Source: an uncultured Spirochaetaceae bacterium (GTDB lineage: Bacteria; Spirochaetota; Spirochaetia; Sphaerochaetales; Sphaerochaetaceae). Taken from it: 64,000 nucleotides of DNA. Position 1 is the first letter of the stretch; every line of letters starts with the position of its first letter. Under the pieces are notes generated by a model, which did not search any database, was not told the DNA's origin, and saw only the letters and a list, made by a program, of their open reading frames with translations. Both the position numbers and the translations under genes were made by a program. Shown one piece after another: positions 1 to 64,000 of this stretch. The stretch spans positions 1 through 64,000 of the forward strand of contig OMYY01000009.1 in NCBI GenBank assembly GCA_900315435.1. Reading direction: 5' to 3'.

Positions 1-654
1 AGGCGACATGCTCAGGTCCTTCAGGTTGTTCATCTTCGAGAAGACGCTCAGCCGGGCATATTTGGTCACACCCGTGATGAAGACGAACCGCAGCAGGGCT
101 CCCTTCGTCTTGATCACCTGGTAGAAGTTCCCCAGCACCTGCCGCAACTTCTCGACCTCGGGGGAGAAGACGTTGTCCGACAACACCTTGTCGTACTCGT
201 CGACCAGCACGACCACTTTTCCCAGGCAGGACAGTCCGTCAATCAGGTCTGAGAACACGTCGTCGGCATGCTGGGACAGATCGGGTGCTGCAATCCCGTA
301 GGACAAGGCGACTTGCCTCATGGCTTTCTTCAGCCATGCCTCCAAGTCCTCCGCAGTGTTCCTTCCGCAGTTTCCGAAGTCGATGTGGATGATAGGGTAA
401 GGCTTCCAGTCGTAGTCCGTCTTGTCGATGGCAAGGCCTTTGAACAGCTCCCTCCTGCCTTGGAAGATCGCCTCCAATGTGGAGACCGTCAGCGTCTTCC
501 CAAACCTTCGGGGACGGGAAAGGAAGAACATGTTGCCTTCCTGACGGACAAGGGAATGCAGGTACGCAGTCTTGTCCACGTACACGTAGCCTCCTCGCCG
601 GAGATTCTCGAACGAGCCGTTCGCCGTCATGATGGGAAGCAGTTGCTTGCTCAT
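1..654 (-). CDS. AAA-ATPase-like protein (PF09820-type), 3' end outside window
   Basis: Open from the ATG at 654 to the window edge (218 codons, no stop), so the C-terminus is missing. An in-frame TGA lies two codons upstream, which fixes the start. The N-terminus reads as YVDKT, then a degenerate P-loop FLSRPRRFGKT, then YPIIHIDFG and a Walker-B-like VVVLVDEYDK, and later FVFITGVTKYARLSVFS. This is the order known for the AAA-ATPase-like family that usually carries a C-terminal PD-(D/E)XK nuclease-like domain (DUF1703), often present in many copies in spirochaete and Bacteroidetes genomes. The biological role is unknown. No Shine-Dalgarno is visible. A good promoter (684-689 / 661-666) ends 6 nt before the ATG, so the mRNA may be leaderless. 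Confidence 0.85.
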   Translation of the reverse strand, partial: MSKQLLPIMTANGSFENLRRGGYVYVDKTAYLHSLVRQEGNMFFLSRPRRFGKTLTVSTLEAIFQGRRELFKGLAIDKTDYDWKPYPIIHIDFGNCGRNTAEDLEAWLKKAMRQVALSYGIAAPDLSQHADDVFSDLIDGLSCLGKVVVLVDEYDKVLSDNVFSPEVEKLRQVLGNFYQVIKTKGALLRFVFITGVTKYARLSVFSKMNNLKDLSMSP

Positions 655-660
655 GTCTCA

Positions 661-689
661 AGCATACCACAGCCGTGTGTGGATGGCAA
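661..689 (-). promoter_or_regulatory. Sigma-70-type promoter abutting the AAA-ATPase start
   Basis: On the minus strand TTGCCA (684-689), a 17-nt spacer and TATGCT (661-666) with an upstream TGG extension. The -10 ends 6 nt before the ATG at 654, so the transcript would begin at or next to the start codon. Confidence 0.5.
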
Positions 690-896
690 AGAACGCATAC
701 GGCAGACGCTCCCCCATCTGATGCATTGCCAATATCGCAACTTCAACAGCCACCGGACCTTGTCCACAAGGTCGAGTGCAACTGCCAATCATAGCGTCTG
801 AAGCTGGTTTTGACTCGCCACAGTCCAAAAAGCGTTTTGGTCACGAGAAAGTCTTGCGGTGCATGATGTCCGACAGACTCGTCTGCTCTGCACGGT

Positions 897-1550
897 TTAC
901 TCGTTCAAGTTCGGTTTTTCTCCCCGCACGATATAGACAATCCAGGAACAGACACTGGTCATGTGGTCCCCAAGCCGCTCCAGTTCTTTGATGCTCGCGT
1001 AGTACTGGTACAAAGCGGAGCGGTCGGTGGCATCCTTCGGCTCGATGTCCAAGAGTTTCCGGTCCATCTCCAGCCGGAGCGCGTCCACCTTGTCGTCAAG
1101 CTTCGCCAGCTGGATAGCTTTCTGGTCGTCAGGCTCGTCCAGCAGTTCCTGGACCCCGTCGATCATCTGCCGGTCATATTGCAGCATCGCAAGGCACCCT
1201 TCCAACAGGACGGAAATCCGCTTGACGCCACAGAGCGTGGCAAACTTGACCACCATGTCCCCCACCCGTTCCAGATGGGTGACGATTTTCATGCCGGCCA
1301 CCACCGTCCTGATCGCCTTCCCGTAGGGAGCTTCGCTGACTAGGATCCGTACGCCATCGCTCTCGACCAAACTCCGCAACTGGTCGATGAAGGCGTCGTC
1401 GCTGACAATCTTCGCCATCAGGCCCATGTCGTTGTCGGCAACCGCCTGCTGTGCCTGGCTCGCCGCCTCGCCCACACGCAGGCCCATCTCCGAGACCAGT
1501 TTCGAGAACAGTTGCAGTTTCTCATCCAGTCTCGTCATCTGTTTTGCCAT
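897..1550 (-). CDS. phoU: Phosphate uptake regulator PhoU
   Basis: 217-aa all-alpha protein with two PhoU repeats (about residues 15-100 and 115-205). Motifs such as VERVGDMVV and a second LERLGDHM near the C-terminus are the metal-binding E/DxxxD signatures of PhoU. In known systems PhoU links the Pst transporter to the PhoR kinase and limits phosphate uptake. It is the last gene of the pst operon, 14 bp after pstB. The start was moved from an upstream GTG/ATG-rich extension to the ATG at 1550 because GGAGGAAAG sits directly in front of it. No phoB/phoR pair lies beside it. Confidence 0.93.
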   Translation of the reverse strand: MAKQMTRLDEKLQLFSKLVSEMGLRVGEAASQAQQAVADNDMGLMAKIVSDDAFIDQLRSLVESDGVRILVSEAPYGKAIRTVVAGMKIVTHLERVGDMVVKFATLCGVKRISVLLEGCLAMLQYDRQMIDGVQELLDEPDDQKAIQLAKLDDKVDALRLEMDRKLLDIEPKDATDRSALYQYYASIKELERLGDHMTSVCSWIVYIVRGEKPNLNE

Positions 1551-1564
1551 AGCTTTCCTCCTTG

Positions 1565-2335
1565 TCAACCGAAGCGCCCGCTGAGATAGTCTTCCGTCCG
1601 CTTGTCCTTGGGACGGAAGAACAGCTCCTCGGTCGGGCCATGCTCGACCAGATACCCTGTCCGTTGCCCATCAAGCAAAAAGAAACAGGTCTGGTCGCTG
1701 ATGCGGCTCGCCTGCTGCATGTTGTGGGTCACCACGACAATCGTGTAATCCTTTTTCAGCTCGGTCATCAGCCGCTCGATGTTGCTGGTGGCGATCGGAT
1801 CCAGCGCGCTGGTCGGTTCATCCATCAGGATCACCTCTGGCTTGACAGCCAGCGTGCGGGCGATGCATAGGCGCTGCTGCTGTCCGCCAGAAAGGGCAAA
1901 GGCGCTCTCCTTCAGGCGGTCCCTGACCTCGTCCCAGAGGGACGCCTGGCGCAACGATTGCTCAACCAGATCCATCAACCTGTCCCGGTTCCTCAGACCG
2001 TACAACCGTGGCCCATAGGCGACGTTGTCGAAGATCGACATGGGAAACGGGTTGGGCCGCTGGAACACCATGCCGACCCTTCTTCGGAGCTCCAGCACGT
2101 CGATATCCTCAAAAATATCCTGACCATTGAGCTCGATCGAGCCATCATGACGGCATCCATCGACCAGATCGTTCATCCGGTCAAGTTCCCTGAGAAAGGT
2201 CGATTTCCCACATCCCGAGGGGCCGATGCAGGCGGTGATGGCGTGGATGGGGATGTCCACCGTGACGTCCTTCAGCGCATGCTTTTCTCCATACCAGACC
2301 CCCAGATTGGAGATATGAAACACTGTGTCGCTCAT
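1565..2335 (-). CDS. pstB: Phosphate ABC transporter ATP-binding protein PstB
   Basis: 256 aa, the usual PstB length. Walker [10 protein letters not shown] (38-46), the PstB-type [18 protein letters not shown] signature LSGGQQQR (148-155) and Walker B VILMDEP (168-174) followed by SALDP are all intact. It powers the PstC/PstA channel from the cytoplasmic face. Its ATG overlaps the pstA stop by 4 bp (ATGA), indicating translational coupling, and AAGGGA upstream can serve as the ribosome site. Confidence 0.97.
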
Positions 2336-3753
2336 GTATGTTCCCTTCCGGCCGCCAGCCGGTTTGCGGCGAAATCAAAGACAAATACCAGGACCATCAG
2401 CACCAACGCGGTGGCAAAGGCCTTGTCCAGCCCCTGTCCTTCGGTGATGGTCAGGTAAATGTGCATGGCCAGCGTGCGTGCCGGCATCATCGGACTGGTT
2501 GCCAGCGCTGCGCCGCTTCCCACGGTATAGATCAGGGCGGCAGTCTCTCCCACCGCCCTGCCGATGGCAAGGATCATGCCGGTGACAATACCCCGTTTGG
2601 CTGCGGGAAGCACCACCTTCCAGATAGTCTCGACACGGGTCGCCCCAAGCGCGAGGCTTCCCTCACGGAGAGCGCGTGACACCGAATGAATCGCATCTTG
2701 GCTGGTGCGCACAATGGTGGGTAGCACCATCAGACTGACCGTCAGGGTTCCGCTTGCCAGGCAGAAACTCCAGTGGAACTTCTCGACAAAGACCAGCATG
2801 CCGAACAGGCCGAAGATGATCGAGGGGATGCCGTTGAGGATATCGATGGCGGCCGAGACCACCTGATAGGCTTTTCCCCGCTTGGAGTACTCTTCCAGAT
2901 AGACCGCCGATGCGATGCCAAGCGGCGCCGAGACCAATGCCACCAGCAGGATGAAGATAATCGTGTTCAGCAGGATGGTACGGATTCCACCGTATTTGCC
3001 TGACTCGATCGTGTCCTCCATCAAAAACGACATGGTCAGGTTCGGTCCCGACGTGGCTTCCCGGACTTTGAGAAAGGAGACGGATCCCTCGGGCATGCTG
3101 GTGAAGGCAGCCGCCTCCATCATCAGGAACGCTCCCTCGTTGGCAAGCAGGGAATCCAGACCATCAGCCTTGACGACCGGCGTATCAGGGCCACCGATCT
3201 CTCCCCAGGACCCGATACTCCCGGCAAGCAGCTTCTCCAGCGTTTCTTTGTCCACCGCCCCGAGCTGCTGGTTGCCGCGCAAGGCGGCAACGGCAGGATT
3301 GACGGCAAGGACCATGTTCTTGACCGACAAGAGATGAAATCCTTTGGGCGCCGAAGACGCGATGACCATGCTCCCTTTCTGAGGATGTATGGGAAGAGCC
3401 TCGGTGGTGACGATCTCGCTGGCCTTCAATCCCAAAGCCTTTGCCAATGCGGGACGGACCGAATCGTCGATGCACAGGGAAAGGGCCAGGTTGTTTCCGG
3501 TCAATGACCGCCAGCTGGGCACCCTGCCGCGCGCGACGCGTCGCAGGTCGGACCAGGAGATTTCCTTTCCGAAATTGCCGGCTACGGCAAACCCGCTCGT
3601 GGTGCCCGGCACCATGTCGTCCTCGACAATGGAGCGTTTCCAGATTCCACGGAACGCCACATATCCCAGAATCAGCACAAGAAGGATGACGGTCAGCCAC
3701 GTGCAGATATGAATGGCCAGGATCATGGCTTTATCGGATGTCTTCCGGTTCAT
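2332..3753 (-). CDS. pstA: Phosphate ABC transporter permease PstA with a large periplasmic insertion
   Basis: 473 aa against roughly 280-300 aa for typical PstA. Residues 10-34 form TM1. The canonical PstA core resumes at about residue 256 ([11 protein letters not shown]) and runs through the EAA loop [21 protein letters not shown] to the C-terminus. Between them lie about 220 extra residues. Within them, [17 protein letters not shown] (172-188) matches LASLFAGEISNWKELGG of the PstS in the same operon at 9 of 17 positions, and REATSG (231-236) recalls the PstS RDETSG phosphate loop, although order and spacing differ. The insert is therefore probably a degenerate PBP-like domain tethered to the channel. 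Strong SD GGAGGAAAC; 4-bp overlaps with pstC and pstB. Confidence 0.9.
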
Positions 3754-4616
3754 TGTTTCCTCCGGGCGATGATGACCACAAGGCCGTTGGAAACCAGAAT
3801 GCAGAGATAGAGCAGCATGGCGGTGGCGAAAAGGGCCTGCATGTGTGTTCCTTCGGCATAGCCCATGTCAGTGACAATGTTCATCGTCAGTGTCCTTCCC
3901 ATGTCGGTAAGCCGATGGAAGGCTAGAGGCGCATTGCCACCCACCAGCAGCACGGCGGTCGTCTCGCCGACTGCCCTTCCCAACCCGAGCAGGAAGGCCG
4001 AGACGATACCCTGCCTCGCGGCCGGGATAATCACCTTGAAAATCGTCTGGGTCCTGGTCGCGCCCAAACCATAGGAGGCCTCGTGCAGGGTATGGTCCAC
4101 GCTTGCCAACGACACCTCGGTAACGTTGATGATGGTGGGCATGATCATGATGGCAAGAATCAGTGCGGCGGAAAGCAGCGAGTAACCGTTGCCACCCCAG
4201 ATGATCCGGACCATCGGAACAATGACCGAGATGCCGAACAGGCCGAAGATAACCGAAGGGATTCCGGCCAGAAGGCTTACTCCTGTCTTGATCACATCCC
4301 GTTTCCACCCCTTGGAGAGCAACGCCAAATAGATGGCCGCCGAAAGGGAGAACGGTGTAGCCAGAAGAAGCGCCAAGACAGTCACCACGAGACTCGCTTC
4401 CACGAAGACGGCGATTCCATAGTGTGGTTCAGCCGCCGACGGACTCCAATCGGAGCTGAAGAGGAACTCGCCGAGTGGTATCGTGTGGAAAGCGGGAAGC
4501 CCCTCGGAAAAGAGGTAAAGCGTAATCAGGATGACTGCCGCGAGCGACACAAAGGCGGTGAGCAGCAGGATTGCCCTGAGCCCACCGTCAACACGTTTTC
4601 TTGACGAAAGTGTCAT
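3750..4616 (-). CDS. pstC: Phosphate ABC transporter permease PstC
   Basis: 288 aa with about six transmembrane segments. The binding-protein-dependent permease EAA motif appears as EASYGLGATRTQTIFKVIIP. The family-typical GIPSVIFGLFG is present and also occurs in PstA as [11 protein letters not shown]. It forms the phosphate channel with PstA. A TTG two codons upstream could also start it, but the ATG at 4616 directly follows the pstS stop (TGACGATG), so I prefer it. There is no convincing SD, so coupling to pstS translation is likely. Confidence 0.94.
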   Translation of the reverse strand: MTLSSRKRVDGGLRAILLLTAFVSLAAVILITLYLFSEGLPAFHTIPLGEFLFSSDWSPSAAEPHYGIAVFVEASLVVTVLALLLATPFSLSAAIYLALLSKGWKRDVIKTGVSLLAGIPSVIFGLFGISVIVPMVRIIWGGNGYSLLSAALILAIMIMPTIINVTEVSLASVDHTLHEASYGLGATRTQTIFKVIIPAARQGIVSAFLLGLGRAVGETTAVLLVGGNAPLAFHRLTDMGRTLTMNIVTDMGYAEGTHMQALFATAMLLYLCILVSNGLVVIIARRKQ

Positions 4617-4618
4617 CG

Positions 4619-5467
4619 TCAATTGACCGGGATGAAACCCGCCTCCCCGACCAGCGACTGTCCGTCAGCGGAAAGGAGGTAATCGACAAACCGCTTCTCT
4701 CCACCCTGCGGTTCACCCTTCGTGACCAGGTACAACGCACGGCTGATCGGATAGGAGCCGTCCTTCACGTTGGCGGCGCTTGGGGTGACACCATCGATGG
4801 TCAGCACCCTGCCGCCGGCGCTGGTGACAATCTGTCCAAACGCCATGCCGATGTAGCCGACAGAGCCCGGGGTCGAGGCGACCTTCGCTGCAAGCTCCCC
4901 GTTTTCCTTGGCGACGATGGCATCTTTGCTCGGAACCTTCTTCGCCTTGTCCAGGACAATCTCTTTGAAAGAGCCGTAGGTACCGCTGGTCTCGTCGCGG
5001 ACAATCAAATGGACCGCCTCGTCATTTCCACCCAATTCTTTCCAGTTGGAAATCTCGCCAGCGAACAAGCTTGCCAGCTGGGCCATGGTCAGGTTGCTCA
5101 CCCCGACATCGCCATGCACCGCGACCGAAAGTCCGTCCAGAGCGATGGTGGTAGGAACCAGACCTGCGGAAACCTCGTTGGCCTTCAGCTCGCGGCTCGA
5201 CCCGGCAAGCGACAACGTGCCGGCCATCAGCCCCTTCAAACCGACGGAAGAACCGAGAGTCTCGTAGGAAACCTTCATGTCGGGGTTCTTGGCCTCGAAA
5301 GGCTCGATGGCCGCTTCGACAATCGGGGCGACGGTGGAAGAGCCTCCAAAGGTATAGTTCGTAACGGACACTTTCTGCGAAGCGGCGTTTTCCTTTGTTC
5401 CCGCGGCAAAGACTGCGGTGACTGCGAGAATCAGCAACCAAGAAATCGCATGTACTTTCTTTTGCAT
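4619..5467 (-). CDS. pstS: Phosphate-binding protein PstS
   Basis: 282 aa. The signal peptide (about 1-21) is followed by AAGTKENA, a start also seen in the binding protein at 58252. Family motifs are GGSSTVAPI near the N-terminus, SSVGLKGL, LASLFAGEISNWKELGG, RDETSGTYGSF (phosphate and anion contacts) and VGYIGMAFG. It captures phosphate outside the membrane for PstCA. It is first in the operon pstS-pstC-pstA-pstB-phoU, as expected for the most abundant subunit. No Cys follows the signal peptide, so it is a soluble periplasmic protein rather than a lipoprotein. Confidence 0.95.
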   Translation of the reverse strand: MQKKVHAISWLLILAVTAVFAAGTKENAASQKVSVTNYTFGGSSTVAPIVEAAIEPFEAKNPDMKVSYETLGSSVGLKGLMAGTLSLAGSSRELKANEVSAGLVPTTIALDGLSVAVHGDVGVSNLTMAQLASLFAGEISNWKELGGNDEAVHLIVRDETSGTYGSFKEIVLDKAKKVPSKDAIVAKENGELAAKVASTPGSVGYIGMAFGQIVTSAGGRVLTIDGVTPSAANVKDGSYPISRALYLVTKGEPQGGEKRFVDYLLSADGQSLVGEAGFIPVN

Positions 5468-5707
5468 GTTTCTGTTTCACTCCTGTGTTGCCCCTACGAT
5501 AGGAGTCTTCCTTCAGGAAATGAAAAAGAAAGTGTGAAAAAAAGATGAAACGGGCTAAGGATCGGTTTTCTTGTGGAAAGTCACGAAAAGAACCACTGCA
5601 AGCGATCTCTTTTCCCCCAACCGATTTGCGGGCTATCTATCGATAGAACAACCATGGAACCATCTGCGGATTGCCATACACAACTTTTCCCAGAACCTTT
5701 TTGTGGG

Positions 5708-5713
5708 TATAGT
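5708..5713 (+). promoter_or_regulatory. Candidate -10 for the cupin gene
   Basis: TATAGT ends 29 nt before the ATG at 5743. A poor -35 (TTTTCC) lies 17 nt upstream. The remaining 275-bp gap between pstS and the cupin shows nothing else recognisable. The pst promoter must lie on its minus strand, but no strong hexamer pair is evident. Confidence 0.35.
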
Positions 5714-5742
5714 AGGAGCATCTGCAAAAACGGGAGACAGCT

Positions 5743-6066
5743 ATGCTTTGTTACAATAAGGATGCCATTTTCAAGGATCTTGGCGGTGGCGTGACACGAA
5801 AGATCGTCGCTTACGACGAGGGCATGATGGTCTGTGAACTGACCTTCAAGAAGGGTGCTGTGGGCACTCCCCATCACCATCCCCACGAACAGATCGGCTA
5901 CATCATCAGCGGTTCCTTCGAGGTCACCGATGGCGAAGAGACGAAGGTCTTGAAGGCGGGGGACTGCTATCTGGTCAAGCCCGATTCGGTCCATGGAGTG
6001 AAAGCGCTGGAAGATTCCAAACTGCTCGACGTCTTTACGCCAATGCGGAAGGATTTTCTTGCCTGA
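5743..6066 (+). CDS. Small cupin-domain protein
   Basis: 107-aa single-domain cupin. Motif 1 is GTPHHHPHEQIGYIISGSFEV, where the two spaced histidines and the glutamate are the usual metal ligands. Motif 2 is LVKPDSVHGVKAL, which supplies the last histidine. It resembles KdgF-like small cupins that act on uronate-derived sugars, but small cupins are functionally diverse and no sugar genes are adjacent, so the substrate is unknown. SD GGGAGA sits 5 nt before the ATG. It appears monocistronic between the divergent pst operon and tig. Confidence 0.85.
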   Translation: MLCYNKDAIFKDLGGGVTRKIVAYDEGMMVCELTFKKGAVGTPHHHPHEQIGYIISGSFEVTDGEETKVLKAGDCYLVKPDSVHGVKALEDSKLLDVFTPMRKDFLA

Positions 6067-6129
6067 GCGGAGCCCTGCCTTTCCTAGAGAAAGTCTGGAC
6101 ACGTTATTTATGGAAATTTCTGGAATTAG

Positions 6130-6184
6130 CTTGCGGGGACGCAAGAAAAAAACGAGGAAAGTTTTTTTGTCGCACTCGACAAAA
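6130..6184. repeat. Two adjacent inverted repeats upstream of the tig promoter
   Basis: CTTGCG-GGGA-CGCAAG (6130-6145) and TTTTGTCG-CACT-CGACAAAA (6165-6184) are perfect 6-bp and 8-bp inverted repeats in the 260-bp gap between the cupin and tig. Neither is followed by a clean T-run on the plus strand. The second ends 8 bp before the tig -35 and could be an operator or a weak terminator. Confidence 0.4.
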
Positions 6185-6191
6185 TCAATTG

Positions 6192-6220
6192 TAGACACAG
6201 CCATTTCACTTCCATATAAT
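6192..6220 (+). promoter_or_regulatory. Promoter of the tig-clpP-clpX-nrnA operon
   Basis: TAGACA (6192-6197), 17-nt spacer, perfect TATAAT (6215-6220). It would give a leader of about 100 nt before tig. No CIRCE-type heat-shock operator is visible. Confidence 0.65.
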
Positions 6221-6325
6221 GGGTAGCGCTACACTCACGTGGAAGTGGTGTGCGTTTCTGTGCGCACGCACCTGAATGAGTCACCAAATTTCATCGTCTC
6301 TTATTTGAGACAAAAGGAAATGTAT

Positions 6326-7690
6326 ATGAGCGATGCAAAGAACATCAAGGCGCTTGAGAATTCCAGCGTTGAGCTGACGCTGACCCTTCCCGCCGCCAGA
6401 ATCGAGGAAGACTATCAGAAGTCTTTGGCCAAGTACGTGAAGAACGCGCAGATTCCGGGCTTCCGCAAAGGCCATGTCCCCGCTTCCGTTCTGGAAAAGA
6501 AATTCGGCGAGTCTCTTCGCACCGAAACCACCTTCGACACCATGGAGGCCTTTCTGAAGGAAGAGCTGGAGAAGCTGGATGACGCCCAGAAACCGCTTCC
6601 CTACTGCACCCCCGTGCTGCAGGACGAGGAAAAGCTGTTGCCGTTCAAGAAGGATACCGACGTGACCTTCTCCGTCAAATATGATGTCAAGCCGCAGTTC
6701 GAGCTTCCCCAGTACACCGGTATGAAGCTCACCATCCCCAACGTCAAGGTTACCGATGCCGACGTGGCCAAGGAACTGGACAAGCTTCGCGAGCAGAACG
6801 CCATGGTCGTCGACAAGAAGGATCGCGTCGCCGAAGACGGCAACATCGTCAACATCGACTATGTCGAGCTGGACAAGGACGGCAAGGAAGTCAAGGCCAG
6901 CGAGCGCAAGGATTTCACTTTCACCCTCGGCTCCGGCTACAACTACTATGAGATCGACAAGGAAGTCGCCGGCATGAAGGTCGGCGAGACCAAGACAATC
7001 GAGAAGAACTACCCGAAAGAGTTCAAGACCGCCGACCTGGCAGGCAAGACCGTCACCCTGAAAGTCACGCTGAAGAGCGTCAAGGTCAAGGACGTCCCCG
7101 CATTGGACGACGAGTTCGCCCAGGACATCAAGGAAGAGTACAAGACTGTCGCCGACCTGACCAAGGCCACCCGCGAGAAGCTTGAGAAGCAGCTTGCCGA
7201 CAAGCTTTCCGACGACAAGTTCGACAAGATTGCCGACGAGCTGGCCAAGAACGTCAAGATCGACCTTCCGCAGAGCATGGTCGACCTCGAGCTGGACCGC
7301 GACTGGAGCAACTATATCAGACAGACCGGCCTTTCCGAAGACCAGGTCCTGAAGTTCCTCTCCTTCCAGCAGAAGGACAAGGCAGCCCTCCAGAACGAAT
7401 GGAAGGCCGACGCCGAGAAGACCCTGCGCGTGCAGCTGGTGATGGACAAGATCAAGGAGAAGGAGAATTTCACCGTCTCTCCGGAGGAACTTGAAAAGGC
7501 CGAAAAAGAACAGCTGAAGGACGTCACCGACGAGAATCAGAAGAAATACTACCGCACCCTGCTGGAAGAGGACCTCAAGTTCAACAAGGTCAGCGATTTC
7601 CTCGAGGCGAACAACACCTTCACCCCGGACAAGGAGATGAGCTTCGACGCCTACGTCAACGGACAGGCGGCAACCGAAGCAGCAAAATAA
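6326..7690 (+). CDS. tig: Trigger factor
   Basis: 454 aa, the normal size. The N-terminal ribosome-binding domain has the signature PGFRKGHVP (the FRK loop). A central FKBP-type PPIase domain (about 155-245) and a lysine/glutamate-rich helical C-terminal chaperone domain follow. It binds the ribosome exit tunnel and shields nascent chains. The reading frame is open upstream to 6239, but AAGGAA is correctly spaced only for the ATG at 6326 (MSDAKN), so I use that start. It heads a tig-clpP-clpX cluster, a widely conserved arrangement that pairs folding with degradation. Confidence 0.96.
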   Translation: MSDAKNIKALENSSVELTLTLPAARIEEDYQKSLAKYVKNAQIPGFRKGHVPASVLEKKFGESLRTETTFDTMEAFLKEELEKLDDAQKPLPYCTPVLQDEEKLLPFKKDTDVTFSVKYDVKPQFELPQYTGMKLTIPNVKVTDADVAKELDKLREQNAMVVDKKDRVAEDGNIVNIDYVELDKDGKEVKASERKDFTFTLGSGYNYYEIDKEVAGMKVGETKTIEKNYPKEFKTADLAGKTVTLKVTLKSVKVKDVPALDDEFAQDIKEEYKTVADLTKATREKLEKQLADKLSDDKFDKIADELAKNVKIDLPQSMVDLELDRDWSNYIRQTGLSEDQVLKFLSFQQKDKAALQNEWKADAEKTLRVQLVMDKIKEKENFTVSPEELEKAEKEQLKDVTDENQKKYYRTLLEEDLKFNKVSDFLEANNTFTPDKEMSFDAYVNGQAATEAAK

Positions 7691-7705
7691 GGAGCCATAG
7701 AAGCA

Positions 7706-8302
7706 ATGGAACGGATGCAATCGTACATCCCGATGGTCGTTGAGCAGAACGGAGTGAGAGAACGTTCGTATGACATTTTCAGCCGGCTGCTCAAGGATCG
7801 CATCGTCTTTCTCGACGGGGAAATCAACGACGCCACGGCAGATCTGGTCATCGCTCAGTTGCTGTTCCTGGAGTCCGAGGACCCGAAGAAGGACATCAGT
7901 CTCTACATCAACAGCCCAGGAGGCAGTGTGACGGCGGGACTGGCGATCTACGACACGATGCAATATCTCCAGTCCCCCGTCCAGACCATCTGCATGGGAC
8001 AGGCCGCCAGCATGGCGGCCATCCTCCTTGCAGGTGGCGCCAAAGGCAAACGCTATGTGCTTCCTTCCGCGCGGGTGATGATCCACCAGCCTTGGGGAAG
8101 CGTCGAGGGGCAGGAGACGGATATCCGCATCCAGTCCGCCGAAATGGAACGCATCAAGCGCCTTACGCTCGACATCCTTGCCCGCCACACGGGCAAGGAC
8201 CTGCAGACGTTGCAGGCGGATACGGAGCGGGACTTCTATCTGACGAGCCAGGATGCTGTCGAGTACGGAATCGTCGACAGCGTCATGCGTAGGGGGAACT
8301 GA
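7706..8302 (+). CDS. clpP: ATP-dependent Clp protease proteolytic subunit
   Basis: 198-aa serine protease. The catalytic triad is visible: Ser102 in GQAASMAA, His127 in MIHQPWG and Asp176 in TERDFYL, with the same spacings (25 and 49) as E. coli ClpP. It assembles as the tetradecameric barrel fed by ClpX. SD AAGGAG lies about 12 nt upstream, and an in-frame ATG at 7715 is an alternative start. It lies 15 bp after tig, and its TGA overlaps the clpX ATG by one base. Confidence 0.97.
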
Positions 8303-9546
8303 TGGCACGCAACCAGCAAGTCTGCTCTTTCTGCGGAAAGAGCATCAAGGACGTGAAACGTCTGATCAACGGGCCCGGAGTGGCCATTTGTGACGAATGC
8401 GTGAAGATCTGCGAGGAGATGCTCCGCGAGGATCCTGCCATGCAAGGGGCATCCATCGACACTTTGCCCGAGAAGATCCCTACTCCCGAGGAACTCAAGG
8501 AGTTCATGGATCAGTACGTGATTGGCCAGGACGAGGCCAAACGGATTCTCGCCGTGGCGGTCTACAACCACTACAAGCGGGTGAAGTACGAGAAGAAACT
8601 TGATACCGAGATGGAGAAGTCCAACATCCTGATGGTTGGCCCTACCGGAACGGGAAAGACGTTGCTCGCCCGGACCCTTGCACGCAAGCTCCAGGTGCCT
8701 TTCGCCATCGCTGACGCCACCACGCTCACCGAGGCCGGTTATGTTGGCGAAGATGTCGAGAACATTCTGCTGAAGCTGATCCAGAACGCGGACGACAACG
8801 TCGCCGCCGCGGAGCATGGCATCATTTTCATCGATGAAATCGACAAAATCGCGAAGAAGGAGGGGGAAAACCCTTCCATCACGCGTGATGTCAGCGGCGA
8901 GGGCGTGCAGCAGGCGCTTTTGAAAATCATCGAGGGGACGGTCGCTTCGGTCCCGCCACAGGGGGGGCGCAAGCATCCGAACCAGGAGATGATCCGCATC
9001 AACACCAAGGATATCCTTTTTATCTGCGGAGGTGCCTTCGTAGGTTTGGACAAGGTGATCGAGAAACGTGTCAGCACCCATTCTATGGGCTTTGGCGCCA
9101 AGGTCGAGGATACTTCCAAACGGAGCCTCCATGACTTGTACGCGCAGCTTGTTCCCGATGACCTGATCAAGTTCGGCCTGATTCCAGAGTTCATCGGCAG
9201 ATTGCCCATCCATGTCGCGCTGGACAACCTGAACAAGGAAGACCTGAAGCGGATCATTACCGAACCGAAGAACTCGGTGCTCAAGCAATACCAGCAAAGC
9301 TTCAAGATCGATGGCATTGACTTGGTTTTTGAAGACGACGCGGTGGACGCGATCGCCCAGAAAGCAATCGAGCAGAACACCGGAGCCCGTGGCATCAGGT
9401 CCATCGTTGAAGGGATGATGATGGATATCATGTATCGGATTCCTTCGATTCCGAATGTGAAGCAGGTCATCGTCTCCCGCGAGTCGGTCCTTAACCGCAA
9501 GAATCCTAAAATAATCGGAACGGATGGGAAGGAGATCGCTCTGTGA
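8302..9546 (+). CDS. clpX: ATP-dependent Clp protease ATP-binding subunit ClpX
   Basis: 414 aa. The N-terminal C4 zinc-binding domain uses C8, C11, C30 and C33. The AAA+ core has Walker A GPTGTGKT (113-120), Walker [10 protein letters not shown], pore loop GYVGEDVE, and the ClpX-typical IPEFIGRLP and TGARGIRSI sensor regions. It unfolds tagged substrates and passes them to ClpP. The start overlaps the clpP stop (TGATG), so expression is translationally coupled. Confidence 0.98.
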
Positions 9547-10526
9547 GCCTTTTCCCACCCGTCCCACAAGTGATTCTCACCCACCTCCAGGAGGACAGTT
9601 CCTTCATCGTCATCGGCCACAAGAGTCCGGATGGGGACTGTATCTCCAGCGAGCTGGGGATGGAATTCCTTCTCAAGGCGCTCGGCAAGCAGGTGTTGCT
9701 TGCCAATGCCGGCCCTTTCGAACGGCAAGAGATCCAATCCTTGCGGGGCCGGTTCGCCGACCATATTCCAGAAGCCTATCTGGCAGAAAGGCCGACCGTC
9801 GTGGTCGTGGACTGCTCTACCAGCGACAGGATTGGCAGCTTGTACGAGCAAGTGAAAGACCTTCACGTCATTGTCATCGACCACCACGCCAGCGGAACAC
9901 GCTGGGGACAAGACCTGTATATCGTTCCGGATTCTCCTTCCACCACCCTGCTCGTCCAGCATCTTTTTGAAACACTCCAGGTCGAGATTCCGGAAGAAGC
10001 GGCAAAGCGACTCTTCTTCGGATTCGCTACCGACACCGGCTTCTTCCGCTTCCTGCAGGTCCATCAGGCCGAGGCCCTCGATTCAGTCTCGCGCCTGGTA
10101 GCCAAGGGAGTCTCCCCCAACCAGGTCTACATGCAGATCAACGGGGGAAAGAGTCTCTCCTTCATCAAATACCTTGGAATCCTGATAGACCGGGCGGAAC
10201 CCTACCTTGATGGCAAAGTGATGGTCACGTACACTTGGCTGAAAGACAAGGAAACGTTCCACTGCGACAAACCGAGCGACCTTTTCTATAGCCAGATGCT
10301 CTCCATCGCCGGCGTACAGGCGGTCGCCCTATTCAAAGAGAAGGAAGACGGCACGGTCGAGGCTGGTCTGCGAGCCAGCCATGACAGCACCATCGACGTG
10401 GGACGGATCGCCGCTTCCTTCGGTGGTGGCGGACATGTGCACGCCAGCGGTTTCACGGTGAAGGGCGATCTTTTCACCATCCGTGACAACTTTTTGCGAC
10501 AAGTAGAGTTATTGCTCAAGAACTAA
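9543..10526 (+). CDS. nrnA: DHH-family phosphoesterase, NrnA-like (nanoRNase / pAp phosphatase)
   Basis: 327 aa. DHH motifs are in order: GHKSPDGDC (I), VVVDCS (II), IDHHAS (III) and FATDTGFFR (IV). A DHHA1 domain with [11 protein letters not shown] near the C-terminus follows. The family degrades 2-5-nt RNAs and dephosphorylates pAp, with Mn at the active site. Start is a GTG overlapping the clpX stop by 4 bp, with AAGGAG about 9 nt upstream, so it is the fourth gene of the tig operon. The choice between nanoRNase and pAp phosphatase cannot be made from sequence. Confidence 0.88.
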
Positions 10527-10545
10527 TTGGCATCACCTTTGCAAC

Positions 10546-10573
10546 CCATAGAAAACCTGGAGGTTTTCTATGG
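10546..10573. promoter_or_regulatory. Perfect 13-bp inverted repeat spanning SD and start codon
   Basis: Left arm 10546-10558, spacer GG, right arm 10561-10573. The arms (CCATAGAAAACCT / AGGTTTTCTATGG) are perfectly complementary. GGAGG of the ribosome-binding site (10559-10563) and the ATG at 10570 lie inside it. As RNA it would form a 12-bp stem with a TGGA loop hiding the start codon; as DNA it is a near-palindrome suited to a dimeric repressor. Confidence 0.75.
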
Positions 10574-11514
10574 ATGCACTATCCCTGCTCGTCCTCACGA
10601 GCCAGCAGCACCCTGAGGATGCGGCCTTGCACAAACGGGTCCGACAGAAGACGATGGAACTCTTCTACCATCTGCCCTACAAATATCACCTGATACCAGA
10701 GGATCAATGCGCAGCATTCCTGTTGTACTGCGAGCCTTCGATCGAGCGCTATATCGCCATGTTCCAACCGCGGACAAACTATGGATATTACATCATGTGC
10801 ATCATCCGGAGGCGCATCCCCTCATTCCTGCAAAAGCAGAACGAGGAGGAAGAAAGACGACTCTCCGTCTTGTTTGTCTCCTCGCCACAAATCCCCTACC
10901 AAGGGCAAGATGAGGAACTCCGAGGAGGAGCATTGTATCGCCGGGACGAGCTTCCCGTTGTCTTCCAGACGTTGCTCAGCCAAGGACCGACAACCGCACA
11001 GGGCCACGATCCCGCCATCCAGACCTTGTTGGAATCCCTTCATCATGATACCTGCAGGCGCGGACTGCTTCTCTCCTGCGCCATGGATCCCTCCTACGCG
11101 CTCGAGCATCACACTCCCCTGATAAGCAAGCTCCTAGGATGCGAGGAGACCCTTTTGACCGATTTCCTCGCCTCGCTCGACCAACTGCTTTTCGCCAAGC
11201 GGCAGGACTACAACGCCCATCTTGAACGGATTGGATTCCGTTTCTACCAAATCCATCGCTACCGAAGGGAAATCTGGGAAAACACAAAATCGGAATTCCG
11301 GAAAAAAGTCCAAGCACGGTACCGGTTCAACTTGTCGACTTGGAGAAAAAATCTTGAAGCACTGAAAAAACGCAAGAACATCTGTATCTCCCGCTCCCAA
11401 CTCGGCAAGATTCTCGGCGTGACGACAGGATCGATCCATCACAGCGTCATCACATGGAAGCATGCCATGCGGGACGCTCTGGACGTGCCCACGCCAATGG
11501 ACTATCTTGAGTAA
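10570..11514 (+). CDS. Uncharacterised protein with C-terminal helix-turn-helix-like segment
   Basis: 314 aa; I do not recognise a named family. The N-terminal 90 residues are helical and contain YHLPYKYHLIPEDQCAAFLL and a following YCEPSIERY, reminiscent of spirochaete sigma-like or hypothetical proteins. The C-terminal part is very basic (residues about 225-275). It ends with RSQLGKILGVTTGSIHHSV, which has the spacing of a helix-turn-helix. It is charged, with no signal peptide or membrane helix, so a DNA- or RNA-binding role is plausible but inferred. It sits between nrnA and rdgB; SD GGAGG is 6 nt before the ATG and buried in the inverted repeat at 10546-10573, which suggests autoregulation. 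Confidence 0.7.
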   Translation: MDALSLLVLTSQQHPEDAALHKRVRQKTMELFYHLPYKYHLIPEDQCAAFLLYCEPSIERYIAMFQPRTNYGYYIMCIIRRRIPSFLQKQNEEEERRLSVLFVSSPQIPYQGQDEELRGGALYRRDELPVVFQTLLSQGPTTAQGHDPAIQTLLESLHHDTCRRGLLLSCAMDPSYALEHHTPLISKLLGCEETLLTDFLASLDQLLFAKRQDYNAHLERIGFRFYQIHRYRREIWENTKSEFRKKVQARYRFNLSTWRKNLEALKKRKNICISRSQLGKILGVTTGSIHHSVITWKHAMRDALDVPTPMDYLE

Positions 11515-11517
11515 GAT

Positions 11518-12141
11518 ATGGAAATCATGCTAGCGAGTGGCAATGCCCACAAACGCGCGGAATTCGCGCGAATGCTTCCCTCTTGGGATGTCCTGCTTCC
11601 CAAGGAAAGGGGAATCGAGTTCTCCTGTGAGGAAAATGGCACAACCTTCATCGATAACGCGCTGATCAAGGCAAGAGCCCTCTTTCGTGTCGCACCAAAA
11701 GGCACTTTGATCCTGGCAGACGACTCTGGTCTCTGCGTGGACGCCCTTGACGGCCAGCCAGGAATCCATACGGCACGTTACGGCATGGAGCCTGGAGGAA
11801 AGGAACTTCCTAGCGGGCAACGCAACGCGCTCCTGCTACGGAATATGGAGGCCTACAAGGAGATGAGCCAGAGGTCGGCGCATTTCGTCTGCGCGATTGC
11901 CTTGATTGCCGACCCGTACCGGACCTTTGTCGTCCAAGAAGCGGTTGACGGCCATATCGCATTCACCCCCTATGGGAAAGGCGGTTTCGGCTACGACCCG
12001 ATTTTCATCTGTGACGAAATCGGGCAGAGCATGGCGGCTGCATCCGATGCGTTGAAGGACCAGTACAGCCACCGGGGCCGGGCGCTGAACCATCTCGCAA
12101 GACTGTTGGAGGAAATCCGTGAAAACGCAAAAACGCTCTGA
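11518..12141 (+). CDS. rdgB: Non-canonical purine NTP pyrophosphatase (RdgB/HAM1)
   Basis: 207 aa. Family signatures are present: SGNAHKRAEF at the N-terminus (substrate loop), LADDSGLCVDAL (catalytic acidic residues), YGKGGFGYDPIF and the C-terminal SHRGRAL. It hydrolyses dITP and XTP to monophosphates and keeps deaminated purines out of DNA and RNA. The ATG is 3 bp after the preceding stop and has no clear SD, so translation is probably coupled. Its 3' end overlaps pepF by 23 bp. Confidence 0.94.
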   Translation: MEIMLASGNAHKRAEFARMLPSWDVLLPKERGIEFSCEENGTTFIDNALIKARALFRVAPKGTLILADDSGLCVDALDGQPGIHTARYGMEPGGKELPSGQRNALLLRNMEAYKEMSQRSAHFVCAIALIADPYRTFVVQEAVDGHIAFTPYGKGGFGYDPIFICDEIGQSMAAASDALKDQYSHRGRALNHLARLLEEIRENAKTL

Positions 12142-13897
12142 AATCGAGGAATCGAGCAAGTGGGATCTTTCCAGCCTCTTCGCTACCAGTGAAGAGTGGA
12201 AGGATGCCCTTGAAGCCCTGAAGCAAGCAGGAAGCCAAGCTGCTTCCTTCAAGGGCTCCATCAAGCGAGGGAAGGCATCTTTCCTCAAGTTGCTGAAGTG
12301 GCTCGGCGAGACCAACATCCTTGCCGAACGGGTGGGATGCTGGGCCATGCTGAACTACAGCGCGGACGCCTCCGACCCGAAGAACATCCGGCAATACGGC
12401 ATGGCAAGCCAGGTACTCGCCTCCCTTGGAGCGGCACTTGCCTTCTTCGACCCGGAACTACTCTCTCTGGACGAGGAGACCTACCAGGCATATCTCCATG
12501 ACCCCGACTTCCAGGAATACAAGGTCTATCTGCAGAAAAGCCGTCGCTTCAAAGCACACGTCCTGAGCGAGGGCGAGGAGCGTCTGATGGCATTGCAGAG
12601 CGAGAGCGCCCAGACCTCCGAGCTGACCTTCAGCGACCTGACCAATGTCGACATGGACTTCGGTACAGTCGAGGGAAAGCCATTGACGCAGAGCACCTAC
12701 AGCACCTTCATGCAAAGCACCAACCGAGCCACCCGCAAAGAGGCCTACGACAAACTCTACGGCATCTACGGGGCTCATCAGCATACGTTGGCCCGTCTGT
12801 ATGAAGGTTCGGTCAAGCAGGACATCTTCTCAAGCAAGGTCCGAGGCTACGCGTCAAGCCGCGACGCGGCACTTTTCCCGGACAAAGTGGATGGTTCCGT
12901 CTACGATACGTTGGTGGCCAGCGTCCATGCCGGCTTTGACTCGCTCCACCGTTTCTACGAGGTCAAGCGCAGAGCTCTCGGGCTGGAAAAGCTGGCGCAT
13001 TGGGACGTCTACGTGCCATTGGTCATGCAGAAACCTTTCCACACCACCTACGACGCCGCGGTAGAAACAGTACTCAAGGCAGTGAAACCCCTTGGAGACG
13101 AGTACGTCTCCATACTTGGGGCGGGCTTGACCACCGAGCGGTGGGTCGACAGATACGAAAACACAGGCAAACGGAGCGGAGCCTTCAGCAGTGGTTGCTA
13201 TACCAGCAAGCCATACATCCTGTTGAACTTCACTGGCGACACGCTGAACGACCTCTTCACCATCATCCACGAAGGCGGCCATTCGATGCACAGCTACTAC
13301 AGCAAGAAGCACAACCCCTTCTTCCAGTACGACTACACGATCTTCGAGGCCGAAGTAGCAAGCACCACCAACGAGCAGTTGCTTGCGCGTTACCTGCTCG
13401 ACCATGCCAAGGACAAGGACGAGCGCGCCTCGATCATCGGCAAGCAGCTTGACGACATCGTCGCGACGCTGTTCCGTCAGACCATGTTCGCAGAGTTCGA
13501 GGACCAGGCCCACAAGCTTGCGGAAAGCGGGGAGACTCTCTCGGTCGACGTGATCCGCGCCATCTACCGCAAGTTGCTTGTCGCCTACTTCGGGAATCAG
13601 GTCGAGTTCAGCGAGCTGAGCGACATGGAAGGACTGCGGATCCCCCACTTCTACAATGCCTTCTACGTCTACAAGTACGCAACCGGCATCAGCGCCGCGA
13701 TCGCGCTGAGCCAAAAGATTCTGGAAGGGGGAGAAAAGGAACGGAACGACTACCTCGCATTCCTGCAGAGCGGGGGAAGCCGGTACCCGATGGAATCGCT
13801 CAAGCTGGCGGGCGTGGACATGTCCAAGCCTGACGCGGTCAACGCCGCGGTCACACACTTCGCCACATTGCTCGACGAGTTCGAGAAGCTCGTCTGA
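12119..13897 (+). CDS. pepF: Oligoendopeptidase F, M3 family metallopeptidase
   Basis: 592 aa, the standard PepF length. Zinc motif H384-E-G-G-H388 lies in IIHEGGHSMHSYYS, followed about 25 residues on by FEAEVASTTNE, which supplies the third ligand. It is a cytoplasmic oligopeptide hydrolase. Start is a GTG with GGAGGAAATCC immediately upstream, lying inside the end of rdgB. A perfect hairpin (13920-13950) follows the stop, but that hairpin lies in the 3' coding end of the convergent plsC-like gene. Confidence 0.94.
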   Translation: MKTQKRSEIEESSKWDLSSLFATSEEWKDALEALKQAGSQAASFKGSIKRGKASFLKLLKWLGETNILAERVGCWAMLNYSADASDPKNIRQYGMASQVLASLGAALAFFDPELLSLDEETYQAYLHDPDFQEYKVYLQKSRRFKAHVLSEGEERLMALQSESAQTSELTFSDLTNVDMDFGTVEGKPLTQSTYSTFMQSTNRATRKEAYDKLYGIYGAHQHTLARLYEGSVKQDIFSSKVRGYASSRDAALFPDKVDGSVYDTLVASVHAGFDSLHRFYEVKRRALGLEKLAHWDVYVPLVMQKPFHTTYDAAVETVLKAVKPLGDEYVSILGAGLTTERWVDRYENTGKRSGAFSSGCYTSKPYILLNFTGDTLNDLFTIIHEGGHSMHSYYSKKHNPFFQYDYTIFEAEVASTTNEQLLARYLLDHAKDKDERASIIGKQLDDIVATLFRQTMFAEFEDQAHKLAESGETLSVDVIRAIYRKLLVAYFGNQVEFSELSDMEGLRIPHFYNAFYVYKYATGISAAIALSQKILEGGEKERNDYLAFLQSGGSRYPMESLKLAGVDMSKPDAVNAAVTHFATLLDEFEKLV

Positions 13898-13900
13898 GCA

Positions 13901-15082
13901 TCAGATCGCACCGGTAAGGACTGCACTCGCGTAGCTGAAGCGAGTGCAGTTCTCCTTATGGGCGGGACAGAAGATAAAACATTGCTCCTTCTCGTAGATG
14001 ACAAAATTCCTTCCCGCTGTAAAGGGCAGAAGGAACATGCTGGAAATCGGGAAGGAAAGCTCCACTTCTTTGCCGTCCATCGTTCCCTTGTAGAAGAGGC
14101 CCTGATGGTTCAGACGACAAATCCCCCTTCCTGCCTCGCGCTGGCCCCCGTCATGCTGGTGGGTCGGAAGTCTCAGCGTCACGTCATCGCGCATCTCGAA
14201 GGAGGGATCCTTCGCCGCATCCCTTAGTTTTTCCACGCAGTCGCTGATCCAATCCTGCACCGTCGCGTACCTATCGGACATACGGTAGTTGCCGTCGATG
14301 GTGGCATGCCATCCGCATACGCAGGATACTTCACCGCCATGGGAAGACAGTCCGCCATGGGTTCCACAAGCGGGGCACAGCCATGCGGCGTTCTCCACAT
14401 GTTCCGCGGGATACTTCGTATGCAAATTCAGGTTTTTATTCCTTTTCCGGAATTCTATATCGTCGTAAGCTATGTAATCAACAAGCTCTCGAGCGAGAAC
14501 GTCCTTGTCAATTGTCTTCAGTTGCTCCTTGGTGTAGAGCTGCCGGGTCGTCACTTCGATACGGCCGCCGGCATGCTTCTTTCCCCACTTGGGAAAACAG
14601 AGCGTGGCGCCTTCGACATGAACCCCATAGACAGGGACACCGATGCGTTTGATGAAAAGCGCCGTGTCGTCGGGAAGCGGCTCGTTCTTGCTCAAGGCTC
14701 CGGTATGGGCCTCGGGGAACAGCAGGAGGATGCCATTGTGCTTCAGGCACCGCATCATCGCGATCGCCGAGCTGTTGTCGGCGGTAAAGACCGATTTGGG
14801 GATGCATCCCGCATGCTTCAGCCAATAGGCGTTGAAGGAGTCGGAAAAGAAGTACCGGGCGACGACAGGTGTCAGGTTGGGTTTTCTGAGCACACGCCAG
14901 GCGAACCACCAGTCAAACAGGGAGGCATGGTTGCCGACGACTATCGCCGGACCCTTGATCCGCTTCTCCGCCTTGTGGAGGACAAGCTTTTCGCCCCGCA
15001 GGCATTTCAGAGGCCAGAGTGACGCCACGTACCACCAGAACCTCTTCAAACGGTAATCCTCTCCAAAGCGAATATCGGCCAT
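13901..15082 (-). CDS. PlsC-type 1-acylglycerol-3-phosphate acyltransferase with zinc ribbon
   Basis: 393 aa from the ATG at 15082, chosen because AAGGAG lies about 7 nt upstream; the frame is open further but that part covers the tRNA. Acyltransferase block I is NHASLFDWW with the catalytic H52-x4-D57. Block III is FPEAHTG (122-128). The catalytic fold ends by about residue 215. Residues 236-256 then carry CPAC and CVC cysteine pairs (C236, C239, C254, C256), a zinc-ribbon not usual in PlsC, followed by about 135 residues of unknown fold. It probably acylates lysophosphatidate or a related lipid at the membrane face. It converges on pepF with a 3-bp gap. Confidence 0.85.
   Translation of the reverse strand: MADIRFGEDYRLKRFWWYVASLWPLKCLRGEKLVLHKAEKRIKGPAIVVGNHASLFDWWFAWRVLRKPNLTPVVARYFFSDSFNAYWLKHAGCIPKSVFTADNSSAIAMMRCLKHNGILLLFPEAHTGALSKNEPLPDDTALFIKRIGVPVYGVHVEGATLCFPKWGKKHAGGRIEVTTRQLYTKEQLKTIDKDVLARELVDYIAYDDIEFRKRNKNLNLHTKYPAEHVENAAWLCPACGTHGGLSSHGGEVSCVCGWHATIDGNYRMSDRYATVQDWISDCVEKLRDAAKDPSFEMRDDVTLRLPTHQHDGGQREAGRGICRLNHQGLFYKGTMDGKEVELSFPISSMFLLPFTAGRNFVIYEKEQCFIFCPAHKENCTRFSYASAVLTGAI
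13920..13950 (+). terminator. Hairpin after pepF, embedded in plsC-like coding end
   Basis: ACTGCACTCGC (13920-13930), 9-nt loop, GCGAGTGCAGT (13940-13950): an 11-bp perfect inverted repeat starting 22 nt after the pepF stop. Only a weak pyrimidine tail (TCTCCTT) follows, so termination efficiency is uncertain. Confidence 0.5.
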
Positions 15083-15136
15083 ACACAACTCCTTCGCCGC
15101 CATTGTACCCTTTGGGTCTGCGGGGTTGCAACGAGA

Positions 15137-15166
15137 CGAAAAAGGCTGTCCCCGAAAGGACAGCCT
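15137..15166 (-). terminator. Rho-independent terminator of tRNA-Leu
   Basis: On the minus strand AGGCTGTCC, a 6-nt loop, GGACAGCCT, then TTTTTC. The stem is a perfect 9 bp. It lies 9 nt after the tRNA 3' end and 54 nt upstream of the plsC-like start. Confidence 0.85.
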
Positions 15167-15174
15167 GAAAGTCC

Positions 15175-15257
15175 TGCGGCAGAAAGGACTCGAACCTTCA
15201 CGAAGTTTCCCCCACAAGCACCTCAAGCTTGCACGTCTACCATTCCGCCACTGCCGC
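15175..15257 (-). tRNA. tRNA-Leu (GAG)
   Basis: 83-nt class II tRNA. Acceptor arms GCGGCAG (5') and CTGCCGC plus discriminator A (3') pair fully. The anticodon stem GCAAGC/GCTTGT encloses loop TTGAGGT, so the anticodon is GAG, reading CUC and CUU. A long variable arm and GGTTCGAGTCC T-arm are present. CCA is not encoded (GGAC follows). Confidence 0.95.
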
Positions 15258-15282
15258 ATACACTGCGTTTGTAACGGAATGA

Positions 15283-15312
15283 ACAATACAACAGGTTGCC
15301 TTCCTCCGTCAA
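15283..15312 (-). promoter_or_regulatory. Promoter of tRNA-Leu
   Basis: Minus strand TTGACG (15307-15312), 18-nt spacer, TATTGT (15283-15288), about 26 nt before the mature 5' end. Confidence 0.6.
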
Positions 15313-15437
15313 GGGTTTGGAACAATTCTTCTGGTTCCACTCGGAAGTGTCCATATATCCCAAAACGTTAGTCCTTTTTCGGAGTCATATATCGGATGTG
15401 GACATGGAAACCATCGCAATCCGTTTCGCGAGGGATG

Positions 15438-15466
15438 TTGTCGAACCAGACAAAAAAGCATACCTT
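15438..15466 (+). promoter_or_regulatory. Candidate promoter abutting the RqcH-like start
   Basis: TTGTCG (15438-15443), 17-nt spacer, TACCTT (15461-15466), then 6 nt to the ATG at 15473. No SD is present, so the mRNA may be leaderless. The -10 is a weak match. Confidence 0.4.
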
Positions 15467-15472
15467 TGATAT

Positions 15473-16915
15473 ATGTCGCTCAACCATCGGGAAATTGCCT
15501 TGATTCTTAGCGAGCTGCCTTTGGCAGGCTCGGTGATCCAGCATGTCATCCAGCACGATTTTCACTGTCTGACCTGGGAGATGTACAGCCCGGGGGTTGG
15601 GCGATGGGAGCTTTACACCGAAATCGGCACCGCGCAGAGCCGCATCCATCGGGTGAGCCGCATGGTCGCGGCCGTCCAAGGACAAAAGACAGCGAAGCTG
15701 CAACGCTTCGTCCAGTTCGCCCGCAAACATCTGGAAGGCGCAAGAATCACCAATGTCCATCAAGCGGCTTTTGACCGCATGGTAGACCTTTCGCTTGACA
15801 ACCATGGCACGCAGATGCACCTGATCATCCGTCTGTACAGCGGCCCCCAGGCCAACATCATCGTCACCGACGGCGCCTACACGATCCTGGACTTGCTTTA
15901 CCGCAGGCCCAAGCGGGGCGAGACGAGCGCCAAGAAGCTCGAGCTCCCACCCGAGCGCACAGAAGAAGGAAAGGTTTTCACGGTCAGGCCCCGGCTCGGG
16001 GACGTCAGTTTCAACGAGCAGATCGAGGCCGAATACGGACAAGCGAGCAACAAGGACTCTCTTGCCGGATTGATGGCGAAAGTCTGCCAGAAGCGCGACA
16101 GGGAGCTGATGATGCTCGAGGGCACGGCAAGGAGCCTTACCCGGAAAGCCCAGGCGAACGCGGGATATATGGAGATGAAGCTTGAGGGCGATTTGCTTTC
16201 CAGCTACAAGTACCTGCTCAAACCCCACATGGACCACATCGAGGTGGATGACTACACGACGGGAGGCAAGCGCGTCATCGCCCTGGATCCGAAACTCACC
16301 CCCAGCGAGAACATCGAGGCCTGCTATGCCCGTTACCAGAAGGCGAAGGGAACCTGGCAGGACAGTGTACAGGAGCACGAGAAGATCAAAGCCCAGAAGG
16401 CAGGGCTGGAAACCCATTACCGGGAACTGCTGCTTCCCTGCGACGACGAGCGGGTGATGATCCGCCGCCTGCAGAAGGAACTCAGGGAAGAGACCGCCGA
16501 CAAGAAACCGGAGAGCGCCAGTCCAGGACTGACGTTCCACAGCGGCAAGTTCACCATCCTTGTCGGACGCAACGCGAAGGAGAACGACGCGCTGCTGCGC
16601 CACTGGGTGAAGAGCTACGACTGGTGGATGCACACCCGCGACTGGCCGGGAGGGTATGTCTTCATCAAGGCGTTCAAGGACAAAAGCGTGCCCTTGGAGG
16701 TAATGCTGGACGCGGCCAACCTGGCCGTGACCTACAGCAAAGGAAAGAACCAAGGGGCTGCGGACCTGTACTATACCCAAGTCAAATATCTGCGCAGGGC
16801 CAAGGACGGTCCTCTGGGACTGGTCCTTCCCACCCAAGAAAAGAATTTCTTCGTGAAGGTCGACCAAGACCGGCTTGCGCGCGTCATGCAGACCAAGGAG
16901 GGAAGCGATGACTGA
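15473..16915 (+). CDS. NFACT-family protein, RqcH/fibronectin-binding-protein-A-like
   Basis: 480 aa. The N-terminal NFACT-N domain contains the Asp-Arg pair D101-R102 (FDRMVDLSL), which corresponds to the DR motif needed by B. subtilis RqcH for poly-alanine tailing. The middle is helical and rich in K/E. The NFACT-R (DUF814) domain starts near residue 355 and contains GRNAKENDALLR, WMHTRDWPGGYV and the later TYSKGKNQGAADLYYT. RqcH binds stalled 60S/50S-tRNA complexes and recruits tRNA-Ala. This protein is shorter than B. subtilis RqcH (about 570 aa), so its coiled-coil arm may be reduced. It has no SD. Confidence 0.85.
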   Translation: MSLNHREIALILSELPLAGSVIQHVIQHDFHCLTWEMYSPGVGRWELYTEIGTAQSRIHRVSRMVAAVQGQKTAKLQRFVQFARKHLEGARITNVHQAAFDRMVDLSLDNHGTQMHLIIRLYSGPQANIIVTDGAYTILDLLYRRPKRGETSAKKLELPPERTEEGKVFTVRPRLGDVSFNEQIEAEYGQASNKDSLAGLMAKVCQKRDRELMMLEGTARSLTRKAQANAGYMEMKLEGDLLSSYKYLLKPHMDHIEVDDYTTGGKRVIALDPKLTPSENIEACYARYQKAKGTWQDSVQEHEKIKAQKAGLETHYRELLLPCDDERVMIRRLQKELREETADKKPESASPGLTFHSGKFTILVGRNAKENDALLRHWVKSYDWWMHTRDWPGGYVFIKAFKDKSVPLEVMLDAANLAVTYSKGKNQGAADLYYTQVKYLRRAKDGPLGLVLPTQEKNFFVKVDQDRLARVMQTKEGSDD

Positions 16916-17696
16916 GAAACCCTTCATGCATATCTTCTATCCCGAAAGGATCGAGCCTGCGGAAGCGCAAGCGCGACCACGTCCACTTCCAGCGGCGATT
17001 CTGGTGCCGGATGCCGCCTACGACTGGGTGAAGGAGGAAATCCGAGGCCCCTATGAGCGCATGAGCGCAAGCAATCCGGCATTGGCCATCGTGCTCTCGC
17101 CTCTGCACCAGCATGTCCGCAAGGAGAGCGGCGCCACCTTCGCCTTCATTCCCGAGGACGAGACGTTCGGAAAACTTCCGCTTTATTCGACCGCAACCAT
17201 CCCGGCCTGGATGGGCAAGGACGACGCCTATTTCCATGAGGAACCGGCACCAGAGGAACAGGGCTCGGTCATCGAGGCCTTCTTTCCCCACGCGGCCATT
17301 CTTCCCATACTGGTCAAGCCAGACCTTTCCTCCAAGGATTGCCAGCAACTATCCTCCTTCCTTGACCGCCTGCTCGAGGCGGAACCACGGACGCTGGTGG
17401 TCTCCTGCCTGAACGGAAACGGACTTTCCACCAGTCAGACGGCAAACAAGGATTTCATCACCCTGTGCGGACTGCTTGAGGCGGGAACCCCATTGCTTGG
17501 CGCCTTGCATTCCCGCCAGATTTCATCGCTCGGGACAGGCATTCTCGAGGCAATCGGACGTTGCAGGCGCCTTCCCGGCAACTGGCACCTGACTGGATTC
17601 TCGCTCAGGGACAGCCACTTCACCAAGCTACCCGATTCCCTTCCCGAAGAAGAAGGCAGGTATGTGTGGCACATCTCAGGCTTCAAAGGAAACTGA
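16908..17696 (+). CDS. Divergent Memo-like (AmmeMemoRadiSam system protein B-type) protein
   Basis: 262 aa from the ATG at 16908, chosen for the AAGGAGGGAAG site; it overlaps the RqcH-like gene by 8 bp. The order AILVPDAAY, AIVLSPLHQH, then HEEPAPEEQGSVIEAFFP with ILPILV, then TLVVSCLNGNG follows the Memo scheme (VPHAGY, GPxH, H..EHSLEVQLPF, VaSSDlSH). Several canonical histidines are replaced, however: PHAG is PDAA and SSDLSH is SCLNGN. Memo proteins resemble LigB dioxygenases without the catalytic activity. I infer membership from this motif order. AMMECR1 and radical-SAM partners are not nearby. Confidence 0.6.
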   Translation: MTEKPFMHIFYPERIEPAEAQARPRPLPAAILVPDAAYDWVKEEIRGPYERMSASNPALAIVLSPLHQHVRKESGATFAFIPEDETFGKLPLYSTATIPAWMGKDDAYFHEEPAPEEQGSVIEAFFPHAAILPILVKPDLSSKDCQQLSSFLDRLLEAEPRTLVVSCLNGNGLSTSQTANKDFITLCGLLEAGTPLLGALHSRQISSLGTGILEAIGRCRRLPGNWHLTGFSLRDSHFTKLPDSLPEEEGRYVWHISGFKGN

Positions 17697-17698
17697 AT

Positions 17699-19201
17699 AT
17701 GGACATCACGAAGATCGCACCGCAAATCATCCAGACGGAAATTGATGGCGTAAAGGCCACCTGCATTGTCCTTGGCGACACCCACACCCACCTGCCAGGC
17801 TATCTTCTGCAGGGCAAGAGCCAGATTGGATTCGCATTGAAGGACGGTCTGGTCAACGCCATCCCCTGGGAGGGCATCGCCATCGTCGACGGCATGCAAT
17901 GCCTCAGGCTCCCTTCCATGCCCCTGTATTCGGTGTGGGAACTGGCCGACAAGCGGCGGGGAGAAACCCTTTCCTTCGTACGCGACTTCATCCAGCTTCT
18001 TGGCAGGATGGAGGAAAGCTACATCTCGTTGGAGAGCGGAACCATCCCATTGTGGAGGATGTACGGGCTGGATGGGGGCGGCGTCTTCCTGCTGCCTCCA
18101 TCCCTTTCCAGCGCGATCGAGGCATGCATGGGCGAACAGGCGCGCGAGGCCAGCTTCAACGACTGGGTCCATTACGACCTGCACAAGCCGTACACCCTGA
18201 TCGACCAGATGGCCCAGCTGCTGTACCTGGGCGCCACCGGAAGAGTACCGCTTGCCAACCCGGACACACGGGAGGACCATTGCGACATCCTCCCACTCCG
18301 CCTGCTGGGAACCAATCTGGAGCCGGAGCTGGTGCGTTTGGTCGACGACGTGCTGCACGCCAAGCTGACAGAACAACGTGACCTGACAGGAAACCAGCAA
18401 CCCCAACACGCGCTTTCCTGGCTCGGGGACCAACTGGCCTCGATGCAGTGGCCCGGACCTGTCGAGTCGAGACCGGACAGGGACGCAATCTCGCTTTTCG
18501 AGGAGCGGCAGCGCAAACGGGCCGCAAGGCGCCGTTTCTGGCGCAAGCGTGGATGGCTGGTGGTCACCATCACCGCCATCGTCCTGGCGGTCGGCTGCTT
18601 CACCGCAGGCAGGATCAAGCAGGCATTGACCCCTCCCTATACCTACGGCATGAGCGACGAGCAGATCATCGCCGAATACTATGCGGCCCAGAGCGAACTG
18701 GATGTGCAGAAGCTGGACGCAAGCCTCGCTCCCCACGTGAAAAGCCCCGCGGAACTTGAGGTGATGAACCTCTTCGTCAACCGCCAGACCCGACAGGCCT
18801 ACGAGAACATCAACGCGATCATCAACGTCAACGACTGGATCGCCCAGGGAAGACCCGCCATCGGTTCCTCACAGGGGTTATACGGAGTGACCGACGTGCA
18901 GGTCACGCAGACCTCGGCTGACTCCTATCAGGTGACCAGCACGATCTACACGCCCTTCCCCTACGACGAGGAGGACGAGACTGCCAAGGCGAGCGCCGGA
19001 CACACGTTGGCCTTTGTCTATACCCAGAAACAGGATTTTACCTTCGCGACCAACAAACGGGGATGGAGGCTGATCGCCAGCATCACCAATGTGGACTACC
19101 GCAAAGTGGAGACGATTGAAATACCCGTCACGCCTGACAAGCCGTCGCAAAAAGCTCAAGCTGCAAACGCCGCCTACTCTCTGGCGTCTCCAGCCAAGTG
19201 A
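17699..19201 (+). CDS. Single-pass membrane protein with possible degenerate kinase-like N-domain
   Basis: 500 aa. Residues 1-260 are cytoplasmic and unrecognised. Segments such as GGGVFLLPPSLSSAI and YLGATGRVPL recall pseudokinase C-lobes seen in some spirochaete membrane proteins, but no catalytic HRD or DFG is visible. A very basic stretch (RQRKRAARRRFWRKRG) precedes the single TM at about 284-304. Residues 315-490 form an extracytoplasmic domain (YGMSDEQIIAEYY, later GLYGVTDVQVTQTSADSYQV) that looks like an NTF2/SnoaL-type fold. Third gene of the RqcH-like/Memo-like operon, 2 bp after the Memo stop. Its 3' end overlaps convergent miaA by 74 bp. Confidence 0.65.
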   Translation: MDITKIAPQIIQTEIDGVKATCIVLGDTHTHLPGYLLQGKSQIGFALKDGLVNAIPWEGIAIVDGMQCLRLPSMPLYSVWELADKRRGETLSFVRDFIQLLGRMEESYISLESGTIPLWRMYGLDGGGVFLLPPSLSSAIEACMGEQAREASFNDWVHYDLHKPYTLIDQMAQLLYLGATGRVPLANPDTREDHCDILPLRLLGTNLEPELVRLVDDVLHAKLTEQRDLTGNQQPQHALSWLGDQLASMQWPGPVESRPDRDAISLFEERQRKRAARRRFWRKRGWLVVTITAIVLAVGCFTAGRIKQALTPPYTYGMSDEQIIAEYYAAQSELDVQKLDASLAPHVKSPAELEVMNLFVNRQTRQAYENINAIINVNDWIAQGRPAIGSSQGLYGVTDVQVTQTSADSYQVTSTIYTPFPYDEEDETAKASAGHTLAFVYTQKQDFTFATNKRGWRLIASITNVDYRKVETIEIPVTPDKPSQKAQAANAAYSLASPAK

Positions 19202-20084
19202 CGGAGGAGAAGCTTTTGAAGAAGGTCATCTGCCGCTTTGCGTAGAGGCGGCTGTCGCGTACAATCTCCGCCTTGATGGTCGCAAGGCTGCACTCCCCTT
19301 CCTTGCGGGCAGAGAAGAACTCACGATAGCCGATTCCTTGCATGCCAGGCCAAGATTCTTTGGCTCCATGGGCAATCAACCCCCGGATTTCATCCAGCAG
19401 CCCTTCCCGGAACATCTCCTCGACCCGCAACGCGATACGCCCGTCCAGTTCTTCCTGAGGCCGGGTCAGACCATAGACCAAGGGTTTCATTCCGTAGCGG
19501 GGAGTATCGCTTGGCTTGAAGGCGGAGAGCGGTTTCCCGCTATACCGATAGACCTCCAGCGCACGGGTGATCCGGTAGGCGTCATTGGGGTGGATGCGGA
19601 GCGCGCTTGCCGGATCGACCCGCTCCAGTTCCCCATACGCCCAGCCGAGACCTTTCTGTTCCGTCTCTTCGGCCACCTCGGCCCGGACCGCAGGGTCGCT
19701 GGCGGGAGCCTCGGAAAGACCATAGAGGAAATGCTTGAAGTAGTAGGCGGTACCGCCACAGAGAATCGGGACCTTCCCCTGCGAGACGATGTCGCGGACC
19801 GCCTGGTCGGCGAGCTCGATGAACCTTGCGACCGTGAATTGGTTCCAAGGGTCCTCGACATCAATCAGGTAATGACGGATAGAGGCACGAACATCGGCCG
19901 ACACTTTCGCCGAACCGATGTCCAATCCCCGATAGACTTGAATGGAATCCGCATTGATGACCGCGAACCGGTCAGGATCGAGGCGTGTGAGAAAATCAGT
20001 CTTCCCCACTCCCGTCGGGCCGAAGAGAAAGACGATACGGGCGAAGGGGTTACTGCTCCGCAGGCTGGAACTTGATTTCGTCAT
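19128..20084 (-). CDS. miaA: tRNA dimethylallyltransferase MiaA
   Basis: 318 aa from the ATG at 20084. Walker A GPTGVGKT (22-29), NADSIQVYRGLDIGSAK, HYLIDVEDPW, and LCGGTAYYFKHFLYGL are the DMAPP/ATP transferase signatures; the C-terminal YAKRQMTFFK is also typical. It adds a dimethylallyl group to A37 of tRNAs that read UNN codons. The start is uncertain: the first in-frame ATG downstream of the open region overlaps rpoZ by 35 bp and has no SD. An in-frame CTG (codon 8) is the only start closer to the conserved core. Its stop lies inside the 3' end of the convergent gene. Confidence 0.93.
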   Translation of the reverse strand: MTKSSSSLRSSNPFARIVFLFGPTGVGKTDFLTRLDPDRFAVINADSIQVYRGLDIGSAKVSADVRASIRHYLIDVEDPWNQFTVARFIELADQAVRDIVSQGKVPILCGGTAYYFKHFLYGLSEAPASDPAVRAEVAEETEQKGLGWAYGELERVDPASALRIHPNDAYRITRALEVYRYSGKPLSAFKPSDTPRYGMKPLVYGLTRPQEELDGRIALRVEEMFREGLLDEIRGLIAHGAKESWPGMQGIGYREFFSARKEGECSLATIKAEIVRDSRLYAKRQMTFFKSFSSVTWLETPESRRRLQLELFATACQA

Positions 20085-20250
20085 TGACGGCTTTTTCGAG
20101 AACGACACTGACGATTTTCTCGTTCTTCTTCTCGATCTCCTCACCGCCACAGCCAGGTTGGCTCAGGATGTCCGCTTCCTTGATGGCTGCGCAGGTCATC
20201 TGGTAGACGTTGCCGGAAAAATCTTCAATTTCTTTCAAAGGGATGCTCAC
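20050..20250 (-). CDS. rpoZ: RNA polymerase omega subunit-like protein
   Basis: 66 aa. VSIPLKEIEDFSGNVYQMTC matches the N-terminus of spirochaete omega subunits, which lack most of the canonical RpoZ. A short acidic/basic tail with KIVSVVLEKAVNDEIKF follows. Omega helps fold and assemble the beta-prime subunit. I chose the GTG at 20250 rather than the GTG at 20259, because AAGGAG is 8 nt from the former and abuts the latter. Assignment rests on the short N-terminal similarity I remember for this phylum, so it is moderate. miaA overlaps its end. Confidence 0.65.
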   Translation of the reverse strand: MSIPLKEIEDFSGNVYQMTCAAIKEADILSQPGCGGEEIEKKNEKIVSVVLEKAVNDEIKFQPAEQ

Positions 20251-20314
20251 GCTCTTCACTCCTTGTACGAAGTACGAATGGTACTATACGCAAAAAAAAC
20301 AAACGTGTACAGAC

Positions 20315-20836
20315 TCAGGCGCCCAGGCTCCGGGCCTTGGCGACAATCCGTGAGGCAACCTCTTCGGCCGGAATACCGGTAGTGTCGATGACCAGGTCGG
20401 CCACGCCGGTATCGCTGTTGTCGATGCCATACAACCGCTTGTAGCGGGCGCTGTCATGGGCGTCACGCTCACAGGTCTCACGCATGCGCTGCTCCAACGT
20501 ACCGCCCTCGCGCTTCTGGATCCGTCTGGCGCGCTCTTCGGGAGAAGCGGTCAGGTACACCTTCAAGTCTGCTTCCTTCAGCATCCAGATGGCCAGCCTG
20601 CTGCCGAGCACGCAATCCTTGCTCGCCAAGGCAAGCCGGACTTGACGGGAGTCTACCTCACGGTCCGGCTCGTCGCTCGTCTCAGCCAGCCTGCAGAAGT
20701 CCCAGAAGTCCATGTTCCGCTCCTTGGCCAGGGAACGGAACGTAAAATTGATCATCGGATAGCCTAGGATCTGGCTGACGAGTGTGGTGACCGTGGTGTT
20801 GCCACAGCCGCTCTTGCTGCTGATCGCGATTCTCAT
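20315..20836 (-). CDS. Cytidylate kinase-like P-loop protein
   Basis: 173 aa. The N-terminus IAISSKSGCGNTTVTTL aligns with the P-loop of archaeal-type cytidylate kinases, but the invariant Walker lysine is Asn13 (GCGNTT instead of GxGKTT). LGSRLAIWMLKEADLKVYL, then ARRIQKREGG and RYKRLYGID keep the lid and NMP-binding layout of the family. It probably phosphorylates CMP or a related substrate; the Asn change makes catalysis uncertain, although I recall similar GN variants in spirochaete relatives. ATGA overlap with yicC. Confidence 0.75.
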   Translation of the reverse strand: MRIAISSKSGCGNTTVTTLVSQILGYPMINFTFRSLAKERNMDFWDFCRLAETSDEPDREVDSRQVRLALASKDCVLGSRLAIWMLKEADLKVYLTASPEERARRIQKREGGTLEQRMRETCERDAHDSARYKRLYGIDNSDTGVADLVIDTTGIPAEEVASRIVAKARSLGA

Positions 20837-21699
20837 TCGATATTCCTTATTTGCTCACGGATATTTTCCAGACTGTCCTTCATCCGGACCACCTGCAGGT
20901 TCATCTCGACAATCTGGCTCTTGCTTCCGATGGTGTTGATTTCCCGGTTCATCTCCTGGCAGAGGAAGTCAAGGCGCTTGCCGACCGGCTCCCGCTCTTC
21001 CAGAAGTCCGTCATAGGCCTTCAGATGGGTGGACAGCCGTTTGACCTCTTCGTTGATCGTGTAGCGGTTCAGCATGACCGCCACCTCCTGGAGGATCCGG
21101 TTCTCGTCGTACTGTTGGTCTCCGAGCATCTCGTCCATGCGGCTTCTCAGGTTCTGCTTGACCAGCAACTCCAGTTCGTCGGCGTGGGCCGCGATGACGG
21201 AAAGGCCGTCCTTGACCTGGTCTCCCAATCGGACCAAGTCGTCGTGGGTCGCCTTTCCCTCCCGCTCCCTGCTCTCGGAAAACTGCTTCAGCGCCTCGTC
21301 AAGGGCTTGAAACAGGGCTGTCCCGTAGCGCTCTCCGTCCTGCCTGACGCAGGAAAGCAGTCCTTCCTGGGCAAGGTAATCAGCCAAGGAAGGTCGCAGA
21401 TCCCCGCCCGCGACCTCGGCAATCTGCAGGAATGCGTCGTGATACGCCTTGACCGCCTCTTTGTCGACCATCAGGTTGACGTCGTTCTTGGCGCCGACAA
21501 TGCGGACGGCAAGCTCGATGTGGCCACGCCGGGCAACCTCGCCGATGCGTCGGTCGATGTCCATCTCGTAGGATGCGAGATAGTACGGCATGGTATGGTC
21601 GATATCCAAATAGCGGTTGTTGTAGGATTTCACCTCGACTTCCAGCTGGAACTCGTCGGTCGTCACCGTCGCCGAACCATATCCGGTCATACTGGTCAT
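20833..21699 (-). CDS. yicC: YicC-family endoribonuclease
   Basis: 288 aa, the family's normal length. It starts MTSMTGYGSA, the YicC hallmark, followed by SYNNRYLDID and, near the C-terminus, GKRLDFLCQEMNREINTIGSKS, the conserved DUF1732 region. YicC-like proteins are reported RNases that affect small RNA stability. Neighbouring kinase and MurC genes overlap it by 4 bp on each side, forming a tight minus-strand operon. Confidence 0.93.
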   Translation of the reverse strand: MTSMTGYGSATVTTDEFQLEVEVKSYNNRYLDIDHTMPYYLASYEMDIDRRIGEVARRGHIELAVRIVGAKNDVNLMVDKEAVKAYHDAFLQIAEVAGGDLRPSLADYLAQEGLLSCVRQDGERYGTALFQALDEALKQFSESREREGKATHDDLVRLGDQVKDGLSVIAAHADELELLVKQNLRSRMDEMLGDQQYDENRILQEVAVMLNRYTINEEVKRLSTHLKAYDGLLEEREPVGKRLDFLCQEMNREINTIGSKSQIVEMNLQVVRMKDSLENIREQIRNIE

Positions 21700-23162
21700 A
21701 GATTCTGCTTCCTTTGGGAGACGATCCGGCTTGTCAGAAAGCGGTTGTTTCCCGCTCCCATAGTAACGAGAATATCTCCTTCCATCAACCAGCTGGCACA
21801 GATGCGGACAGCATCGTCGTCCGTGGCGGCATAGGCCACCGCCGACAACTTTCCATACAGGGTGCGGTCGATTTTCCGCTGCAAGGCTTCGGCCAAGAGC
21901 AGGGCGGCGTCCCCGCCTTGATCGCTGTCGCCCCGGGCGGAGGCGTAGGTCTTTTGGACGACCACCTTGTCGGCGGTGGCGAGCGACTTGACGAAACCAG
22001 GGAACAGCGCGCGGGTACGGCTGGCGGTATGGGGGCAGAAAAGCACCATGACCTGCCGATCCGGATGCTGTTGCCGCAGGGCTTCGACTACCATGCGGAT
22101 CTGGGTGGGATGGTGCGCGTAGTCGTCCAGATACAGCACTCCGTCCTCGTCCGCCATCATCTCCATGCGGCCGACGGTTCCCGGATATCTGACGATATCC
22201 CGCAACATGCCGAGCAATACGGTCGGCAATGCTTCGCCAGTCACCAACATGCCGTCGTCCAGATACAGTTTTGGCTCCTTGGCGTCCAAGAGCATGCAGG
22301 TAGCCAAGAGCGACGCCCCGACCATGTCGTCAATCCACTGCTCGCTCTGAGAAGGCAATTCCACGTAGGTGGGCAACAACCCTATCCCGTACAGGGTCTT
22401 CTGGATGCGCCGGATTCCGAAGGAACCACGCTCGGAAAAACCATATGGCAGCAAGTTCAGGTCGCTCCGGTGCTCCTTTGCCCACAGATAGAGTTCCCGC
22501 GCGTGCTTGTCATCAACGCAAATGACCAGGAATCCGCCCCGCTCGATCTTGTCGGCAAAACCGCGGAAGCTGGCGACATAGTCCTTCTCTGTCGGGAAGT
22601 AATCGGGGTGGTCCCACTCGATGTTGGTAATCAGGGCCCCCCTGACATGATACGCGAGGAAATGGTCCCGGTACTCGCAACCTTCGAGGAGGAACGCCTG
22701 CCGCCCTTGGCAGGGCATGCGCTCGCTGCCCCGCAGCATCGACCCGTAGACCGCATAGAAGGGGAACTGGCTCCGCTTGCCCTGTCCGAGCAGGAAGGCC
22801 GTCATGGCGGTACAGGTGGTTTTCCCGTGGCTGCCAGCCACCACGTAGCTGTCCTGACGCCGGGTCAATATGGCGAGGAACTCGTTGTAGTCCGCGACCT
22901 TGCAACCCGCTTCCCTGGCACGCGTCAGAATCGGGAGATCCTTCGGATAGGCGCTGCTGTAGACGACCCAATCGGTATGAGGGGGAAGCAACGCCGGGTC
23001 AAAGCCGACGTCGCGCCGGATCCGGTGGCCTTCCAGTTGCGCTTCGGTACTGAAGACTTCTTGCCGGTCACAGCCAGCGACCTCCATGCCCCACTCGTCC
23101 AGAAGCACGGCGAGCGCAGCCATTCCGGTTCCCTTGATTCCTACCAGGTAAAAGGATTCCAT
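21696..23162 (-). CDS. murC: UDP-N-acetylmuramate--L-alanine ligase MurC
   Basis: 488 aa. The N-terminal Rossmann-like domain begins YLVGIKGTGMAALA. ATP loop GSHGKTT is at residues 110-116. The central NIEWDHPDYF and the C-terminal DDYAHHPTQIRMVVEAL and FCPHTASRT are Mur ligase markers that place it as MurC or the related Mpl. The SHGKTT start and overall length favour MurC. It adds L-Ala to UDP-MurNAc in peptidoglycan synthesis. It lies 80 bp after the zinc-ribbon gene and overlaps yicC. Confidence 0.88.
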   Translation of the reverse strand: MESFYLVGIKGTGMAALAVLLDEWGMEVAGCDRQEVFSTEAQLEGHRIRRDVGFDPALLPPHTDWVVYSSAYPKDLPILTRAREAGCKVADYNEFLAILTRRQDSYVVAGSHGKTTCTAMTAFLLGQGKRSQFPFYAVYGSMLRGSERMPCQGRQAFLLEGCEYRDHFLAYHVRGALITNIEWDHPDYFPTEKDYVASFRGFADKIERGGFLVICVDDKHARELYLWAKEHRSDLNLLPYGFSERGSFGIRRIQKTLYGIGLLPTYVELPSQSEQWIDDMVGASLLATCMLLDAKEPKLYLDDGMLVTGEALPTVLLGMLRDIVRYPGTVGRMEMMADEDGVLYLDDYAHHPTQIRMVVEALRQQHPDRQVMVLFCPHTASRTRALFPGFVKSLATADKVVVQKTYASARGDSDQGGDAALLLAEALQRKIDRTLYGKLSAVAYAATDDDAVRICASWLMEGDILVTMGAGNNRFLTSRIVSQRKQNL

Positions 23163-23242
23163 CGATTTCCGCCCTCTACAGACAAGAAGGGCTCCCTGTC
23201 ACCAGAGAGTCCTTCCCCAACAAGCAGGTGCTGGATGTCAGT

Positions 23243-23467
23243 TCAGTTTTCAGCAGCGGGCGCGGCAGCCTCGGCTGCGGCCGGCTTGGCACTGGCGGCA
23301 ACGTTCTTGATGTGGGCGTCGCATGCCTTGCAAACGTTGACCTTCTTGTCATCGACAGTCTGCTCATACAGCAGCTTCACACCACTTCTCTTGCAGACAG
23401 GGCAGGTTCCACGACCCTGGTTCGGGTGTTCCTTTCTGATTCCAGCTCCTCTATGTGCTTTGGACAT
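23243..23467 (-). CDS. Small zinc-ribbon protein
   Basis: 74 aa. CPVC and CKAC pairs spaced by about 24 residues form a zinc ribbon. The N-terminus MSKAHRGAGIRKEHP is strongly basic, and the tail is an Ala/Pro-rich low-complexity stretch. Small proteins starting MSKAHRGKGI occur in spirochaetes; the function is not known to me. The basic head suggests RNA or ribosome binding (inference). SD GGAAGGAG is 7 nt upstream, and a strong promoter (23508-23537) makes it the first gene ahead of murC. Confidence 0.8.
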   Translation of the reverse strand: MSKAHRGAGIRKEHPNQGRGTCPVCKRSGVKLLYEQTVDDKKVNVCKACDAHIKNVAASAKPAAAEAAAPAAEN

Positions 23468-23507
23468 ATCTATCTCCTTCCACGTAAGTTCATATTGAAC
23501 ATTCCAG

Positions 23508-23537
23508 ACTATAATAGATTGGAGTTTTCACTGTCAA
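23508..23537 (-). promoter_or_regulatory. Promoter of the zinc-ribbon/murC/yicC operon
   Basis: Minus strand consensus TTGACA (23532-23537), 18-nt spacer, TATAGT (23508-23513), giving a leader of about 35 nt. Confidence 0.7.
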
Positions 23538-23547
23538 GGGAAAGGGT

Positions 23548-24555
23548 TCAACGGCTGTAGGAGAGAGAGACAGTAGCCTGCACATCGCTCGCCGTCCCCT
23601 CTCCCGCATATACCTTCGCAGGAAACTCGGCGTAAGCGTTGATCCTCCATCCCAGCAGGGTCACCACGACCCCAGCGCTCTGTGTCGCATCTCTCCAGTC
23701 CATGTCGAACAGTTTGTCCCTTGAGAAGGGCTGCCGCCATCCGGCCATGAAGTCGACCTGCGCGTCGGGCAACATCTGCATCTTCACGTCGATGCCGCCG
23801 CACAGCGTGCTGGCATCCTGGAACGGATGGACCAATTCCACGGAAATCCCCGTCTTGAACAGGTTCAACTGGCTCCGCCGGTTGAAGGTAGGAGAAAAGA
23901 GCGACAAGCCAAAACAAAGGTTCTCGTACAGGTCCTTCCCGCTGAACTCCAGGCTTCCCTCGTCCGATGCCTCGGCGAACTGGTCGCTGACGGCACCGAT
24001 GGTGAACCAGTCCATGTCGAGCATCGCTCCGAGGGCGGCAGTCACCTTGGTCGAGTTGGGTTTCGTCTCATAGCGGGAAAAGAAGGTCTGCACCGCCAAA
24101 TCTGACAGTTCGCGACCCGCATCGATCTCGAGGGAGGTCCGCTTCATCGCCGTCTGGGCGTTCAGACTGAGACCGGCGGACAGCCGTTTCCAGTTATAGG
24201 CCCAATCCATCTGCAGGTACGTGTATTTCAGCGCGTTGTACAGTCCGTCCTCGCGTTTGGTGAACTCGGTGGTCTGCTCGAGGGTGAAGCCCATGCGTCT
24301 GCCACAAAAGGAGAGCATCAGGCCGCTGGAGGGCTCGTTGACATAGCCGTTGTCCGTCACCCATAGCGAGGCAGAAATACTGCCGGGGTTGAAGACAAGC
24401 GATGCGGGGTTGGCGAACATGGTACCATAGGAGTCGCTCAACGCGATTCCCCGGACACCCATCCCCCTGTGCTGGTCATCCTGCATGTCCGCGACACCGG
24501 CAAACACGCTGGCGCTGACGGAAAGCAACAGGATGGCGAGCAGACAGCGTCTCAC
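23548..24555 (-). CDS. Exported outer-membrane beta-barrel-like protein
   Basis: 335 aa with a clear signal peptide (about 1-19, ending SVFA-GVA). The mature N-terminus has GVRGIALSDSYGTMFANPASL, where the NPASL segment is typical of PorV/FadL-like and UPF0164-type spirochaete barrels. Alternating amphipathic stretches and the C-terminal ATVSLSYSR fit a barrel. Role unknown: transport or secretion accessory. It overlaps the TSCPD gene by 4 bp. Confidence 0.65.
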   Translation of the reverse strand: MRRCLLAILLLSVSASVFAGVADMQDDQHRGMGVRGIALSDSYGTMFANPASLVFNPGSISASLWVTDNGYVNEPSSGLMLSFCGRRMGFTLEQTTEFTKREDGLYNALKYTYLQMDWAYNWKRLSAGLSLNAQTAMKRTSLEIDAGRELSDLAVQTFFSRYETKPNSTKVTAALGAMLDMDWFTIGAVSDQFAEASDEGSLEFSGKDLYENLCFGLSLFSPTFNRRSQLNLFKTGISVELVHPFQDASTLCGGIDVKMQMLPDAQVDFMAGWRQPFSRDKLFDMDWRDATQSAGVVVTLLGWRINAYAEFPAKVYAGEGTASDVQATVSLSYSR

Positions 24556-24803
24556 AACGCCGCTTGCCTCAGGGCCTGGGCCAGCTGGTCAGGGCAACTG
24601 GTCGGGCGGAAACCACAGGTGGTTCCCGAAAGAAGGTCGGCGATCTCGCTGGCCTTATGGCCTTTGACCAAGCGGACAATGCCCTTGTGGTTGCCGTCAC
24701 ACCCACCCACGAAGGAGACGTCCTGGATGACATCATTGTCGTCAAGGACTACAGTGATTTTGCGAGCGCACACACCGTGCGGAGTAAAGTCCAATTGCTT
24801 CAT
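24552..24803 (-). CDS. TSCPD-domain protein (TIGR03905-type)
   Basis: 83 aa. The conserved core FVGGCDGNHKGI and GFRPTSCPDQLAQAL contains the TSCPD motif that names the family (also found at the end of vitamin-B12-dependent ribonucleotide reductases). No enzymatic role is established for the stand-alone form. It has no SD; a -10 hexamer ends 7 nt before the ATG. Confidence 0.88.
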   Translation of the reverse strand: MKQLDFTPHGVCARKITVVLDDNDVIQDVSFVGGCDGNHKGIVRLVKGHKASEIADLLSGTTCGFRPTSCPDQLAQALRQAAL

Positions 24804-24810
24804 GGAAACC

Positions 24811-24840
24811 AGTATATCCTATCCAGAGCGCTTATGGCAA
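24811..24840 (-). promoter_or_regulatory. Promoter abutting the TSCPD start
   Basis: Minus strand TTGCCA (24835-24840), 18-nt spacer, TATACT (24811-24816), then 7 nt to the ATG. Predicts transcription starting at the start codon. Confidence 0.6.
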
Positions 24841-25035
24841 CGCTTTCGTTCTCATTGATAAATACAACTACTTTATCAGAAACAAATTACGCACTCATGC
24901 AAACGTAGCGGCACCGTAATGCGTACCAGCCGAAGGCTTGATGGAACAGGCCGTTCCGCATCGTTTCCGGCCGGCGGCCATTACGACAGAGAACGCGGCA
25001 TAGCAAAAAACGGGCGCTGATGCTAGCATGGAGGC

Positions 25036-26490
25036 GTGAGAAAGTTGCAAGATCTCGCCCCCGAGTGGGCTGGTGACGAGCGGGAAGTCTCCGCTGTGGT
25101 GTATGACAGCCGGGCCTGCAAGCCCGGGTCGGTATTTTTTGCTTTTCCGGGCATCCATACCCAAGGCGCGAACTATATCGCCGACGCGATCCAGAACGGA
25201 GCCATCGCGGTAGTCAGCGACCACCCGGTCCTCCTTCCCGAAAACGTAGCCGGACTGGTCGATCCTCTGGTGCGTACCCGCTTTGCGTCCGTCTGTTCCC
25301 GTTTTCACGGCGAGCCGGAATCAAGGCTCTCCATCATCGGAGTGACCGGGACGGATGGCAAGAGCACGACCAGCGAGTACCTGTACCAGCTGTTGCAACG
25401 GGCAGGCAGACGGACCGCGCTGATCGGAACGGTGTCGATGGATGATGGTTCCGGATACGGGCCGAGCCCGTACCGGCAGAGCACTCCGGAGGCGGACCAG
25501 CTCGAGGCGTTCCTCGACCGTTGCCTGCATAACGGAGTCGAGTACGTAGTGCTGGAGTGTACCAGCCATGCCCTCTCTGACCGCTACGACAGACTCCACA
25601 CCATCCGCTATGACGGGGGAATCGTCACCACGGTGACCAGCGAGCATCTTGAGTTCCACGGAAGCGTCCCGGCCTACGTTGACGCCAAATGCAACCTTGC
25701 CCGCAGAATCAAACAGGGTGGCTTCTTCATCTCCACCACCGTCAATCCCCACCTCGACGCCTTTCTCAACGTGTTGCCCGCAAGGGTCCAAAGCTTGGTG
25801 GTCAACCAGAACGTCCAGGCGGAAATCGGGCTTGACGCGTCAATCACCTACCGGGGAAAGGCCTATCCCACTCCACTGCACTACCCGGTACTGGCCGGCA
25901 ACGCCTTGCTCGCCTGTCTCGCCGCGGCAAGGATCCTGCACACGCCTCTTGCCCAGCAACTGGCCTTGGCCTGCGCCCTAAAGCCGGTAGACGGCAGGAT
26001 GGTCACGGTGGAAAACCATCTCGGCCTGACGGTTTTGATCGACTTCGCCCACACTGCCGACGCCTACGAGAAGCTTTTCTCCTTCGAGTACCAACGGAAG
26101 GGACAAGGACGGATTCTGGCCTGCTTCGGTTGCGCCGGGGAACGGGACACCTCCAAGCGCGCGCCGATGGGGAAAACGGCGAGCCACTATGGCGACATCC
26201 TTTTCCTGACTGACGAGGATCCCCGCTGGGAACCCACCGAGCAGATCGACCGGGACCTGTTGCGGGACGCCGAACCGGTCGAGGTGCACGAGATCGCCGA
26301 CCGCGCAAAAGCCATCCAGGCGATGGTGGACGCCGCGCGGCCGGGAGACACCCTGCTCTTCCTGGGCAAAGGCCACGAGCACTCCATCGAGAAACAGGGA
26401 GTCAAGTACGCTTGGAACGAACGAAACGTAGTCGAGGAAGCGCTGCGCAGGAGGGAATCGCGCGAGATGGGTGGCATCAGGACCCGGTAG
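25036..26490 (+). CDS. murE: UDP-N-acetylmuramyl peptide synthetase MurE
   Basis: 484 aa. ATP loop GVTGTDGKST (102-111), ECTSHAL, the carbamylated-lysine region, and FAHTADAYEKLF identify MurE. The substrate-selecting motif is D393-E-D-P-R397, against DNPR in meso-DAP ligases; spirochaetes such as Treponema and Borrelia use L-ornithine, so third-residue specificity is open. The start is a GTG; GGAGG lies only 1 nt away, so either the TTG at 25045 is used with that SD, or the GTG starts a leaderless message from TGCTAGCAT (25021-25029). Confidence 0.88.
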   Translation: MRKLQDLAPEWAGDEREVSAVVYDSRACKPGSVFFAFPGIHTQGANYIADAIQNGAIAVVSDHPVLLPENVAGLVDPLVRTRFASVCSRFHGEPESRLSIIGVTGTDGKSTTSEYLYQLLQRAGRRTALIGTVSMDDGSGYGPSPYRQSTPEADQLEAFLDRCLHNGVEYVVLECTSHALSDRYDRLHTIRYDGGIVTTVTSEHLEFHGSVPAYVDAKCNLARRIKQGGFFISTTVNPHLDAFLNVLPARVQSLVVNQNVQAEIGLDASITYRGKAYPTPLHYPVLAGNALLACLAAARILHTPLAQQLALACALKPVDGRMVTVENHLGLTVLIDFAHTADAYEKLFSFEYQRKGQGRILACFGCAGERDTSKRAPMGKTASHYGDILFLTDEDPRWEPTEQIDRDLLRDAEPVEVHEIADRAKAIQAMVDAARPGDTLLFLGKGHEHSIEKQGVKYAWNERNVVEEALRRRESREMGGIRTR

Positions 26491-26821
26491 CAGGACACCC
26501 GAGCCGATGTCGACTCCCGGCCGCTCACGCAAAGAAACGGCTTGACGGCCATTCCGTGGCCATAGTCCCCATTGCGTTTGTCCGGCAAAGTCTGCAGGGC
26601 GTCAGGAAAAGAAGGTCGTGGGGCGCTTTTCCCGGTTGCCGTCATCCTTGGACCCCATCATTTCCCAGCATCTTCCGTCTCGTGGTATAGTGATGGAAAA
26701 GGAAAGTAACCATTTGGGGATTTTTCCCTACAGGGGATCTGGTGTGGCCAACATGGGGGCAATTAGGCGGACTACGTATGAAAAGAAGCATGCAATTATT
26801 TGTTTGGAGAGGAGTTGATTG
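26491..26821. other. 331-bp gene-free stretch before dinB
   Basis: No supported gene. An extended -10 (TGG then TATAGT, 26683-26691) would give a dinB leader of about 125 nt. That leader contains a spaced direct repeat GGGGAT at 26716 and again about 17 nt later, and a short ORF with no recognisable product. No known SOS box or riboswitch was recognised. Confidence 0.5.
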
Positions 26822-27985
26822 ATGTTGCGTCCTCTCTTCTTCCACGTGGATATGGATGCATTCTTCGCCAGCGTGGAAATCCACGACAACCCTTCCTTGA
26901 AGGACAAACCGGTCCTGATCGGGCACAATGAGCGCAGGAGCGTCGTCTCTACCGCGAGCTATGTCGCCCGACGGTACGGATGCCACAGCGCCATGCCGAT
27001 GGCGCAGGCGCTCCGGCTCTGCCCGCAGGCGGTGGTCGTCAACCCCCGCTTCGAGCGATACAGCCAGGTCAGCCGCCAGATCATGGGAATCTGCGGACGC
27101 TATAGCGACAAGGTGCAGCAAATCTCCATCGACGAGGCCTTTCTCGACATGAGCGGCATGGAACGCCTCTACCACAGCGCCAAAGAGGCGGCCCTGCAAT
27201 TGAAGGCGGAAGTACGGAAAGAGACAGGGTTGACCATCAGCGTCGGAATCGCCCCGAACCGGTATCTTGCCAAAATGGCCAGCGACTACCACAAACCGGA
27301 CGGGCTTTGCCGGGTATCTCCGGGAAAGGAAGAGCTGTTCATCGACGCGGTGGGGCTGCACAAGCTCTGGGGGATCGGGAAGGTCGGGCGCAAACAGCTC
27401 GCGGACAGGCATATACACACCACCCGGCAACTCCGGTCCTTCAGCAAAGAACACTTGGCATCAATGTTCGGGCCTGCGATGGGCAGTTTCCTCTACGACG
27501 CGGCGAGGGGCATCGATCCCGGCATCTTTGAAGGGGAAAGCAAGAGCCATTCCATCAGTACGGAGACCACGTTCCTTGACGATGTATCGGACGTGGAAGT
27601 GCTCAGGCAATACTTGCTCTCGATGAGCCACGAGCTGATGTTCCGCTGTCTGGAGGAAAGACAAATCGCCCGTACCGTCTCCCTGAAGCTTCGCTGGCCG
27701 GACTTCTCCCTCCACGAGGCGCAAGTCACCCCGGATGAGAATATCCTTAGCGCCGAGCAGGTCTACCGGATCGCCACAGGGTTGCTTGCCGAACGGTGGC
27801 ACGGAACTCCGGTCCGCCTGCTCGGGCTAGGACTCGGAGGACTCTACACAGGAGACGCGCCGATGCAACAGGAGCTCTTCTCCAGCCAGGACGCCAAGCG
27901 CCGGGAACTGGAAAAGGTCATCCTCCAGATGCAGAAGAAAGGACAAAAGGTGGTCAAAGCCTCGTCGCTGGTCAGACGAAACTGA
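26822..27985 (+). CDS. dinB: DNA polymerase IV (Y-family)
   Basis: 387 aa. Palm motifs FHVDMDAFFASVE (catalytic D10) and SIDEAFLDMS (D104, E105) are intact. SVGIAPNRYLAKMASDYHKP, the HhH region LWGIGKVG and a C-terminal little-finger domain follow. It bypasses DNA lesions with low fidelity. The ATG at 26822 has GAGGAG 8 nt upstream. The C-terminus lacks an obvious beta-clamp-binding QLxLF, but QQELFSS in the tail may serve. Its 3' end overlaps the convergent uppP by 14 bp. Confidence 0.94.
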   Translation: MLRPLFFHVDMDAFFASVEIHDNPSLKDKPVLIGHNERRSVVSTASYVARRYGCHSAMPMAQALRLCPQAVVVNPRFERYSQVSRQIMGICGRYSDKVQQISIDEAFLDMSGMERLYHSAKEAALQLKAEVRKETGLTISVGIAPNRYLAKMASDYHKPDGLCRVSPGKEELFIDAVGLHKLWGIGKVGRKQLADRHIHTTRQLRSFSKEHLASMFGPAMGSFLYDAARGIDPGIFEGESKSHSISTETTFLDDVSDVEVLRQYLLSMSHELMFRCLEERQIARTVSLKLRWPDFSLHEAQVTPDENILSAEQVYRIATGLLAERWHGTPVRLLGLGLGGLYTGDAPMQQELFSSQDAKRRELEKVILQMQKKGQKVVKASSLVRRN

Positions 27986-28784
27986 AGAAGAGGACCACCA
28001 AGATCGCCAGAATGACGCGGTACCAGCCGAAAATCTGGAAGTCATGGCTGGTCAGGTAGCGCATCAAAGCCTTGATGACGAAAAGCGAGACGACAAAAGA
28101 GACGACGAATCCGAGCGCCACCAATGTCCACTCGTAGCCGCTCAGGGCGAATCCCAATTTGACCAGCTTCAGCAACGACGCGCCACACATGGCGGGAATG
28201 GCGAGAAAGAAGGAAAACTTGCTTGCTGTCTTGCGGTCCACCCCCAGCAGCATGCCGCCCAGGATGGTGGAGCCGCTGCGGCTGGTTCCAGGCACCAAGG
28301 CCAGCGCCTCGAAAAGGCCCATGCCGACCGCCCGAAAGAGGGAAATCTCCTCGATCGAGTGGATGGTTCCGTCCCGTCCCTTCCGCTTGCGTTCCAGGAT
28401 GATGTAGGCGGCACCGTAGAGGGCAAGGGTCAGGGCGACAACCTGCCACGAATAGAGTTCGCTCTCGATGAAATCGTCCAGAAGAAAACCGATGACGGCC
28501 ACCGGCACCGACGCCACCACCACCTTTTTCCAGAGAGACCAGCAGGAGCGCCGGTCCTCCCTGCCCATCCCCGGAGAGAACGGGTTCAAGGTGTGCCAGT
28601 AGAGGATGATGACGGCCAGGATTGAACCCAACTGGATCAGCACCATCAACAGGTTCCTGCATTGCTCGCTGACGTGGAGCGGAAACAACGCGTCGAACAG
28701 GATCAAATGGCCGGTGCTGCTGACCGGCAGCCACTCGGTGATGCCCTGGATGACACCGAGCAGCAATGTTTTCAATACTTCCAT
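27972..28784 (-). CDS. uppP: Undecaprenyl-diphosphatase UppP (BacA)
   Basis: 270 aa from the ATG at 28784. GVIQGITEWLPVSSTGHL near the N-terminus and LVPGTSRSGSTI later are the two catalytic BacA motifs (E and S/R residues). Eight or so membrane helices are evident. It recycles the lipid carrier for peptidoglycan synthesis and confers bacitracin tolerance. The SD is poor (AAGGAG about 17 nt away). Divergent from trmL across an 83-bp gap. Confidence 0.94.
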   Translation of the reverse strand: MEVLKTLLLGVIQGITEWLPVSSTGHLILFDALFPLHVSEQCRNLLMVLIQLGSILAVIILYWHTLNPFSPGMGREDRRSCWSLWKKVVVASVPVAVIGFLLDDFIESELYSWQVVALTLALYGAAYIILERKRKGRDGTIHSIEEISLFRAVGMGLFEALALVPGTSRSGSTILGGMLLGVDRKTASKFSFFLAIPAMCGASLLKLVKLGFALSGYEWTLVALGFVVSFVVSLFVIKALMRYLTSHDFQIFGWYRVILAILVVLFFSFV

Positions 28785-28867
28785 GACCGCTATCGTAGTA
28801 CTCCTTTCCCTTTGGCGTCTACCCAAAGCCGGGACAACTGGCTACACTCCTTCCGGAGGAGCCTCTC

Positions 28868-29368
28868 ATGGGTCTGCATATTGTCTTGTTACAACCGGAA
28901 ATTCCCCAGAACACCGGTAATATCGCCCGGACCTGCGCCGCCACCGGGGCGACGCTCCATCTGGTGCACCCGCTTGGCTACAGTCTTTCGGACAAGTACC
29001 TGAAACGGGCGGGACTGGACTACTGGCACCTTGTCTCCATCAAGGAATATCCCGACGACCAGGCCTTTTTCTCCGAGCACCCTCGCGAGCGGTGCTATTT
29101 CTTCACGAAGAAGGCCCGGACGTGCTATGCTGGAATCGCCTACCCGGAGGAGACCTATTTCGTTTTCGGCCGGGAAAGCGTCGGCCTTGACGAAAGCCTT
29201 TTGCGGCAGGTGGAGGATCGCACGGTACGCATTCCCATGCGGACGGGTGCCCGGTGCCTGAACCTGTCCAACAGCGTCGCCATCGCGGCCTACGAGTATT
29301 TCCGCCAGCGGGACTGGCAGGGACTTGCTGAGGCGGACGACACGTTCGCCTGGGAGGAAGGAAAATGA
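28868..29368 (+). CDS. trmL: tRNA (cytidine/uridine-2'-O-)-methyltransferase TrmL
   Basis: 166-aa SPOUT protein. PEIPQNTGNIARTCAATG at the N-terminus, FGRESVGLDE and the knot RCLNLSNSVAIAAYE are TrmL signatures. It 2'-O-methylates position 34 of tRNA-Leu isoacceptors. SD GGAGGAG is 7 nt upstream. The ATGA overlap with proC suggests an operon continuing to serS and pncB. Confidence 0.94.
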   Translation: MGLHIVLLQPEIPQNTGNIARTCAATGATLHLVHPLGYSLSDKYLKRAGLDYWHLVSIKEYPDDQAFFSEHPRERCYFFTKKARTCYAGIAYPEETYFVFGRESVGLDESLLRQVEDRTVRIPMRTGARCLNLSNSVAIAAYEYFRQRDWQGLAEADDTFAWEEGK

Positions 29369-30129
29369 CCATCGGTATGCTTGGGTGCGGCAACATGGGG
29401 GGAGCGATTGCCAGCGCGCTTGTCCAGGAAGGAAAGGACACGGTCCTTGCCTTTGACCATACGAGGGCGAAGGTCGAAGGGAGTGGAGCCGGCTATGCCA
29501 CCTTGGAGGAGTTGCTCTCCCGAAGCGACCTGGTCGTGATCGCCATCAAGCCTCAGGGGGTTCCCGCCCTGTACCCCACCCTACGGCAGGCGTCTCCAAG
29601 CGAGGGATGGATTTCCATTGCCGCCGGCATCACCCTTGGGACCCTGAAGGAACAGTTGGGCACCAGGAAGGTAGTCCGGTTCATGCCCAACATCGCGGCC
29701 AAGGTGAAGAAGTCCGTCACCGCCGTCTGCGCCGACACCGATTGCCCCTCGTCCCTGAAGGAAAAAGCCTTTTCCATCGCCACCAGTTTCGGTTCAGCCT
29801 GCAGTCTGGACGAATCGCTGCTTCCCGCCTTTACCGGCATCAGCGGCAGCGGCATCGCGTACGTGTTCCAATTCATGCATGCCATGGCGCTTGGCGGAAC
29901 CCGGATGGGAATTTCCTATCCGAAAAGCGTGGAGGTGGTGCGGGACACGATGGAGAGCGCCATCGCCCTTGCCCGGGCGACGGGAAAGAATCCGATAGAC
30001 CTGATGATGGGAGTATGCTCTGCAGGAGGCACGACGATTGAAGGTGTCGCGGCCTTGGAGCGAAACCAGTTCGACAATGCCGTGATCGAGGCGGTCACCG
30101 ACAGTGCCAATAAATCGAAGAAGATGTGA
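29365..30129 (+). CDS. proC: Pyrroline-5-carboxylate reductase ProC
   Basis: 254 aa. The NAD(P)-binding GCGNMG (7-12) and IKPQ loop, FMPNIAA, and the dimer/active-site segment FTGISGSGIAYVFQF with a C-terminal SAGGTTIEGV are ProC hallmarks. It performs the last step of proline synthesis. proB and proA are 5-6 kb away on the opposite strand. It overlaps trmL by 4 bp. Confidence 0.95.
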   Translation: MTIGMLGCGNMGGAIASALVQEGKDTVLAFDHTRAKVEGSGAGYATLEELLSRSDLVVIAIKPQGVPALYPTLRQASPSEGWISIAAGITLGTLKEQLGTRKVVRFMPNIAAKVKKSVTAVCADTDCPSSLKEKAFSIATSFGSACSLDESLLPAFTGISGSGIAYVFQFMHAMALGGTRMGISYPKSVEVVRDTMESAIALARATGKNPIDLMMGVCSAGGTTIEGVAALERNQFDNAVIEAVTDSANKSKKM

Positions 30130-30141
30130 GGAGAAAGACCT

Positions 30142-31422
30142 ATGATTGATTTGAGAGAGCTGAAAAGCCGCCACGACGAGATTGCTGCGAACATCAAGAA
30201 CCGCAACATGCGCGTCGACCTTGACGCGATCATCGCGCTGGGGGACAAACGTTCCTCCGTCATGCAGGAAGCCGATGCGCTTCGCGCCCGCCGCAACGAG
30301 GTCGCCAAGCAGATGAAGGGCAAGCTCGACCCGGAGACCCGCGCCAAGCTGATCGAGGAAGGCAAGGAGCTGAAGACCCGGATCGCCGAAATCGAGAAGG
30401 AGGCCTCCGACCTGGACGCCCAGTATCTGGCAGCCGCGCGCACCATCCCGAACTATGCCAACCCGAAAGCTCCGATCGGCAAGGAGGACAAGGACAGCAC
30501 GGCGGTCAAATTCGTCGGCAAGCCGCCGGTGTTCGACTTCAAGCCCCTGGATCATGTCCAGCTCGGCGAGAAGCTCGACCTGATCGACTTCGACACCGCC
30601 ACCGAGGTGAGCGGACCGAAGTTCTACTACCTGAAGAACCAGGCGGTGTTGCTTCAGATGGCCATCGAGCGCTATGCGATCGACATCGTCCTGAAGCACG
30701 GCTTCACCCCCTTCATCACTCCGGATGTGGCAAAAGAGGAAATCCTGAACGGCATCGGCTTCAATCCCCGTGGCGCCGAGAGCAACATCTACACGCTGGA
30801 GGGAACCGGCACCGCCTTGGTCGGCACCGCCGAGATCACCCTCGGCGGCTACTACGCCGGCAGGGTGCTGGACAAGAAGGAACTGCCCATCAAGATGACC
30901 GGGCTGTCCCACTGCTTCCGCCGTGAGGCCGGGGCGGCCGGCCAGTACTCCAAAGGCCTGTACCGCGTCCACCAGTTCTCCAAGCTGGAGATGTTCATCT
31001 ACTGCCTGCCTGAGGAGTCGGACAAGTGGCACGACTACCTGCTCTCCATCGAGGAGGAAATCTACCAGGGTCTCGGACTTGCCTACAGGGTCATAGACAC
31101 CTGTACCGGAGACCTCGGGGCTCCCGCCTACCGCAAGTTCGACATCGAGGCCTGGATGCCAGGTCGTGGCGAGAACGGAGAATACGGAGAGGTCACCTCG
31201 ACCAGCAACTGCACCGACTACCAGGCAAGGAGCCTCCAGATCCGCTACCGCGATGACGAGGGTAAGCTCCAGTACGTGCATATGCTCAACGGCACCGCGA
31301 CCGCCCTTTCCCGCACGATGGTCGCCATCCTGGAGAACTACCAGCAGAAGGACGGGTCCATAGCCATCCCGGAAAAGCTGATTCCGTATTGCGGTTTTTC
31401 CGTGATTCCCGCGAAACATTGA
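30142..31422 (+). CDS. serS: Seryl-tRNA synthetase
   Basis: 426 aa. An N-terminal coiled coil (about 25-100, charged heptads) binds the tRNA-Ser long arm. The class II core has motif 2 SHCFRREAGAAGQYSKGLYR and motif 3 GTATALSRTMVAILEN. SD GGAG lies 11 nt before the ATG. Complete and canonical. Confidence 0.97.
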   Translation: MIDLRELKSRHDEIAANIKNRNMRVDLDAIIALGDKRSSVMQEADALRARRNEVAKQMKGKLDPETRAKLIEEGKELKTRIAEIEKEASDLDAQYLAAARTIPNYANPKAPIGKEDKDSTAVKFVGKPPVFDFKPLDHVQLGEKLDLIDFDTATEVSGPKFYYLKNQAVLLQMAIERYAIDIVLKHGFTPFITPDVAKEEILNGIGFNPRGAESNIYTLEGTGTALVGTAEITLGGYYAGRVLDKKELPIKMTGLSHCFRREAGAAGQYSKGLYRVHQFSKLEMFIYCLPEESDKWHDYLLSIEEEIYQGLGLAYRVIDTCTGDLGAPAYRKFDIEAWMPGRGENGEYGEVTSTSNCTDYQARSLQIRYRDDEGKLQYVHMLNGTATALSRTMVAILENYQQKDGSIAIPEKLIPYCGFSVIPAKH

Positions 31423-31431
31423 GAGGTAACC

Positions 31432-32880
31432 ATGCACGTAAGCGCTCTGTACACGGACTTGTATGAACTGACGATGATGCAGGGGTATCTGGCCACCAAC
31501 CATAATCCCCAGGTGGTCTTTGACATGTTCTACCGGAACAACCCGTTCGATGGCGGTTACGCCGTCTTCGCCGGGGTCAATGACCTGATCGACAAGCTCG
31601 AGCACTTCTCGTTCGACAAGGAAGACATCGACTACCTTGCCAGTCTCGGCACCTTCAAGAAACCGTTTCTGGAATATCTGGCGACCTATCGGTTCCATGC
31701 CAATGTCTACGCCTTCCGGGAAGGCTCGATCGTCTTCCCGGGGGAACCGCTTGTACGGATCCATACCGACCTGGTCGAGGCGCAGCTGATCGAGGGCATC
31801 GTCCTGAACACGATCAACTTCCAGACCCTGATCGCCACCAAGGCAGCCCGCATGTGCCGCGCAGCCAAGGACAGCGCGATCATGGAGTTCGGGCTGCGCC
31901 GCGCCCAGGGCGATGGAGCGATGGCCGCCAGCCGCGCCGCCTATATCGGTGGATGCGCGATTACCAGCAATACGCTCGCAGGCAAAGTCTACGGCATCCC
32001 GGTAGGCGGCACCATGGCCCACAGCTGGGTCATGAGCTTTTCCAGCGAGCTTGAGGCCTTCCGCAAGTTCGCGGAGCTCTACCCGGACAACGCAGTCCTT
32101 CTGATCGACACCTATGACGTGCTTCGGTCCGGTATCGAGAACGCGATTACCGTCGGCCTGGAGCAGAAAAAGAAAGGCAAGAAGATTGGCGTCCGTATCG
32201 ACTCAGGCGACCTGTCCTACCTGCCCAAGGAGGTCCGCAAGAAGCTGGACGCGGCAGGTCTTGCCGACGCCACCATCACCGTCAGCAACGACTTGACCGA
32301 GGATATCGTCCAACAGCTCGTCGAGAGCGGTACCCCGATCAACAGCTGGGGCATCGGCACCCACCTGGTCACTGGCGGCTTCCAAAGCAGCCTGAACGGG
32401 GTCTACAAACTTGCTGCCAAGGCAGGTGAAGATGGAAAGATGATCCCGACCATGAAGATCAGCAACACCACCGCCAAGACGACCAACCCCGGCATCAAGC
32501 AGGTCTACCGGTTCTCTGACGCCGATGGCCAGGCGCTTGCCGACCTGGTGGCCCTGCAGAGCGAGGAGATTGTCGCAGGCCAGAAGTACACCTTCTACCA
32601 TCCCTTCAGCGAGGCAGACTTCTTCCAGATGAAACCGGGCGCCTACGCCAAGGCCGAGCCGATGCTGGTCAAGCAGATGGAAGACGGGAAGCGACTGCTT
32701 CCGGAGCCGAAGCTCAAGGACCTCCAGCAGGAAGTGAAGGAAAACCTGAAGGCGTTCCACCCCACCTACCTGCGCCTGATCAACCCGCATATCTACAAGG
32801 TGAGTCTCTCCCAGCAGCTGAAGAACCTGAAGTTCGGACTGATCGTGCAAGAAAGGGAAAGGCAGTTCCAGGAAAACTGA
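31432..32880 (+). CDS. pncB: Nicotinate phosphoribosyltransferase
   Basis: 482 aa. It starts ALYTDLYELTMMQGYL, a near-universal NAPRTase N-terminus. FGLRRAQGDGAMAASRAAYIGG, GTMAHSWVMSF, VRIDSGDL and NDLTEDIV mark the phosphoribosyl pocket. It makes NaMN for NAD salvage. Downstream of serS by 9 bp with GAGAGG before the ATG. A perfect hairpin (32966-32988) lies between it and the convergent amidase. Confidence 0.96.
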   Translation: MHVSALYTDLYELTMMQGYLATNHNPQVVFDMFYRNNPFDGGYAVFAGVNDLIDKLEHFSFDKEDIDYLASLGTFKKPFLEYLATYRFHANVYAFREGSIVFPGEPLVRIHTDLVEAQLIEGIVLNTINFQTLIATKAARMCRAAKDSAIMEFGLRRAQGDGAMAASRAAYIGGCAITSNTLAGKVYGIPVGGTMAHSWVMSFSSELEAFRKFAELYPDNAVLLIDTYDVLRSGIENAITVGLEQKKKGKKIGVRIDSGDLSYLPKEVRKKLDAAGLADATITVSNDLTEDIVQQLVESGTPINSWGIGTHLVTGGFQSSLNGVYKLAAKAGEDGKMIPTMKISNTTAKTTNPGIKQVYRFSDADGQALADLVALQSEEIVAGQKYTFYHPFSEADFFQMKPGAYAKAEPMLVKQMEDGKRLLPEPKLKDLQQEVKENLKAFHPTYLRLINPHIYKVSLSQQLKNLKFGLIVQERERQFQEN

Positions 32881-32965
32881 CCGGATAGCCTAGGGCGGAA
32901 CTGTTTCTTATCTGCCCGGGAATCCTGGAGCTTGGGACCGGAAATCATCCGAAAGCGCGTCGCTC

Positions 32966-32988
32966 GTCTCTCCATCCACAGGAGAGAC
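32966..32988. terminator. Inverted repeat between convergent pncB and amidase genes
   Basis: GTCTCTCC, 7-nt loop, GGAGAGAC: an 8-bp perfect stem in the 162-bp gap. No T-run follows on either strand, so it is only a candidate bidirectional terminator. Confidence 0.35.
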
Positions 32989-33042
32989 CACCTTGGCTGA
33001 CCGTCGTTTGACGCTCGGCCCCCCGCCAAGAGGAATCCGTGC

Positions 33043-33783
33043 CTACTGTCTGGCAACCTGCTCGATGGCAAGGACGATCGAGGAAGCCATGCGCTCCCGC
33101 CAGGTATCATCCATCAGGTTCCTCGCCTCCTGTTCGTTGGTCAGGAAGCCAAGCTCGACCAAGATGGAGGGGGTACGGCTCTCACGGAGCACTTGCACGT
33201 CCTGCACCTTCACCCCCCGGGAAACAAAGCCGGAAGAAAGCACCTGGTCGAAGATTTCAGCCACTTGGCGGTTTCTCTGGTCCAGAAGCTGGTTCAGCTC
33301 CCCGTCCGTGTAGGCGGCGAACAATGGGATGTTCTGCTTGGGAGTCAGGCTGCTGAGCATCACCGTCTCCCGGGCGGGATCCCGCACCAGGATCTCGTAG
33401 CCGCTCGCCGAGGGGCTCGGGGCGCTGTTGACGTGGATCGACAGGAACAGGGCAGAGCTTTTGGGAGGAAGCGGGGTGGTATACGCGATCTGGCAACGCT
33501 CGGAAAGGCTGATGAACGTGTCGTCGTTCCGGGTCATGACGACATTCCAGCCAGAATGCCGCGCCTGGAGCTTGACCGCCACACGGCCGGCCACATCCAG
33601 CACGATTTCCTTCTCGGCGACATCACCCCAGCCATAGCTTCGGATGGCACCACTGTCCCTACCCCCGTGGCCCGCATCGACAAACACCGTCTGTATCGGG
33701 TAGAGGAAAGGGTTGGAACGGGCATTGAGGGGAAACGCAGCACCCAAAGCCAGCAGGGCACACAGAAGCCGGAAGGGTTTCAC
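33043..33783 (-). CDS. N-acetylmuramoyl-L-alanine amidase (Amidase_3)
   Basis: 246 aa with a signal peptide (1 to about 22). Zinc ligands are H39 (VDAGHGGRDSGA), E57 (VAEKEI) and H117 (SIHVNSA). The catalytic Glu is in LVELGFLTN near the end. It cleaves the MurNAc-L-Ala bond of peptidoglycan in the periplasm, typically for cell separation. GTG start overlaps the glycosyltransferase stop (GTGA). No extra cell-wall-binding domain. Confidence 0.93.
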   Translation of the reverse strand: MKPFRLLCALLALGAAFPLNARSNPFLYPIQTVFVDAGHGGRDSGAIRSYGWGDVAEKEIVLDVAGRVAVKLQARHSGWNVVMTRNDDTFISLSERCQIAYTTPLPPKSSALFLSIHVNSAPSPSASGYEILVRDPARETVMLSSLTPKQNIPLFAAYTDGELNQLLDQRNRQVAEIFDQVLSSGFVSRGVKVQDVQVLRESRTPSILVELGFLTNEQEARNLMDDTWRERMASSIVLAIEQVARQ

Positions 33784-34700
33784 ATCTTCCCCCAGTTCCG
33801 GACCAAGGTTGGATAATCCTGCTTGACCAGGTAGCGATAGCGGAGCCGGACATCCTGCTCCCAGGCATCATGGTCGAAGTCACGCCTCGGCTTGACAATC
33901 TCCGGCCGACGTCCCTCCGCCACCTTCAGGCTCAGCGCCTTGGTGGAACACCTTCTCCACCCCTCGCTTTCGCTCTGGTCCTCGACCAAGGAGAGGTTTC
34001 CGGGGAAAAACAGCACGGCAAGCTGGGAGAGGTACAGGGGATACCCCATCATCCAGCAGCGGATACCCCAATCCATCGCCTGCCAGTACTCGCTGTGGAT
34101 CTGCTCGTCGTAGCCCCGAAGCCTCTGGAACAAGGCGGTATCGTACAACCCCATCTCCATGATCGGGTAGAGCGACGGCATCGCCCCTCCATCAGGGACT
34201 TTGGGCATGTCGCTTTCCACATCGATCCGCCCGTCGCCAGTCAGCAGGGGGACACGGATGTCGGGGGTGAACTCCCCCTTGTTGTTCAACCTGAGCGGAA
34301 GGACCATCGCGGGATGGTTCTCCTGCGCCATGAGCTTCGTCATGGAGGCGCCATCGAAGAACACCAGGTCGGCGTCGCTCCGGGTGATGAAGAAGAAGCG
34401 GGAGCGGCACCCATAGGCGAACTGGTTGATCTTCTCGCCATTGAAGCCGCTTGCGGTGAAAACGATACAGGTTACCGACGGGAAGCTTTCCTGCAAGGCC
34501 TGCACATCCAGTCTTCCGTCGGTGGTCATGACATGCAGGTCAAGATCCATATGGGTGGTGTACCAGTCCAGCACGGTCCTCAGCCGCGCCTCGGTCGAAG
34601 TATCGATGATGCCGACGGAAAGCTCCGGAGTGTCATGGAGAGAGGAAAGCGGATTGCGCACGCTGTGCAAGTTCGGATACACCCTGCAGTTGCTGTTCAT
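33780..34700 (-). CDS. Glycosyltransferase-like protein (GT-A fold)
   Basis: 306 aa from the ATG at 34700, chosen for GGAGGG upstream. The centre contains FITRSDADLVFFDG, an acidic DxD-like nucleotide-sugar site. The C-terminal half has RGYDEQIHSEYWQAMDWGIR and GYPLYL, the GT2-type acceptor-side signature (GfDE...D.glR). There is no membrane helix. The acceptor is unknown; location between proB and an amidase gene gives no clear pathway. It follows proB by 1 bp. Confidence 0.75.
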   Translation of the reverse strand: MNSNCRVYPNLHSVRNPLSSLHDTPELSVGIIDTSTEARLRTVLDWYTTHMDLDLHVMTTDGRLDVQALQESFPSVTCIVFTASGFNGEKINQFAYGCRSRFFFITRSDADLVFFDGASMTKLMAQENHPAMVLPLRLNNKGEFTPDIRVPLLTGDGRIDVESDMPKVPDGGAMPSLYPIMEMGLYDTALFQRLRGYDEQIHSEYWQAMDWGIRCWMMGYPLYLSQLAVLFFPGNLSLVEDQSESEGWRRCSTKALSLKVAEGRRPEIVKPRRDFDHDAWEQDVRLRYRYLVKQDYPTLVRNWGKM

Positions 34701-34701
34701 C

Positions 34702-35829
34702 TTATCCCTCCACCTCTTGCAGGATGACCATGTCCTCGGGACGGAAAAGCACATCCTTGTGCCCCTTCCCCAACAGGCCGTCCAACTCATCGTTGGAATG
34801 TCCCGCCATCGCCGATGCCTGGGTGCTGTCGTAGTAGGGCACCGCCTTGGCGAAGACCACCCCCTGCTCGTCCTGCACCTGCACCACATCACCGCTGGCG
34901 AAATCGCCGTTCACCTTGACGACTCCGCTGGGAAGCAGGCTCTTATGCTCCAGAAGCGCCTTCTTGGCTCCTTCGTCGACCACGATGGCGCCTTGGTGCG
35001 TGTTGTTCAGAATCCAGCGCTCCTTCTGGCTCAGACGTTTCCTGGGATGGATGTAGGTACCGATCTCCTTGCCGTGGACGATCTTCAGCAGGGCATCCTT
35101 CTTGAAACCACTGGCAATCACCGTGCCGCATCCGGCAAGGGTCGCGATTCTGGCCGCGAGAAGTTTGGTTTTCATGCCACCGGTACTGAACGTGCTGCCG
35201 GCGCCGCCCGCGAAGCCCATCGTCCTGGCATCCAGCGACTCGACGTCGCTGAGCAGCCGCGCTTGGGGATCCTTCTTCGGGTCGGCGGTGTACAGTCCTT
35301 CGATATCGCTGAGAATCACCAGCAAATCGGCGTCGACCTTGCTCGCCACCATGGCGCTCATGCGGTCGTTGTCACCAAAGGCGGTTCCGATTTCCGCGGT
35401 GGAAACGACGTCATTCTCATTGAAGATGGGGATGACGTGGAGCCCAAGCAATGTGAAGACGCTCTCGCGGAGGTGCACGTAGGTCGTGCGGTTGTTCATG
35501 TCGCTGCGGGTCAGGAGGATCTGCGAGCAAATCATCCGGTATTTCTCAAAGGCGGCCCGGTAACTGCTCATCAAAATCGGCTGGCCGATCGAGGCGCAGG
35601 CCTGGCGCATGGGAATCTGCTTGACCGCATCTTTCAGCCCCAACTGCCTGGCCCCCATGCCGACGGCACCGCTGGTGACCAGCAGCACCTGATAGCCTTC
35701 ATCCTCCAGCGTGGCTATCTGGCGCGCGATATCCTCGATCCGTTTCTCGTCAATCACTCCGCCCTCGAGCGAGAGCAGGTTGGTACCGACCTTGACCACC
35801 ACACGGCGGATTTTTCCCCATTGCCTCAT
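34702..35829 (-). CDS. proB: Glutamate 5-kinase with PUA domain
   Basis: 375 aa. Kinase motifs VVKVGTNLLSLEGG, VTSGAVGMGARQLG, IPIFNENDVVST and the loop GGMKTKLLAA are followed by a C-terminal PUA domain (about 285-370). It phosphorylates glutamate for proline synthesis and is normally inhibited by proline. It overlaps proA by 4 bp, which couples the labile glutamyl phosphate pathway. Confidence 0.96.
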   Translation of the reverse strand: MRQWGKIRRVVVKVGTNLLSLEGGVIDEKRIEDIARQIATLEDEGYQVLLVTSGAVGMGARQLGLKDAVKQIPMRQACASIGQPILMSSYRAAFEKYRMICSQILLTRSDMNNRTTYVHLRESVFTLLGLHVIPIFNENDVVSTAEIGTAFGDNDRMSAMVASKVDADLLVILSDIEGLYTADPKKDPQARLLSDVESLDARTMGFAGGAGSTFSTGGMKTKLLAARIATLAGCGTVIASGFKKDALLKIVHGKEIGTYIHPRKRLSQKERWILNNTHQGAIVVDEGAKKALLEHKSLLPSGVVKVNGDFASGDVVQVQDEQGVVFAKAVPYYDSTQASAMAGHSNDELDGLLGKGHKDVLFRPEDMVILQEVEG

Positions 35830-37112
35830 ATCAGTTCCTTATGCGTGAAGGGCTTCGCGCGCGGTCCCATATAGGTGGCGACCACCTGGCCCGAACCGTC
35901 CAGAAGCCATTTGCTCGTCATCAATCCCATCAACCCCACCGGCCCGCGGGCATGGATCTTGCTGGTGGAGATGCCGACCTCGGCCCCGAGGCCATACCGA
36001 TACCCATCGGCAAAACGGGTCGAGGCATTGACGAACACGTCGGCGGAATCGACCAGCCGCTGGAACAACCGCCCCTTCTCCGGGTCGCTGGTGACAATCG
36101 CGTCGGTATGGTGGGATCCATGGCGGTTGATATGCTCCACCGCTTCTTCAAGAGAACCGACCACGTGGATGTTCAGCTCGAGGGCAAGGTATTCCGTGTC
36201 CCAGTCTCCCTCCTGGCAAGGGACCACGTCCGGCACCCATGCGGCGCATTCGGCATCCCCATGCAGGACAACGCCCTTCTCGCGTAGCGACTTGGCCACC
36301 ATGGGAATGAAGGCGGGCGCCACCTGACGGTTGACCAGAAGCGTCTCGATCGCATTGCAGGCGGAGGGAGCGTTGGTCTTCGCGTCGACGGCAATCGCGC
36401 ACGCCATCTTGAGGTCGGCGTCGCTCTCCACGTAGAGATGGCAGATGCCGCTGGAGTGTCCGAGCACCGGGATGTCGGTATGCTCCATCACATACGAGAC
36501 AAACGAGTTGGAACCCCGGGGGATGATCAGGTCGATATCGTCCCGGGCAGACAGCATGACCGAGACCTCTTCCCTGTTTTCCAACAGGAGGATCCATCCA
36601 TCGCCTACCCGCGTTCCCTTGCAGGAACGTCCAATCGACCCAGCCAGAGCCCTGTTGGTGGAAAGGGCCTCGCTGCCACCTTTGAGGATGATGCCGTTGC
36701 CGCTCTTCACGGCAAGGCTGACTATCTGGACCAGCGCATCCGGCCTTGCCTCAAAGACCATGCCGATGACGCCCAGGGGGACGCTGACCCGGCTCAGGAC
36801 CAGTCCGGTATCCAGCTCGCGCTTTTCCAGCACTCTGCCCATCGGATCCGGCAAGGCGATGATATCGTCGATTCCCATCGACACGGCTTTCCTCTTTTCC
36901 TCATTGAAGACGAGCCGGGCCTTGAGGGCCGGCTTGAGCGCCTCCGCTTCCGCGCGGGACAGGTCCTCGGCATTGGCCGAGGCAATCTCGCCCCAGTCGC
37001 GGACCAGTCCTTCCCTGATACGGGCAAGCAGCTCGTTCCGCTCGTCGAGCGAGGCTGAGGCGAGACGCTTGCTCTGTTCCTTTACCTGGTGCATCTGTTC
37101 ACGAATGGTCAT
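35826..37112 (-). CDS. proA: Gamma-glutamyl phosphate reductase
   Basis: 428 aa of the aldehyde dehydrogenase superfamily. The catalytic Cys lies in KTNAPSACNAIETLL. GVIGMVFEARPDALVQI, GNGIILKGGSEA and GLGAEVGISTSKIHARGPVGL are ProA signatures. It reduces glutamyl phosphate to the semialdehyde. The ATG lacks an SD; the extended -10 TGGTATATT ends 7 nt upstream. Confidence 0.96.
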   Translation of the reverse strand: MTIREQMHQVKEQSKRLASASLDERNELLARIREGLVRDWGEIASANAEDLSRAEAEALKPALKARLVFNEEKRKAVSMGIDDIIALPDPMGRVLEKRELDTGLVLSRVSVPLGVIGMVFEARPDALVQIVSLAVKSGNGIILKGGSEALSTNRALAGSIGRSCKGTRVGDGWILLLENREEVSVMLSARDDIDLIIPRGSNSFVSYVMEHTDIPVLGHSSGICHLYVESDADLKMACAIAVDAKTNAPSACNAIETLLVNRQVAPAFIPMVAKSLREKGVVLHGDAECAAWVPDVVPCQEGDWDTEYLALELNIHVVGSLEEAVEHINRHGSHHTDAIVTSDPEKGRLFQRLVDSADVFVNASTRFADGYRYGLGAEVGISTSKIHARGPVGLMGLMTSKWLLDGSGQVVATYMGPRAKPFTHKELI

Positions 37113-37119
37113 ACCGCCA

Positions 37120-37128
37120 AATATACCA
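37120..37128 (-). promoter_or_regulatory. Extended -10 abutting the proA start
   Basis: Minus strand TGG then TATATT (-10 at 37120-37125), 7 nt before the ATG. No good -35. A TTGTTC-N5-GAACAA inverted repeat lies about 50 bp upstream (37175-37191) and could be an operator. Confidence 0.45.
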
Positions 37129-37234
37129 CAATGGCCCCCGAATAGCTACGTTCGTTCCTCCGGTCAAAGACATCTTGTTCTGATGGAACAAATTACTTCA
37201 CAGTCAAGGAATGGATGAAGCAACTACTTTCACC

Positions 37235-37271
37235 CAAAAGAAATGCGGTCGCCCCTACCAGGGACGACCGC
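37235..37271 (-). terminator. Rho-independent terminator of the adenine deaminase gene
   Basis: Minus strand 12-bp stem (GCGGTCGTCCCT pairing AGGGGCGACCGC with one G-T wobble, 3-nt loop) at 37245-37271, then ATTTCTTTTGG. Lies 23 bp after the ade stop. Confidence 0.75.
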
Positions 37272-37293
37272 GGGAAAGAAGGGAAGCAGGAAC

Positions 37294-39030
37294 CTAGAGC
37301 TCAAGCGGAACGCGTTTGAATGCGTTCACGTCGAACAGCCCCATATCGGTGATTTTCAGGGCAGGGATGACGGGAAGCGCCATAAAGCAAAGCGTCATGA
37401 GCGGGTCGACATCCTTGTTGACCTTCAGCGTGCCAAAGGCGATCCGGTGCAGTTCCGCCAGCTCGCCAGCCACCTCGCGGGCTGGCTGGTCGGTCATCAA
37501 TCCGGCAATCGGGAGGGCGAGGTCCCCGAGGACCTTGCCATCCTTGGCAAGGGCAACCCCGCCGCCGAGCCTGACCAGGTCCTCGACGGCAATGGCCATA
37601 TCCTGGTCGTTGTCGCCGACGACGATCAGGTTGTGCGAGTCATGGGCGATGCTGATGGCGACCGCTCCATGTTTCAGTCCGTAACCGCGGATCAGGCCAA
37701 GTCCGATGTTGCCGGTGTCGTGATGGCGTTCGATGACGGCGATCTTCAGGATATCGGCCGCCGGGTCATGGATCCAGACACCCTTCTCCACCTTGACGGT
37801 TGCCTCGCCGCTTGCCGTGACCACGCCTCCGGGAATCACGTCGATCACACGCACGCGGTCCTTCTTCAGATGCAGGGCGAGCCGTCCTACCGAGAAATCC
37901 TTGACGTGCATCATCCCCGTCACGTTCTTCGGCTCGATCGCGTCGCTATGCACCTGCAGATACCCGTTCTCCGCCACCTGCCGGCCGAGAATGAAGACCC
38001 GCTGGGGATTGAACTCCTTCAGGTCGTTGAACAGCAGGAAATCGGCCCGACGGCCCGGCGCGATCGCCCCGCGGTCATCGAGGCGGTAGCACTCCGCGGC
38101 GTTGATGGTGGCGATGCAGATCGCGGTAATCGGGTCGAGTCCTCCGGCGACCGCCATGCGCACGTTGTTGTTGATATGGCCTTCGGCAAGAATCGACTTT
38201 GGTTGCCGGTCATCGGTGCAGAACAGGCAACGACGCCAGTTGTTCCCGTCCACCCCGCCCAGGAGTCCGTTCAGGTTCCTGCAGGCGGAGCCTTGGCGCA
38301 ACATGACATACAACCCCAGCCGGATACGCTCACGCAGTTCCTTCGGCGTCTCGCTCTCGTGCGAGGTACGGATTCCGCTGGCCACATAGGCGCTCATTTC
38401 CTTGCCGGAAATCGCGGGGGCGTGCCCGTCGACGATGAGGTCTTTGCTCCTCGCCTCCCAGACCTTGTCCAGCACCGCCTTCTGCCCATTGACCACCCCG
38501 ACGTAATTCATCATCTCCCCCAGGCCAAGGACCCGTGGCTTATCGAGCAGTGGCGCGATCGCCTTCGCGTCCAGGTTCGCCCCGGAGTGCTCGAAACTGG
38601 TGGCGGGAACGCAGGAGGGAATCATCAGCATGACGCTCAGGGCGGCGTGTTCGCTGGAAGAAAGCATGTACTTGATTCCATTGACACCGCACACGTTGGC
38701 GATCTCATGGGGATCGGCGATGACAGTCGTCGTTCCGCAGGGAGTCACAAGGTTGGAGAATTCCGTAGGAGAAAGATGGCTGGACTCGATATGCACATGG
38801 CTGTCGATGAAACCAGGAACCAGATACCTGCCGCCTGCCTCTTCATAGGCGCGAGCCTTTCCCCGCCCGCTTTCCACCGTCCCCGCGATATAGCCCTCGG
38901 AAATCAAAAGGTCGCCGTCGAACCACTCCTTGTTGAAGACATCAAGGATTTTCGCATGACGGATGCAGAGGTCCGCCTCCTTGCGGCCCGAAGCAACCGC
39001 GATGATATTGTCATAGGTTTTCCTGTTCAT
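37294..39030 (-). CDS. ade: Adenine deaminase
   Basis: 578-aa amidohydrolase. Metal motif GFIDSHVHIESS (H78, H80), VIADPHEIANV, DGHAPAISGKEMSAY and SHDSHNLIVVGDND follow the Ade order. The C-terminal domain has GGVALAKDGKVLGDLALPIAG. It deaminates adenine to hypoxanthine. The ATG at 39030 has GAGG 6 nt upstream; TTGAAA-16-TAGACT lies just upstream. It is divergent from a purine permease, which supports the purine-salvage assignment. Confidence 0.94.
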   Translation of the reverse strand: MNRKTYDNIIAVASGRKEADLCIRHAKILDVFNKEWFDGDLLISEGYIAGTVESGRGKARAYEEAGGRYLVPGFIDSHVHIESSHLSPTEFSNLVTPCGTTTVIADPHEIANVCGVNGIKYMLSSSEHAALSVMLMIPSCVPATSFEHSGANLDAKAIAPLLDKPRVLGLGEMMNYVGVVNGQKAVLDKVWEARSKDLIVDGHAPAISGKEMSAYVASGIRTSHESETPKELRERIRLGLYVMLRQGSACRNLNGLLGGVDGNNWRRCLFCTDDRQPKSILAEGHINNNVRMAVAGGLDPITAICIATINAAECYRLDDRGAIAPGRRADFLLFNDLKEFNPQRVFILGRQVAENGYLQVHSDAIEPKNVTGMMHVKDFSVGRLALHLKKDRVRVIDVIPGGVVTASGEATVKVEKGVWIHDPAADILKIAVIERHHDTGNIGLGLIRGYGLKHGAVAISIAHDSHNLIVVGDNDQDMAIAVEDLVRLGGGVALAKDGKVLGDLALPIAGLMTDQPAREVAGELAELHRIAFGTLKVNKDVDPLMTLCFMALPVIPALKITDMGLFDVNAFKRVPLEL

Positions 39031-39194
39031 ATGTTCCTCTTGCCTAGAGTCTAGCACACAACCGGAATCTTTCAAGAAAGAATAATTGAGCATTTCATCG
39101 GTACATGAAAAATAAAATTCTTATTTGTCAAATAATTATAATAAAATTTGAGATTTACTTCATTTTCAGAAAAACAATATTTCCACAAATCATG

Positions 39195-39222
39195 TTGCAG
39201 AATAACAAAAATATGCTAGGAT
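39195..39222 (+). promoter_or_regulatory. Promoter of the purine permease
   Basis: TTGCAG (39195-39200), 16-nt spacer, TAGGAT (39217-39222). The 224-bp gap to ade is unusually AT-rich; no purine-riboswitch core was recognised in it. Confidence 0.5.
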
Positions 39223-39254
39223 AGTCCATAGAAGAACCGCTAAGGAGTGTTCGT

Positions 39255-40568
39255 ATGGAAAATTTCTTCAAATTGAAAGAAAAAGGAACGGATGTCAAGA
39301 CCGAAATTATGGCGGGTATTACTACCTTCCTGACGATGGCATACATCCTCGCCGTCAACCCTGGCATTCTGAGTCAGGCCGGACTCGCTGGTGAAAAGGT
39401 CTTCGCCGCCACAATCCTCGGCGCCGTGATCGCCACGCTCGTCATGAGCTTGTACGCGAACCTTCCGTTCGCCCTGGCTCCGGGCATGGGACTGAACGCG
39501 TTTTTGACCTATACCGTATGCATGGGCATGCACAAGACCCCGCAGTTCGCCCTGACTGCCGTCTTCGTGGAAGGTTTGATCTTCATCGCGCTGACCGCCT
39601 GCAACGTCAGAGAGGCCATTGTCAACGCCATTCCGGCGAACCTCAAGAAGGCGATCGGAGCCGGTATCGGCATGTTCGTCGCCTTCATCGGTCTGCAGAA
39701 CGCCGGCATCATCGCCGGTGGCGCCACGCTGGTCCAGCTCTCCGACAACTGGTTCAAGGGACCCGCCCTGCTGGCCATGGTCGGCCTGGTCATCACCGGC
39801 ATCCTGATGGCCCGCAAGGTCACCGGAGCCATGTTGCTCGGCATCATCATCACCACCATCATCGGAATCCCGTTCGGCATCACCAAATACTCCGGAGGCT
39901 CCTATGTTCCTCCCGCGCCCTACTTCTTCCCGTTTGATTTCGCCGCTGTCGCCGCCGACCCGTTCGATTTCATCATCGTCATGTTCACCTTCCTGTTCGT
40001 GGATATGTTCGATACGGTCGGAACGCTGATCGGTTGCGCCACCAAGACCAACATGGTCAGGGAAGACGGCTCCATCGAGAACTGCAAGCAGGCCTTGTTC
40101 GCCGATGCGATCGGCACTACCGCTGGCGCGATTTTCGGTACCTCCACCGTCACGACCTTCGTCGAGTCCTCCTCCGGTATCGCAGAGGGCGGACGCACGG
40201 GACTCACCTCCCTGACTGTCGCCGTCCTGTTCCTGCTTTCCTGGTTCCTTTCCCCGCTGTTCCTCTCCATCCCGTCCGCGGCGACCGCGCCGATCCTGAT
40301 CATCGTCGGCGCCTTGATGATGGAGCCGGTCGTCCAGATTGACTGGAAGGACATCACCGAGGCTCTGCCCGCGTTCCTCACCATCCTGTTCATGGTCTGC
40401 GCCTATTCCATCGCCGATGGCATCATGATGGGCATCCTGACCTACGTCCTGATCAACTTCCTGTCCGGACACAAGAACAAGATGAACACCATGATGTGGG
40501 TGCTCTTCGCCCTGTTCCTGCTCAAGGTGATCGCCCGCGCGGCCAGTTTGGCGGCAGCGGCGGCCTGA
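39255..40568 (+). CDS. NCS2-family purine permease (AzgA/PbuG type)
   Basis: 437 aa, about 12-13 membrane helices. TEIMAGITTFLTMAYILAVN at the N-terminus and APGMGLNAFLTYTVC are AzgA-subfamily motifs; FDTVGTLIGCATKTNM and the FGTSTVTTFVESSSGIAEGG loop bind substrate. Predicted to import adenine, guanine or hypoxanthine with protons. SD AAGGAG precedes the ATG. A strong terminator follows. Confidence 0.93.
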   Translation: MENFFKLKEKGTDVKTEIMAGITTFLTMAYILAVNPGILSQAGLAGEKVFAATILGAVIATLVMSLYANLPFALAPGMGLNAFLTYTVCMGMHKTPQFALTAVFVEGLIFIALTACNVREAIVNAIPANLKKAIGAGIGMFVAFIGLQNAGIIAGGATLVQLSDNWFKGPALLAMVGLVITGILMARKVTGAMLLGIIITTIIGIPFGITKYSGGSYVPPAPYFFPFDFAAVAADPFDFIIVMFTFLFVDMFDTVGTLIGCATKTNMVREDGSIENCKQALFADAIGTTAGAIFGTSTVTTFVESSSGIAEGGRTGLTSLTVAVLFLLSWFLSPLFLSIPSAATAPILIIVGALMMEPVVQIDWKDITEALPAFLTILFMVCAYSIADGIMMGILTYVLINFLSGHKNKMNTMMWVLFALFLLKVIARAASLAAAAA

Positions 40569-40593
40569 CCGAGAACGACAAGCTATCTACCTT

Positions 40594-40627
40594 GGTGGAG
40601 CCGGAGCGATCCGGCTCCACCTTTCTT
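40594..40627 (+). terminator. Rho-independent terminator of the purine permease
   Basis: GGTGGAGCCGGA, GCGA loop, TCCGGCTCCACC, then TTTCTT: 12-bp perfect stem, 25 nt after the stop. Confidence 0.9.
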
Positions 40628-40678
40628 CACAGACAGGCGCCAATTTCTTTCGTATATTCTCTACAAGGAGGTACGCTT

Positions 40679-40969
40679 ATGGAATACGACGCGTCCCGGT
40701 TGGAGCGCGAGGCCACCACAAGCCTTGTGCTCGGCATTCTTTCCATTGTCTGCGGAATCTCGGGAATGATGCTCATCGGCACCATCCTCGGCATCATCGG
40801 TATCGTCCAAGGTGCGAAAAGCAAGGACTTCAATGGAACCGGCAGGTCTGGCTTTGTCTGCTCGATCATCGGCACGGTAATCAGCAGTTTCTTCATGATC
40901 GTGTTGGTTGCCATGGTGGGGTTCATGGTCCTTCCGATGTTCTGCATGCCGCTCTTTTTCTGGATTTGA
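40679..40969 (+). CDS. Small two-to-three-helix membrane protein (DUF4190-like)
   Basis: 96 aa from the ATG at 40679, preceded by a strong AAGGAGG. It has a short polar head, a helix (about 17-42, SLVLGILSIVCGISGMMLIG), a loop with GAKSKDFNGTGRSGFVCSI and a second helical block. The GI.GI-loop-SG layout is that of small DUF4190-type proteins. Function unknown. A -10-like TATATT precedes it. Confidence 0.7.
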   Translation: MEYDASRLEREATTSLVLGILSIVCGISGMMLIGTILGIIGIVQGAKSKDFNGTGRSGFVCSIIGTVISSFFMIVLVAMVGFMVLPMFCMPLFFWI

Positions 40970-40977
40970 TTGCAAAC

Positions 40978-41005
40978 GAGGGCAGACCTTGGAGCCTGCC
41001 CTCTT
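40978..41005 (+). terminator. Hairpin after the small membrane protein
   Basis: GAGGGCAG, 10-nt loop, CTGCCCTC: perfect 8-bp stem 8 nt after the stop, only two Ts after it. The rest of the gap to 41209 is AT-rich and holds nothing recognised. Confidence 0.5.
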
Positions 41006-41208
41006 ACGCCTAGGAGATTACGCCACCTTGCAGGTGAAGTGAGTTAACTATACCACGAAATGCATCTTAGTCAAGCACAAATCCATACATTGCATATAGA
41101 TATCGTTTTTATTTGATTTAATATGACTTCAAATTCCAATTGTTTTTCCCATAACGAGAAGGAATGAACGTCCTTTGGCTGTGACCCTTCCCGCGCCAGG
41201 GGGAACCG

Positions 41209-41799
41209 CTAGAAAAGCTTCACGAAGACCACCACGCCATCATAGTCCGTGTAGGCCGGAAGCAACGTCTTCTGGTACCCGATACCCACCTCGACCTGAT
41301 AGAACTTGCTTTTGGCCAAGACCGTGCCGACAGCCGGGCGCACCATGACGCCATTGTGCATGCGATAGTAGGTGTTGGAAACGGTGGGAATCTGCACATG
41401 CTGGGCATAATAGCCGGCGTCTAACGTGAAGCTGCTGGAAACACGCTGGCTGTTGAACAGGTTCCATACGAACCGTAAACCACCTTCAATCATGAACTCC
41501 CCGGTAGCATTGCCTCCATTGCCGCTACCGCCTGGCTTTTGCATAATCTCGGTCATGCCGTAGGCCTCGACGCCGTAGACCTCACCTTTCAGACCTAGCG
41601 AAATGCCACCGCCTGGGGCGAAATCGGAGCCACGCACGAAAGCGAAAATCCCGTCTAAATGGAAATCATAGCGGTACTTTTTGGGAAGGACGATTTTCTC
41701 TTCGGTTTCCGCCGGCTGAGGCTCTTTCTTGCTTTTTGCCGCAATCGGGAGGTTGCAGGCGACAAGTAAAGCGAGGATAAAGGTCATACACTTCTTCAT
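41209..41799 (-). CDS. Exported (probable lipo-)protein, beta-rich
   Basis: 196 aa. The signal peptide ends LLVAC with a good lipobox (C15), though cleavage after IAA is also possible. A charged linker (KSKKEPQPAETEEK) is followed by alternating beta segments, for example YDFHLDGIFAFVRGSDFAPG and GFMIEGGLRFVWNLF-like strands, as in small outer-membrane barrels. Unrecognised. Last gene of the four-gene lipoprotein unit; SD GGAGGTGA; 4 bp after the preceding stop. Confidence 0.65.
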   Translation of the reverse strand: MKKCMTFILALLVACNLPIAAKSKKEPQPAETEEKIVLPKKYRYDFHLDGIFAFVRGSDFAPGGGISLGLKGEVYGVEAYGMTEIMQKPGGSGNGGNATGEFMIEGGLRFVWNLFNSQRVSSSFTLDAGYYAQHVQIPTVSNTYYRMHNGVMVRPAVGTVLAKSKFYQVEVGIGYQKTLLPAYTDYDGVVVFVKLF

Positions 41800-41803
41800 T
41801 GAC

Positions 41804-42235
41804 TCACCTCCCTACAAACGAAAACTCGTTTTGGAAACTATCACATTTCAATTTCAGTGTCCGAGGACCTTTCTCCTTGCTTGCTTCATAGCTGAAATCT
41901 ATCGTCACCTCGCCGCCACCCGGCACGAAACCAGCCGAAAAAGTGATTGTACCTGAACTTTCCAACAAATCGAGATGGTCATATGCAATCGCGTATGTAC
42001 CAGCGACAGTATCTGATTCATCCTGCGGAATGAGGATGTAATTGTTGTCTGCTCCCAACGTCAAATCATAGGCGAAAATTCCTTGGATTGAGCTTGCGAC
42101 CTGCCAATGGCCGACAAGCAGATTGGGATTGTCTCCGGTAAATGTCGGCACGATATCCTTCAGCGCATCGATATCGTTGCACGCCATGAGCACGTAGGAA
42201 AGAAGAAGCAGTAGTGTTCCAAGTCTCTTTCGCAT
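41804..42235 (-). CDS. Small lipoprotein
   Basis: 143 aa from the ATG at 42235 (GAGGAGGAG upstream; the frame opens five codons earlier). Lipobox VLMAC with C19. The mature part has NLLVGHWQVAS near the N-terminus and regular beta strands, faintly lipocalin-like, but I do not recognise a family. Third gene of the unit; its ATG lies 12 bp inside the region of the preceding stop, indicating coupling. Confidence 0.7.
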   Translation of the reverse strand: MRKRLGTLLLLLSYVLMACNDIDALKDIVPTFTGDNPNLLVGHWQVASSIQGIFAYDLTLGADNNYILIPQDESDTVAGTYAIAYDHLDLLESSGTITFSAGFVPGGGEVTIDFSYEASKEKGPRTLKLKCDSFQNEFSFVGR

Positions 42236-42246
42236 TCCACTCCTCC

Positions 42247-44574
42247 TCACAGATTCGCACTCACGCTGGAATCAACGGAGCCGTTCGGCTGGCCGTCACT
42301 CATCACGACCACGAAGTTACCGACGAAATCCTTCGATTTCACGCTGATGTTGGACAGCAGCACCGTCGCCGGGTACATGCCCTTCACCGAAAGCCCGCTG
42401 GACTTCGCCGAACCGGTTCCGGACTTATCAACATGCATCTCGTATTTGCCCGTCGTGTACATCCAAGACAACTCGCCGAAATCCGAATAGGTGAAGTAAA
42501 TCTGTCCTCCGAGACCTTCGGCGCTCGCAGTGTAGTAGACCGTACCGAAATTCGTGGTGTCTTCGTTGCTGCCGTCACTCGTATGGTCGGATCCTTTATG
42601 TCTGCCGTGAGCATAATGGCAGGCCATCGTGTCACTGCCAAGGGCAGCCATCTGGTCGCTCAGCGACGACCGCTTTCCTTGGGCAACCATCCATCCGATT
42701 GTTCCATCATTCGACGGGCTCCAGTAAGACCTCAGATTGAAATCCTGGTAGAAGCTATTCGTGATCGAGGCAGGCAGGTATTCGTTTGCCGTGGAATCGA
42801 ATGGCTTGAACGCATAGATGTACCAGAAATGAATCAGACGTTTCGGGGTAATCGCGCCATAGCCGGTCACCGTTGCAGACCATTTGCCGGTTTTCCCCAA
42901 GATATCGGTACAGCGGACGCGGTACGTATATCTTTCGCCTGCATCAGCACTGTCAAATGCATCGTCCACAGTCAGTTTGGTCCCCTCGACGTTCATGCCA
43001 GGATCTACTGTATATGTCAGCGTTTCAAGAGGAATCGAATCATCGCTGATTGTCGCACCTTCAGCATATCTCTGGATCTGGTATTGGCTGATGATATTGC
43101 TTCCGTTCCAGGAAATACGGATTGGGTAGATGCCATGGTCGTTGGCAGTCATGCCGCTCGCCCATTCATTTGCGGAAACACTGAATCCGTCCGGCATACC
43201 CGGCGCATCGACAGTAAGCTCGCTGACAGGTGACGTTTCTTTCGACCCATTGGTAACTCCCACGGAGAACACCTGGTAAGTCGAGCCAGTGTAGCTCCAT
43301 GTGAAAGTATCGTCCGTGCCGATATTCTGGTAAGTGGTATCCGTGCTATACCCATCAATCGATGATGCTTTGATGATGTACTGCCAACCAGCATGAGCTT
43401 TGCGCGCTGCCTGGGTATCCAGGCCGACAGGCTGCGTGAAGGTGATTGTCTGTACCGGCTCTCCCGAGGTCCCGCGGGACAGGGAGATCTTGGCATCGGT
43501 CGGGTTGGACAGGAGGTATCCGTCAACGGTGGCTGGAGAACCTTTCACATAGGAGCCTGAGCCGTCCGGATCGTATGCGGCGATGATCGTGTACGTGTAC
43601 CGGGTTCCTTCCGTGACACTGTTGTTGTCGGTGTAAATGTAATAGCCGTCTTCCACAGTAAGACCATCCTTACTCGCGACTACGCTGGAACTGGACGGAT
43701 AAATCTTCAGATCGCTTGTCGAAGCGGCGGAACGATAAATGAGATAATCGTAATTGTAATCATCTTTTTTCCACTTCAGTTTGATGGAATTCTTACCGGA
43801 GGAAGCAGGATTGACGCCCTGCTCAGCAGAGACATCCTCCGGCTTGGTCGGAGCGCCCATTACGAGAGAATAGCCCATCGCGTTGACGCTTACGTCGGAC
43901 TGCGTTGAACCGTTGTTGCTGATAGCACGAATCGCGAAGTAGAGACTCTCCCCTGCCTCCTCGTCGGACACCTCGTAGCGGTAGAGCGCGGTGTCCTGCC
44001 CCGTGGCGTGGATGGTGTCCACAGGCTCCATCGAGGTGTTGAAATACGGTTGGTTGTTCTCGTAGATGGCATAGCCGTATACGTCAGGCACTTCATCCCA
44101 AGTGAGTTCGATACGGCCGGAATATGTTCCTTTTGATGCCGACGGCTTTGTGATGGAAAGAAGGGAGCCTCGAGTCACGCTGGACCATTCGCCGGTCCTG
44201 TTGTAGGTACGGCCACGAACCTTATACCAATACTGCTTTCCCTTCTCCAACGAGTAGGTGTCGGTCAATGTCGTCGAGGATGAAGTCTCTGGAAGAATCA
44301 CATAGGGTCCATCAGCGGAATCCGCACGAGCGACTTCATAATACTCCGCACCATCAACCGCGTACCAACTGATAGTGACAGTACTCGCCGAAGTGGCTTT
44401 TGTAGCTTTCACAAACGCGGGAGCAGAGCCACTAAAGGTAACCTCCTTTTCACTCGTTGTTGGGTTGGTGATGTTGAGGTCGTTGTACTCCGACGTGTAG
44501 AGATCCATCTTGCAGGAGACAAGAAGAACCATCAGAAATTCGAGGAAGCAGAAACGTATTATTAATTTTCTCAT
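42247..44574 (-). CDS. Large fibronectin type III-like lipoprotein (775 aa)
   Basis: Signal peptide with lipobox LLVSC (C21). Several Fn3-like repeats fill residues 50 to about 590: each shows a SWYAVDGAEYYEVAR-type strand (TISW..., ELTWDEVPDVYGYAIY, KLKWKKDDYNYDYLIY, RISWNGSNIISQYQIQRY) followed by YTYTI/YWYKVR strands. The C-terminal 180 residues are not Fn3 and contain a Ser/Gly-rich block and HYAHGRHKGSDHTSDGSNE. Probably surface-exposed, for adhesion or carbohydrate contact (inference). SD GAGGAG; 10 bp after the 1289-aa gene. Confidence 0.8.
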   Translation of the reverse strand: MRKLIIRFCFLEFLMVLLVSCKMDLYTSEYNDLNITNPTTSEKEVTFSGSAPAFVKATKATSASTVTISWYAVDGAEYYEVARADSADGPYVILPETSSSTTLTDTYSLEKGKQYWYKVRGRTYNRTGEWSSVTRGSLLSITKPSASKGTYSGRIELTWDEVPDVYGYAIYENNQPYFNTSMEPVDTIHATGQDTALYRYEVSDEEAGESLYFAIRAISNNGSTQSDVSVNAMGYSLVMGAPTKPEDVSAEQGVNPASSGKNSIKLKWKKDDYNYDYLIYRSAASTSDLKIYPSSSSVVASKDGLTVEDGYYIYTDNNSVTEGTRYTYTIIAAYDPDGSGSYVKGSPATVDGYLLSNPTDAKISLSRGTSGEPVQTITFTQPVGLDTQAARKAHAGWQYIIKASSIDGYSTDTTYQNIGTDDTFTWSYTGSTYQVFSVGVTNGSKETSPVSELTVDAPGMPDGFSVSANEWASGMTANDHGIYPIRISWNGSNIISQYQIQRYAEGATISDDSIPLETLTYTVDPGMNVEGTKLTVDDAFDSADAGERYTYRVRCTDILGKTGKWSATVTGYGAITPKRLIHFWYIYAFKPFDSTANEYLPASITNSFYQDFNLRSYWSPSNDGTIGWMVAQGKRSSLSDQMAALGSDTMACHYAHGRHKGSDHTSDGSNEDTTNFGTVYYTASAEGLGGQIYFTYSDFGELSWMYTTGKYEMHVDKSGTGSAKSSGLSVKGMYPATVLLSNISVKSKDFVGNFVVVMSDGQPNGSVDSSVSANL

Positions 44575-44584
44575 ATCCGTCTCC

Positions 44585-47500
44585 TCATAGCATTCTCTGA
44601 ATGTGTACCGTGTCGCTGTAATCGAAAGTGGTCTTCGTACCGGTTTCCTTCGTCACGGTTTCAGCCCCTGTGTTATTCAAAAGATCAATGGTTGAAGTGA
44701 TGGTAACCGTTGCCGTACGAGTATCGGACGAAGAATTGAAATAAGGGTATGTAACAACCATTGCAACAGGGGAATCCGCCAATTTCTCATCGAACTTCCC
44801 GACCTCAACGCCGACATATTTCAACGGATCCCTACCCAAATATCCCGCAAATCCATCCTTTGAGATACCATCGCTAGCGCGAAGTCCGACTTCCTCTGTT
44901 GGAGAAAGAATGAAGGAAGAACTTCCTGCAATTTCCATTGCGCTGGTGATTTGGAAATATTGGTTTTTAATTGTCGCAGGATGCAGAATAACATCCCGTG
45001 GATTACAGCTGACAACAGTTGCGCCGGAATAGCCAGTGTAAGGGTTTGTGCTGGGACCCCACCAATCTCCACCGAACTGACCATTGGCCGCGCTCAGAAC
45101 TTGATTGATCTGGTAATTTACCAAGTTGACAATCTCCCGTGGGGACAAATCGCGGAACGCATTGTCCACCTCCTTGGAAGTTGACACTTGGCCACTTGAA
45201 ATAATGGTGGACACACTAGCCGAGTGTGTCATTCTTACTGACTGGGAAGCAGAACCATACTCAAGGAAGCAATCGTAGTGGTATCTTCCTTTATTGTCGA
45301 CGGTAACCCCCTCTGTGTCCTTCGTAACGTCCACAGTCTGGATATCATCTTGCATAATTCGGTAGGCAGATGCGCCTGGACGGGGTGTCCAAACAATAGT
45401 GAAATATTCCCTGTCGTCATAAGGAATCACAACAACAGAATCAGGAGGAGCAAGTCGGTACCCATAATTCACAGGTATGGCATTTTCATCCACATCCGAT
45501 GTCGAAGACAATGCTGATACGATTTTCCCGCCTCCATCATTTCTGTATGCTGCCACAGAATAGTACATGAGGTCATCGACGTCGTCAGTGAACGCAGAGG
45601 TGCCCGTTGTACCGGTCAATGATTCTGATTCTTCCGCGGCTGCATTTATGGAAGAAGAATACACGTAATATCCGTCAGCTCCCGTAACATCATCCCAATC
45701 AACAACAATCTGGTAGGAATAATTTCCGTGCGAAGCCGTCACAACAGCCGGCGGTCCGAACCATCCTCCCGTCACGCCTTCCACGGCTCCCGCGTCGACA
45801 GTGATTCCCGCGTCATCATTCGTCGCCAGGATCTTCACCGTGTAATCAGTCGACTTCGGGTACGGATTGGCCGTCGATTTGGCGAACAAAAAGGTCTGGT
45901 CATCGTTCTCGTAGGAGAAAACATAGGAACAAGAACCATCACTTGTGATATCAGTAGCATCCACCGTGATGTTTCCGACCGGGCTTACGCTTGTGTCGGT
46001 TCCTTTGTAGAGGATGAATTCGTAGGAGGTCGCGCCCGGCATCGCCTTGAAGGTCACTGCGAAACTCGTGGGGGTATTGTCCTTCGCCGCGTTGTTCTGG
46101 GCGTAGGCGCTCAGAACCGGCCCGAGGGTATTTCCATCCTCCGCCACACTTCTCGCCGTTTCGTTCCCTTCGCTGTCGACCGCCACCGCCTGGAACTCAT
46201 ACGTATGGCCCGCGACAGGCGTGGTTCCGAGCAAAGTCGAGACGGAATAATCTGCTGTTTCTTTCGGGATATTCCCGGAAGTCGGATATGCCGTCTCCAC
46301 CGAAGAGGAATCGTCTTTGTCCTTCACATATACCCTATAGCCGCTGAAATCGCGACTCCCTTCCCAAGCGCTGTCAAAAGTCAGGGTTATGTCGGCAAGC
46401 GACGCACCGTCGCTTGCGATGAAGGAAGGAGCAAGAAGTGTCGAACCGTTTGTCGAAACGAGTGTTGTCGTCCCGTTGTACGGATCGCTCTCTTCTGTTG
46501 CGTATGTTGCTTCGACATAGAAAGCTGTCGAGTCGAGTCCGCTGATCGAAATCATGGCATTGAACGTCGAGATACCGGTTTCCGTGTCGTCCGTCCGCGT
46601 CACGGTATAGGGAATCGTCGCATCTCCGACAGTCACCGTGCTCGAAACCGATGTCGAGTCATTCCACCCGACCGTGATTGATTCCGTGTTTTCGCCCCAG
46701 CGGATCGTGTAGGACAGATTCGCCGCGTCCAGAGACGGATTGGTTTTGTCTCCACCGTAGTAGATCTTGGAAGGATCGGATGTGCTCAGCCTGGTCTGCC
46801 AAGAAAGCTTCACCGAAGATGCGAGGGACGTAGTCGCCGAGAGATTCCCGGTGACGTAATCGACGGCAACGAACCAATCGGGGGAATAACCGAGGGCATC
46901 GTCCGACTGGCGGAGAGAGGAGACGGTGCCGTCGCTGTATTGGACACCCACGGAGAAAGTCCACGTATGCTTGGTGCGCGAATTGAACGTAGAGGAAAAA
47001 TTCGGCCCCGTTGCGATGCGCGCGACCGCGCTTACTCCTCCGGTTGTCTGGGTAATTGTCACATCGTCAAGCAGCTGAGCCCCATGTCCATCGTCGCAAT
47101 AGACAACGAAGGAGCAGTCATCGGGAAGCCCGGACTGCGAATGCCAATCATAGAACCACGACAGATTTGCTTCGACCGTGGCATCCCGGCTTGTCGCTGT
47201 ATAAGTTCCGCTATTCGTCACCGTCAAATCCGTCGGCAGAAATATCGTATACCCCGGCTCCGCCGTCACGGCGATGGAAGAGGACGAATCCTGTTCGTAA
47301 TACACTTTACCATTGACGATATAAGCAGCTGTCACCCGGTACAGATACTCTGTGTTTGCCGACACAGTCGTGTCGGTGAATGTATAGACCGTTTTCCCAA
47401 GTGAATCGAGCGCCGTCTGGGTGAAGGATGTGTTGCTCGTATCGTTGATGTCCGTTTCTTTGCGCACCACCGCCGTCCATGTCAATCCGTCGTCGTCACT

Positions 47501-48454
47501 TCTCTCAAGTTTCACGCGATGAGCGACATCACCGATGTTGCTTCTGTAATCAGGCGCAGTCCAGGAAACCACGACAGAATCTTTCTTCGCCTCCGCACCG
47601 CTTGTGGCGCTGATTGTAGTAATCGGCATCGGAAGGAACGTCCTATCGGTCGTGATCGTCTCGCTGCCCGAGTCGAGGTCAGAGGAAAGGAGCGCTTTTC
47701 CCTCCGGATCGTAGAGCATCGCGGTGACCTTGTAGGAAACTTCCGCTGCGGAGGAATCGAAAGACTGTGCAAGGGTCGCATCCACAACCTCAAAGTCTCC
47801 CGCATCGTACGTTGTCTTGACGCCTGAATCGTAAACAGTATACGTTTCATCACTTTTCGTTGCGTTCACAACAACCCGGTAACCGCTGTAGAGCATCGTT
47901 TCTGAAGACTCGTCCATATCGGAAAGGAGTCCGTCAATGCCATAGCGGAGCGTGACATTGGTGCCTGCGACCTGGGGCTCAAGCCATACGGAAGGAGCTG
48001 TCGCCCCTTCCACAATCTCTGAAGCGTCCGAGGAAATCAACCCTTTCGCTCCACTCGATGATACTACCGGAATGTTTGTAACCACCCAGGCAAGCACATG
48101 CTTTCCCGCGCTCTGGTCCGACAAGGTAAACACGTAGTGTCCAGCCACCGACTGAGCTACGACGGGAATCGTATGAATCGTGGAATAATCAGGACCTGAA
48201 AGATAATAGAGAGTGTAATATGCGCCTGCCGCGATCTCATCCGGATCCCCGGAGAAATCGAACGTGATGGTAGACTTCTCCGTCGTAGTGGCAGCAAGAT
48301 CCGTGACCGCAGTCGGCTGAATCTGGCTGGTCAACGCCTCGGCTTCCAGCTCGGTTGTATCCATCGGACTCAATGTGCAGGAAACACATACGCCTCCGGC
48401 AAGAAGCGCACCTGCAAGCAGATAAACCTGTGGCCAAAGTCTCCATTCTTTCAT
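44585..48454 (-). CDS. Giant fibronectin type III-like lipoprotein (1289 aa)
   Basis: Start placed at ATG 48454, giving a signal peptide ending VCVSC (C26) with an atypical lipobox (Cys at -3). At least eight Fn3-like units follow, with recurrent WTAPDYRSN, LSWFYDWH, VSWT, TIRWGENTE, IVVDWDDVTGADGYYVYSS and TIVWTPRPGASAYRI strands and YEFQAVAVDSEGNET-type ends. The C-terminal 200 residues are different (SPREIVNLVNYQINQVLSA, GDWWGPSTNPYTG). Repeats share design, not sequence, with the 775-aa neighbour. Composition by eye is less GC-rich than flanking housekeeping genes. Likely a long surface stalk (inference). Confidence 0.8.
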   Translation of the reverse strand: MKEWRLWPQVYLLAGALLAGGVCVSCTLSPMDTTELEAEALTSQIQPTAVTDLAATTTEKSTITFDFSGDPDEIAAGAYYTLYYLSGPDYSTIHTIPVVAQSVAGHYVFTLSDQSAGKHVLAWVVTNIPVVSSSGAKGLISSDASEIVEGATAPSVWLEPQVAGTNVTLRYGIDGLLSDMDESSETMLYSGYRVVVNATKSDETYTVYDSGVKTTYDAGDFEVVDATLAQSFDSSAAEVSYKVTAMLYDPEGKALLSSDLDSGSETITTDRTFLPMPITTISATSGAEAKKDSVVVSWTAPDYRSNIGDVAHRVKLERSDDDGLTWTAVVRKETDINDTSNTSFTQTALDSLGKTVYTFTDTTVSANTEYLYRVTAAYIVNGKVYYEQDSSSSIAVTAEPGYTIFLPTDLTVTNSGTYTATSRDATVEANLSWFYDWHSQSGLPDDCSFVVYCDDGHGAQLLDDVTITQTTGGVSAVARIATGPNFSSTFNSRTKHTWTFSVGVQYSDGTVSSLRQSDDALGYSPDWFVAVDYVTGNLSATTSLASSVKLSWQTRLSTSDPSKIYYGGDKTNPSLDAANLSYTIRWGENTESITVGWNDSTSVSSTVTVGDATIPYTVTRTDDTETGISTFNAMISISGLDSTAFYVEATYATEESDPYNGTTTLVSTNGSTLLAPSFIASDGASLADITLTFDSAWEGSRDFSGYRVYVKDKDDSSSVETAYPTSGNIPKETADYSVSTLLGTTPVAGHTYEFQAVAVDSEGNETARSVAEDGNTLGPVLSAYAQNNAAKDNTPTSFAVTFKAMPGATSYEFILYKGTDTSVSPVGNITVDATDITSDGSCSYVFSYENDDQTFLFAKSTANPYPKSTDYTVKILATNDDAGITVDAGAVEGVTGGWFGPPAVVTASHGNYSYQIVVDWDDVTGADGYYVYSSSINAAAEESESLTGTTGTSAFTDDVDDLMYYSVAAYRNDGGGKIVSALSSTSDVDENAIPVNYGYRLAPPDSVVVIPYDDREYFTIVWTPRPGASAYRIMQDDIQTVDVTKDTEGVTVDNKGRYHYDCFLEYGSASQSVRMTHSASVSTIISSGQVSTSKEVDNAFRDLSPREIVNLVNYQINQVLSAANGQFGGDWWGPSTNPYTGYSGATVVSCNPRDVILHPATIKNQYFQITSAMEIAGSSSFILSPTEEVGLRASDGISKDGFAGYLGRDPLKYVGVEVGKFDEKLADSPVAMVVTYPYFNSSSDTRTATVTITSTIDLLNNTGAETVTKETGTKTTFDYSDTVHIQRML

Positions 48455-48481
48455 ACCTATGATGGTGGACAAAAAGACTCT

Positions 48482-48510
48482 ATCATGTCAAGTAAACGAC
48501 ACTATGACAA
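48482..48510 (-). promoter_or_regulatory. Candidate promoter of the lipoprotein unit
   Basis: Minus strand TTGTCA (48505-48510), 17-nt spacer, CATGAT (48482-48487). An imperfect inverted repeat AACGA(CA)CTAT / ATAGTCGTT (48495-48521) covers the -35 and could be an operator. Confidence 0.4.
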
Positions 48511-48609
48511 AAATAGTCGTTCGTGTATTGCTTTGATTATTTTTTGTCCGACAACCAAATAGCGCGCAATGTTCCCCAACACCATGTTGACAATCAGTCA
48601 GTGTGTTGA

Positions 48610-49104
48610 TTATGTCACAACTTCCAGAAACCGTTCAAAAAACGCACGGTAGATAGCCAGCTTCCGCTCGAACGGCATCGTGTTGGCCGCGCTCGGCGAG
48701 GGCAAGGCCTGAAAGACCAGATGTTCCGGGTACCACGCGATGAAGCGACGATAGAACGCTTCCGCCTTCTTTCCGGTAAATGCCACAGCCTGTAAACAGG
48801 GGTGGAGTTTGATGAAAGGGACCAAATCGTTGGGCTCTACCTTCCGGTAGCCGGAGTCCAGGCTCCCCTCACGGTCAAAGCGCCTGAGGGTGTCCCACAG
48901 CGCGACCCGATGGGCCAGCAACAGCTGTTCCTTTGCTTCATACGAATCAACCGGATTGCCGAACAGGCGGCTCATGATCGGCCAGAAGGCGTTGGTCGGA
49001 TGCCCGTAGTACTCCCGTTTTTCCAGCGAGACGCGGCTCGGGCCGGTGCCCAACACCAACACCAGCGCGTCTTTTCCCTCTATTGGCGGAAATCCCTGCT
49101 GCAT
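48610..49104 (-). CDS. DNA-deoxyinosine glycosylase (UDG superfamily, family 6-like)
   Basis: 164 aa from ATG 49104. VLGTGPSRVSLEKREYYGHP matches motif 1 of the HDG/family-6 group (GSFPS...YYGHPxNxFW), continuing NAFWPIMSRLFG. Motif 2 is ALPSPSAANT. It excises hypoxanthine or uracil from DNA. Pro at GP and Pro in PSPSAAN differ from some members. Upstream frame extends but overlies the divergent dioxygenase gene. No SD; TATCAT ends 8 nt upstream. Confidence 0.8.
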   Translation of the reverse strand: MQQGFPPIEGKDALVLVLGTGPSRVSLEKREYYGHPTNAFWPIMSRLFGNPVDSYEAKEQLLLAHRVALWDTLRRFDREGSLDSGYRKVEPNDLVPFIKLHPCLQAVAFTGKKAEAFYRRFIAWYPEHLVFQALPSPSAANTMPFERKLAIYRAFFERFLEVVT

Positions 49105-49194
49105 GATTTGCCATGATACCCGATTCCGGTGCCTCTTGTCTCCGAAATGTTTTGTAGGTATTTCTAGATATCTTTTCTTCAAGGAGTCCACAGT

Positions 49195-49956
49195 ATGGAA
49201 CGAGCACCGGTACTTTTTGTCGGACATGGGTCGCCCATGAACGCGATTACGGACAATCCGGCAAGGCATGCATGGAAACAGCTGGGAAGCCAGCTCGGGA
49301 AACCCAAGGCCATCATCGCCGTCAGCGCGCACTGGACGAGCAGGGGCGGAACCAAGGTGAACACGCAGGCAGTCAACCGCCAGATATACGACATGTACGG
49401 TTTTCCACAAGAACTGTATGACCTGCGGTACGAACCAAAAGGGAATCCGGCCTTGGCCGGCAGGGTCGCCACCCTGCTGGAAGCGAGTCCGGACACCTCG
49501 TGGGGAATCGACCACGGCATCTGGAGCATCCTCTGCAACATGTATCCCGCCTGCGACGTGCCGGTGGTGATGGTCAGCACCGATGTCACCGCCACCCCGG
49601 CAAAGCTCTACGGACTAGGCAGGAAGCTGGGCCCCCTCCGCGACGAAGGGTACGCGATCCTTGCCAGCGGAAACGTGGTCCACAACTTGGGGAAGGTCGG
49701 TTGGGACATGCAGGACGGCTATCCCTGGGCTGACGCCTTCGACAAGAAAATCGAGCAAGCGGTCTGTGGCGGAAACCACCAGAAGGTGATGGACTACGCA
49801 TCGGTCGCCGGTTCCCGGCTGGCAGTACCTACTCCCGAGCACTTCCTGCCGCTCATCGTCGCCCTTGGAGCTATCCGGGAGGATGACAAGGCCACCTCGT
49901 TCAACGCCTATCGGGAACTGGGGTCGATGAGCATGACTTCCTTCCTGTGGAAGTAG
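49195..49956 (+). CDS. YgiD-like class III extradiol ring-cleavage dioxygenase
   Basis: 253 aa of the LigB superfamily. Zinc ligands sit in GHGSPMN (H11), SAHWTSRGG, WGIDHGIWS and SGNVVHNLG. It is the 4,5-DOPA-extradiol-dioxygenase-like family; the physiological substrate in bacteria is uncertain. SD AAGGAG precedes the ATG. Convergent with the FAD protein, with one base between stops. Confidence 0.88.
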   Translation: MERAPVLFVGHGSPMNAITDNPARHAWKQLGSQLGKPKAIIAVSAHWTSRGGTKVNTQAVNRQIYDMYGFPQELYDLRYEPKGNPALAGRVATLLEASPDTSWGIDHGIWSILCNMYPACDVPVVMVSTDVTATPAKLYGLGRKLGPLRDEGYAILASGNVVHNLGKVGWDMQDGYPWADAFDKKIEQAVCGGNHQKVMDYASVAGSRLAVPTPEHFLPLIVALGAIREDDKATSFNAYRELGSMSMTSFLWK

Positions 49957-49957
49957 G

Positions 49958-51517
49958 TCAGCGGGAACAGTATCGCGCCACGGCGTCGGCGCAAGCGATG
50001 CCATCCAAAGCCGCGCTGACGATGCCGCCGGCATACCCGGCTCCCTCGCCACAGGGGAAAAGCCCCGCGCGCCCGACGTGCATCAGGCTCGTCTCGTCGC
50101 GGGGGATCCGGACCGGGCTGCTGGTACGGCTCTCGCAGGCGACGAGCAAGGCCTCGTTGGTCAGGAACCCCTTCGCCTTCCGCCCAAACACCTCGAAACC
50201 TGTTTTCAAGCGGGTGGAAATGAAGCGGGGCAGAACGGCATCCATGTCCGCGCTGGCAATACCCGGATAGTAGCTGGTCTGGGGCAACGTTTCGGAAAGA
50301 TGCCCTTGCAGGAAATCCCCCATCCGCTGGGCAGGCGCCACCATCTTTCCTCCTCCCATCTTCCAGGTATGGGACTCGAAGGCCTCGACGAAATCGAGCA
50401 TGGCGAGATGTCCTCCGAACTGCTTCGGGGAAAGGTCCTCCGGGCGCAGCTCCACCACCATGCCGCTGTTGGCGAAACGGCCGCTTCTGGCGCTGGAACT
50501 CATGCCGTTGACCGAAAGGTACCCCGTCCGGGTGCAGGACGGGACAATCACTCCTCCGGGGCACATGCAGAAGGAATAGACGCCCCTCCCCGCCGCCTGG
50601 GTTACGAACCAGTAGTCGGCCGGCGGCAGGTATTTGCCCCTGCCCTCCGCACAGTGGTACTGGATCTGGTCGACCAGCTCCTGGGGATGCTCAAGACGGA
50701 CGCCGACGGCGACGCCTTTGCTCTGGATCGCGATTCCCTGCCCGTCCAAATAGCGGAACAGCTCGCTGGCGGAATGGCCGACGGCCAAGATGACAGGACC
50801 CTCGTAGGTCTTGCCGCTCTCGGTGACCACCCCGGCGACAGCGCCATCACTGGCGTACTCCAGGGCAACCACCTTGCTTTGGAAATGGAACTCCCCTCCG
50901 TTGTTCTGGATGGTGGCACGGATTTTCTGGATGACGCCGGGCAACCTGTCGCTGCCGATATGGGGATGGGTCTCGTAAAGGATCGCCGGATCCGCCCCAT
51001 GCTGGCAGAACTGGGAAAGCACCTTGGCGACGTCCCCGCGCTTGTCGCTGCGCGTGAAGAGCTTGCCGTCGCTGAAAGCGCCAGCCCCGCCCTCGCCGAA
51101 CCCATAGTTCGAGTCGGGATTGACGACACCGCTCCGACCCATCTTGGCGATGTCCAGTTTGCGTTGCTCGACACTCTTGCCCCGCTCGATGATTACCGGC
51201 TTCAGGCCGACCTCCAGAAGCCGTAGCGCCGCGAAGAGCCCGGCGGGACCGGCACCAACGACAATCACCTGCGGTTTCCGGGCGCAATCCTGGTACTGGG
51301 TCCTCGCATAGTCCTGTTCCGCGCGCTCCCCGAGATAGACCTCGTAGGTCCGGTCGACATAGACCTGCCTGCGGCGGGCATCGATGCTTTCTCGCCTGAT
51401 ACGCAGGTCGGTGATTTCTTCACGTTTGACGGAAAGCTTCCGCGCGATCTGGGTACTGACAGCGCGGGATTTTGCCGCATCCTCTGGCTTCAGGCGCACA
51501 TTGACAATGGTTCTCAT
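49958..51517 (-). CDS. FAD-dependent dehydrogenase (COG2509-type)
   Basis: 519 aa from ATG 51517 (GGGAGG upstream). An N-terminal RNA-binding-like domain of about 80 residues precedes the dinucleotide site VVGAGPAGLFAALRL (GAGPAG, 88-93). NYGFGEGGAGAFSDGKL and FCMCPGG are typical of this uncharacterised flavoprotein family. The C-terminal GEGAGYAGGIVSAALDG closes the FAD fold. Substrate unknown; likely cytoplasmic. Confidence 0.88.
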   Translation of the reverse strand: MRTIVNVRLKPEDAAKSRAVSTQIARKLSVKREEITDLRIRRESIDARRRQVYVDRTYEVYLGERAEQDYARTQYQDCARKPQVIVVGAGPAGLFAALRLLEVGLKPVIIERGKSVEQRKLDIAKMGRSGVVNPDSNYGFGEGGAGAFSDGKLFTRSDKRGDVAKVLSQFCQHGADPAILYETHPHIGSDRLPGVIQKIRATIQNNGGEFHFQSKVVALEYASDGAVAGVVTESGKTYEGPVILAVGHSASELFRYLDGQGIAIQSKGVAVGVRLEHPQELVDQIQYHCAEGRGKYLPPADYWFVTQAAGRGVYSFCMCPGGVIVPSCTRTGYLSVNGMSSSARSGRFANSGMVVELRPEDLSPKQFGGHLAMLDFVEAFESHTWKMGGGKMVAPAQRMGDFLQGHLSETLPQTSYYPGIASADMDAVLPRFISTRLKTGFEVFGRKAKGFLTNEALLVACESRTSSPVRIPRDETSLMHVGRAGLFPCGEGAGYAGGIVSAALDGIACADAVARYCSR

Positions 51518-51678
51518 GGGTCCTCCCGGGAGCCGGCGCAACCGGTTCCGTGCTAGATTCTACACAGGTGGCTCCTCAGAGGAAAGATGCGCGCCATCCT
51601 TACAAACCATGTCGCGCTACACGAACCTTCTTCATAAAAATCCAACTATCCAACTATTTTTTCCATGCGGTTTTTCAG

Positions 51679-51684
51679 TATAGT
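51679..51684 (+). promoter_or_regulatory. Candidate -10 of the efflux operon
   Basis: TATAGT 32 nt before the tolC-like start, with only a T-rich -35. An 8-bp tandem repeat CCAACTAT x2 lies about 30 bp upstream. No regulator gene is adjacent. Confidence 0.35.
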
Positions 51685-51716
51685 AGTGGGCATCTTCCAA
51701 AGGAGGAGAAGGCTCC

Positions 51717-53009
51717 ATGCATCCCCACCCTCTTGTGTCAATCGCGTGCGCGTTGACTTGCGCGTTGCCTCTGACGGCGCGATCCATCACCCTCGACGAG
51801 GCGTTAGGCGCCGCCCGGTCTGAAAACAAGGAAATCAAGGTCGCCACCCTGGAGCTCGCCCAAAGCCAGAGGGAGAACTCGGTCAACGACTGGCTTCCCT
51901 CAATCAGCCTGCAAGTCGGCGCAAGCGCCAGCGCAAGCATCATCGACAAGTCGTTCAACTCCAGTTATTCCCTGGGAGGCGTCACCTGGTCGCTGGACAG
52001 CGAGGCCCGTTCAGCCAACAAGGCCAACCGGATCCTTTCCAACGAGAGCGCCCTGCTGGCTTACCAGAGCAAGGTCAACTCCATCAACAGCAAGGTCACC
52101 ACCGCCTACTGGAACGCCGAGGCGGCGCGCCTGGCCTGGGAAAGCCGGCAGAACACCCTCAAGCGGAACCAGCGTGCACTGCAGACCATCCAGGACAAGT
52201 TCGAAGCAGGAACGGCGACCACCCTTTCCGTGAGTCAAGCGGAGATGAGCGTCGCCGACAGCCAGTACCAGGCCCAGATCGCCAGGCAGACCTACCAGAC
52301 CGCCCTGACCACTCTCTCCAATCTGACGGGTCTGGACATCGGAGAAGATACCGTCCTCCAGGAGATGCCGGGAGAGTCCACCTTGCAGGACCGTTCGCTT
52401 CTGACCGGCAGCCTGGAGGACACCACCACGATCAAGCAATACGCGCTTGCCCTCGCCAGGGCCCGTCAGACGTTGGCCGACGCAACGTCCGAAGGCAAGG
52501 GGATCTCGGTCAACGTCACCGCAAAGACCAGCTTCGGGGACACCATCTACAGCTACCGTGACCACGATGGTTCCTGGGGCTTTTCCGACTTCGCCGACAC
52601 CACCACCCTCGGGGTGACCGTCTCGGTTCCCCTGGACCACCTGTTCCGGAACTCCAGCGCCTCCATCGCCATCGACAGCGCCCGCTACGACATCCAGATT
52701 GCCGAACTGAACTTGCAACAGGCATTGGACGACCTACGGACAGACGTGGAGAACGCCATCACCAGCGTCCGGCAGACCGAGGACAATCTCCATCTTCTGG
52801 ACCACCATCTGGCGCTGGCCCAGGAGCAGCTCGAGCTGACCCAGGCAAGCTATGACGCAGGGAAAAGCAGCTTTAGCGACCTGGAAGACGCCAAACAGGC
52901 GGTCAGCGACGCCGAGCTTTCCAAAGTGCAACAACAGCTGAACCACACCATCGCGCTGTACGACCTGGCGACGCTTCTCGAGTGCCCGGTGGCCGACCTT
53001 ACCCGATAA
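51717..53009 (+). CDS. TolC-family outer-membrane efflux protein
   Basis: 430 aa. The signal peptide (about 1-22, ending LTARS) is followed by SITLDEALGAARSENKEI, the OEP start. Two OEP repeats have long helical stretches and ALTTLSNLTGL and LYDLATLLECP ends. It forms the outer duct for the downstream MFP and RND pump. SD AAAGGAGGAG. The outer-membrane gene coming first is common in spirochaetes and Bacteroidetes. Confidence 0.9.
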   Translation: MHPHPLVSIACALTCALPLTARSITLDEALGAARSENKEIKVATLELAQSQRENSVNDWLPSISLQVGASASASIIDKSFNSSYSLGGVTWSLDSEARSANKANRILSNESALLAYQSKVNSINSKVTTAYWNAEAARLAWESRQNTLKRNQRALQTIQDKFEAGTATTLSVSQAEMSVADSQYQAQIARQTYQTALTTLSNLTGLDIGEDTVLQEMPGESTLQDRSLLTGSLEDTTTIKQYALALARARQTLADATSEGKGISVNVTAKTSFGDTIYSYRDHDGSWGFSDFADTTTLGVTVSVPLDHLFRNSSASIAIDSARYDIQIAELNLQQALDDLRTDVENAITSVRQTEDNLHLLDHHLALAQEQLELTQASYDAGKSSFSDLEDAKQAVSDAELSKVQQQLNHTIALYDLATLLECPVADLTR

Positions 53010-53025
53010 CAGGAGGAAGTTTTGT

Positions 53026-54000
53026 ATGGAAGATGAAGAAAAGATGAACACCAAAGAAACCCCTGAAGGAAGCCCCAAACCAGGCATTCTTGACCGCATC
53101 GTCACGATTGTCCTGCTCGCCATCTGCCTGCTCATGGCATATCTGGTCGCCAAGCCGTTGATCGGCAAGGTCTCCGGGAACGACGCGGAGCCGAAAGGCC
53201 CTGCCAAAACTACCGAGGCGGTGGTCAACGTCAGCACCTACACGGTCGAGCCCGCCACCTTCGTGCGTACCTCGACGATGGGGGCCCAGCTCGAAGGAAG
53301 CATGGACGCCCACAACCTCTACTCGACCGAGGTGGCCGGCACGCTGACCGCGCTCGACCTTTCTGTCGGTCAGACCATCCAGGCCGGCCAGGTGATCGGC
53401 ACGGTAGACCCCTCCACCCCGGGCGAGGTCTACAAGCCCACCGCCATCAAGGCGACCATCGGGGGAACGGTCTACACGGTGGACAGCTATGTCGGTCAGC
53501 GGATCACCACCGGCACCAGCCTGGCCACCGTCGGCTCCTCTGGCGAGCTCGAAGTGGTGGCCCATGTGGCGGAGCGCTATCTTTCCACCTTGGAGGAAGG
53601 CATGCAGGCGACCTTTACCGCCAGCGCCTGGCCAGACGAGCGCTTCGCGGCCACCATCAAGACCATTAGCCCGACGGTCAACACGACCAACCGCACCGTC
53701 GAGGTGACCCTTTCCATCGACAAGCCCGACGCCCGCCTGAAGGAGGGCATGTATGTCTCCCTGCGGCTGACCATCGACCAGGTGGACGGCGCGCTCACCA
53801 TTCCCTCCACCGCTCTGACCACTTATCTTGGAGAGTATGTCGTCTATGTGGCGGACGGAGAAAACGCCAGGCGCGTGCCCGTCACCCTCGGGTCCGCCAA
53901 CGACACCCAGACCGTCATCACCAGTGGTCTCAAAGCCGGCGACCAGGTAATCACCGCGGGCAACGTCACCGAAGGCACCAGGATCTCCGTGGTCAAGTGA
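53026..54000 (+). CDS. RND efflux periplasmic adaptor (membrane fusion protein)
   Basis: 324 aa. N-terminal anchor helix about 24-46. The lipoyl-like half motifs are GTLTALDLSVGQTIQAGQVIG and GGTVYTVDSYVGQRITTG. They are separated by a very short linker in place of the long alpha-hairpin seen in MexA/AcrA. The beta-barrel follows (RFAATIKTISP...), then VPVTLGSANDTQTVITSGLKAG. It bridges pump and TolC. SD AGGAGGAAG; 16 bp after tolC. Confidence 0.9.
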   Translation: MEDEEKMNTKETPEGSPKPGILDRIVTIVLLAICLLMAYLVAKPLIGKVSGNDAEPKGPAKTTEAVVNVSTYTVEPATFVRTSTMGAQLEGSMDAHNLYSTEVAGTLTALDLSVGQTIQAGQVIGTVDPSTPGEVYKPTAIKATIGGTVYTVDSYVGQRITTGTSLATVGSSGELEVVAHVAERYLSTLEEGMQATFTASAWPDERFAATIKTISPTVNTTNRTVEVTLSIDKPDARLKEGMYVSLRLTIDQVDGALTIPSTALTTYLGEYVVYVADGENARRVPVTLGSANDTQTVITSGLKAGDQVITAGNVTEGTRISVVK

Positions 54001-54009
54001 GGCGAACCG

Positions 54010-57000
54010 ATGCAGATTTCCGAATTCTCCGTACGCAGGCCCATTTTCATCACCATGGTCTTTACCGTGGTGCTGGTCATCTGCGCCATGTTTCTTCCAT
54101 CCTTGCAAATCGCGCTCTATCCCAACGTGTCGATGCCGATCATGGCCGTCATGGTCAGCATGGACGATGAGGTGGATCCTGAAGCTGTCGAGCAGCAGGT
54201 CGCCAAGGTGATGGAGAACCGGCTCGGTTCCATCCAGAACCTTCATACGATGACCACCAGTTCCAGCGAGACGAGGGCGATCGCCATCCTGGAATTCAAT
54301 TACGGTACCGACCTGGACGAAGCCGAGGAGGATGTGCAGACGGTCGTCAATCGTCTGAACAGCGGTTCCACCCTGCCTGACTGGGCGGGAACCGCCACCT
54401 TGTTCCGTTTTGACCGGCGCACCAACAGCAGCTTCATGCGCCTGTACATGGCCGGATCCAACGACCTGAACGAGCTCTACACGATTGCCGAGAACGACGT
54501 CATGCCGATGCTCCAGCGTGTCGAGGGGGTCAGCCAGGTATCGGTTGCCGGCACCGGCAGCGTCGAGTACGACGTCAATGTCGATCCGGTCAGGCTTGCC
54601 AGCTACGGACTGACCCTGTCCCAGGTCAGGACCGCCTTGGCGGCTGAGAACATCCAGCAGAGCATGGGTGAAATCACCCAGAACGAGAGGAACTACACCA
54701 TCAGCACCGACTCCCGTTTCCGGAGCCTGGATGATGTGCGGAAGACCCGTATCTCGACTTTGGGCGGAGTCTCGGTCACCGTCGACGATATCGCGACCGT
54801 CACCCAAGGCGAAGGTACCTCGCAGGAGCGCTATCGCGATGGCAGCAGGATCATCCAGCTCACTATCTCCAACGAGAGCGACACCAACAGCGCGACCGTC
54901 GCGAAAGCGGTCCGTGCCGAGCTTCCGACAATCAACGACTCGCTCCCGGAAGGAATCAAGGTCGAAATCCAAAGGGATGACACGACGATGATCAGTTCCA
55001 CGCTGGACGAGGTCTACGCTAGCGCCATCGAGGGAGTCCTGCTGGCCGCATTGGTCATCTTCCTTTTCCTGCGCAACATCAAGGCGACGGTCATCATCAG
55101 CCTTTCCATGCCGATTTCCATCCTGGTCACCCTGATGGTGATGAGCATTGCCGACATCACCGTCAACAGCATGTCGATGGCCGGGCTGATCCTAGGTATC
55201 GGCATGATTGTCGACGCATCCACCCTCAATCTGGAAAACACCTACAACTTCCGTATCCAAGGCAAGAGCGCGGCGGCGAGCGCCATTCTCGGCAGCCAGG
55301 ACATGGCGGCCGCCAACCTTGGCTCGACGCTGACCACCATCTGCGTGTTTCTGCCCCTGATCATCTTCAAGAACAAGCTGGAGATGATCGGCATCATGTT
55401 CCAGGATCTGATCTATACCGTCTGTATTTCCCTAGCCGTCTCACTTGTCGTCGCCCAGACCCTGGTCCCCGCCCTCTGCGGCTCGATCCTGCGCCTTGAC
55501 TCCCGTACCCAGAAACCGCTCCGGTTCGCGCCGCTGCGCAAAATCGACGGGGGCAGCAACAGGTTCGAGAAGCGGTTGGAGGATGTCTACGCCAAGAGCT
55601 TGCAGTACTGCCTGAACCACCGGTTCCTGATCATCATGGTCCTGGCGCTGACGATGGTCTACTCGTTCGGCAAAGTGGGAAGGATCGGCATGAACCTGAC
55701 TCCGCGCATGAATACCGACGACTCGGTCTCCATGAGCCTGACACTGCCGGCCGGCACCAACAAGAACGCCACACGCAGGGAGCTGTTCGCCATGCAGCAG
55801 AAGATCATCGAGCAGATTCCCAAGGAGGCCTATGACGAAATCCTGGTCAACGTGGGTACCTCGAATACCGGCACGATCGAGCTGGACATGCCTGACATCA
55901 CCCGGCAGACCATCAGCGCGGGCGAACTGAAGAACATGCTCCGTCCGCTCTTGAAGGACAACCCCGCGGCAACGTGGGCGTTCAGCGCTGGCCGTGGCCC
56001 GGGTGGCGGCAGCGCCATCACCATCCAGGTCAAAGGCAGGGACACCCAGGCGATAGCCGAAGCTGTCAATGAGATTGCCGCGATCATCGTCACTCACGTG
56101 CCCGAGGCGGTCGATGTCAGTACCGACCTGGAGGATGGAGCCCCGAGAATCGCCATGCAGATCGATCAGGAGCGAGCCAAGGATCTGGGACTGACGGTCA
56201 GCCAGATCGCCACCACGGTCAGCTATGCGGTCAGTGGCACCACCGCCACCACAATCAGCACCTTCGACGCCGACAACTCCTATGACCTGGTAGTCAAGAT
56301 GGACGAGGACAAGCTCTCTTCCATCGGCCAGCTCGGCGGCCTTTTGGTGACCGGATCCAATGGACCGGTCTCGCTGGACCAGGTCGCCACCTTCTCGGTC
56401 AGCAACGGCCCGCTGTCAATCAGCCGGGAGAACAAGCAACGGGTCAACGAGGTGACCGCGGGACTTGCCGACGGATACTCGGCCAACGAGGTCCAAGCCA
56501 AAATCAACGAAGCGCTCGACCAGTATTTCACCGCCCCCGAGGGAGTGACGGTCGAACAGAACGGCGACATGCAGCAACTAGCCGAGTATGGCCCGACGTT
56601 GGTCTTGATCGTGATCCTCGCCCTGCTGCTCGTCTTCGCCGTCATGGCGGCGCAGTTCGAGAGCCTGGTCGACCCATTCATCATCTTCGCCACTGTCCCG
56701 TTATTGATGATTGGCGTCATCTGGATCCACATCTGGATGGGCCAAAGCTTCAGCCTGTTCTCCATCGTCGGTGTGGTCGCCCTCATCGGCGTGGTCGTCA
56801 ACAACGGCATCGTCCTGGTCGACACGATCAACCGGCGGGTGCGCAAGCATGTGCCGGTGCGGCAGGCCTGTATCGAATCGGCACGGCTCAGGCTCAGGCC
56901 GATTCTGATGACGACGCTGACCACCGTGCTGGGTATGGTGCCCATGGCCTTCTTCCCCGGCGACGGCGCGGAGATGATGCAACCGATCGCGCTGACCTTT

Positions 57001-57180
57001 TTCGGTGGCCTGATCAGCGGCGCCTTCCTCACCCTGTATCTTTCCCCGGTCCTCTACTCGCTTTTCAACTCCCGCAGGGAGCGCAAGTACGACGACCCGA
57101 AGACGCTGGCGAACCAGCTGGCGCGCTTTGACAAGGAACGGGCGGAGCAGCAAATCAAAGAAGCACTTCAAACCAAATAA
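54010..57180 (+). CDS. RND-family efflux permease (HAE1/AcrB-like)
   Basis: 1056 aa. Twelve membrane helices in two halves, each with a large periplasmic loop. It starts ISEFSVRRPIFITMVFTVV. TM4 reads LGIGMIVDASTLNLENT: the paired Asp of AcrB (D407/D408) is reduced to Asp-Ala. TM10 has IGVVVNNGIVLVD in place of the Lys helix of AcrB, as in SwrC-like pumps. Proton coupling may therefore differ. Probably exports lipophilic drugs, bile salts or lipids (inference). It follows the MFP by 9 bp; a hairpin follows. Confidence 0.93.
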   Translation: MQISEFSVRRPIFITMVFTVVLVICAMFLPSLQIALYPNVSMPIMAVMVSMDDEVDPEAVEQQVAKVMENRLGSIQNLHTMTTSSSETRAIAILEFNYGTDLDEAEEDVQTVVNRLNSGSTLPDWAGTATLFRFDRRTNSSFMRLYMAGSNDLNELYTIAENDVMPMLQRVEGVSQVSVAGTGSVEYDVNVDPVRLASYGLTLSQVRTALAAENIQQSMGEITQNERNYTISTDSRFRSLDDVRKTRISTLGGVSVTVDDIATVTQGEGTSQERYRDGSRIIQLTISNESDTNSATVAKAVRAELPTINDSLPEGIKVEIQRDDTTMISSTLDEVYASAIEGVLLAALVIFLFLRNIKATVIISLSMPISILVTLMVMSIADITVNSMSMAGLILGIGMIVDASTLNLENTYNFRIQGKSAAASAILGSQDMAAANLGSTLTTICVFLPLIIFKNKLEMIGIMFQDLIYTVCISLAVSLVVAQTLVPALCGSILRLDSRTQKPLRFAPLRKIDGGSNRFEKRLEDVYAKSLQYCLNHRFLIIMVLALTMVYSFGKVGRIGMNLTPRMNTDDSVSMSLTLPAGTNKNATRRELFAMQQKIIEQIPKEAYDEILVNVGTSNTGTIELDMPDITRQTISAGELKNMLRPLLKDNPAATWAFSAGRGPGGGSAITIQVKGRDTQAIAEAVNEIAAIIVTHVPEAVDVSTDLEDGAPRIAMQIDQERAKDLGLTVSQIATTVSYAVSGTTATTISTFDADNSYDLVVKMDEDKLSSIGQLGGLLVTGSNGPVSLDQVATFSVSNGPLSISRENKQRVNEVTAGLADGYSANEVQAKINEALDQYFTAPEGVTVEQNGDMQQLAEYGPTLVLIVILALLLVFAVMAAQFESLVDPFIIFATVPLLMIGVIWIHIWMGQSFSLFSIVGVVALIGVVVNNGIVLVDTINRRVRKHVPVRQACIESARLRLRPILMTTLTTVLGMVPMAFFPGDGAEMMQPIALTFFGGLISGAFLTLYLSPVLYSLFNSRRERKYDDPKTLANQLARFDKERAEQQIKEALQTK

Positions 57181-57184
57181 TCCC

Positions 57185-57221
57185 CAGGGGACTGTATCGC
57201 GACAGCTCCCCTGCCGTTTTC
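57185..57221 (+). terminator. Terminator of the efflux operon
   Basis: CAGGGGACTGT, ATCGCG loop, ACAGCTCCCCTG (one bulged base), then CCGTTTT. Lies 5 nt after the RND stop. Confidence 0.75.
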
Positions 57222-57226
57222 CCCGT

Positions 57227-57259
57227 TCGCCCAAGGAAACCCTTCTTCTCCTTGGGCGA
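57227..57259. repeat. Second perfect hairpin downstream of the terminator
   Basis: TCGCCCAAGGA, 11-nt loop, TCCTTGGGCGA: 11-bp perfect inverted repeat without a T-run. It may be a backup processing hairpin or an element of the next operon's upstream region. Confidence 0.55.
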
Positions 57260-57343
57260 CACGCCATTTCACCATCATGCGACCCTTCTCCGCCCTCAGC
57301 ATGGACGCTGGCATCCCACAGGCGCAAAGGGATAAAAAACTTG

Positions 57344-57382
57344 TTGACACGTATCAAAACACCTTTATACTGATACGTATCA
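57344..57382 (+). promoter_or_regulatory. LacI-type promoter with two operators
   Basis: TTGACA (57344-57349), 16-nt spacer, TATACT (57366-57371). Operator 1, TGACACGTATCA (57345-57356), overlaps the -35; operator 2, TGATACGTATCA (57371-57382), is a perfect palindrome at the start-site region. They differ at one base and lie 26 bp apart. Both would block polymerase when bound by the LacI-type regulator at 63015 (inference). Confidence 0.8.
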
Positions 57383-57394
57383 AAGGTGGAATAC

Positions 57395-58234
57395 ATGTAC
57401 ACAAGGCACAATGAAAAGCTTTTAGCTGCAAGGAAAAAGAAAGCAGCGCTCGTGGCTGCCCATCGTGGCGCCATGGGGGGCTCTGTCATCCAGAATACGA
57501 CTCTTGCCTATAAAACCGCCCTCATGGGAGGAGCTGACTGCATCGAGATGGATGTCGTGGAAAGCACCGATGGTGTCTTCTTTGCCGTCCATAACGGGGA
57601 AGAGAAACATCTTCTGCATATGGACAAGGACATCCGTACCTGCAGTTCGGCGGAGATTGAAACATATCATTGCTACAACTCATTGCAAAATCGGATGGTC
57701 CACCAAAAACTGGAGCGGGTCGCGGATATCCTTCCTCGTTTCCGCAATACATGCTTTATCAACATCGACCGGTCTTGGTTTTATTGGCCCGATGCCATCA
57801 CCCTCCTGTCCGGTTTCCATATGGAGGACCAAATCATCCTGAAAGCTCCACCGGAGGACAAATACCTCGACATCCTTGAGCAGAGCGGATCCGACATCAT
57901 GTTCATGCCGATCATACGCAATGTCGACGAATGGGAAAAGACGGAAAGAAGGAACATCAATGTCGTGGCTGCGGAATTCGTTTTCGACGACCTTTCCAAT
58001 CCCGTCGTTTCCCCCGCTTTCATCGACAGCCTGCATGCCAAGCATGTGTTGACCTGGGTCAACGCCCTCACGCTCTGGGATGACAAGTCGATTTCGGGAT
58101 TCCTCGACGACAACCTTTCCATCAGCGAAGGACCGGATGCCGGTTGGGGCAAGTTGCGGGCTATGGGTTTCGATATCCTGCAAACCGACTGGCCGGGTTT
58201 ACTGTACGCGTATCTCAAAACGAAAAAAGTTTGA
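57395..58234 (+). CDS. Glycerophosphodiester phosphodiesterase-like protein
   Basis: 279 aa from ATG 57395 (AAGGTGG upstream). GDPD layout: AAHRG (H23, R24), the PENT-like VIQNTT, CIEMDV (E51, D53), AVHNG (H66) and FINIDRSW (D125). H23, E51, D53 and H66 are kept, but the usual HD is H66-N67, PEN is QN and the metal Glu is Asp125. No signal peptide, so it is cytoplasmic, unlike GlpQ. It may cleave glycerophosphodiesters after import. First gene of the LacI-type operon. Confidence 0.8.
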   Translation: MYTRHNEKLLAARKKKAALVAAHRGAMGGSVIQNTTLAYKTALMGGADCIEMDVVESTDGVFFAVHNGEEKHLLHMDKDIRTCSSAEIETYHCYNSLQNRMVHQKLERVADILPRFRNTCFINIDRSWFYWPDAITLLSGFHMEDQIILKAPPEDKYLDILEQSGSDIMFMPIIRNVDEWEKTERRNINVVAAEFVFDDLSNPVVSPAFIDSLHAKHVLTWVNALTLWDDKSISGFLDDNLSISEGPDAGWGKLRAMGFDILQTDWPGLLYAYLKTKKV

Positions 58235-58251
58235 TCCACAAGGAGGACAAC

Positions 58252-59313
58252 ATGAAAAAAAGAATCACCTTGGCTCTGGTGCTGGCGTCGCTCATCCCCG
58301 CACTCGTATTCGCAAACGGCTCAAAAGAAAACGCGCCATCGGCAGCCGCGTCAAAGACAGAGGAATCTGTCGACTACTCTCAGGAATTGGTAATCTATAC
58401 CAACTCCGGCAGTAGCGGAAGGGCCGAATGGCTCACGGAAAGGGCAGCCAAAGAGGGCTTCAAGCTCACCATCGTCTCTGGCGGCGCGGGAGAAATCACC
58501 AACCGCGTATTGGCGGAAAAGAACAATCCGGTGGTTGACGTCATCTATGGCCTCAACTCCCTGAAGTGGTATCAGATCAAGAACGAAGACCTGCTCCTTC
58601 CCTATCGCCCGTCTTGGGCCGGGCAGGTCGACACCAGTCTTGGAGACAACGAGACATTCTTCCCGATTGTCGCCCAGCCATTGGTGCTCATCTACAACAA
58701 AGACATGCCTGACCCGCCCAAGAAGTGGGATGATCTTCTCAATCCTTCGTTCAAGAATCGGTTCACCATGCTCAGGCTTGCGGGAGGTACCGCGCAGACC
58801 ATGCTTGCCGGTCTCTGCACCCGTTTCCGTGACGACAAGGGAGTTGAAGGCGTTTCGCAGGAAGGATGGGATTTCATCAAGGCGTTGTACCAGAACGCCC
58901 ATGTAGAGATCCATGGAGAAGACTATGTCGGCTCTCTCGTCGATGGCTCCATGCCCGTGAGCGAGATGTGGGGCAGCGGCGTCATCCAGTACCAAAAGGA
59001 AAGGAACACGACCTTCGGAATCGTTCTTCCCGAGGAAGGCGAGCCGTATGTCGTCGAGCAGGTCGGCATTCTGAAATCGTCCAAGCATCCCGCGTTGGCA
59101 AAGGCATTCGTCGACTGGTTTGGTTCGGCGGAAATCCAGGCAGAATGGTGTCAGAAGTTCGGGACCATTCCCGCGCAACCGAAAGCTTTGGCAACCGCAT
59201 CGGAAGACGTAAAGGCGTTTGCCAACGCGTGCAAGGCGCAACCGATGGACTGGACTTGGGTTTCTGAACATCTTGACGCATGGGTCGAGAAAGTCGAACT
59301 CGAGTTCCTCTAA
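58252..59313 (+). CDS. ABC transporter substrate-binding protein (AfuA/Fbp type)
   Basis: 353 aa. The signal peptide (about 1-21) ends VFA before NGSKENAPS. ELVIYTNSGSSGRAEWL, GGAGEITNRVLAEKNNP and PLVLIYNKDMPDPPKKWDDL follow the type II iron/polyamine-like fold of AfuA, PhnS and FbpA. Iron-binding tyrosine pairs are not evident; the GSSG loop would suit a phosphate or sulfate group. Substrate inferred as a phosphorylated organic compound from the GDPD and HAD neighbours. SD AAGGAGG. Confidence 0.85.
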   Translation: MKKRITLALVLASLIPALVFANGSKENAPSAAASKTEESVDYSQELVIYTNSGSSGRAEWLTERAAKEGFKLTIVSGGAGEITNRVLAEKNNPVVDVIYGLNSLKWYQIKNEDLLLPYRPSWAGQVDTSLGDNETFFPIVAQPLVLIYNKDMPDPPKKWDDLLNPSFKNRFTMLRLAGGTAQTMLAGLCTRFRDDKGVEGVSQEGWDFIKALYQNAHVEIHGEDYVGSLVDGSMPVSEMWGSGVIQYQKERNTTFGIVLPEEGEPYVVEQVGILKSSKHPALAKAFVDWFGSAEIQAEWCQKFGTIPAQPKALATASEDVKAFANACKAQPMDWTWVSEHLDAWVEKVELEFL

Positions 59314-59417
59314 TCGGTACTACCTAGGGTTGCCGCGCAAAACGGCAACCCATGAGGCTGCCTCGAAGTTCTTTCGGGACAGCCCGTTTTCCTTTCATTC
59401 GGAGAAGAGGCACCAAC

Positions 59418-60437
59418 ATGATTGAACTAAAGGATATCGAAATCAAATATGGCGATTTCACCGCCATAAAAAAACTTAATCTGACCATTCACGACGGGGA
59501 ATTCTTTACGTTCCTTGGCCCTTCCGGTTGTGGTAAAACCACGACGTTACGATGTCTGGCAGGGTTCATCCAACCCTCCAAAGGCGCCGTCATCATCGAT
59601 GGGAAGGATGTGACATCCTTCAGCGCGGAGAAAAGGCGTATCGGCATGGTCTTCCAAAGCTATGCCCTCTTCCCGACCATGACGGTCTATGAAAACCTGG
59701 CCTTCGGTCTCAAGGTGAAAAAACTGCCAAAAGATGTCATCGACCAAAAAGTGCGGAAAGTAGCCGAGACCGTGTCCATCACCCCGGAGCAACTTTCCCG
59801 CGGTGTCTCGGAGCTTTCAGGCGGACAGCAGCAACGGGTCGCTTTGGCACGCGCCATCGTCCTCGAGCCCCGCATTCTCTGTCTCGACGAACCGCTCTCC
59901 AACCTTGACGCGAAGCTTCGGGTCGAATTGCGGGCGGAGATCAAAGCGCTCCAAAGCCGCTTGCAAATCACCACGCTCTATGTCACTCACGACCAGACAG
60001 AGGCCCTAACCCTTTCCGACCGCATCGCGGTTTTCCGCAATGGAGCCATAGAGCAGGTCGGCACACCATACGAAATATACAACAAATCCTCATCCCGATT
60101 CGTCTGCGGGTTCATCGGCGACATCAATCATTTCTCCCAACAGGTGGTGAGCCGTCTCATCGAGCGCTACCACATTCCTCTAGACGCGTCGACAGATGCG
60201 TTCATCCGAATAGAACGCATGCACCGCGTCAGAGAAAATGCGGACGGCATTGTCCTGAGAACGAAAGTCTTGTCATCGGAATTCGACGGGTCGACGACGA
60301 AATACACGTTGGATTACGATGGCCAGACCATCAAATTCCTGGAACTCAACGACGGGAGCGCGGTCCCACAAACAGGCAAGGACCTTTTCCTCTCTTTCAA
60401 TCCAGAAGATGTCTTGCAGTACCATGCGGAGGCTTGA
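59418..60437 (+). CDS. ABC transporter ATP-binding protein
   Basis: 339 aa from ATG 59418 (AGAGG upstream). Walker A GPSGCGKTT (34-42), VFQSYALFPTMTVYENLAFG, signature LSGGQQQR, Walker B LCLDEPLSNLD and VTHDQTEA are complete. The C-terminal 100 residues form a TOBE-like regulatory domain, as in PotA/FbpC/UgpC-type subunits. It energises the fused permease encoded 3 bp downstream. The 104-bp gap to the binding-protein gene contains no clear terminator. Confidence 0.95.
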   Translation: MIELKDIEIKYGDFTAIKKLNLTIHDGEFFTFLGPSGCGKTTTLRCLAGFIQPSKGAVIIDGKDVTSFSAEKRRIGMVFQSYALFPTMTVYENLAFGLKVKKLPKDVIDQKVRKVAETVSITPEQLSRGVSELSGGQQQRVALARAIVLEPRILCLDEPLSNLDAKLRVELRAEIKALQSRLQITTLYVTHDQTEALTLSDRIAVFRNGAIEQVGTPYEIYNKSSSRFVCGFIGDINHFSQQVVSRLIERYHIPLDASTDAFIRIERMHRVRENADGIVLRTKVLSSEFDGSTTKYTLDYDGQTIKFLELNDGSAVPQTGKDLFLSFNPEDVLQYHAEA

Positions 60438-60440
60438 GAC

Positions 60441-62177
60441 ATGACCATTTCCATGAGCAAACAGCGCCCGAACATCGGAAGCATCCTCACCAAATTACTC
60501 CTCGCCTACCTGATCATTACCTTCATTTTGTTTCCCATCATCAGTATGTTCGGCATCGTCTTTGTCAAGGACGGCCATCTTTCGTTCTCCGCGGTACGGC
60601 GTGTTTTTTCCTCGCCCAAAGCAATGAGGAGCATCAAGAATAGCCTCCTTCTTGCCTTGACGATGATTGTCTCGGTCAATCTTTCCGGGACTTTGGCTGT
60701 CCTGATCATGGATTATTGGGACATCAAAGGATCGAAAATGCTCCGCCTCGCATACATGACACCCCTCATCTATGGACAAATCACGCTCGCGATGGGATAC
60801 AAATTTGTCTATGGGAAAGCAGGCTTTGTCACGAACCTGCTGCTGAAGATCTTCCCGAACTGGAACCCCAACTGGTTTATGGGCTATGGAGCCGTCGCTT
60901 TTCTGATGACGTTCGCCTGCACGCAAAACCATTTGATGTTCCTCTCCAGCGCCATCAAGAACATCGACGGCAATATCATCGAAGCCGGCCGCTCCATGGG
61001 CGCCTCTGGGGCAAAAATCTTTTTCAAAATCGTCCTTCCCATCTTGAAGCCGAGTTATTTCGCCATCACCGTACTCACGTTTCTGACCGGCATGAGCGCT
61101 CTCTCCGCCCCTCTCGTTCTGGGAGGAGACAATTTCCAGACCATCAACCCGATGATCGTCATGTTCGCCCAGTCTCCTCGTTCCCGTGACATTTCGGCGT
61201 TTCTCGCCGTCCTGCTGGGATGCACGACCATCATTCTCATGACAATCCTCAACCAATTGGAAAAACATGGTACCTACATGTCTCTGTCCAAGACGAAGAC
61301 GAAACTTCAGAAGCAGAAAATCCAAAACCCGGTGTCTGCCGTCATCATCAACGCGCTTGCCTGGATCATGTTCGTCATCTACGTTCTTCCCATCTTCTGC
61401 GTCGTTCTTTTCTCCTTTACGAACGGACTTGCTGTAAAGACGGGCGTCCTCGCCAAAGGGTGCTTCACTCTTCAGAACTACAAGAATCTCTTCACGAAGA
61501 TGTCCGCTTTCAAACCGTATCTCGTAAGCATCTGTTATTCACTGGCGGCGGCAGTCATCGTGAGCCTCATTTCCATCATTGTCGCCCGTATCGTCATCAA
61601 GGGGAAAAGCCGTTTCAAAGCACTTTGGGAATACAGCGTCCTGATTCCGTGGTTGCTTCCGAGCACCTTGATCGCCCTTTCGCTCATGCTGTCTTTTGAT
61701 GTCCGGAGAATCCTTGTAGGCAACAGGGTACTCGTCGGCACTGCCGTGCTTCTGCTCATCGGCTATGTCATCGTCAAGCTTCCATTTTCCTTCCGCATGA
61801 TCCGCGCCGCGTTCTTCGGCATCAATGACGACATGGAGGAAGCCGCGAAGACTATGGGCGCGGGACAGGTCCGCATCATGGCCCAGATCATTATCCCGTA
61901 CATCATGCCAGTGGTGTCATCGGTCATCGTCCTGAACTTCAACAATCTGCTGTCCGATTACGACATGTCCGTATTTCTCTATTCGCCACGCTTGAAACCG
62001 CTCGGAATCATCATCAAGGACGCGACGGACCAGACGGCAACAGTCGACGCGGTCGCGATGGGACTTGTCTATTCGGTTGTCCTCATGGTCATCTCCGCCT
62101 TTGCCATCTGGTTCTCCCGCAGGGATCCGTCTGCGCGACGAAAAAAGAAAATCGCGACAGCCGTACAGCAGAACTAG
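60441..62177 (+). CDS. ABC transporter permease, two modules fused
   Basis: 578 aa with about 12 helices, that is two permease modules in one chain as in FbpB/AfuB/PhnU-V relatives. Each has an EAA loop: EAGRSMGASGAKIFFKIVLP in the first half and EEAAKTMGAGQVRIMAQIII in the second. SD GGAGG 8 nt upstream. It forms the channel used by the binding protein at 58252. Confidence 0.93.
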   Translation: MTISMSKQRPNIGSILTKLLLAYLIITFILFPIISMFGIVFVKDGHLSFSAVRRVFSSPKAMRSIKNSLLLALTMIVSVNLSGTLAVLIMDYWDIKGSKMLRLAYMTPLIYGQITLAMGYKFVYGKAGFVTNLLLKIFPNWNPNWFMGYGAVAFLMTFACTQNHLMFLSSAIKNIDGNIIEAGRSMGASGAKIFFKIVLPILKPSYFAITVLTFLTGMSALSAPLVLGGDNFQTINPMIVMFAQSPRSRDISAFLAVLLGCTTIILMTILNQLEKHGTYMSLSKTKTKLQKQKIQNPVSAVIINALAWIMFVIYVLPIFCVVLFSFTNGLAVKTGVLAKGCFTLQNYKNLFTKMSAFKPYLVSICYSLAAAVIVSLISIIVARIVIKGKSRFKALWEYSVLIPWLLPSTLIALSLMLSFDVRRILVGNRVLVGTAVLLLIGYVIVKLPFSFRMIRAAFFGINDDMEEAAKTMGAGQVRIMAQIIIPYIMPVVSSVIVLNFNNLLSDYDMSVFLYSPRLKPLGIIIKDATDQTATVDAVAMGLVYSVVLMVISAFAIWFSRRDPSARRKKKIATAVQQN

Positions 62178-62186
62178 GAGCATCTG

Positions 62187-62995
62187 ATGGACAGTACGAG
62201 ATGTGGACGATATTTTCTCATGTCGGATCTGGACGGAACCTTGTTTTCCTCGTCTTCCCGGATTGAGGAAACCAATCTTCCCCGACTGGACGCATTCATG
62301 GAGCATGGCGGGTTGTTCGGCATTTCCACCGGTCGGTCCCCAGCCAACACGCTTTCGCTGTCGGGGACCCTCCGGCCCGGCATGCCCTCCATGTTCCTGA
62401 ATGGTTCATTGGTTCATGACACTGCAGGGCGCCGGGTATGGAAGACAGAGGAACTGGAACAACACGCGGCATTACGCATTGCGCGGATACGTCTTCTCCG
62501 GCATCCCTCCGTGAATGTCCATGGGTACGACACGGAACATACAGGCATCGTGTCTCCGGAGAGCCTATCGGACCCGAAATGGACCGCGTCCCATCAGCCG
62601 CGGTTTTCATCTCGATCGAAGTCGCGAACCAGGTTCCATGGTTGAAAATGATGCTCGTCGGGACTCATGCGGAACGAGCTGGCATCCGAAAGGAAATCAG
62701 GGAGGAAAACCGCGCAGTCTTCTCTTCACCAGTATTCCTTGGGATACTCCCGAAACAGGCAAGCAATGGGTCGATGTTGTCATACCTACAGGATACCCTG
62801 TTTCCCAATCGAACCTGTTGCGCCATTGGAGACTATTACAACGACATCGAGCTTTTCCAGGAAACGGGTGTCAGTGCGGTGATTGAGGAATTGAAACGGA
62901 TTGCTACCTCCATCGTCTCTGACAACAACCATGGGGCCGTGGCTGACTTTATCGATACATTGCGATACATTTTGTGGTTGACAGCTGTGGTATAA
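62187..62995 (+). pseudogene. Cof-type HAD phosphatase, frameshifted
   Basis: The first part (62187 on) has motif I DLDGTL (D14, D16), ISTGRS and FLNGSLVHD and reads in frame to about 62575. Homology then continues in another frame: VFISIEVANQVPWLKMM, FLGILPKQASNGSML, AIGDYYNDIELF (GDxxND) and SDNNHGAV to a stop at 62995. One missing base, most simply in CCC at 62573-62575 (CCCC would restore GAC CCC GAA), explains it; the repaired product is about 269 aa, the normal Cof length. The motif III Lys is Asn in ASNGSML. A real mutation and a sequencing error cannot be told apart here. Confidence 0.8.
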
Positions 62996-63014
62996 AGGAA
63001 CAGAGAGCATTTTC

Positions 63015-64000
63015 ATGGCAACATTCAAAGACATCGCGAAACTTGCCGGCGTTTCCTACGGAACGGTGAGCAACGTCCTCAACGGAAAGAGCAACGTGAG
63101 CGCGGCAAAAATTCACAAGGTGGAAGAGGCGGCGAAACAACTGGGATACGTGACGAACACCCAGGCAAAGGATCTGAGGAAAGGCCGCTCAAACCGCATC
63201 TACGTCATCACGCCGGATTTCTCGGAAGAACGTTACCACGAGCTGATGGAAGGCGTCGCAGAGTCCGCGCGTGTTGCGGGAAAGGAGCTTTTCTGCATTT
63301 CCTCCGACAACGACCCGATGGAAGAAAAGGCCATCCTGGACAAGCTTGTGCCGATGAAGCCTTTGGCCGTCATCCTCGCTTCCTGCACGCCAGGAGGCCC
63401 CCCATGCCGCCCAGATTCCATACCGCTCTATCTCGCGTTCAGAACGGCTCAGGAACGAAAGGAACCTTTTTCCTATTTCGGATTCGATTTCTTTGCCGCG
63501 GGAAAAGCCCTTGCGGAGGAAGCTTGGAACCAAAATTGCCGGTCTTTCGCCCTGTTCCGCGGTGATACTCGTTTCTCGGACGAAAAAGCCTTTGGCGATG
63601 GCATCGCTAGCGCGCTCACCGCACGTTCAGCCTCGTGGGAATCGTTCTCATTCTCCACGGGACGGGAAATCCGTGGCGCATTCCCTCTTTGCGCCACAAG
63701 ACATTTTGACGCGATCTTCGCTTCCTCCGTCCAAGCGGCTAGAGCCCTTCGCGAAGCTTTGTATTACCAGGACAAGGGAGAAGGAAACCATACACGGATT
63801 TTTTTCCTCTCCGGTAAAAGCACCTCGTTTCCAGAAGGTGCCCGCGACCAGGACATGAGACCATTCCGCCTCAACTATCGTCTTTGCGGAAAACGGATCG
63901 TCGAACGAATCCTCAGCGGCGCGTCCACGACGACCCGGACCATTATTCCATCTGATGGTTTCGCTCCGGCATTGCAGAAGCGAGAGGCGCAAAGACGAGA
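63015..64000 (+). CDS. LacI-family transcriptional regulator, 3' end outside window
   Basis: Open from ATG 63015 to the window edge (328 codons, no stop). The N-terminal HTH reads ATFKDIAKLAGVSYGTVSNV, then LNGKSNVSAAKIHKVEEAAK with LGYVTN, the LacI hinge lead-in. The periplasmic-binding-like effector domain follows (RIYVITPDF, AVILASCTPGG, YFGFDFFAAGKALAEEA). It is last in the operon and likely binds the two TGATACGTATCA-type sites before the GDPD gene. Effector unknown, presumably the imported compound or a product. Confidence 0.9.
   Translation, partial: MATFKDIAKLAGVSYGTVSNVLNGKSNVSAAKIHKVEEAAKQLGYVTNTQAKDLRKGRSNRIYVITPDFSEERYHELMEGVAESARVAGKELFCISSDNDPMEEKAILDKLVPMKPLAVILASCTPGGPPCRPDSIPLYLAFRTAQERKEPFSYFGFDFFAAGKALAEEAWNQNCRSFALFRGDTRFSDEKAFGDGIASALTARSASWESFSFSTGREIRGAFPLCATRHFDAIFASSVQAARALREALYYQDKGEGNHTRIFFLSGKSTSFPEGARDQDMRPFRLNYRLCGKRIVERILSGASTTTRTIIPSDGFAPALQKREAQRR

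Follow-up and report, generated by a model that had tools for sequence, protein, structure and literature searches.

A predicted sigma-54 transcription start inside a start-codon hairpin: a probable translational insulator of a putative ECF-like sigma factor gene in spirochaetes

Introduction

The locus analysed here raises the question of why the start of a gene should be buried in a perfect hairpin, and in which transcripts such a structure would act. In the window, by which the whole 64,000-nt stretch of DNA under analysis is meant, positions 10546-10573 read CCATAGAAAACCT-GG-AGGTTTTCTATGG, two perfect 13-bp arms separated by a 2-nt spacer, and both the Shine-Dalgarno (SD) sequence GGAGG and the ATG (10570-10572) of a 314-aa gene are enclosed by this palindrome, as an initial annotation of the DNA had correctly described. 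The features over and after the start are the following:

10546..10558, + strand: left arm of the hairpin, the first 8 of whose 13 bases precede the predicted transcription start
10559..10563, + strand: SD sequence GGAGG, lying in the spacer/loop and the right arm
10561..10573, + strand: right arm of the hairpin, which takes in part of the SD as well as the ATG (10570-10572)
10570..11514, + strand: 314-aa gene, probably for a divergent sigma-70-family (ECF-like) factor, as judged from family profiles and a structure model

The palindrome and its genomic setting

When folded as RNA, the palindrome forms 12 pairs closed by a 4-nt loop. No other site in the 64 kb combined 13-bp arms with a loop of at most 8 nt, and such sites were found in 1 of 150 first-order Markov sequences in one run and in 0 of 60 in another, the chance expectation of such a palindrome being about 0.007 per 64 kb. 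Palindromes of 12 bp appeared in 4 of 10 Markov sequences of a small run, which is an unlucky draw given the larger runs (5 of 60, and 0.027 per sequence). Two other hairpins were observed in the window: a perfect 12-bp hairpin with a 4-nt loop, followed by a T-rich stretch, at 40594-40621, which looks like an ordinary terminator, and a 10-bp hairpin with a 3-nt loop at 46395-46417.

The gene order around the palindrome is clpP, clpX, nrnA, the 314-aa gene and an xtp-like gene, in which clpP, clpX and xtp are names assigned from the sequences. The immediate neighbours are:

9543..10526, + strand: nrnA-like DHH/DHHA1 phosphoesterase gene (Pfam DHH 1.6e-13, DHHA1 3.2e-8)
11518..12141, + strand: xtp/rdgB-like gene (named from its sequence), the ORF directly downstream of the 314-aa gene

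The nrnA stop codon lies 43 nt before the ATG of the 314-aa gene and both genes point in the same direction, nrnA being the close co-directional upstream gene that belongs to a hairpin of the Bacillus subtilis sigG type (discussed in the last section). A consensus scan of 9400-10700 for an intrinsic terminator of nrnA found none. The xtp/rdgB-like gene is likely to share a transcript with the 314-aa gene.

For comparison, out of 129 genomes of the family in which the gene was detected, 113 were used and 16 with weak or partial matches were left out, and the working sample of 111 distinct relatives consisted of 114 loci minus two exact duplicates (L059 and L102) and one locus with no start (L144); one member, L015, belongs to another family. 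In this sample, 86 of 111 relatives had a co-directional nrnA upstream, and 30 of 111 had a co-directional xtp-like copy downstream, where most of the retrieved stretches ended too early to reveal one.

The product as a probable divergent sigma factor

Within the window's family the protein was detected in 129 of 139 genomes and, with E of at most 1e-10, in 214 of the 297 class genomes searched; its closest named relative is a protein of the MAG "Spirochaetales bacterium", 70% identical. Two segments of the protein are of interest:

residues ~1-98 of the 314-aa protein: region 2, from structure comparison of the model
residues ~275-304 of the 314-aa protein: region-4-like helix-turn-helix (HTH), from the family profile and from NCBIfam/Pfam matches in relatives

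Searched alone against Pfam and NCBIfam, the window protein had nothing above cut-off. At the family level, TIGR02937 (sigma70-ECF) was found in 10 of 18 aligned members, with a best value of 4e-9, and Sigma70_r4_2 in 5 of 18, and positions 281-314 of the family profile matched ECF region 4 of the SigE, SigW and SigH structures (E about 1e-3 to 1e-2). A region 4 HTH at the C terminus is therefore a property seen in the family, the window protein by itself matching none of the profiles, and the earlier remark that the protein ends in an HTH-like segment was borne out, this segment being most like sigma region 4. At the N terminus, a region 2 fold was recognised by structure alignment of the AlphaFold model (pLDDT 87): residues 2-96 aligned with sigma-E region 2 (4lup_A) over 91 residues with rmsd 3.2 and Z 8.6, in a range where helical folds easily reach Z 8, and the same region also aligned with 2map, 5or5, 8x6g and 9isn. 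A Foldseek search with the model returned nothing below E 0.001, the best sigma chain having E 0.69. Canonical ECF factors consist of regions 2 and 4 with only a short linker, an arrangement from which this protein departs by some 170 mostly helical residues between the two, and for this reason it is named ECF-like and is not filed as a canonical ECF factor. Taken together, the family profiles and the model suggest that the gene probably encodes a divergent sigma-70-family (ECF-like) sigma factor. A literature search for sigma factors or RpoN in Sphaerochaeta returned a paper on Borrelia and otherwise no title that named such a factor, which is not proof of absence.

A sigma-54 promoter whose predicted start falls in the left arm

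Between nrnA and the palindrome, the following signals were recognised:

10528..10543, + strand: sigma-54 (-24/-12) element TGGCAT-CACCT-TTGCA, read from the sequence, directly after the nrnA stop codon
10554 (+/- 2), + strand: predicted start of sigma-54 transcription, placed 12 nt beyond the C of TTGC

The pattern TGGCAT-N5-TTGCA is the sigma-54 consensus, and the element has the make-up of a textbook sigma-54 promoter, with GG at -24, GC at -12, the correct spacing and rpoN in the genome. The DNA-binding domain of RpoN was found in 60 of 61 genomes searched, the window's genome among them. The start predicted from this element, at about 10554, falls within the left arm of the hairpin, and the site of the activator (bEBP) that a sigma-54 promoter calls for would fall inside nrnA. 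A scan of 9400-10700 for sigma-70-type promoters found none, so that any read-through RNA would have to begin further upstream.

The element is strongly conserved. A sigma-54 score of at least 12 of 15 was reached by 88 of the 111 upstream regions versus 2.9% of shuffled upstreams, and a score of at least 14 by 58 of 111 versus 0.14%. For the class check, 40 places were hand-picked from the 214 genomes with the gene so as to spread over families, of which 39 were usable (L235 was too short); among these relatives, mostly of other families, the element was present in 33 of 39 versus 1.9% of shuffles. Some relatives, e.g., L007, L011, L019 and L083, have the gene without the element. In the window's genome the strict consensus occurred at 8 sites versus 4 for the reversed pattern, an excess that was clearer in most of the eight genomes searched.

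Strict sigma-54 elements were also observed before genes for an RpoH-like sigma-70 factor, Hsp20 and PspA (assigned by Pfam on one gene each, the rest being judged from sequence), namely at L184 and L185 in the window's genome, L188 and L190 in the same genus, and L197, L202, L206, L212 and L216, which gives a hint of a sigma-54 stress regulon in the family.

Cost of opening the SD and start codon

The cost of opening the SD and the start codon was compared in the read-through RNA, in the sigma-54-started RNA and in RNA with the 11 nt before the start shuffled. For the window gene, it amounted to 17.2 kcal/mol in the read-through RNA, a value equalled by 1 of 3000 shuffles (shuffled mean 7.5), and to 5.2 kcal/mol in the sigma-54 transcript. 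When the 5' end was shifted by one base, from 10551 to 10552, the cost fell from 9.6 to 6.0 kcal/mol, and with the 5' end at 10554 it was 5.0 kcal/mol. The initial annotation had proposed that the folded RNA would strongly block initiation, which agrees with the figure for the read-through RNA, and had overlooked the sigma-54 promoter. Since the predicted start lies inside the left arm, the block would concern read-through transcripts and not the gene's own mRNA.

The same comparison was made for those relatives with a sigma-54 score of at least 12, a start at -32 to -9 and an SD match of at least 4, which 85 of the 111 pass. Mean costs over these 85 genes were 12.0 kcal/mol in read-through RNA, 8.5 in shuffled RNA and 4.5 in the gene's own transcript, and 41 of the 85 reached p<0.05 (p floor 0.016), the remaining 44 having no individual significance; the Wilcoxon test gave p=5e-13, the genes being related to one another, and averaging by genus (13 genera) gave p=0.0034. 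The effect was unevenly distributed: p<0.05 was reached by 3/3 genes of the window's genus, 19/22 of genus g3, 6/12 of g11, 3/3 of g21, 1/1 of g2, 1/1 of g20 and 1/2 of g15, by 7/34 of the largest genus, g16, and by none of the seven genes from g4, g5, g14, g17 and the extra-family genome together.

The bases that pair with the SD and start codon showed an enrichment of about 2.2-fold at -11..-1 relative to the predicted start and a slight one in the flanking intervals (-16..-12 and 0..+4), staying near the null elsewhere. In the minimum free energy (MFE) folds of the 39 significant genes with upstream SD/start pairing, 87% of the left-arm bases lay upstream of the start; the other two of the 41 (L094 and L104) had no such pairing in the MFE fold. 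As judged on the predicted start, the SD and start codon thus pair upstream of the gene's own transcript, as in a hairpin of the sigG type.

Control genes behaved differently from the family genes. Twenty-six window genes given a dummy start had means of 8.1 versus 8.2, with 1 of 26 at p<0.05. Control sigma-54 sites were taken from four (G000, G001, G024 and part of G004) of eight genomes listed, and gave 43 sites, of which 19 had a gene no more than 160 nt away and 11 had one within 60 nt. Among these 11 other sigma-54 genes none was at p<0.05 (one of the 11 was without a shuffle null), and the combined Fisher p of 0.019 points to a weak general pairing tendency among sigma-54 genes. In the RpoH-like genes L197, L216 and L184, SD pairing upstream of the predicted start was weaker (p 0.07-0.08; p 0.30 in L190), and these genes may possibly use the same insulating device.

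Conservation of the pairing and of the sequence

In the 25 upstream regions shown from the window's genus and g3, the hairpin covers the SD or the start. When 20 of these regions were aligned, the only columns without variation were both halves of the promoter, the ATG and two G of the SD, and the arms varied. Loop length in the relatives ranged from 4 to 23 nt and stability from about -16 to -21 kcal/mol, and in several g3 genes the -12 element is itself part of the left arm. In L004, of the same genus and with a protein 25-26% identical, the outer pairs are kept and the inner pairs differ, with G-U in the RNA. A lack of conservation in close relatives had been named beforehand as an outcome that would speak against the proposal, and the opposite was observed: the hairpin persists in the two further genomes of the genus that were available. 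The palindrome sequence was not conserved between orthologues.

Outside the family, the 19 genes that pass the filters had a mean cost of 9.0 versus 8.0 kcal/mol for shuffled RNA, with 3 of 19 at p<0.05 (Wilcoxon p=0.003). The sigma-54 element is class-wide, and a strong hairpin is characteristic mainly of the window's family. Two single loci may be mentioned here: in L138 (genus g16), an anti-SD stretch was noticed by eye upstream of the sigma-54-like element, so that the hairpin would enclose the whole promoter, and in L257, of another family, a long stem stands just before the start codon over a GGGGG SD, a case that failed the SD filter and falls outside the count.

Proposed mechanism and alternative explanations

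What the computations show is a promoter element and a hairpin, the position of each relative to the other, the conservation of both and the sigma-family membership of the protein family; that transcription starts at the predicted site, that read-through RNA exists and that translation is affected are inferences. The sigma-factor gene would be transcribed by sigma-54 RNA polymerase from the 10528-10543 element, starting near 10554. In RNA entering from the clpX-nrnA direction, the full hairpin would form, hiding the SD and AUG, and no sigma factor would be made; sigma-54-started RNA would lack the 5' part of the left arm, so that the hairpin could not form and the SD and AUG would stay open. 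If the hairpin forms in read-through RNA only, synthesis of the sigma factor would depend strictly on sigma-54 and its activator. We consider it probable that the locus is such a sigma-54-to-sigma cascade, with the hairpin as a translational insulator that silences read-through RNA from nrnA.

An alternative is that the hairpin acts in the read-through mRNA as a conditional switch, which a small RNA, an RNA-binding protein or temperature would open. A model for this is reported in Borrelia burgdorferi rpoS, which has a sigma-54 promoter together with a longer transcript in which DsrABb exposes the SD (PMC12472547). However, the stability of -16 to -21 kcal/mol is very high for a simple thermometer, the arms are too variable for one conserved antisense RNA, and an Rfam scan of the window returned only a tRNA above the gathering cut-offs, with no thermometer or riboswitch family, by which a known Rfam riboswitch or thermometer was ruled out. 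A conditional switch is therefore regarded as unlikely.

It was also suggested, in the initial annotation, that a dimer might bind the site as DNA and that the protein might thereby regulate its own gene. A dimeric repressor, possibly the encoded protein, would then occupy the palindrome over the sigma-54 start. The perfect dyad does span the promoter start, the protein does have an HTH, and the strand-asymmetry test of RNA pairing against a DNA palindrome gave p=0.09 beyond composition, which is compatible with a palindrome acting at the DNA level. Nevertheless, no operator sequence is conserved among orthologues: the arm sequences vary while the pairing with the SD and AUG, and its position relative to the start, persist. 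Moreover, the loop ranges from 4 to 23 nt, the palindrome has a single copy in the whole genome even when up to 3 mismatches are allowed, and the HTH resembles sigma region 4. For the unconserved sequence, the variable loop and the single copy, the operator was dropped as the main explanation, and the autoregulatory proposal appears quite improbable.

A third possibility is that transcription really begins upstream of the left arm, the hairpin exerting a constant damping of the gene's own mRNA. The transcription start of the 314-aa gene is a prediction, and a 5-bp hairpin of this kind at the ribosome-binding site is described inside the B. subtilis sigG mRNA (PMC5942855). The enrichment of pairing partners is, however, centred at -11..-1 before the predicted start and null from +5 on, and the SDs are open in the own transcripts, which makes this reading very doubtful. 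Finally, a chance palindrome without a role, to which the relatives lacking a significant hairpin might be thought to point, is hardly credible at about 0.007 expected per 64 kb and with a strong family-wide and genus-level signal.

Implications and comparison with known systems

Returning to the insulator as the preferred reading, its extension to other spirochaetes is somewhat favoured by our evaluation: most of the class Spirochaetia would have an undescribed sigma-54-to-sigma-70-family cascade built on the ECF-like protein, and in the window's family an anti-SD arm would have evolved in the 11 bases that separate the -12 element from the start, one short sequence serving both as promoter DNA and as read-through silencer. 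If so, spirochaetes outside Borrelia would have a conserved sigma factor under sigma-54 control, and a search for its regulon could now begin; the locus would also offer a clear, repeated case in which RNA structure alone insulates a gene from the transcription of its neighbour. The placement test, in which the pairing partner is limited to the bases just before the start, is applicable to any genome with recognisable promoters.

Three known systems may be set beside the window gene. In the lysozyme gene e of phage T4, a hairpin hides the ribosome-binding site in the long early RNA, and the late RNA starts inside the hairpin. This layout, with the start inside the hairpin, would be shared by the window gene, from which gene e differs in being a phage gene and not one for a sigma factor.

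In B. subtilis sigG (spoIIIG), a large hairpin was proposed to block read-through translation and to be unable to form in RNA started at the gene's own promoter (PMC5942855). Both cases have a sigma-factor gene behind a co-directional upstream gene and a proposed hairpin that blocks read-through. They differ in that sigG has a promoter of the sigma-F/sigma-G type and encodes a sporulation sigma factor, whereas the window gene has a sigma-54 promoter and probably encodes an ECF-like factor, and in that the left arm of the window gene overlaps the bases that separate the -12 element from the start.

The third system, Borrelia burgdorferi rpoS, belongs to the same phylum. Its sigma-54 promoter is accompanied by a longer upstream transcript in which the SD is under the control of RNA structure and is opened by a small RNA, as reported in PMC12472547 and PMC11109971. 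As in the window, a sigma-54 promoter drives a gene of the sigma-70 family. The Borrelia system differs in that the product is RpoS and not an ECF-like factor, and in that its long transcript has a -35/-10 promoter of its own together with opening by the small RNA.
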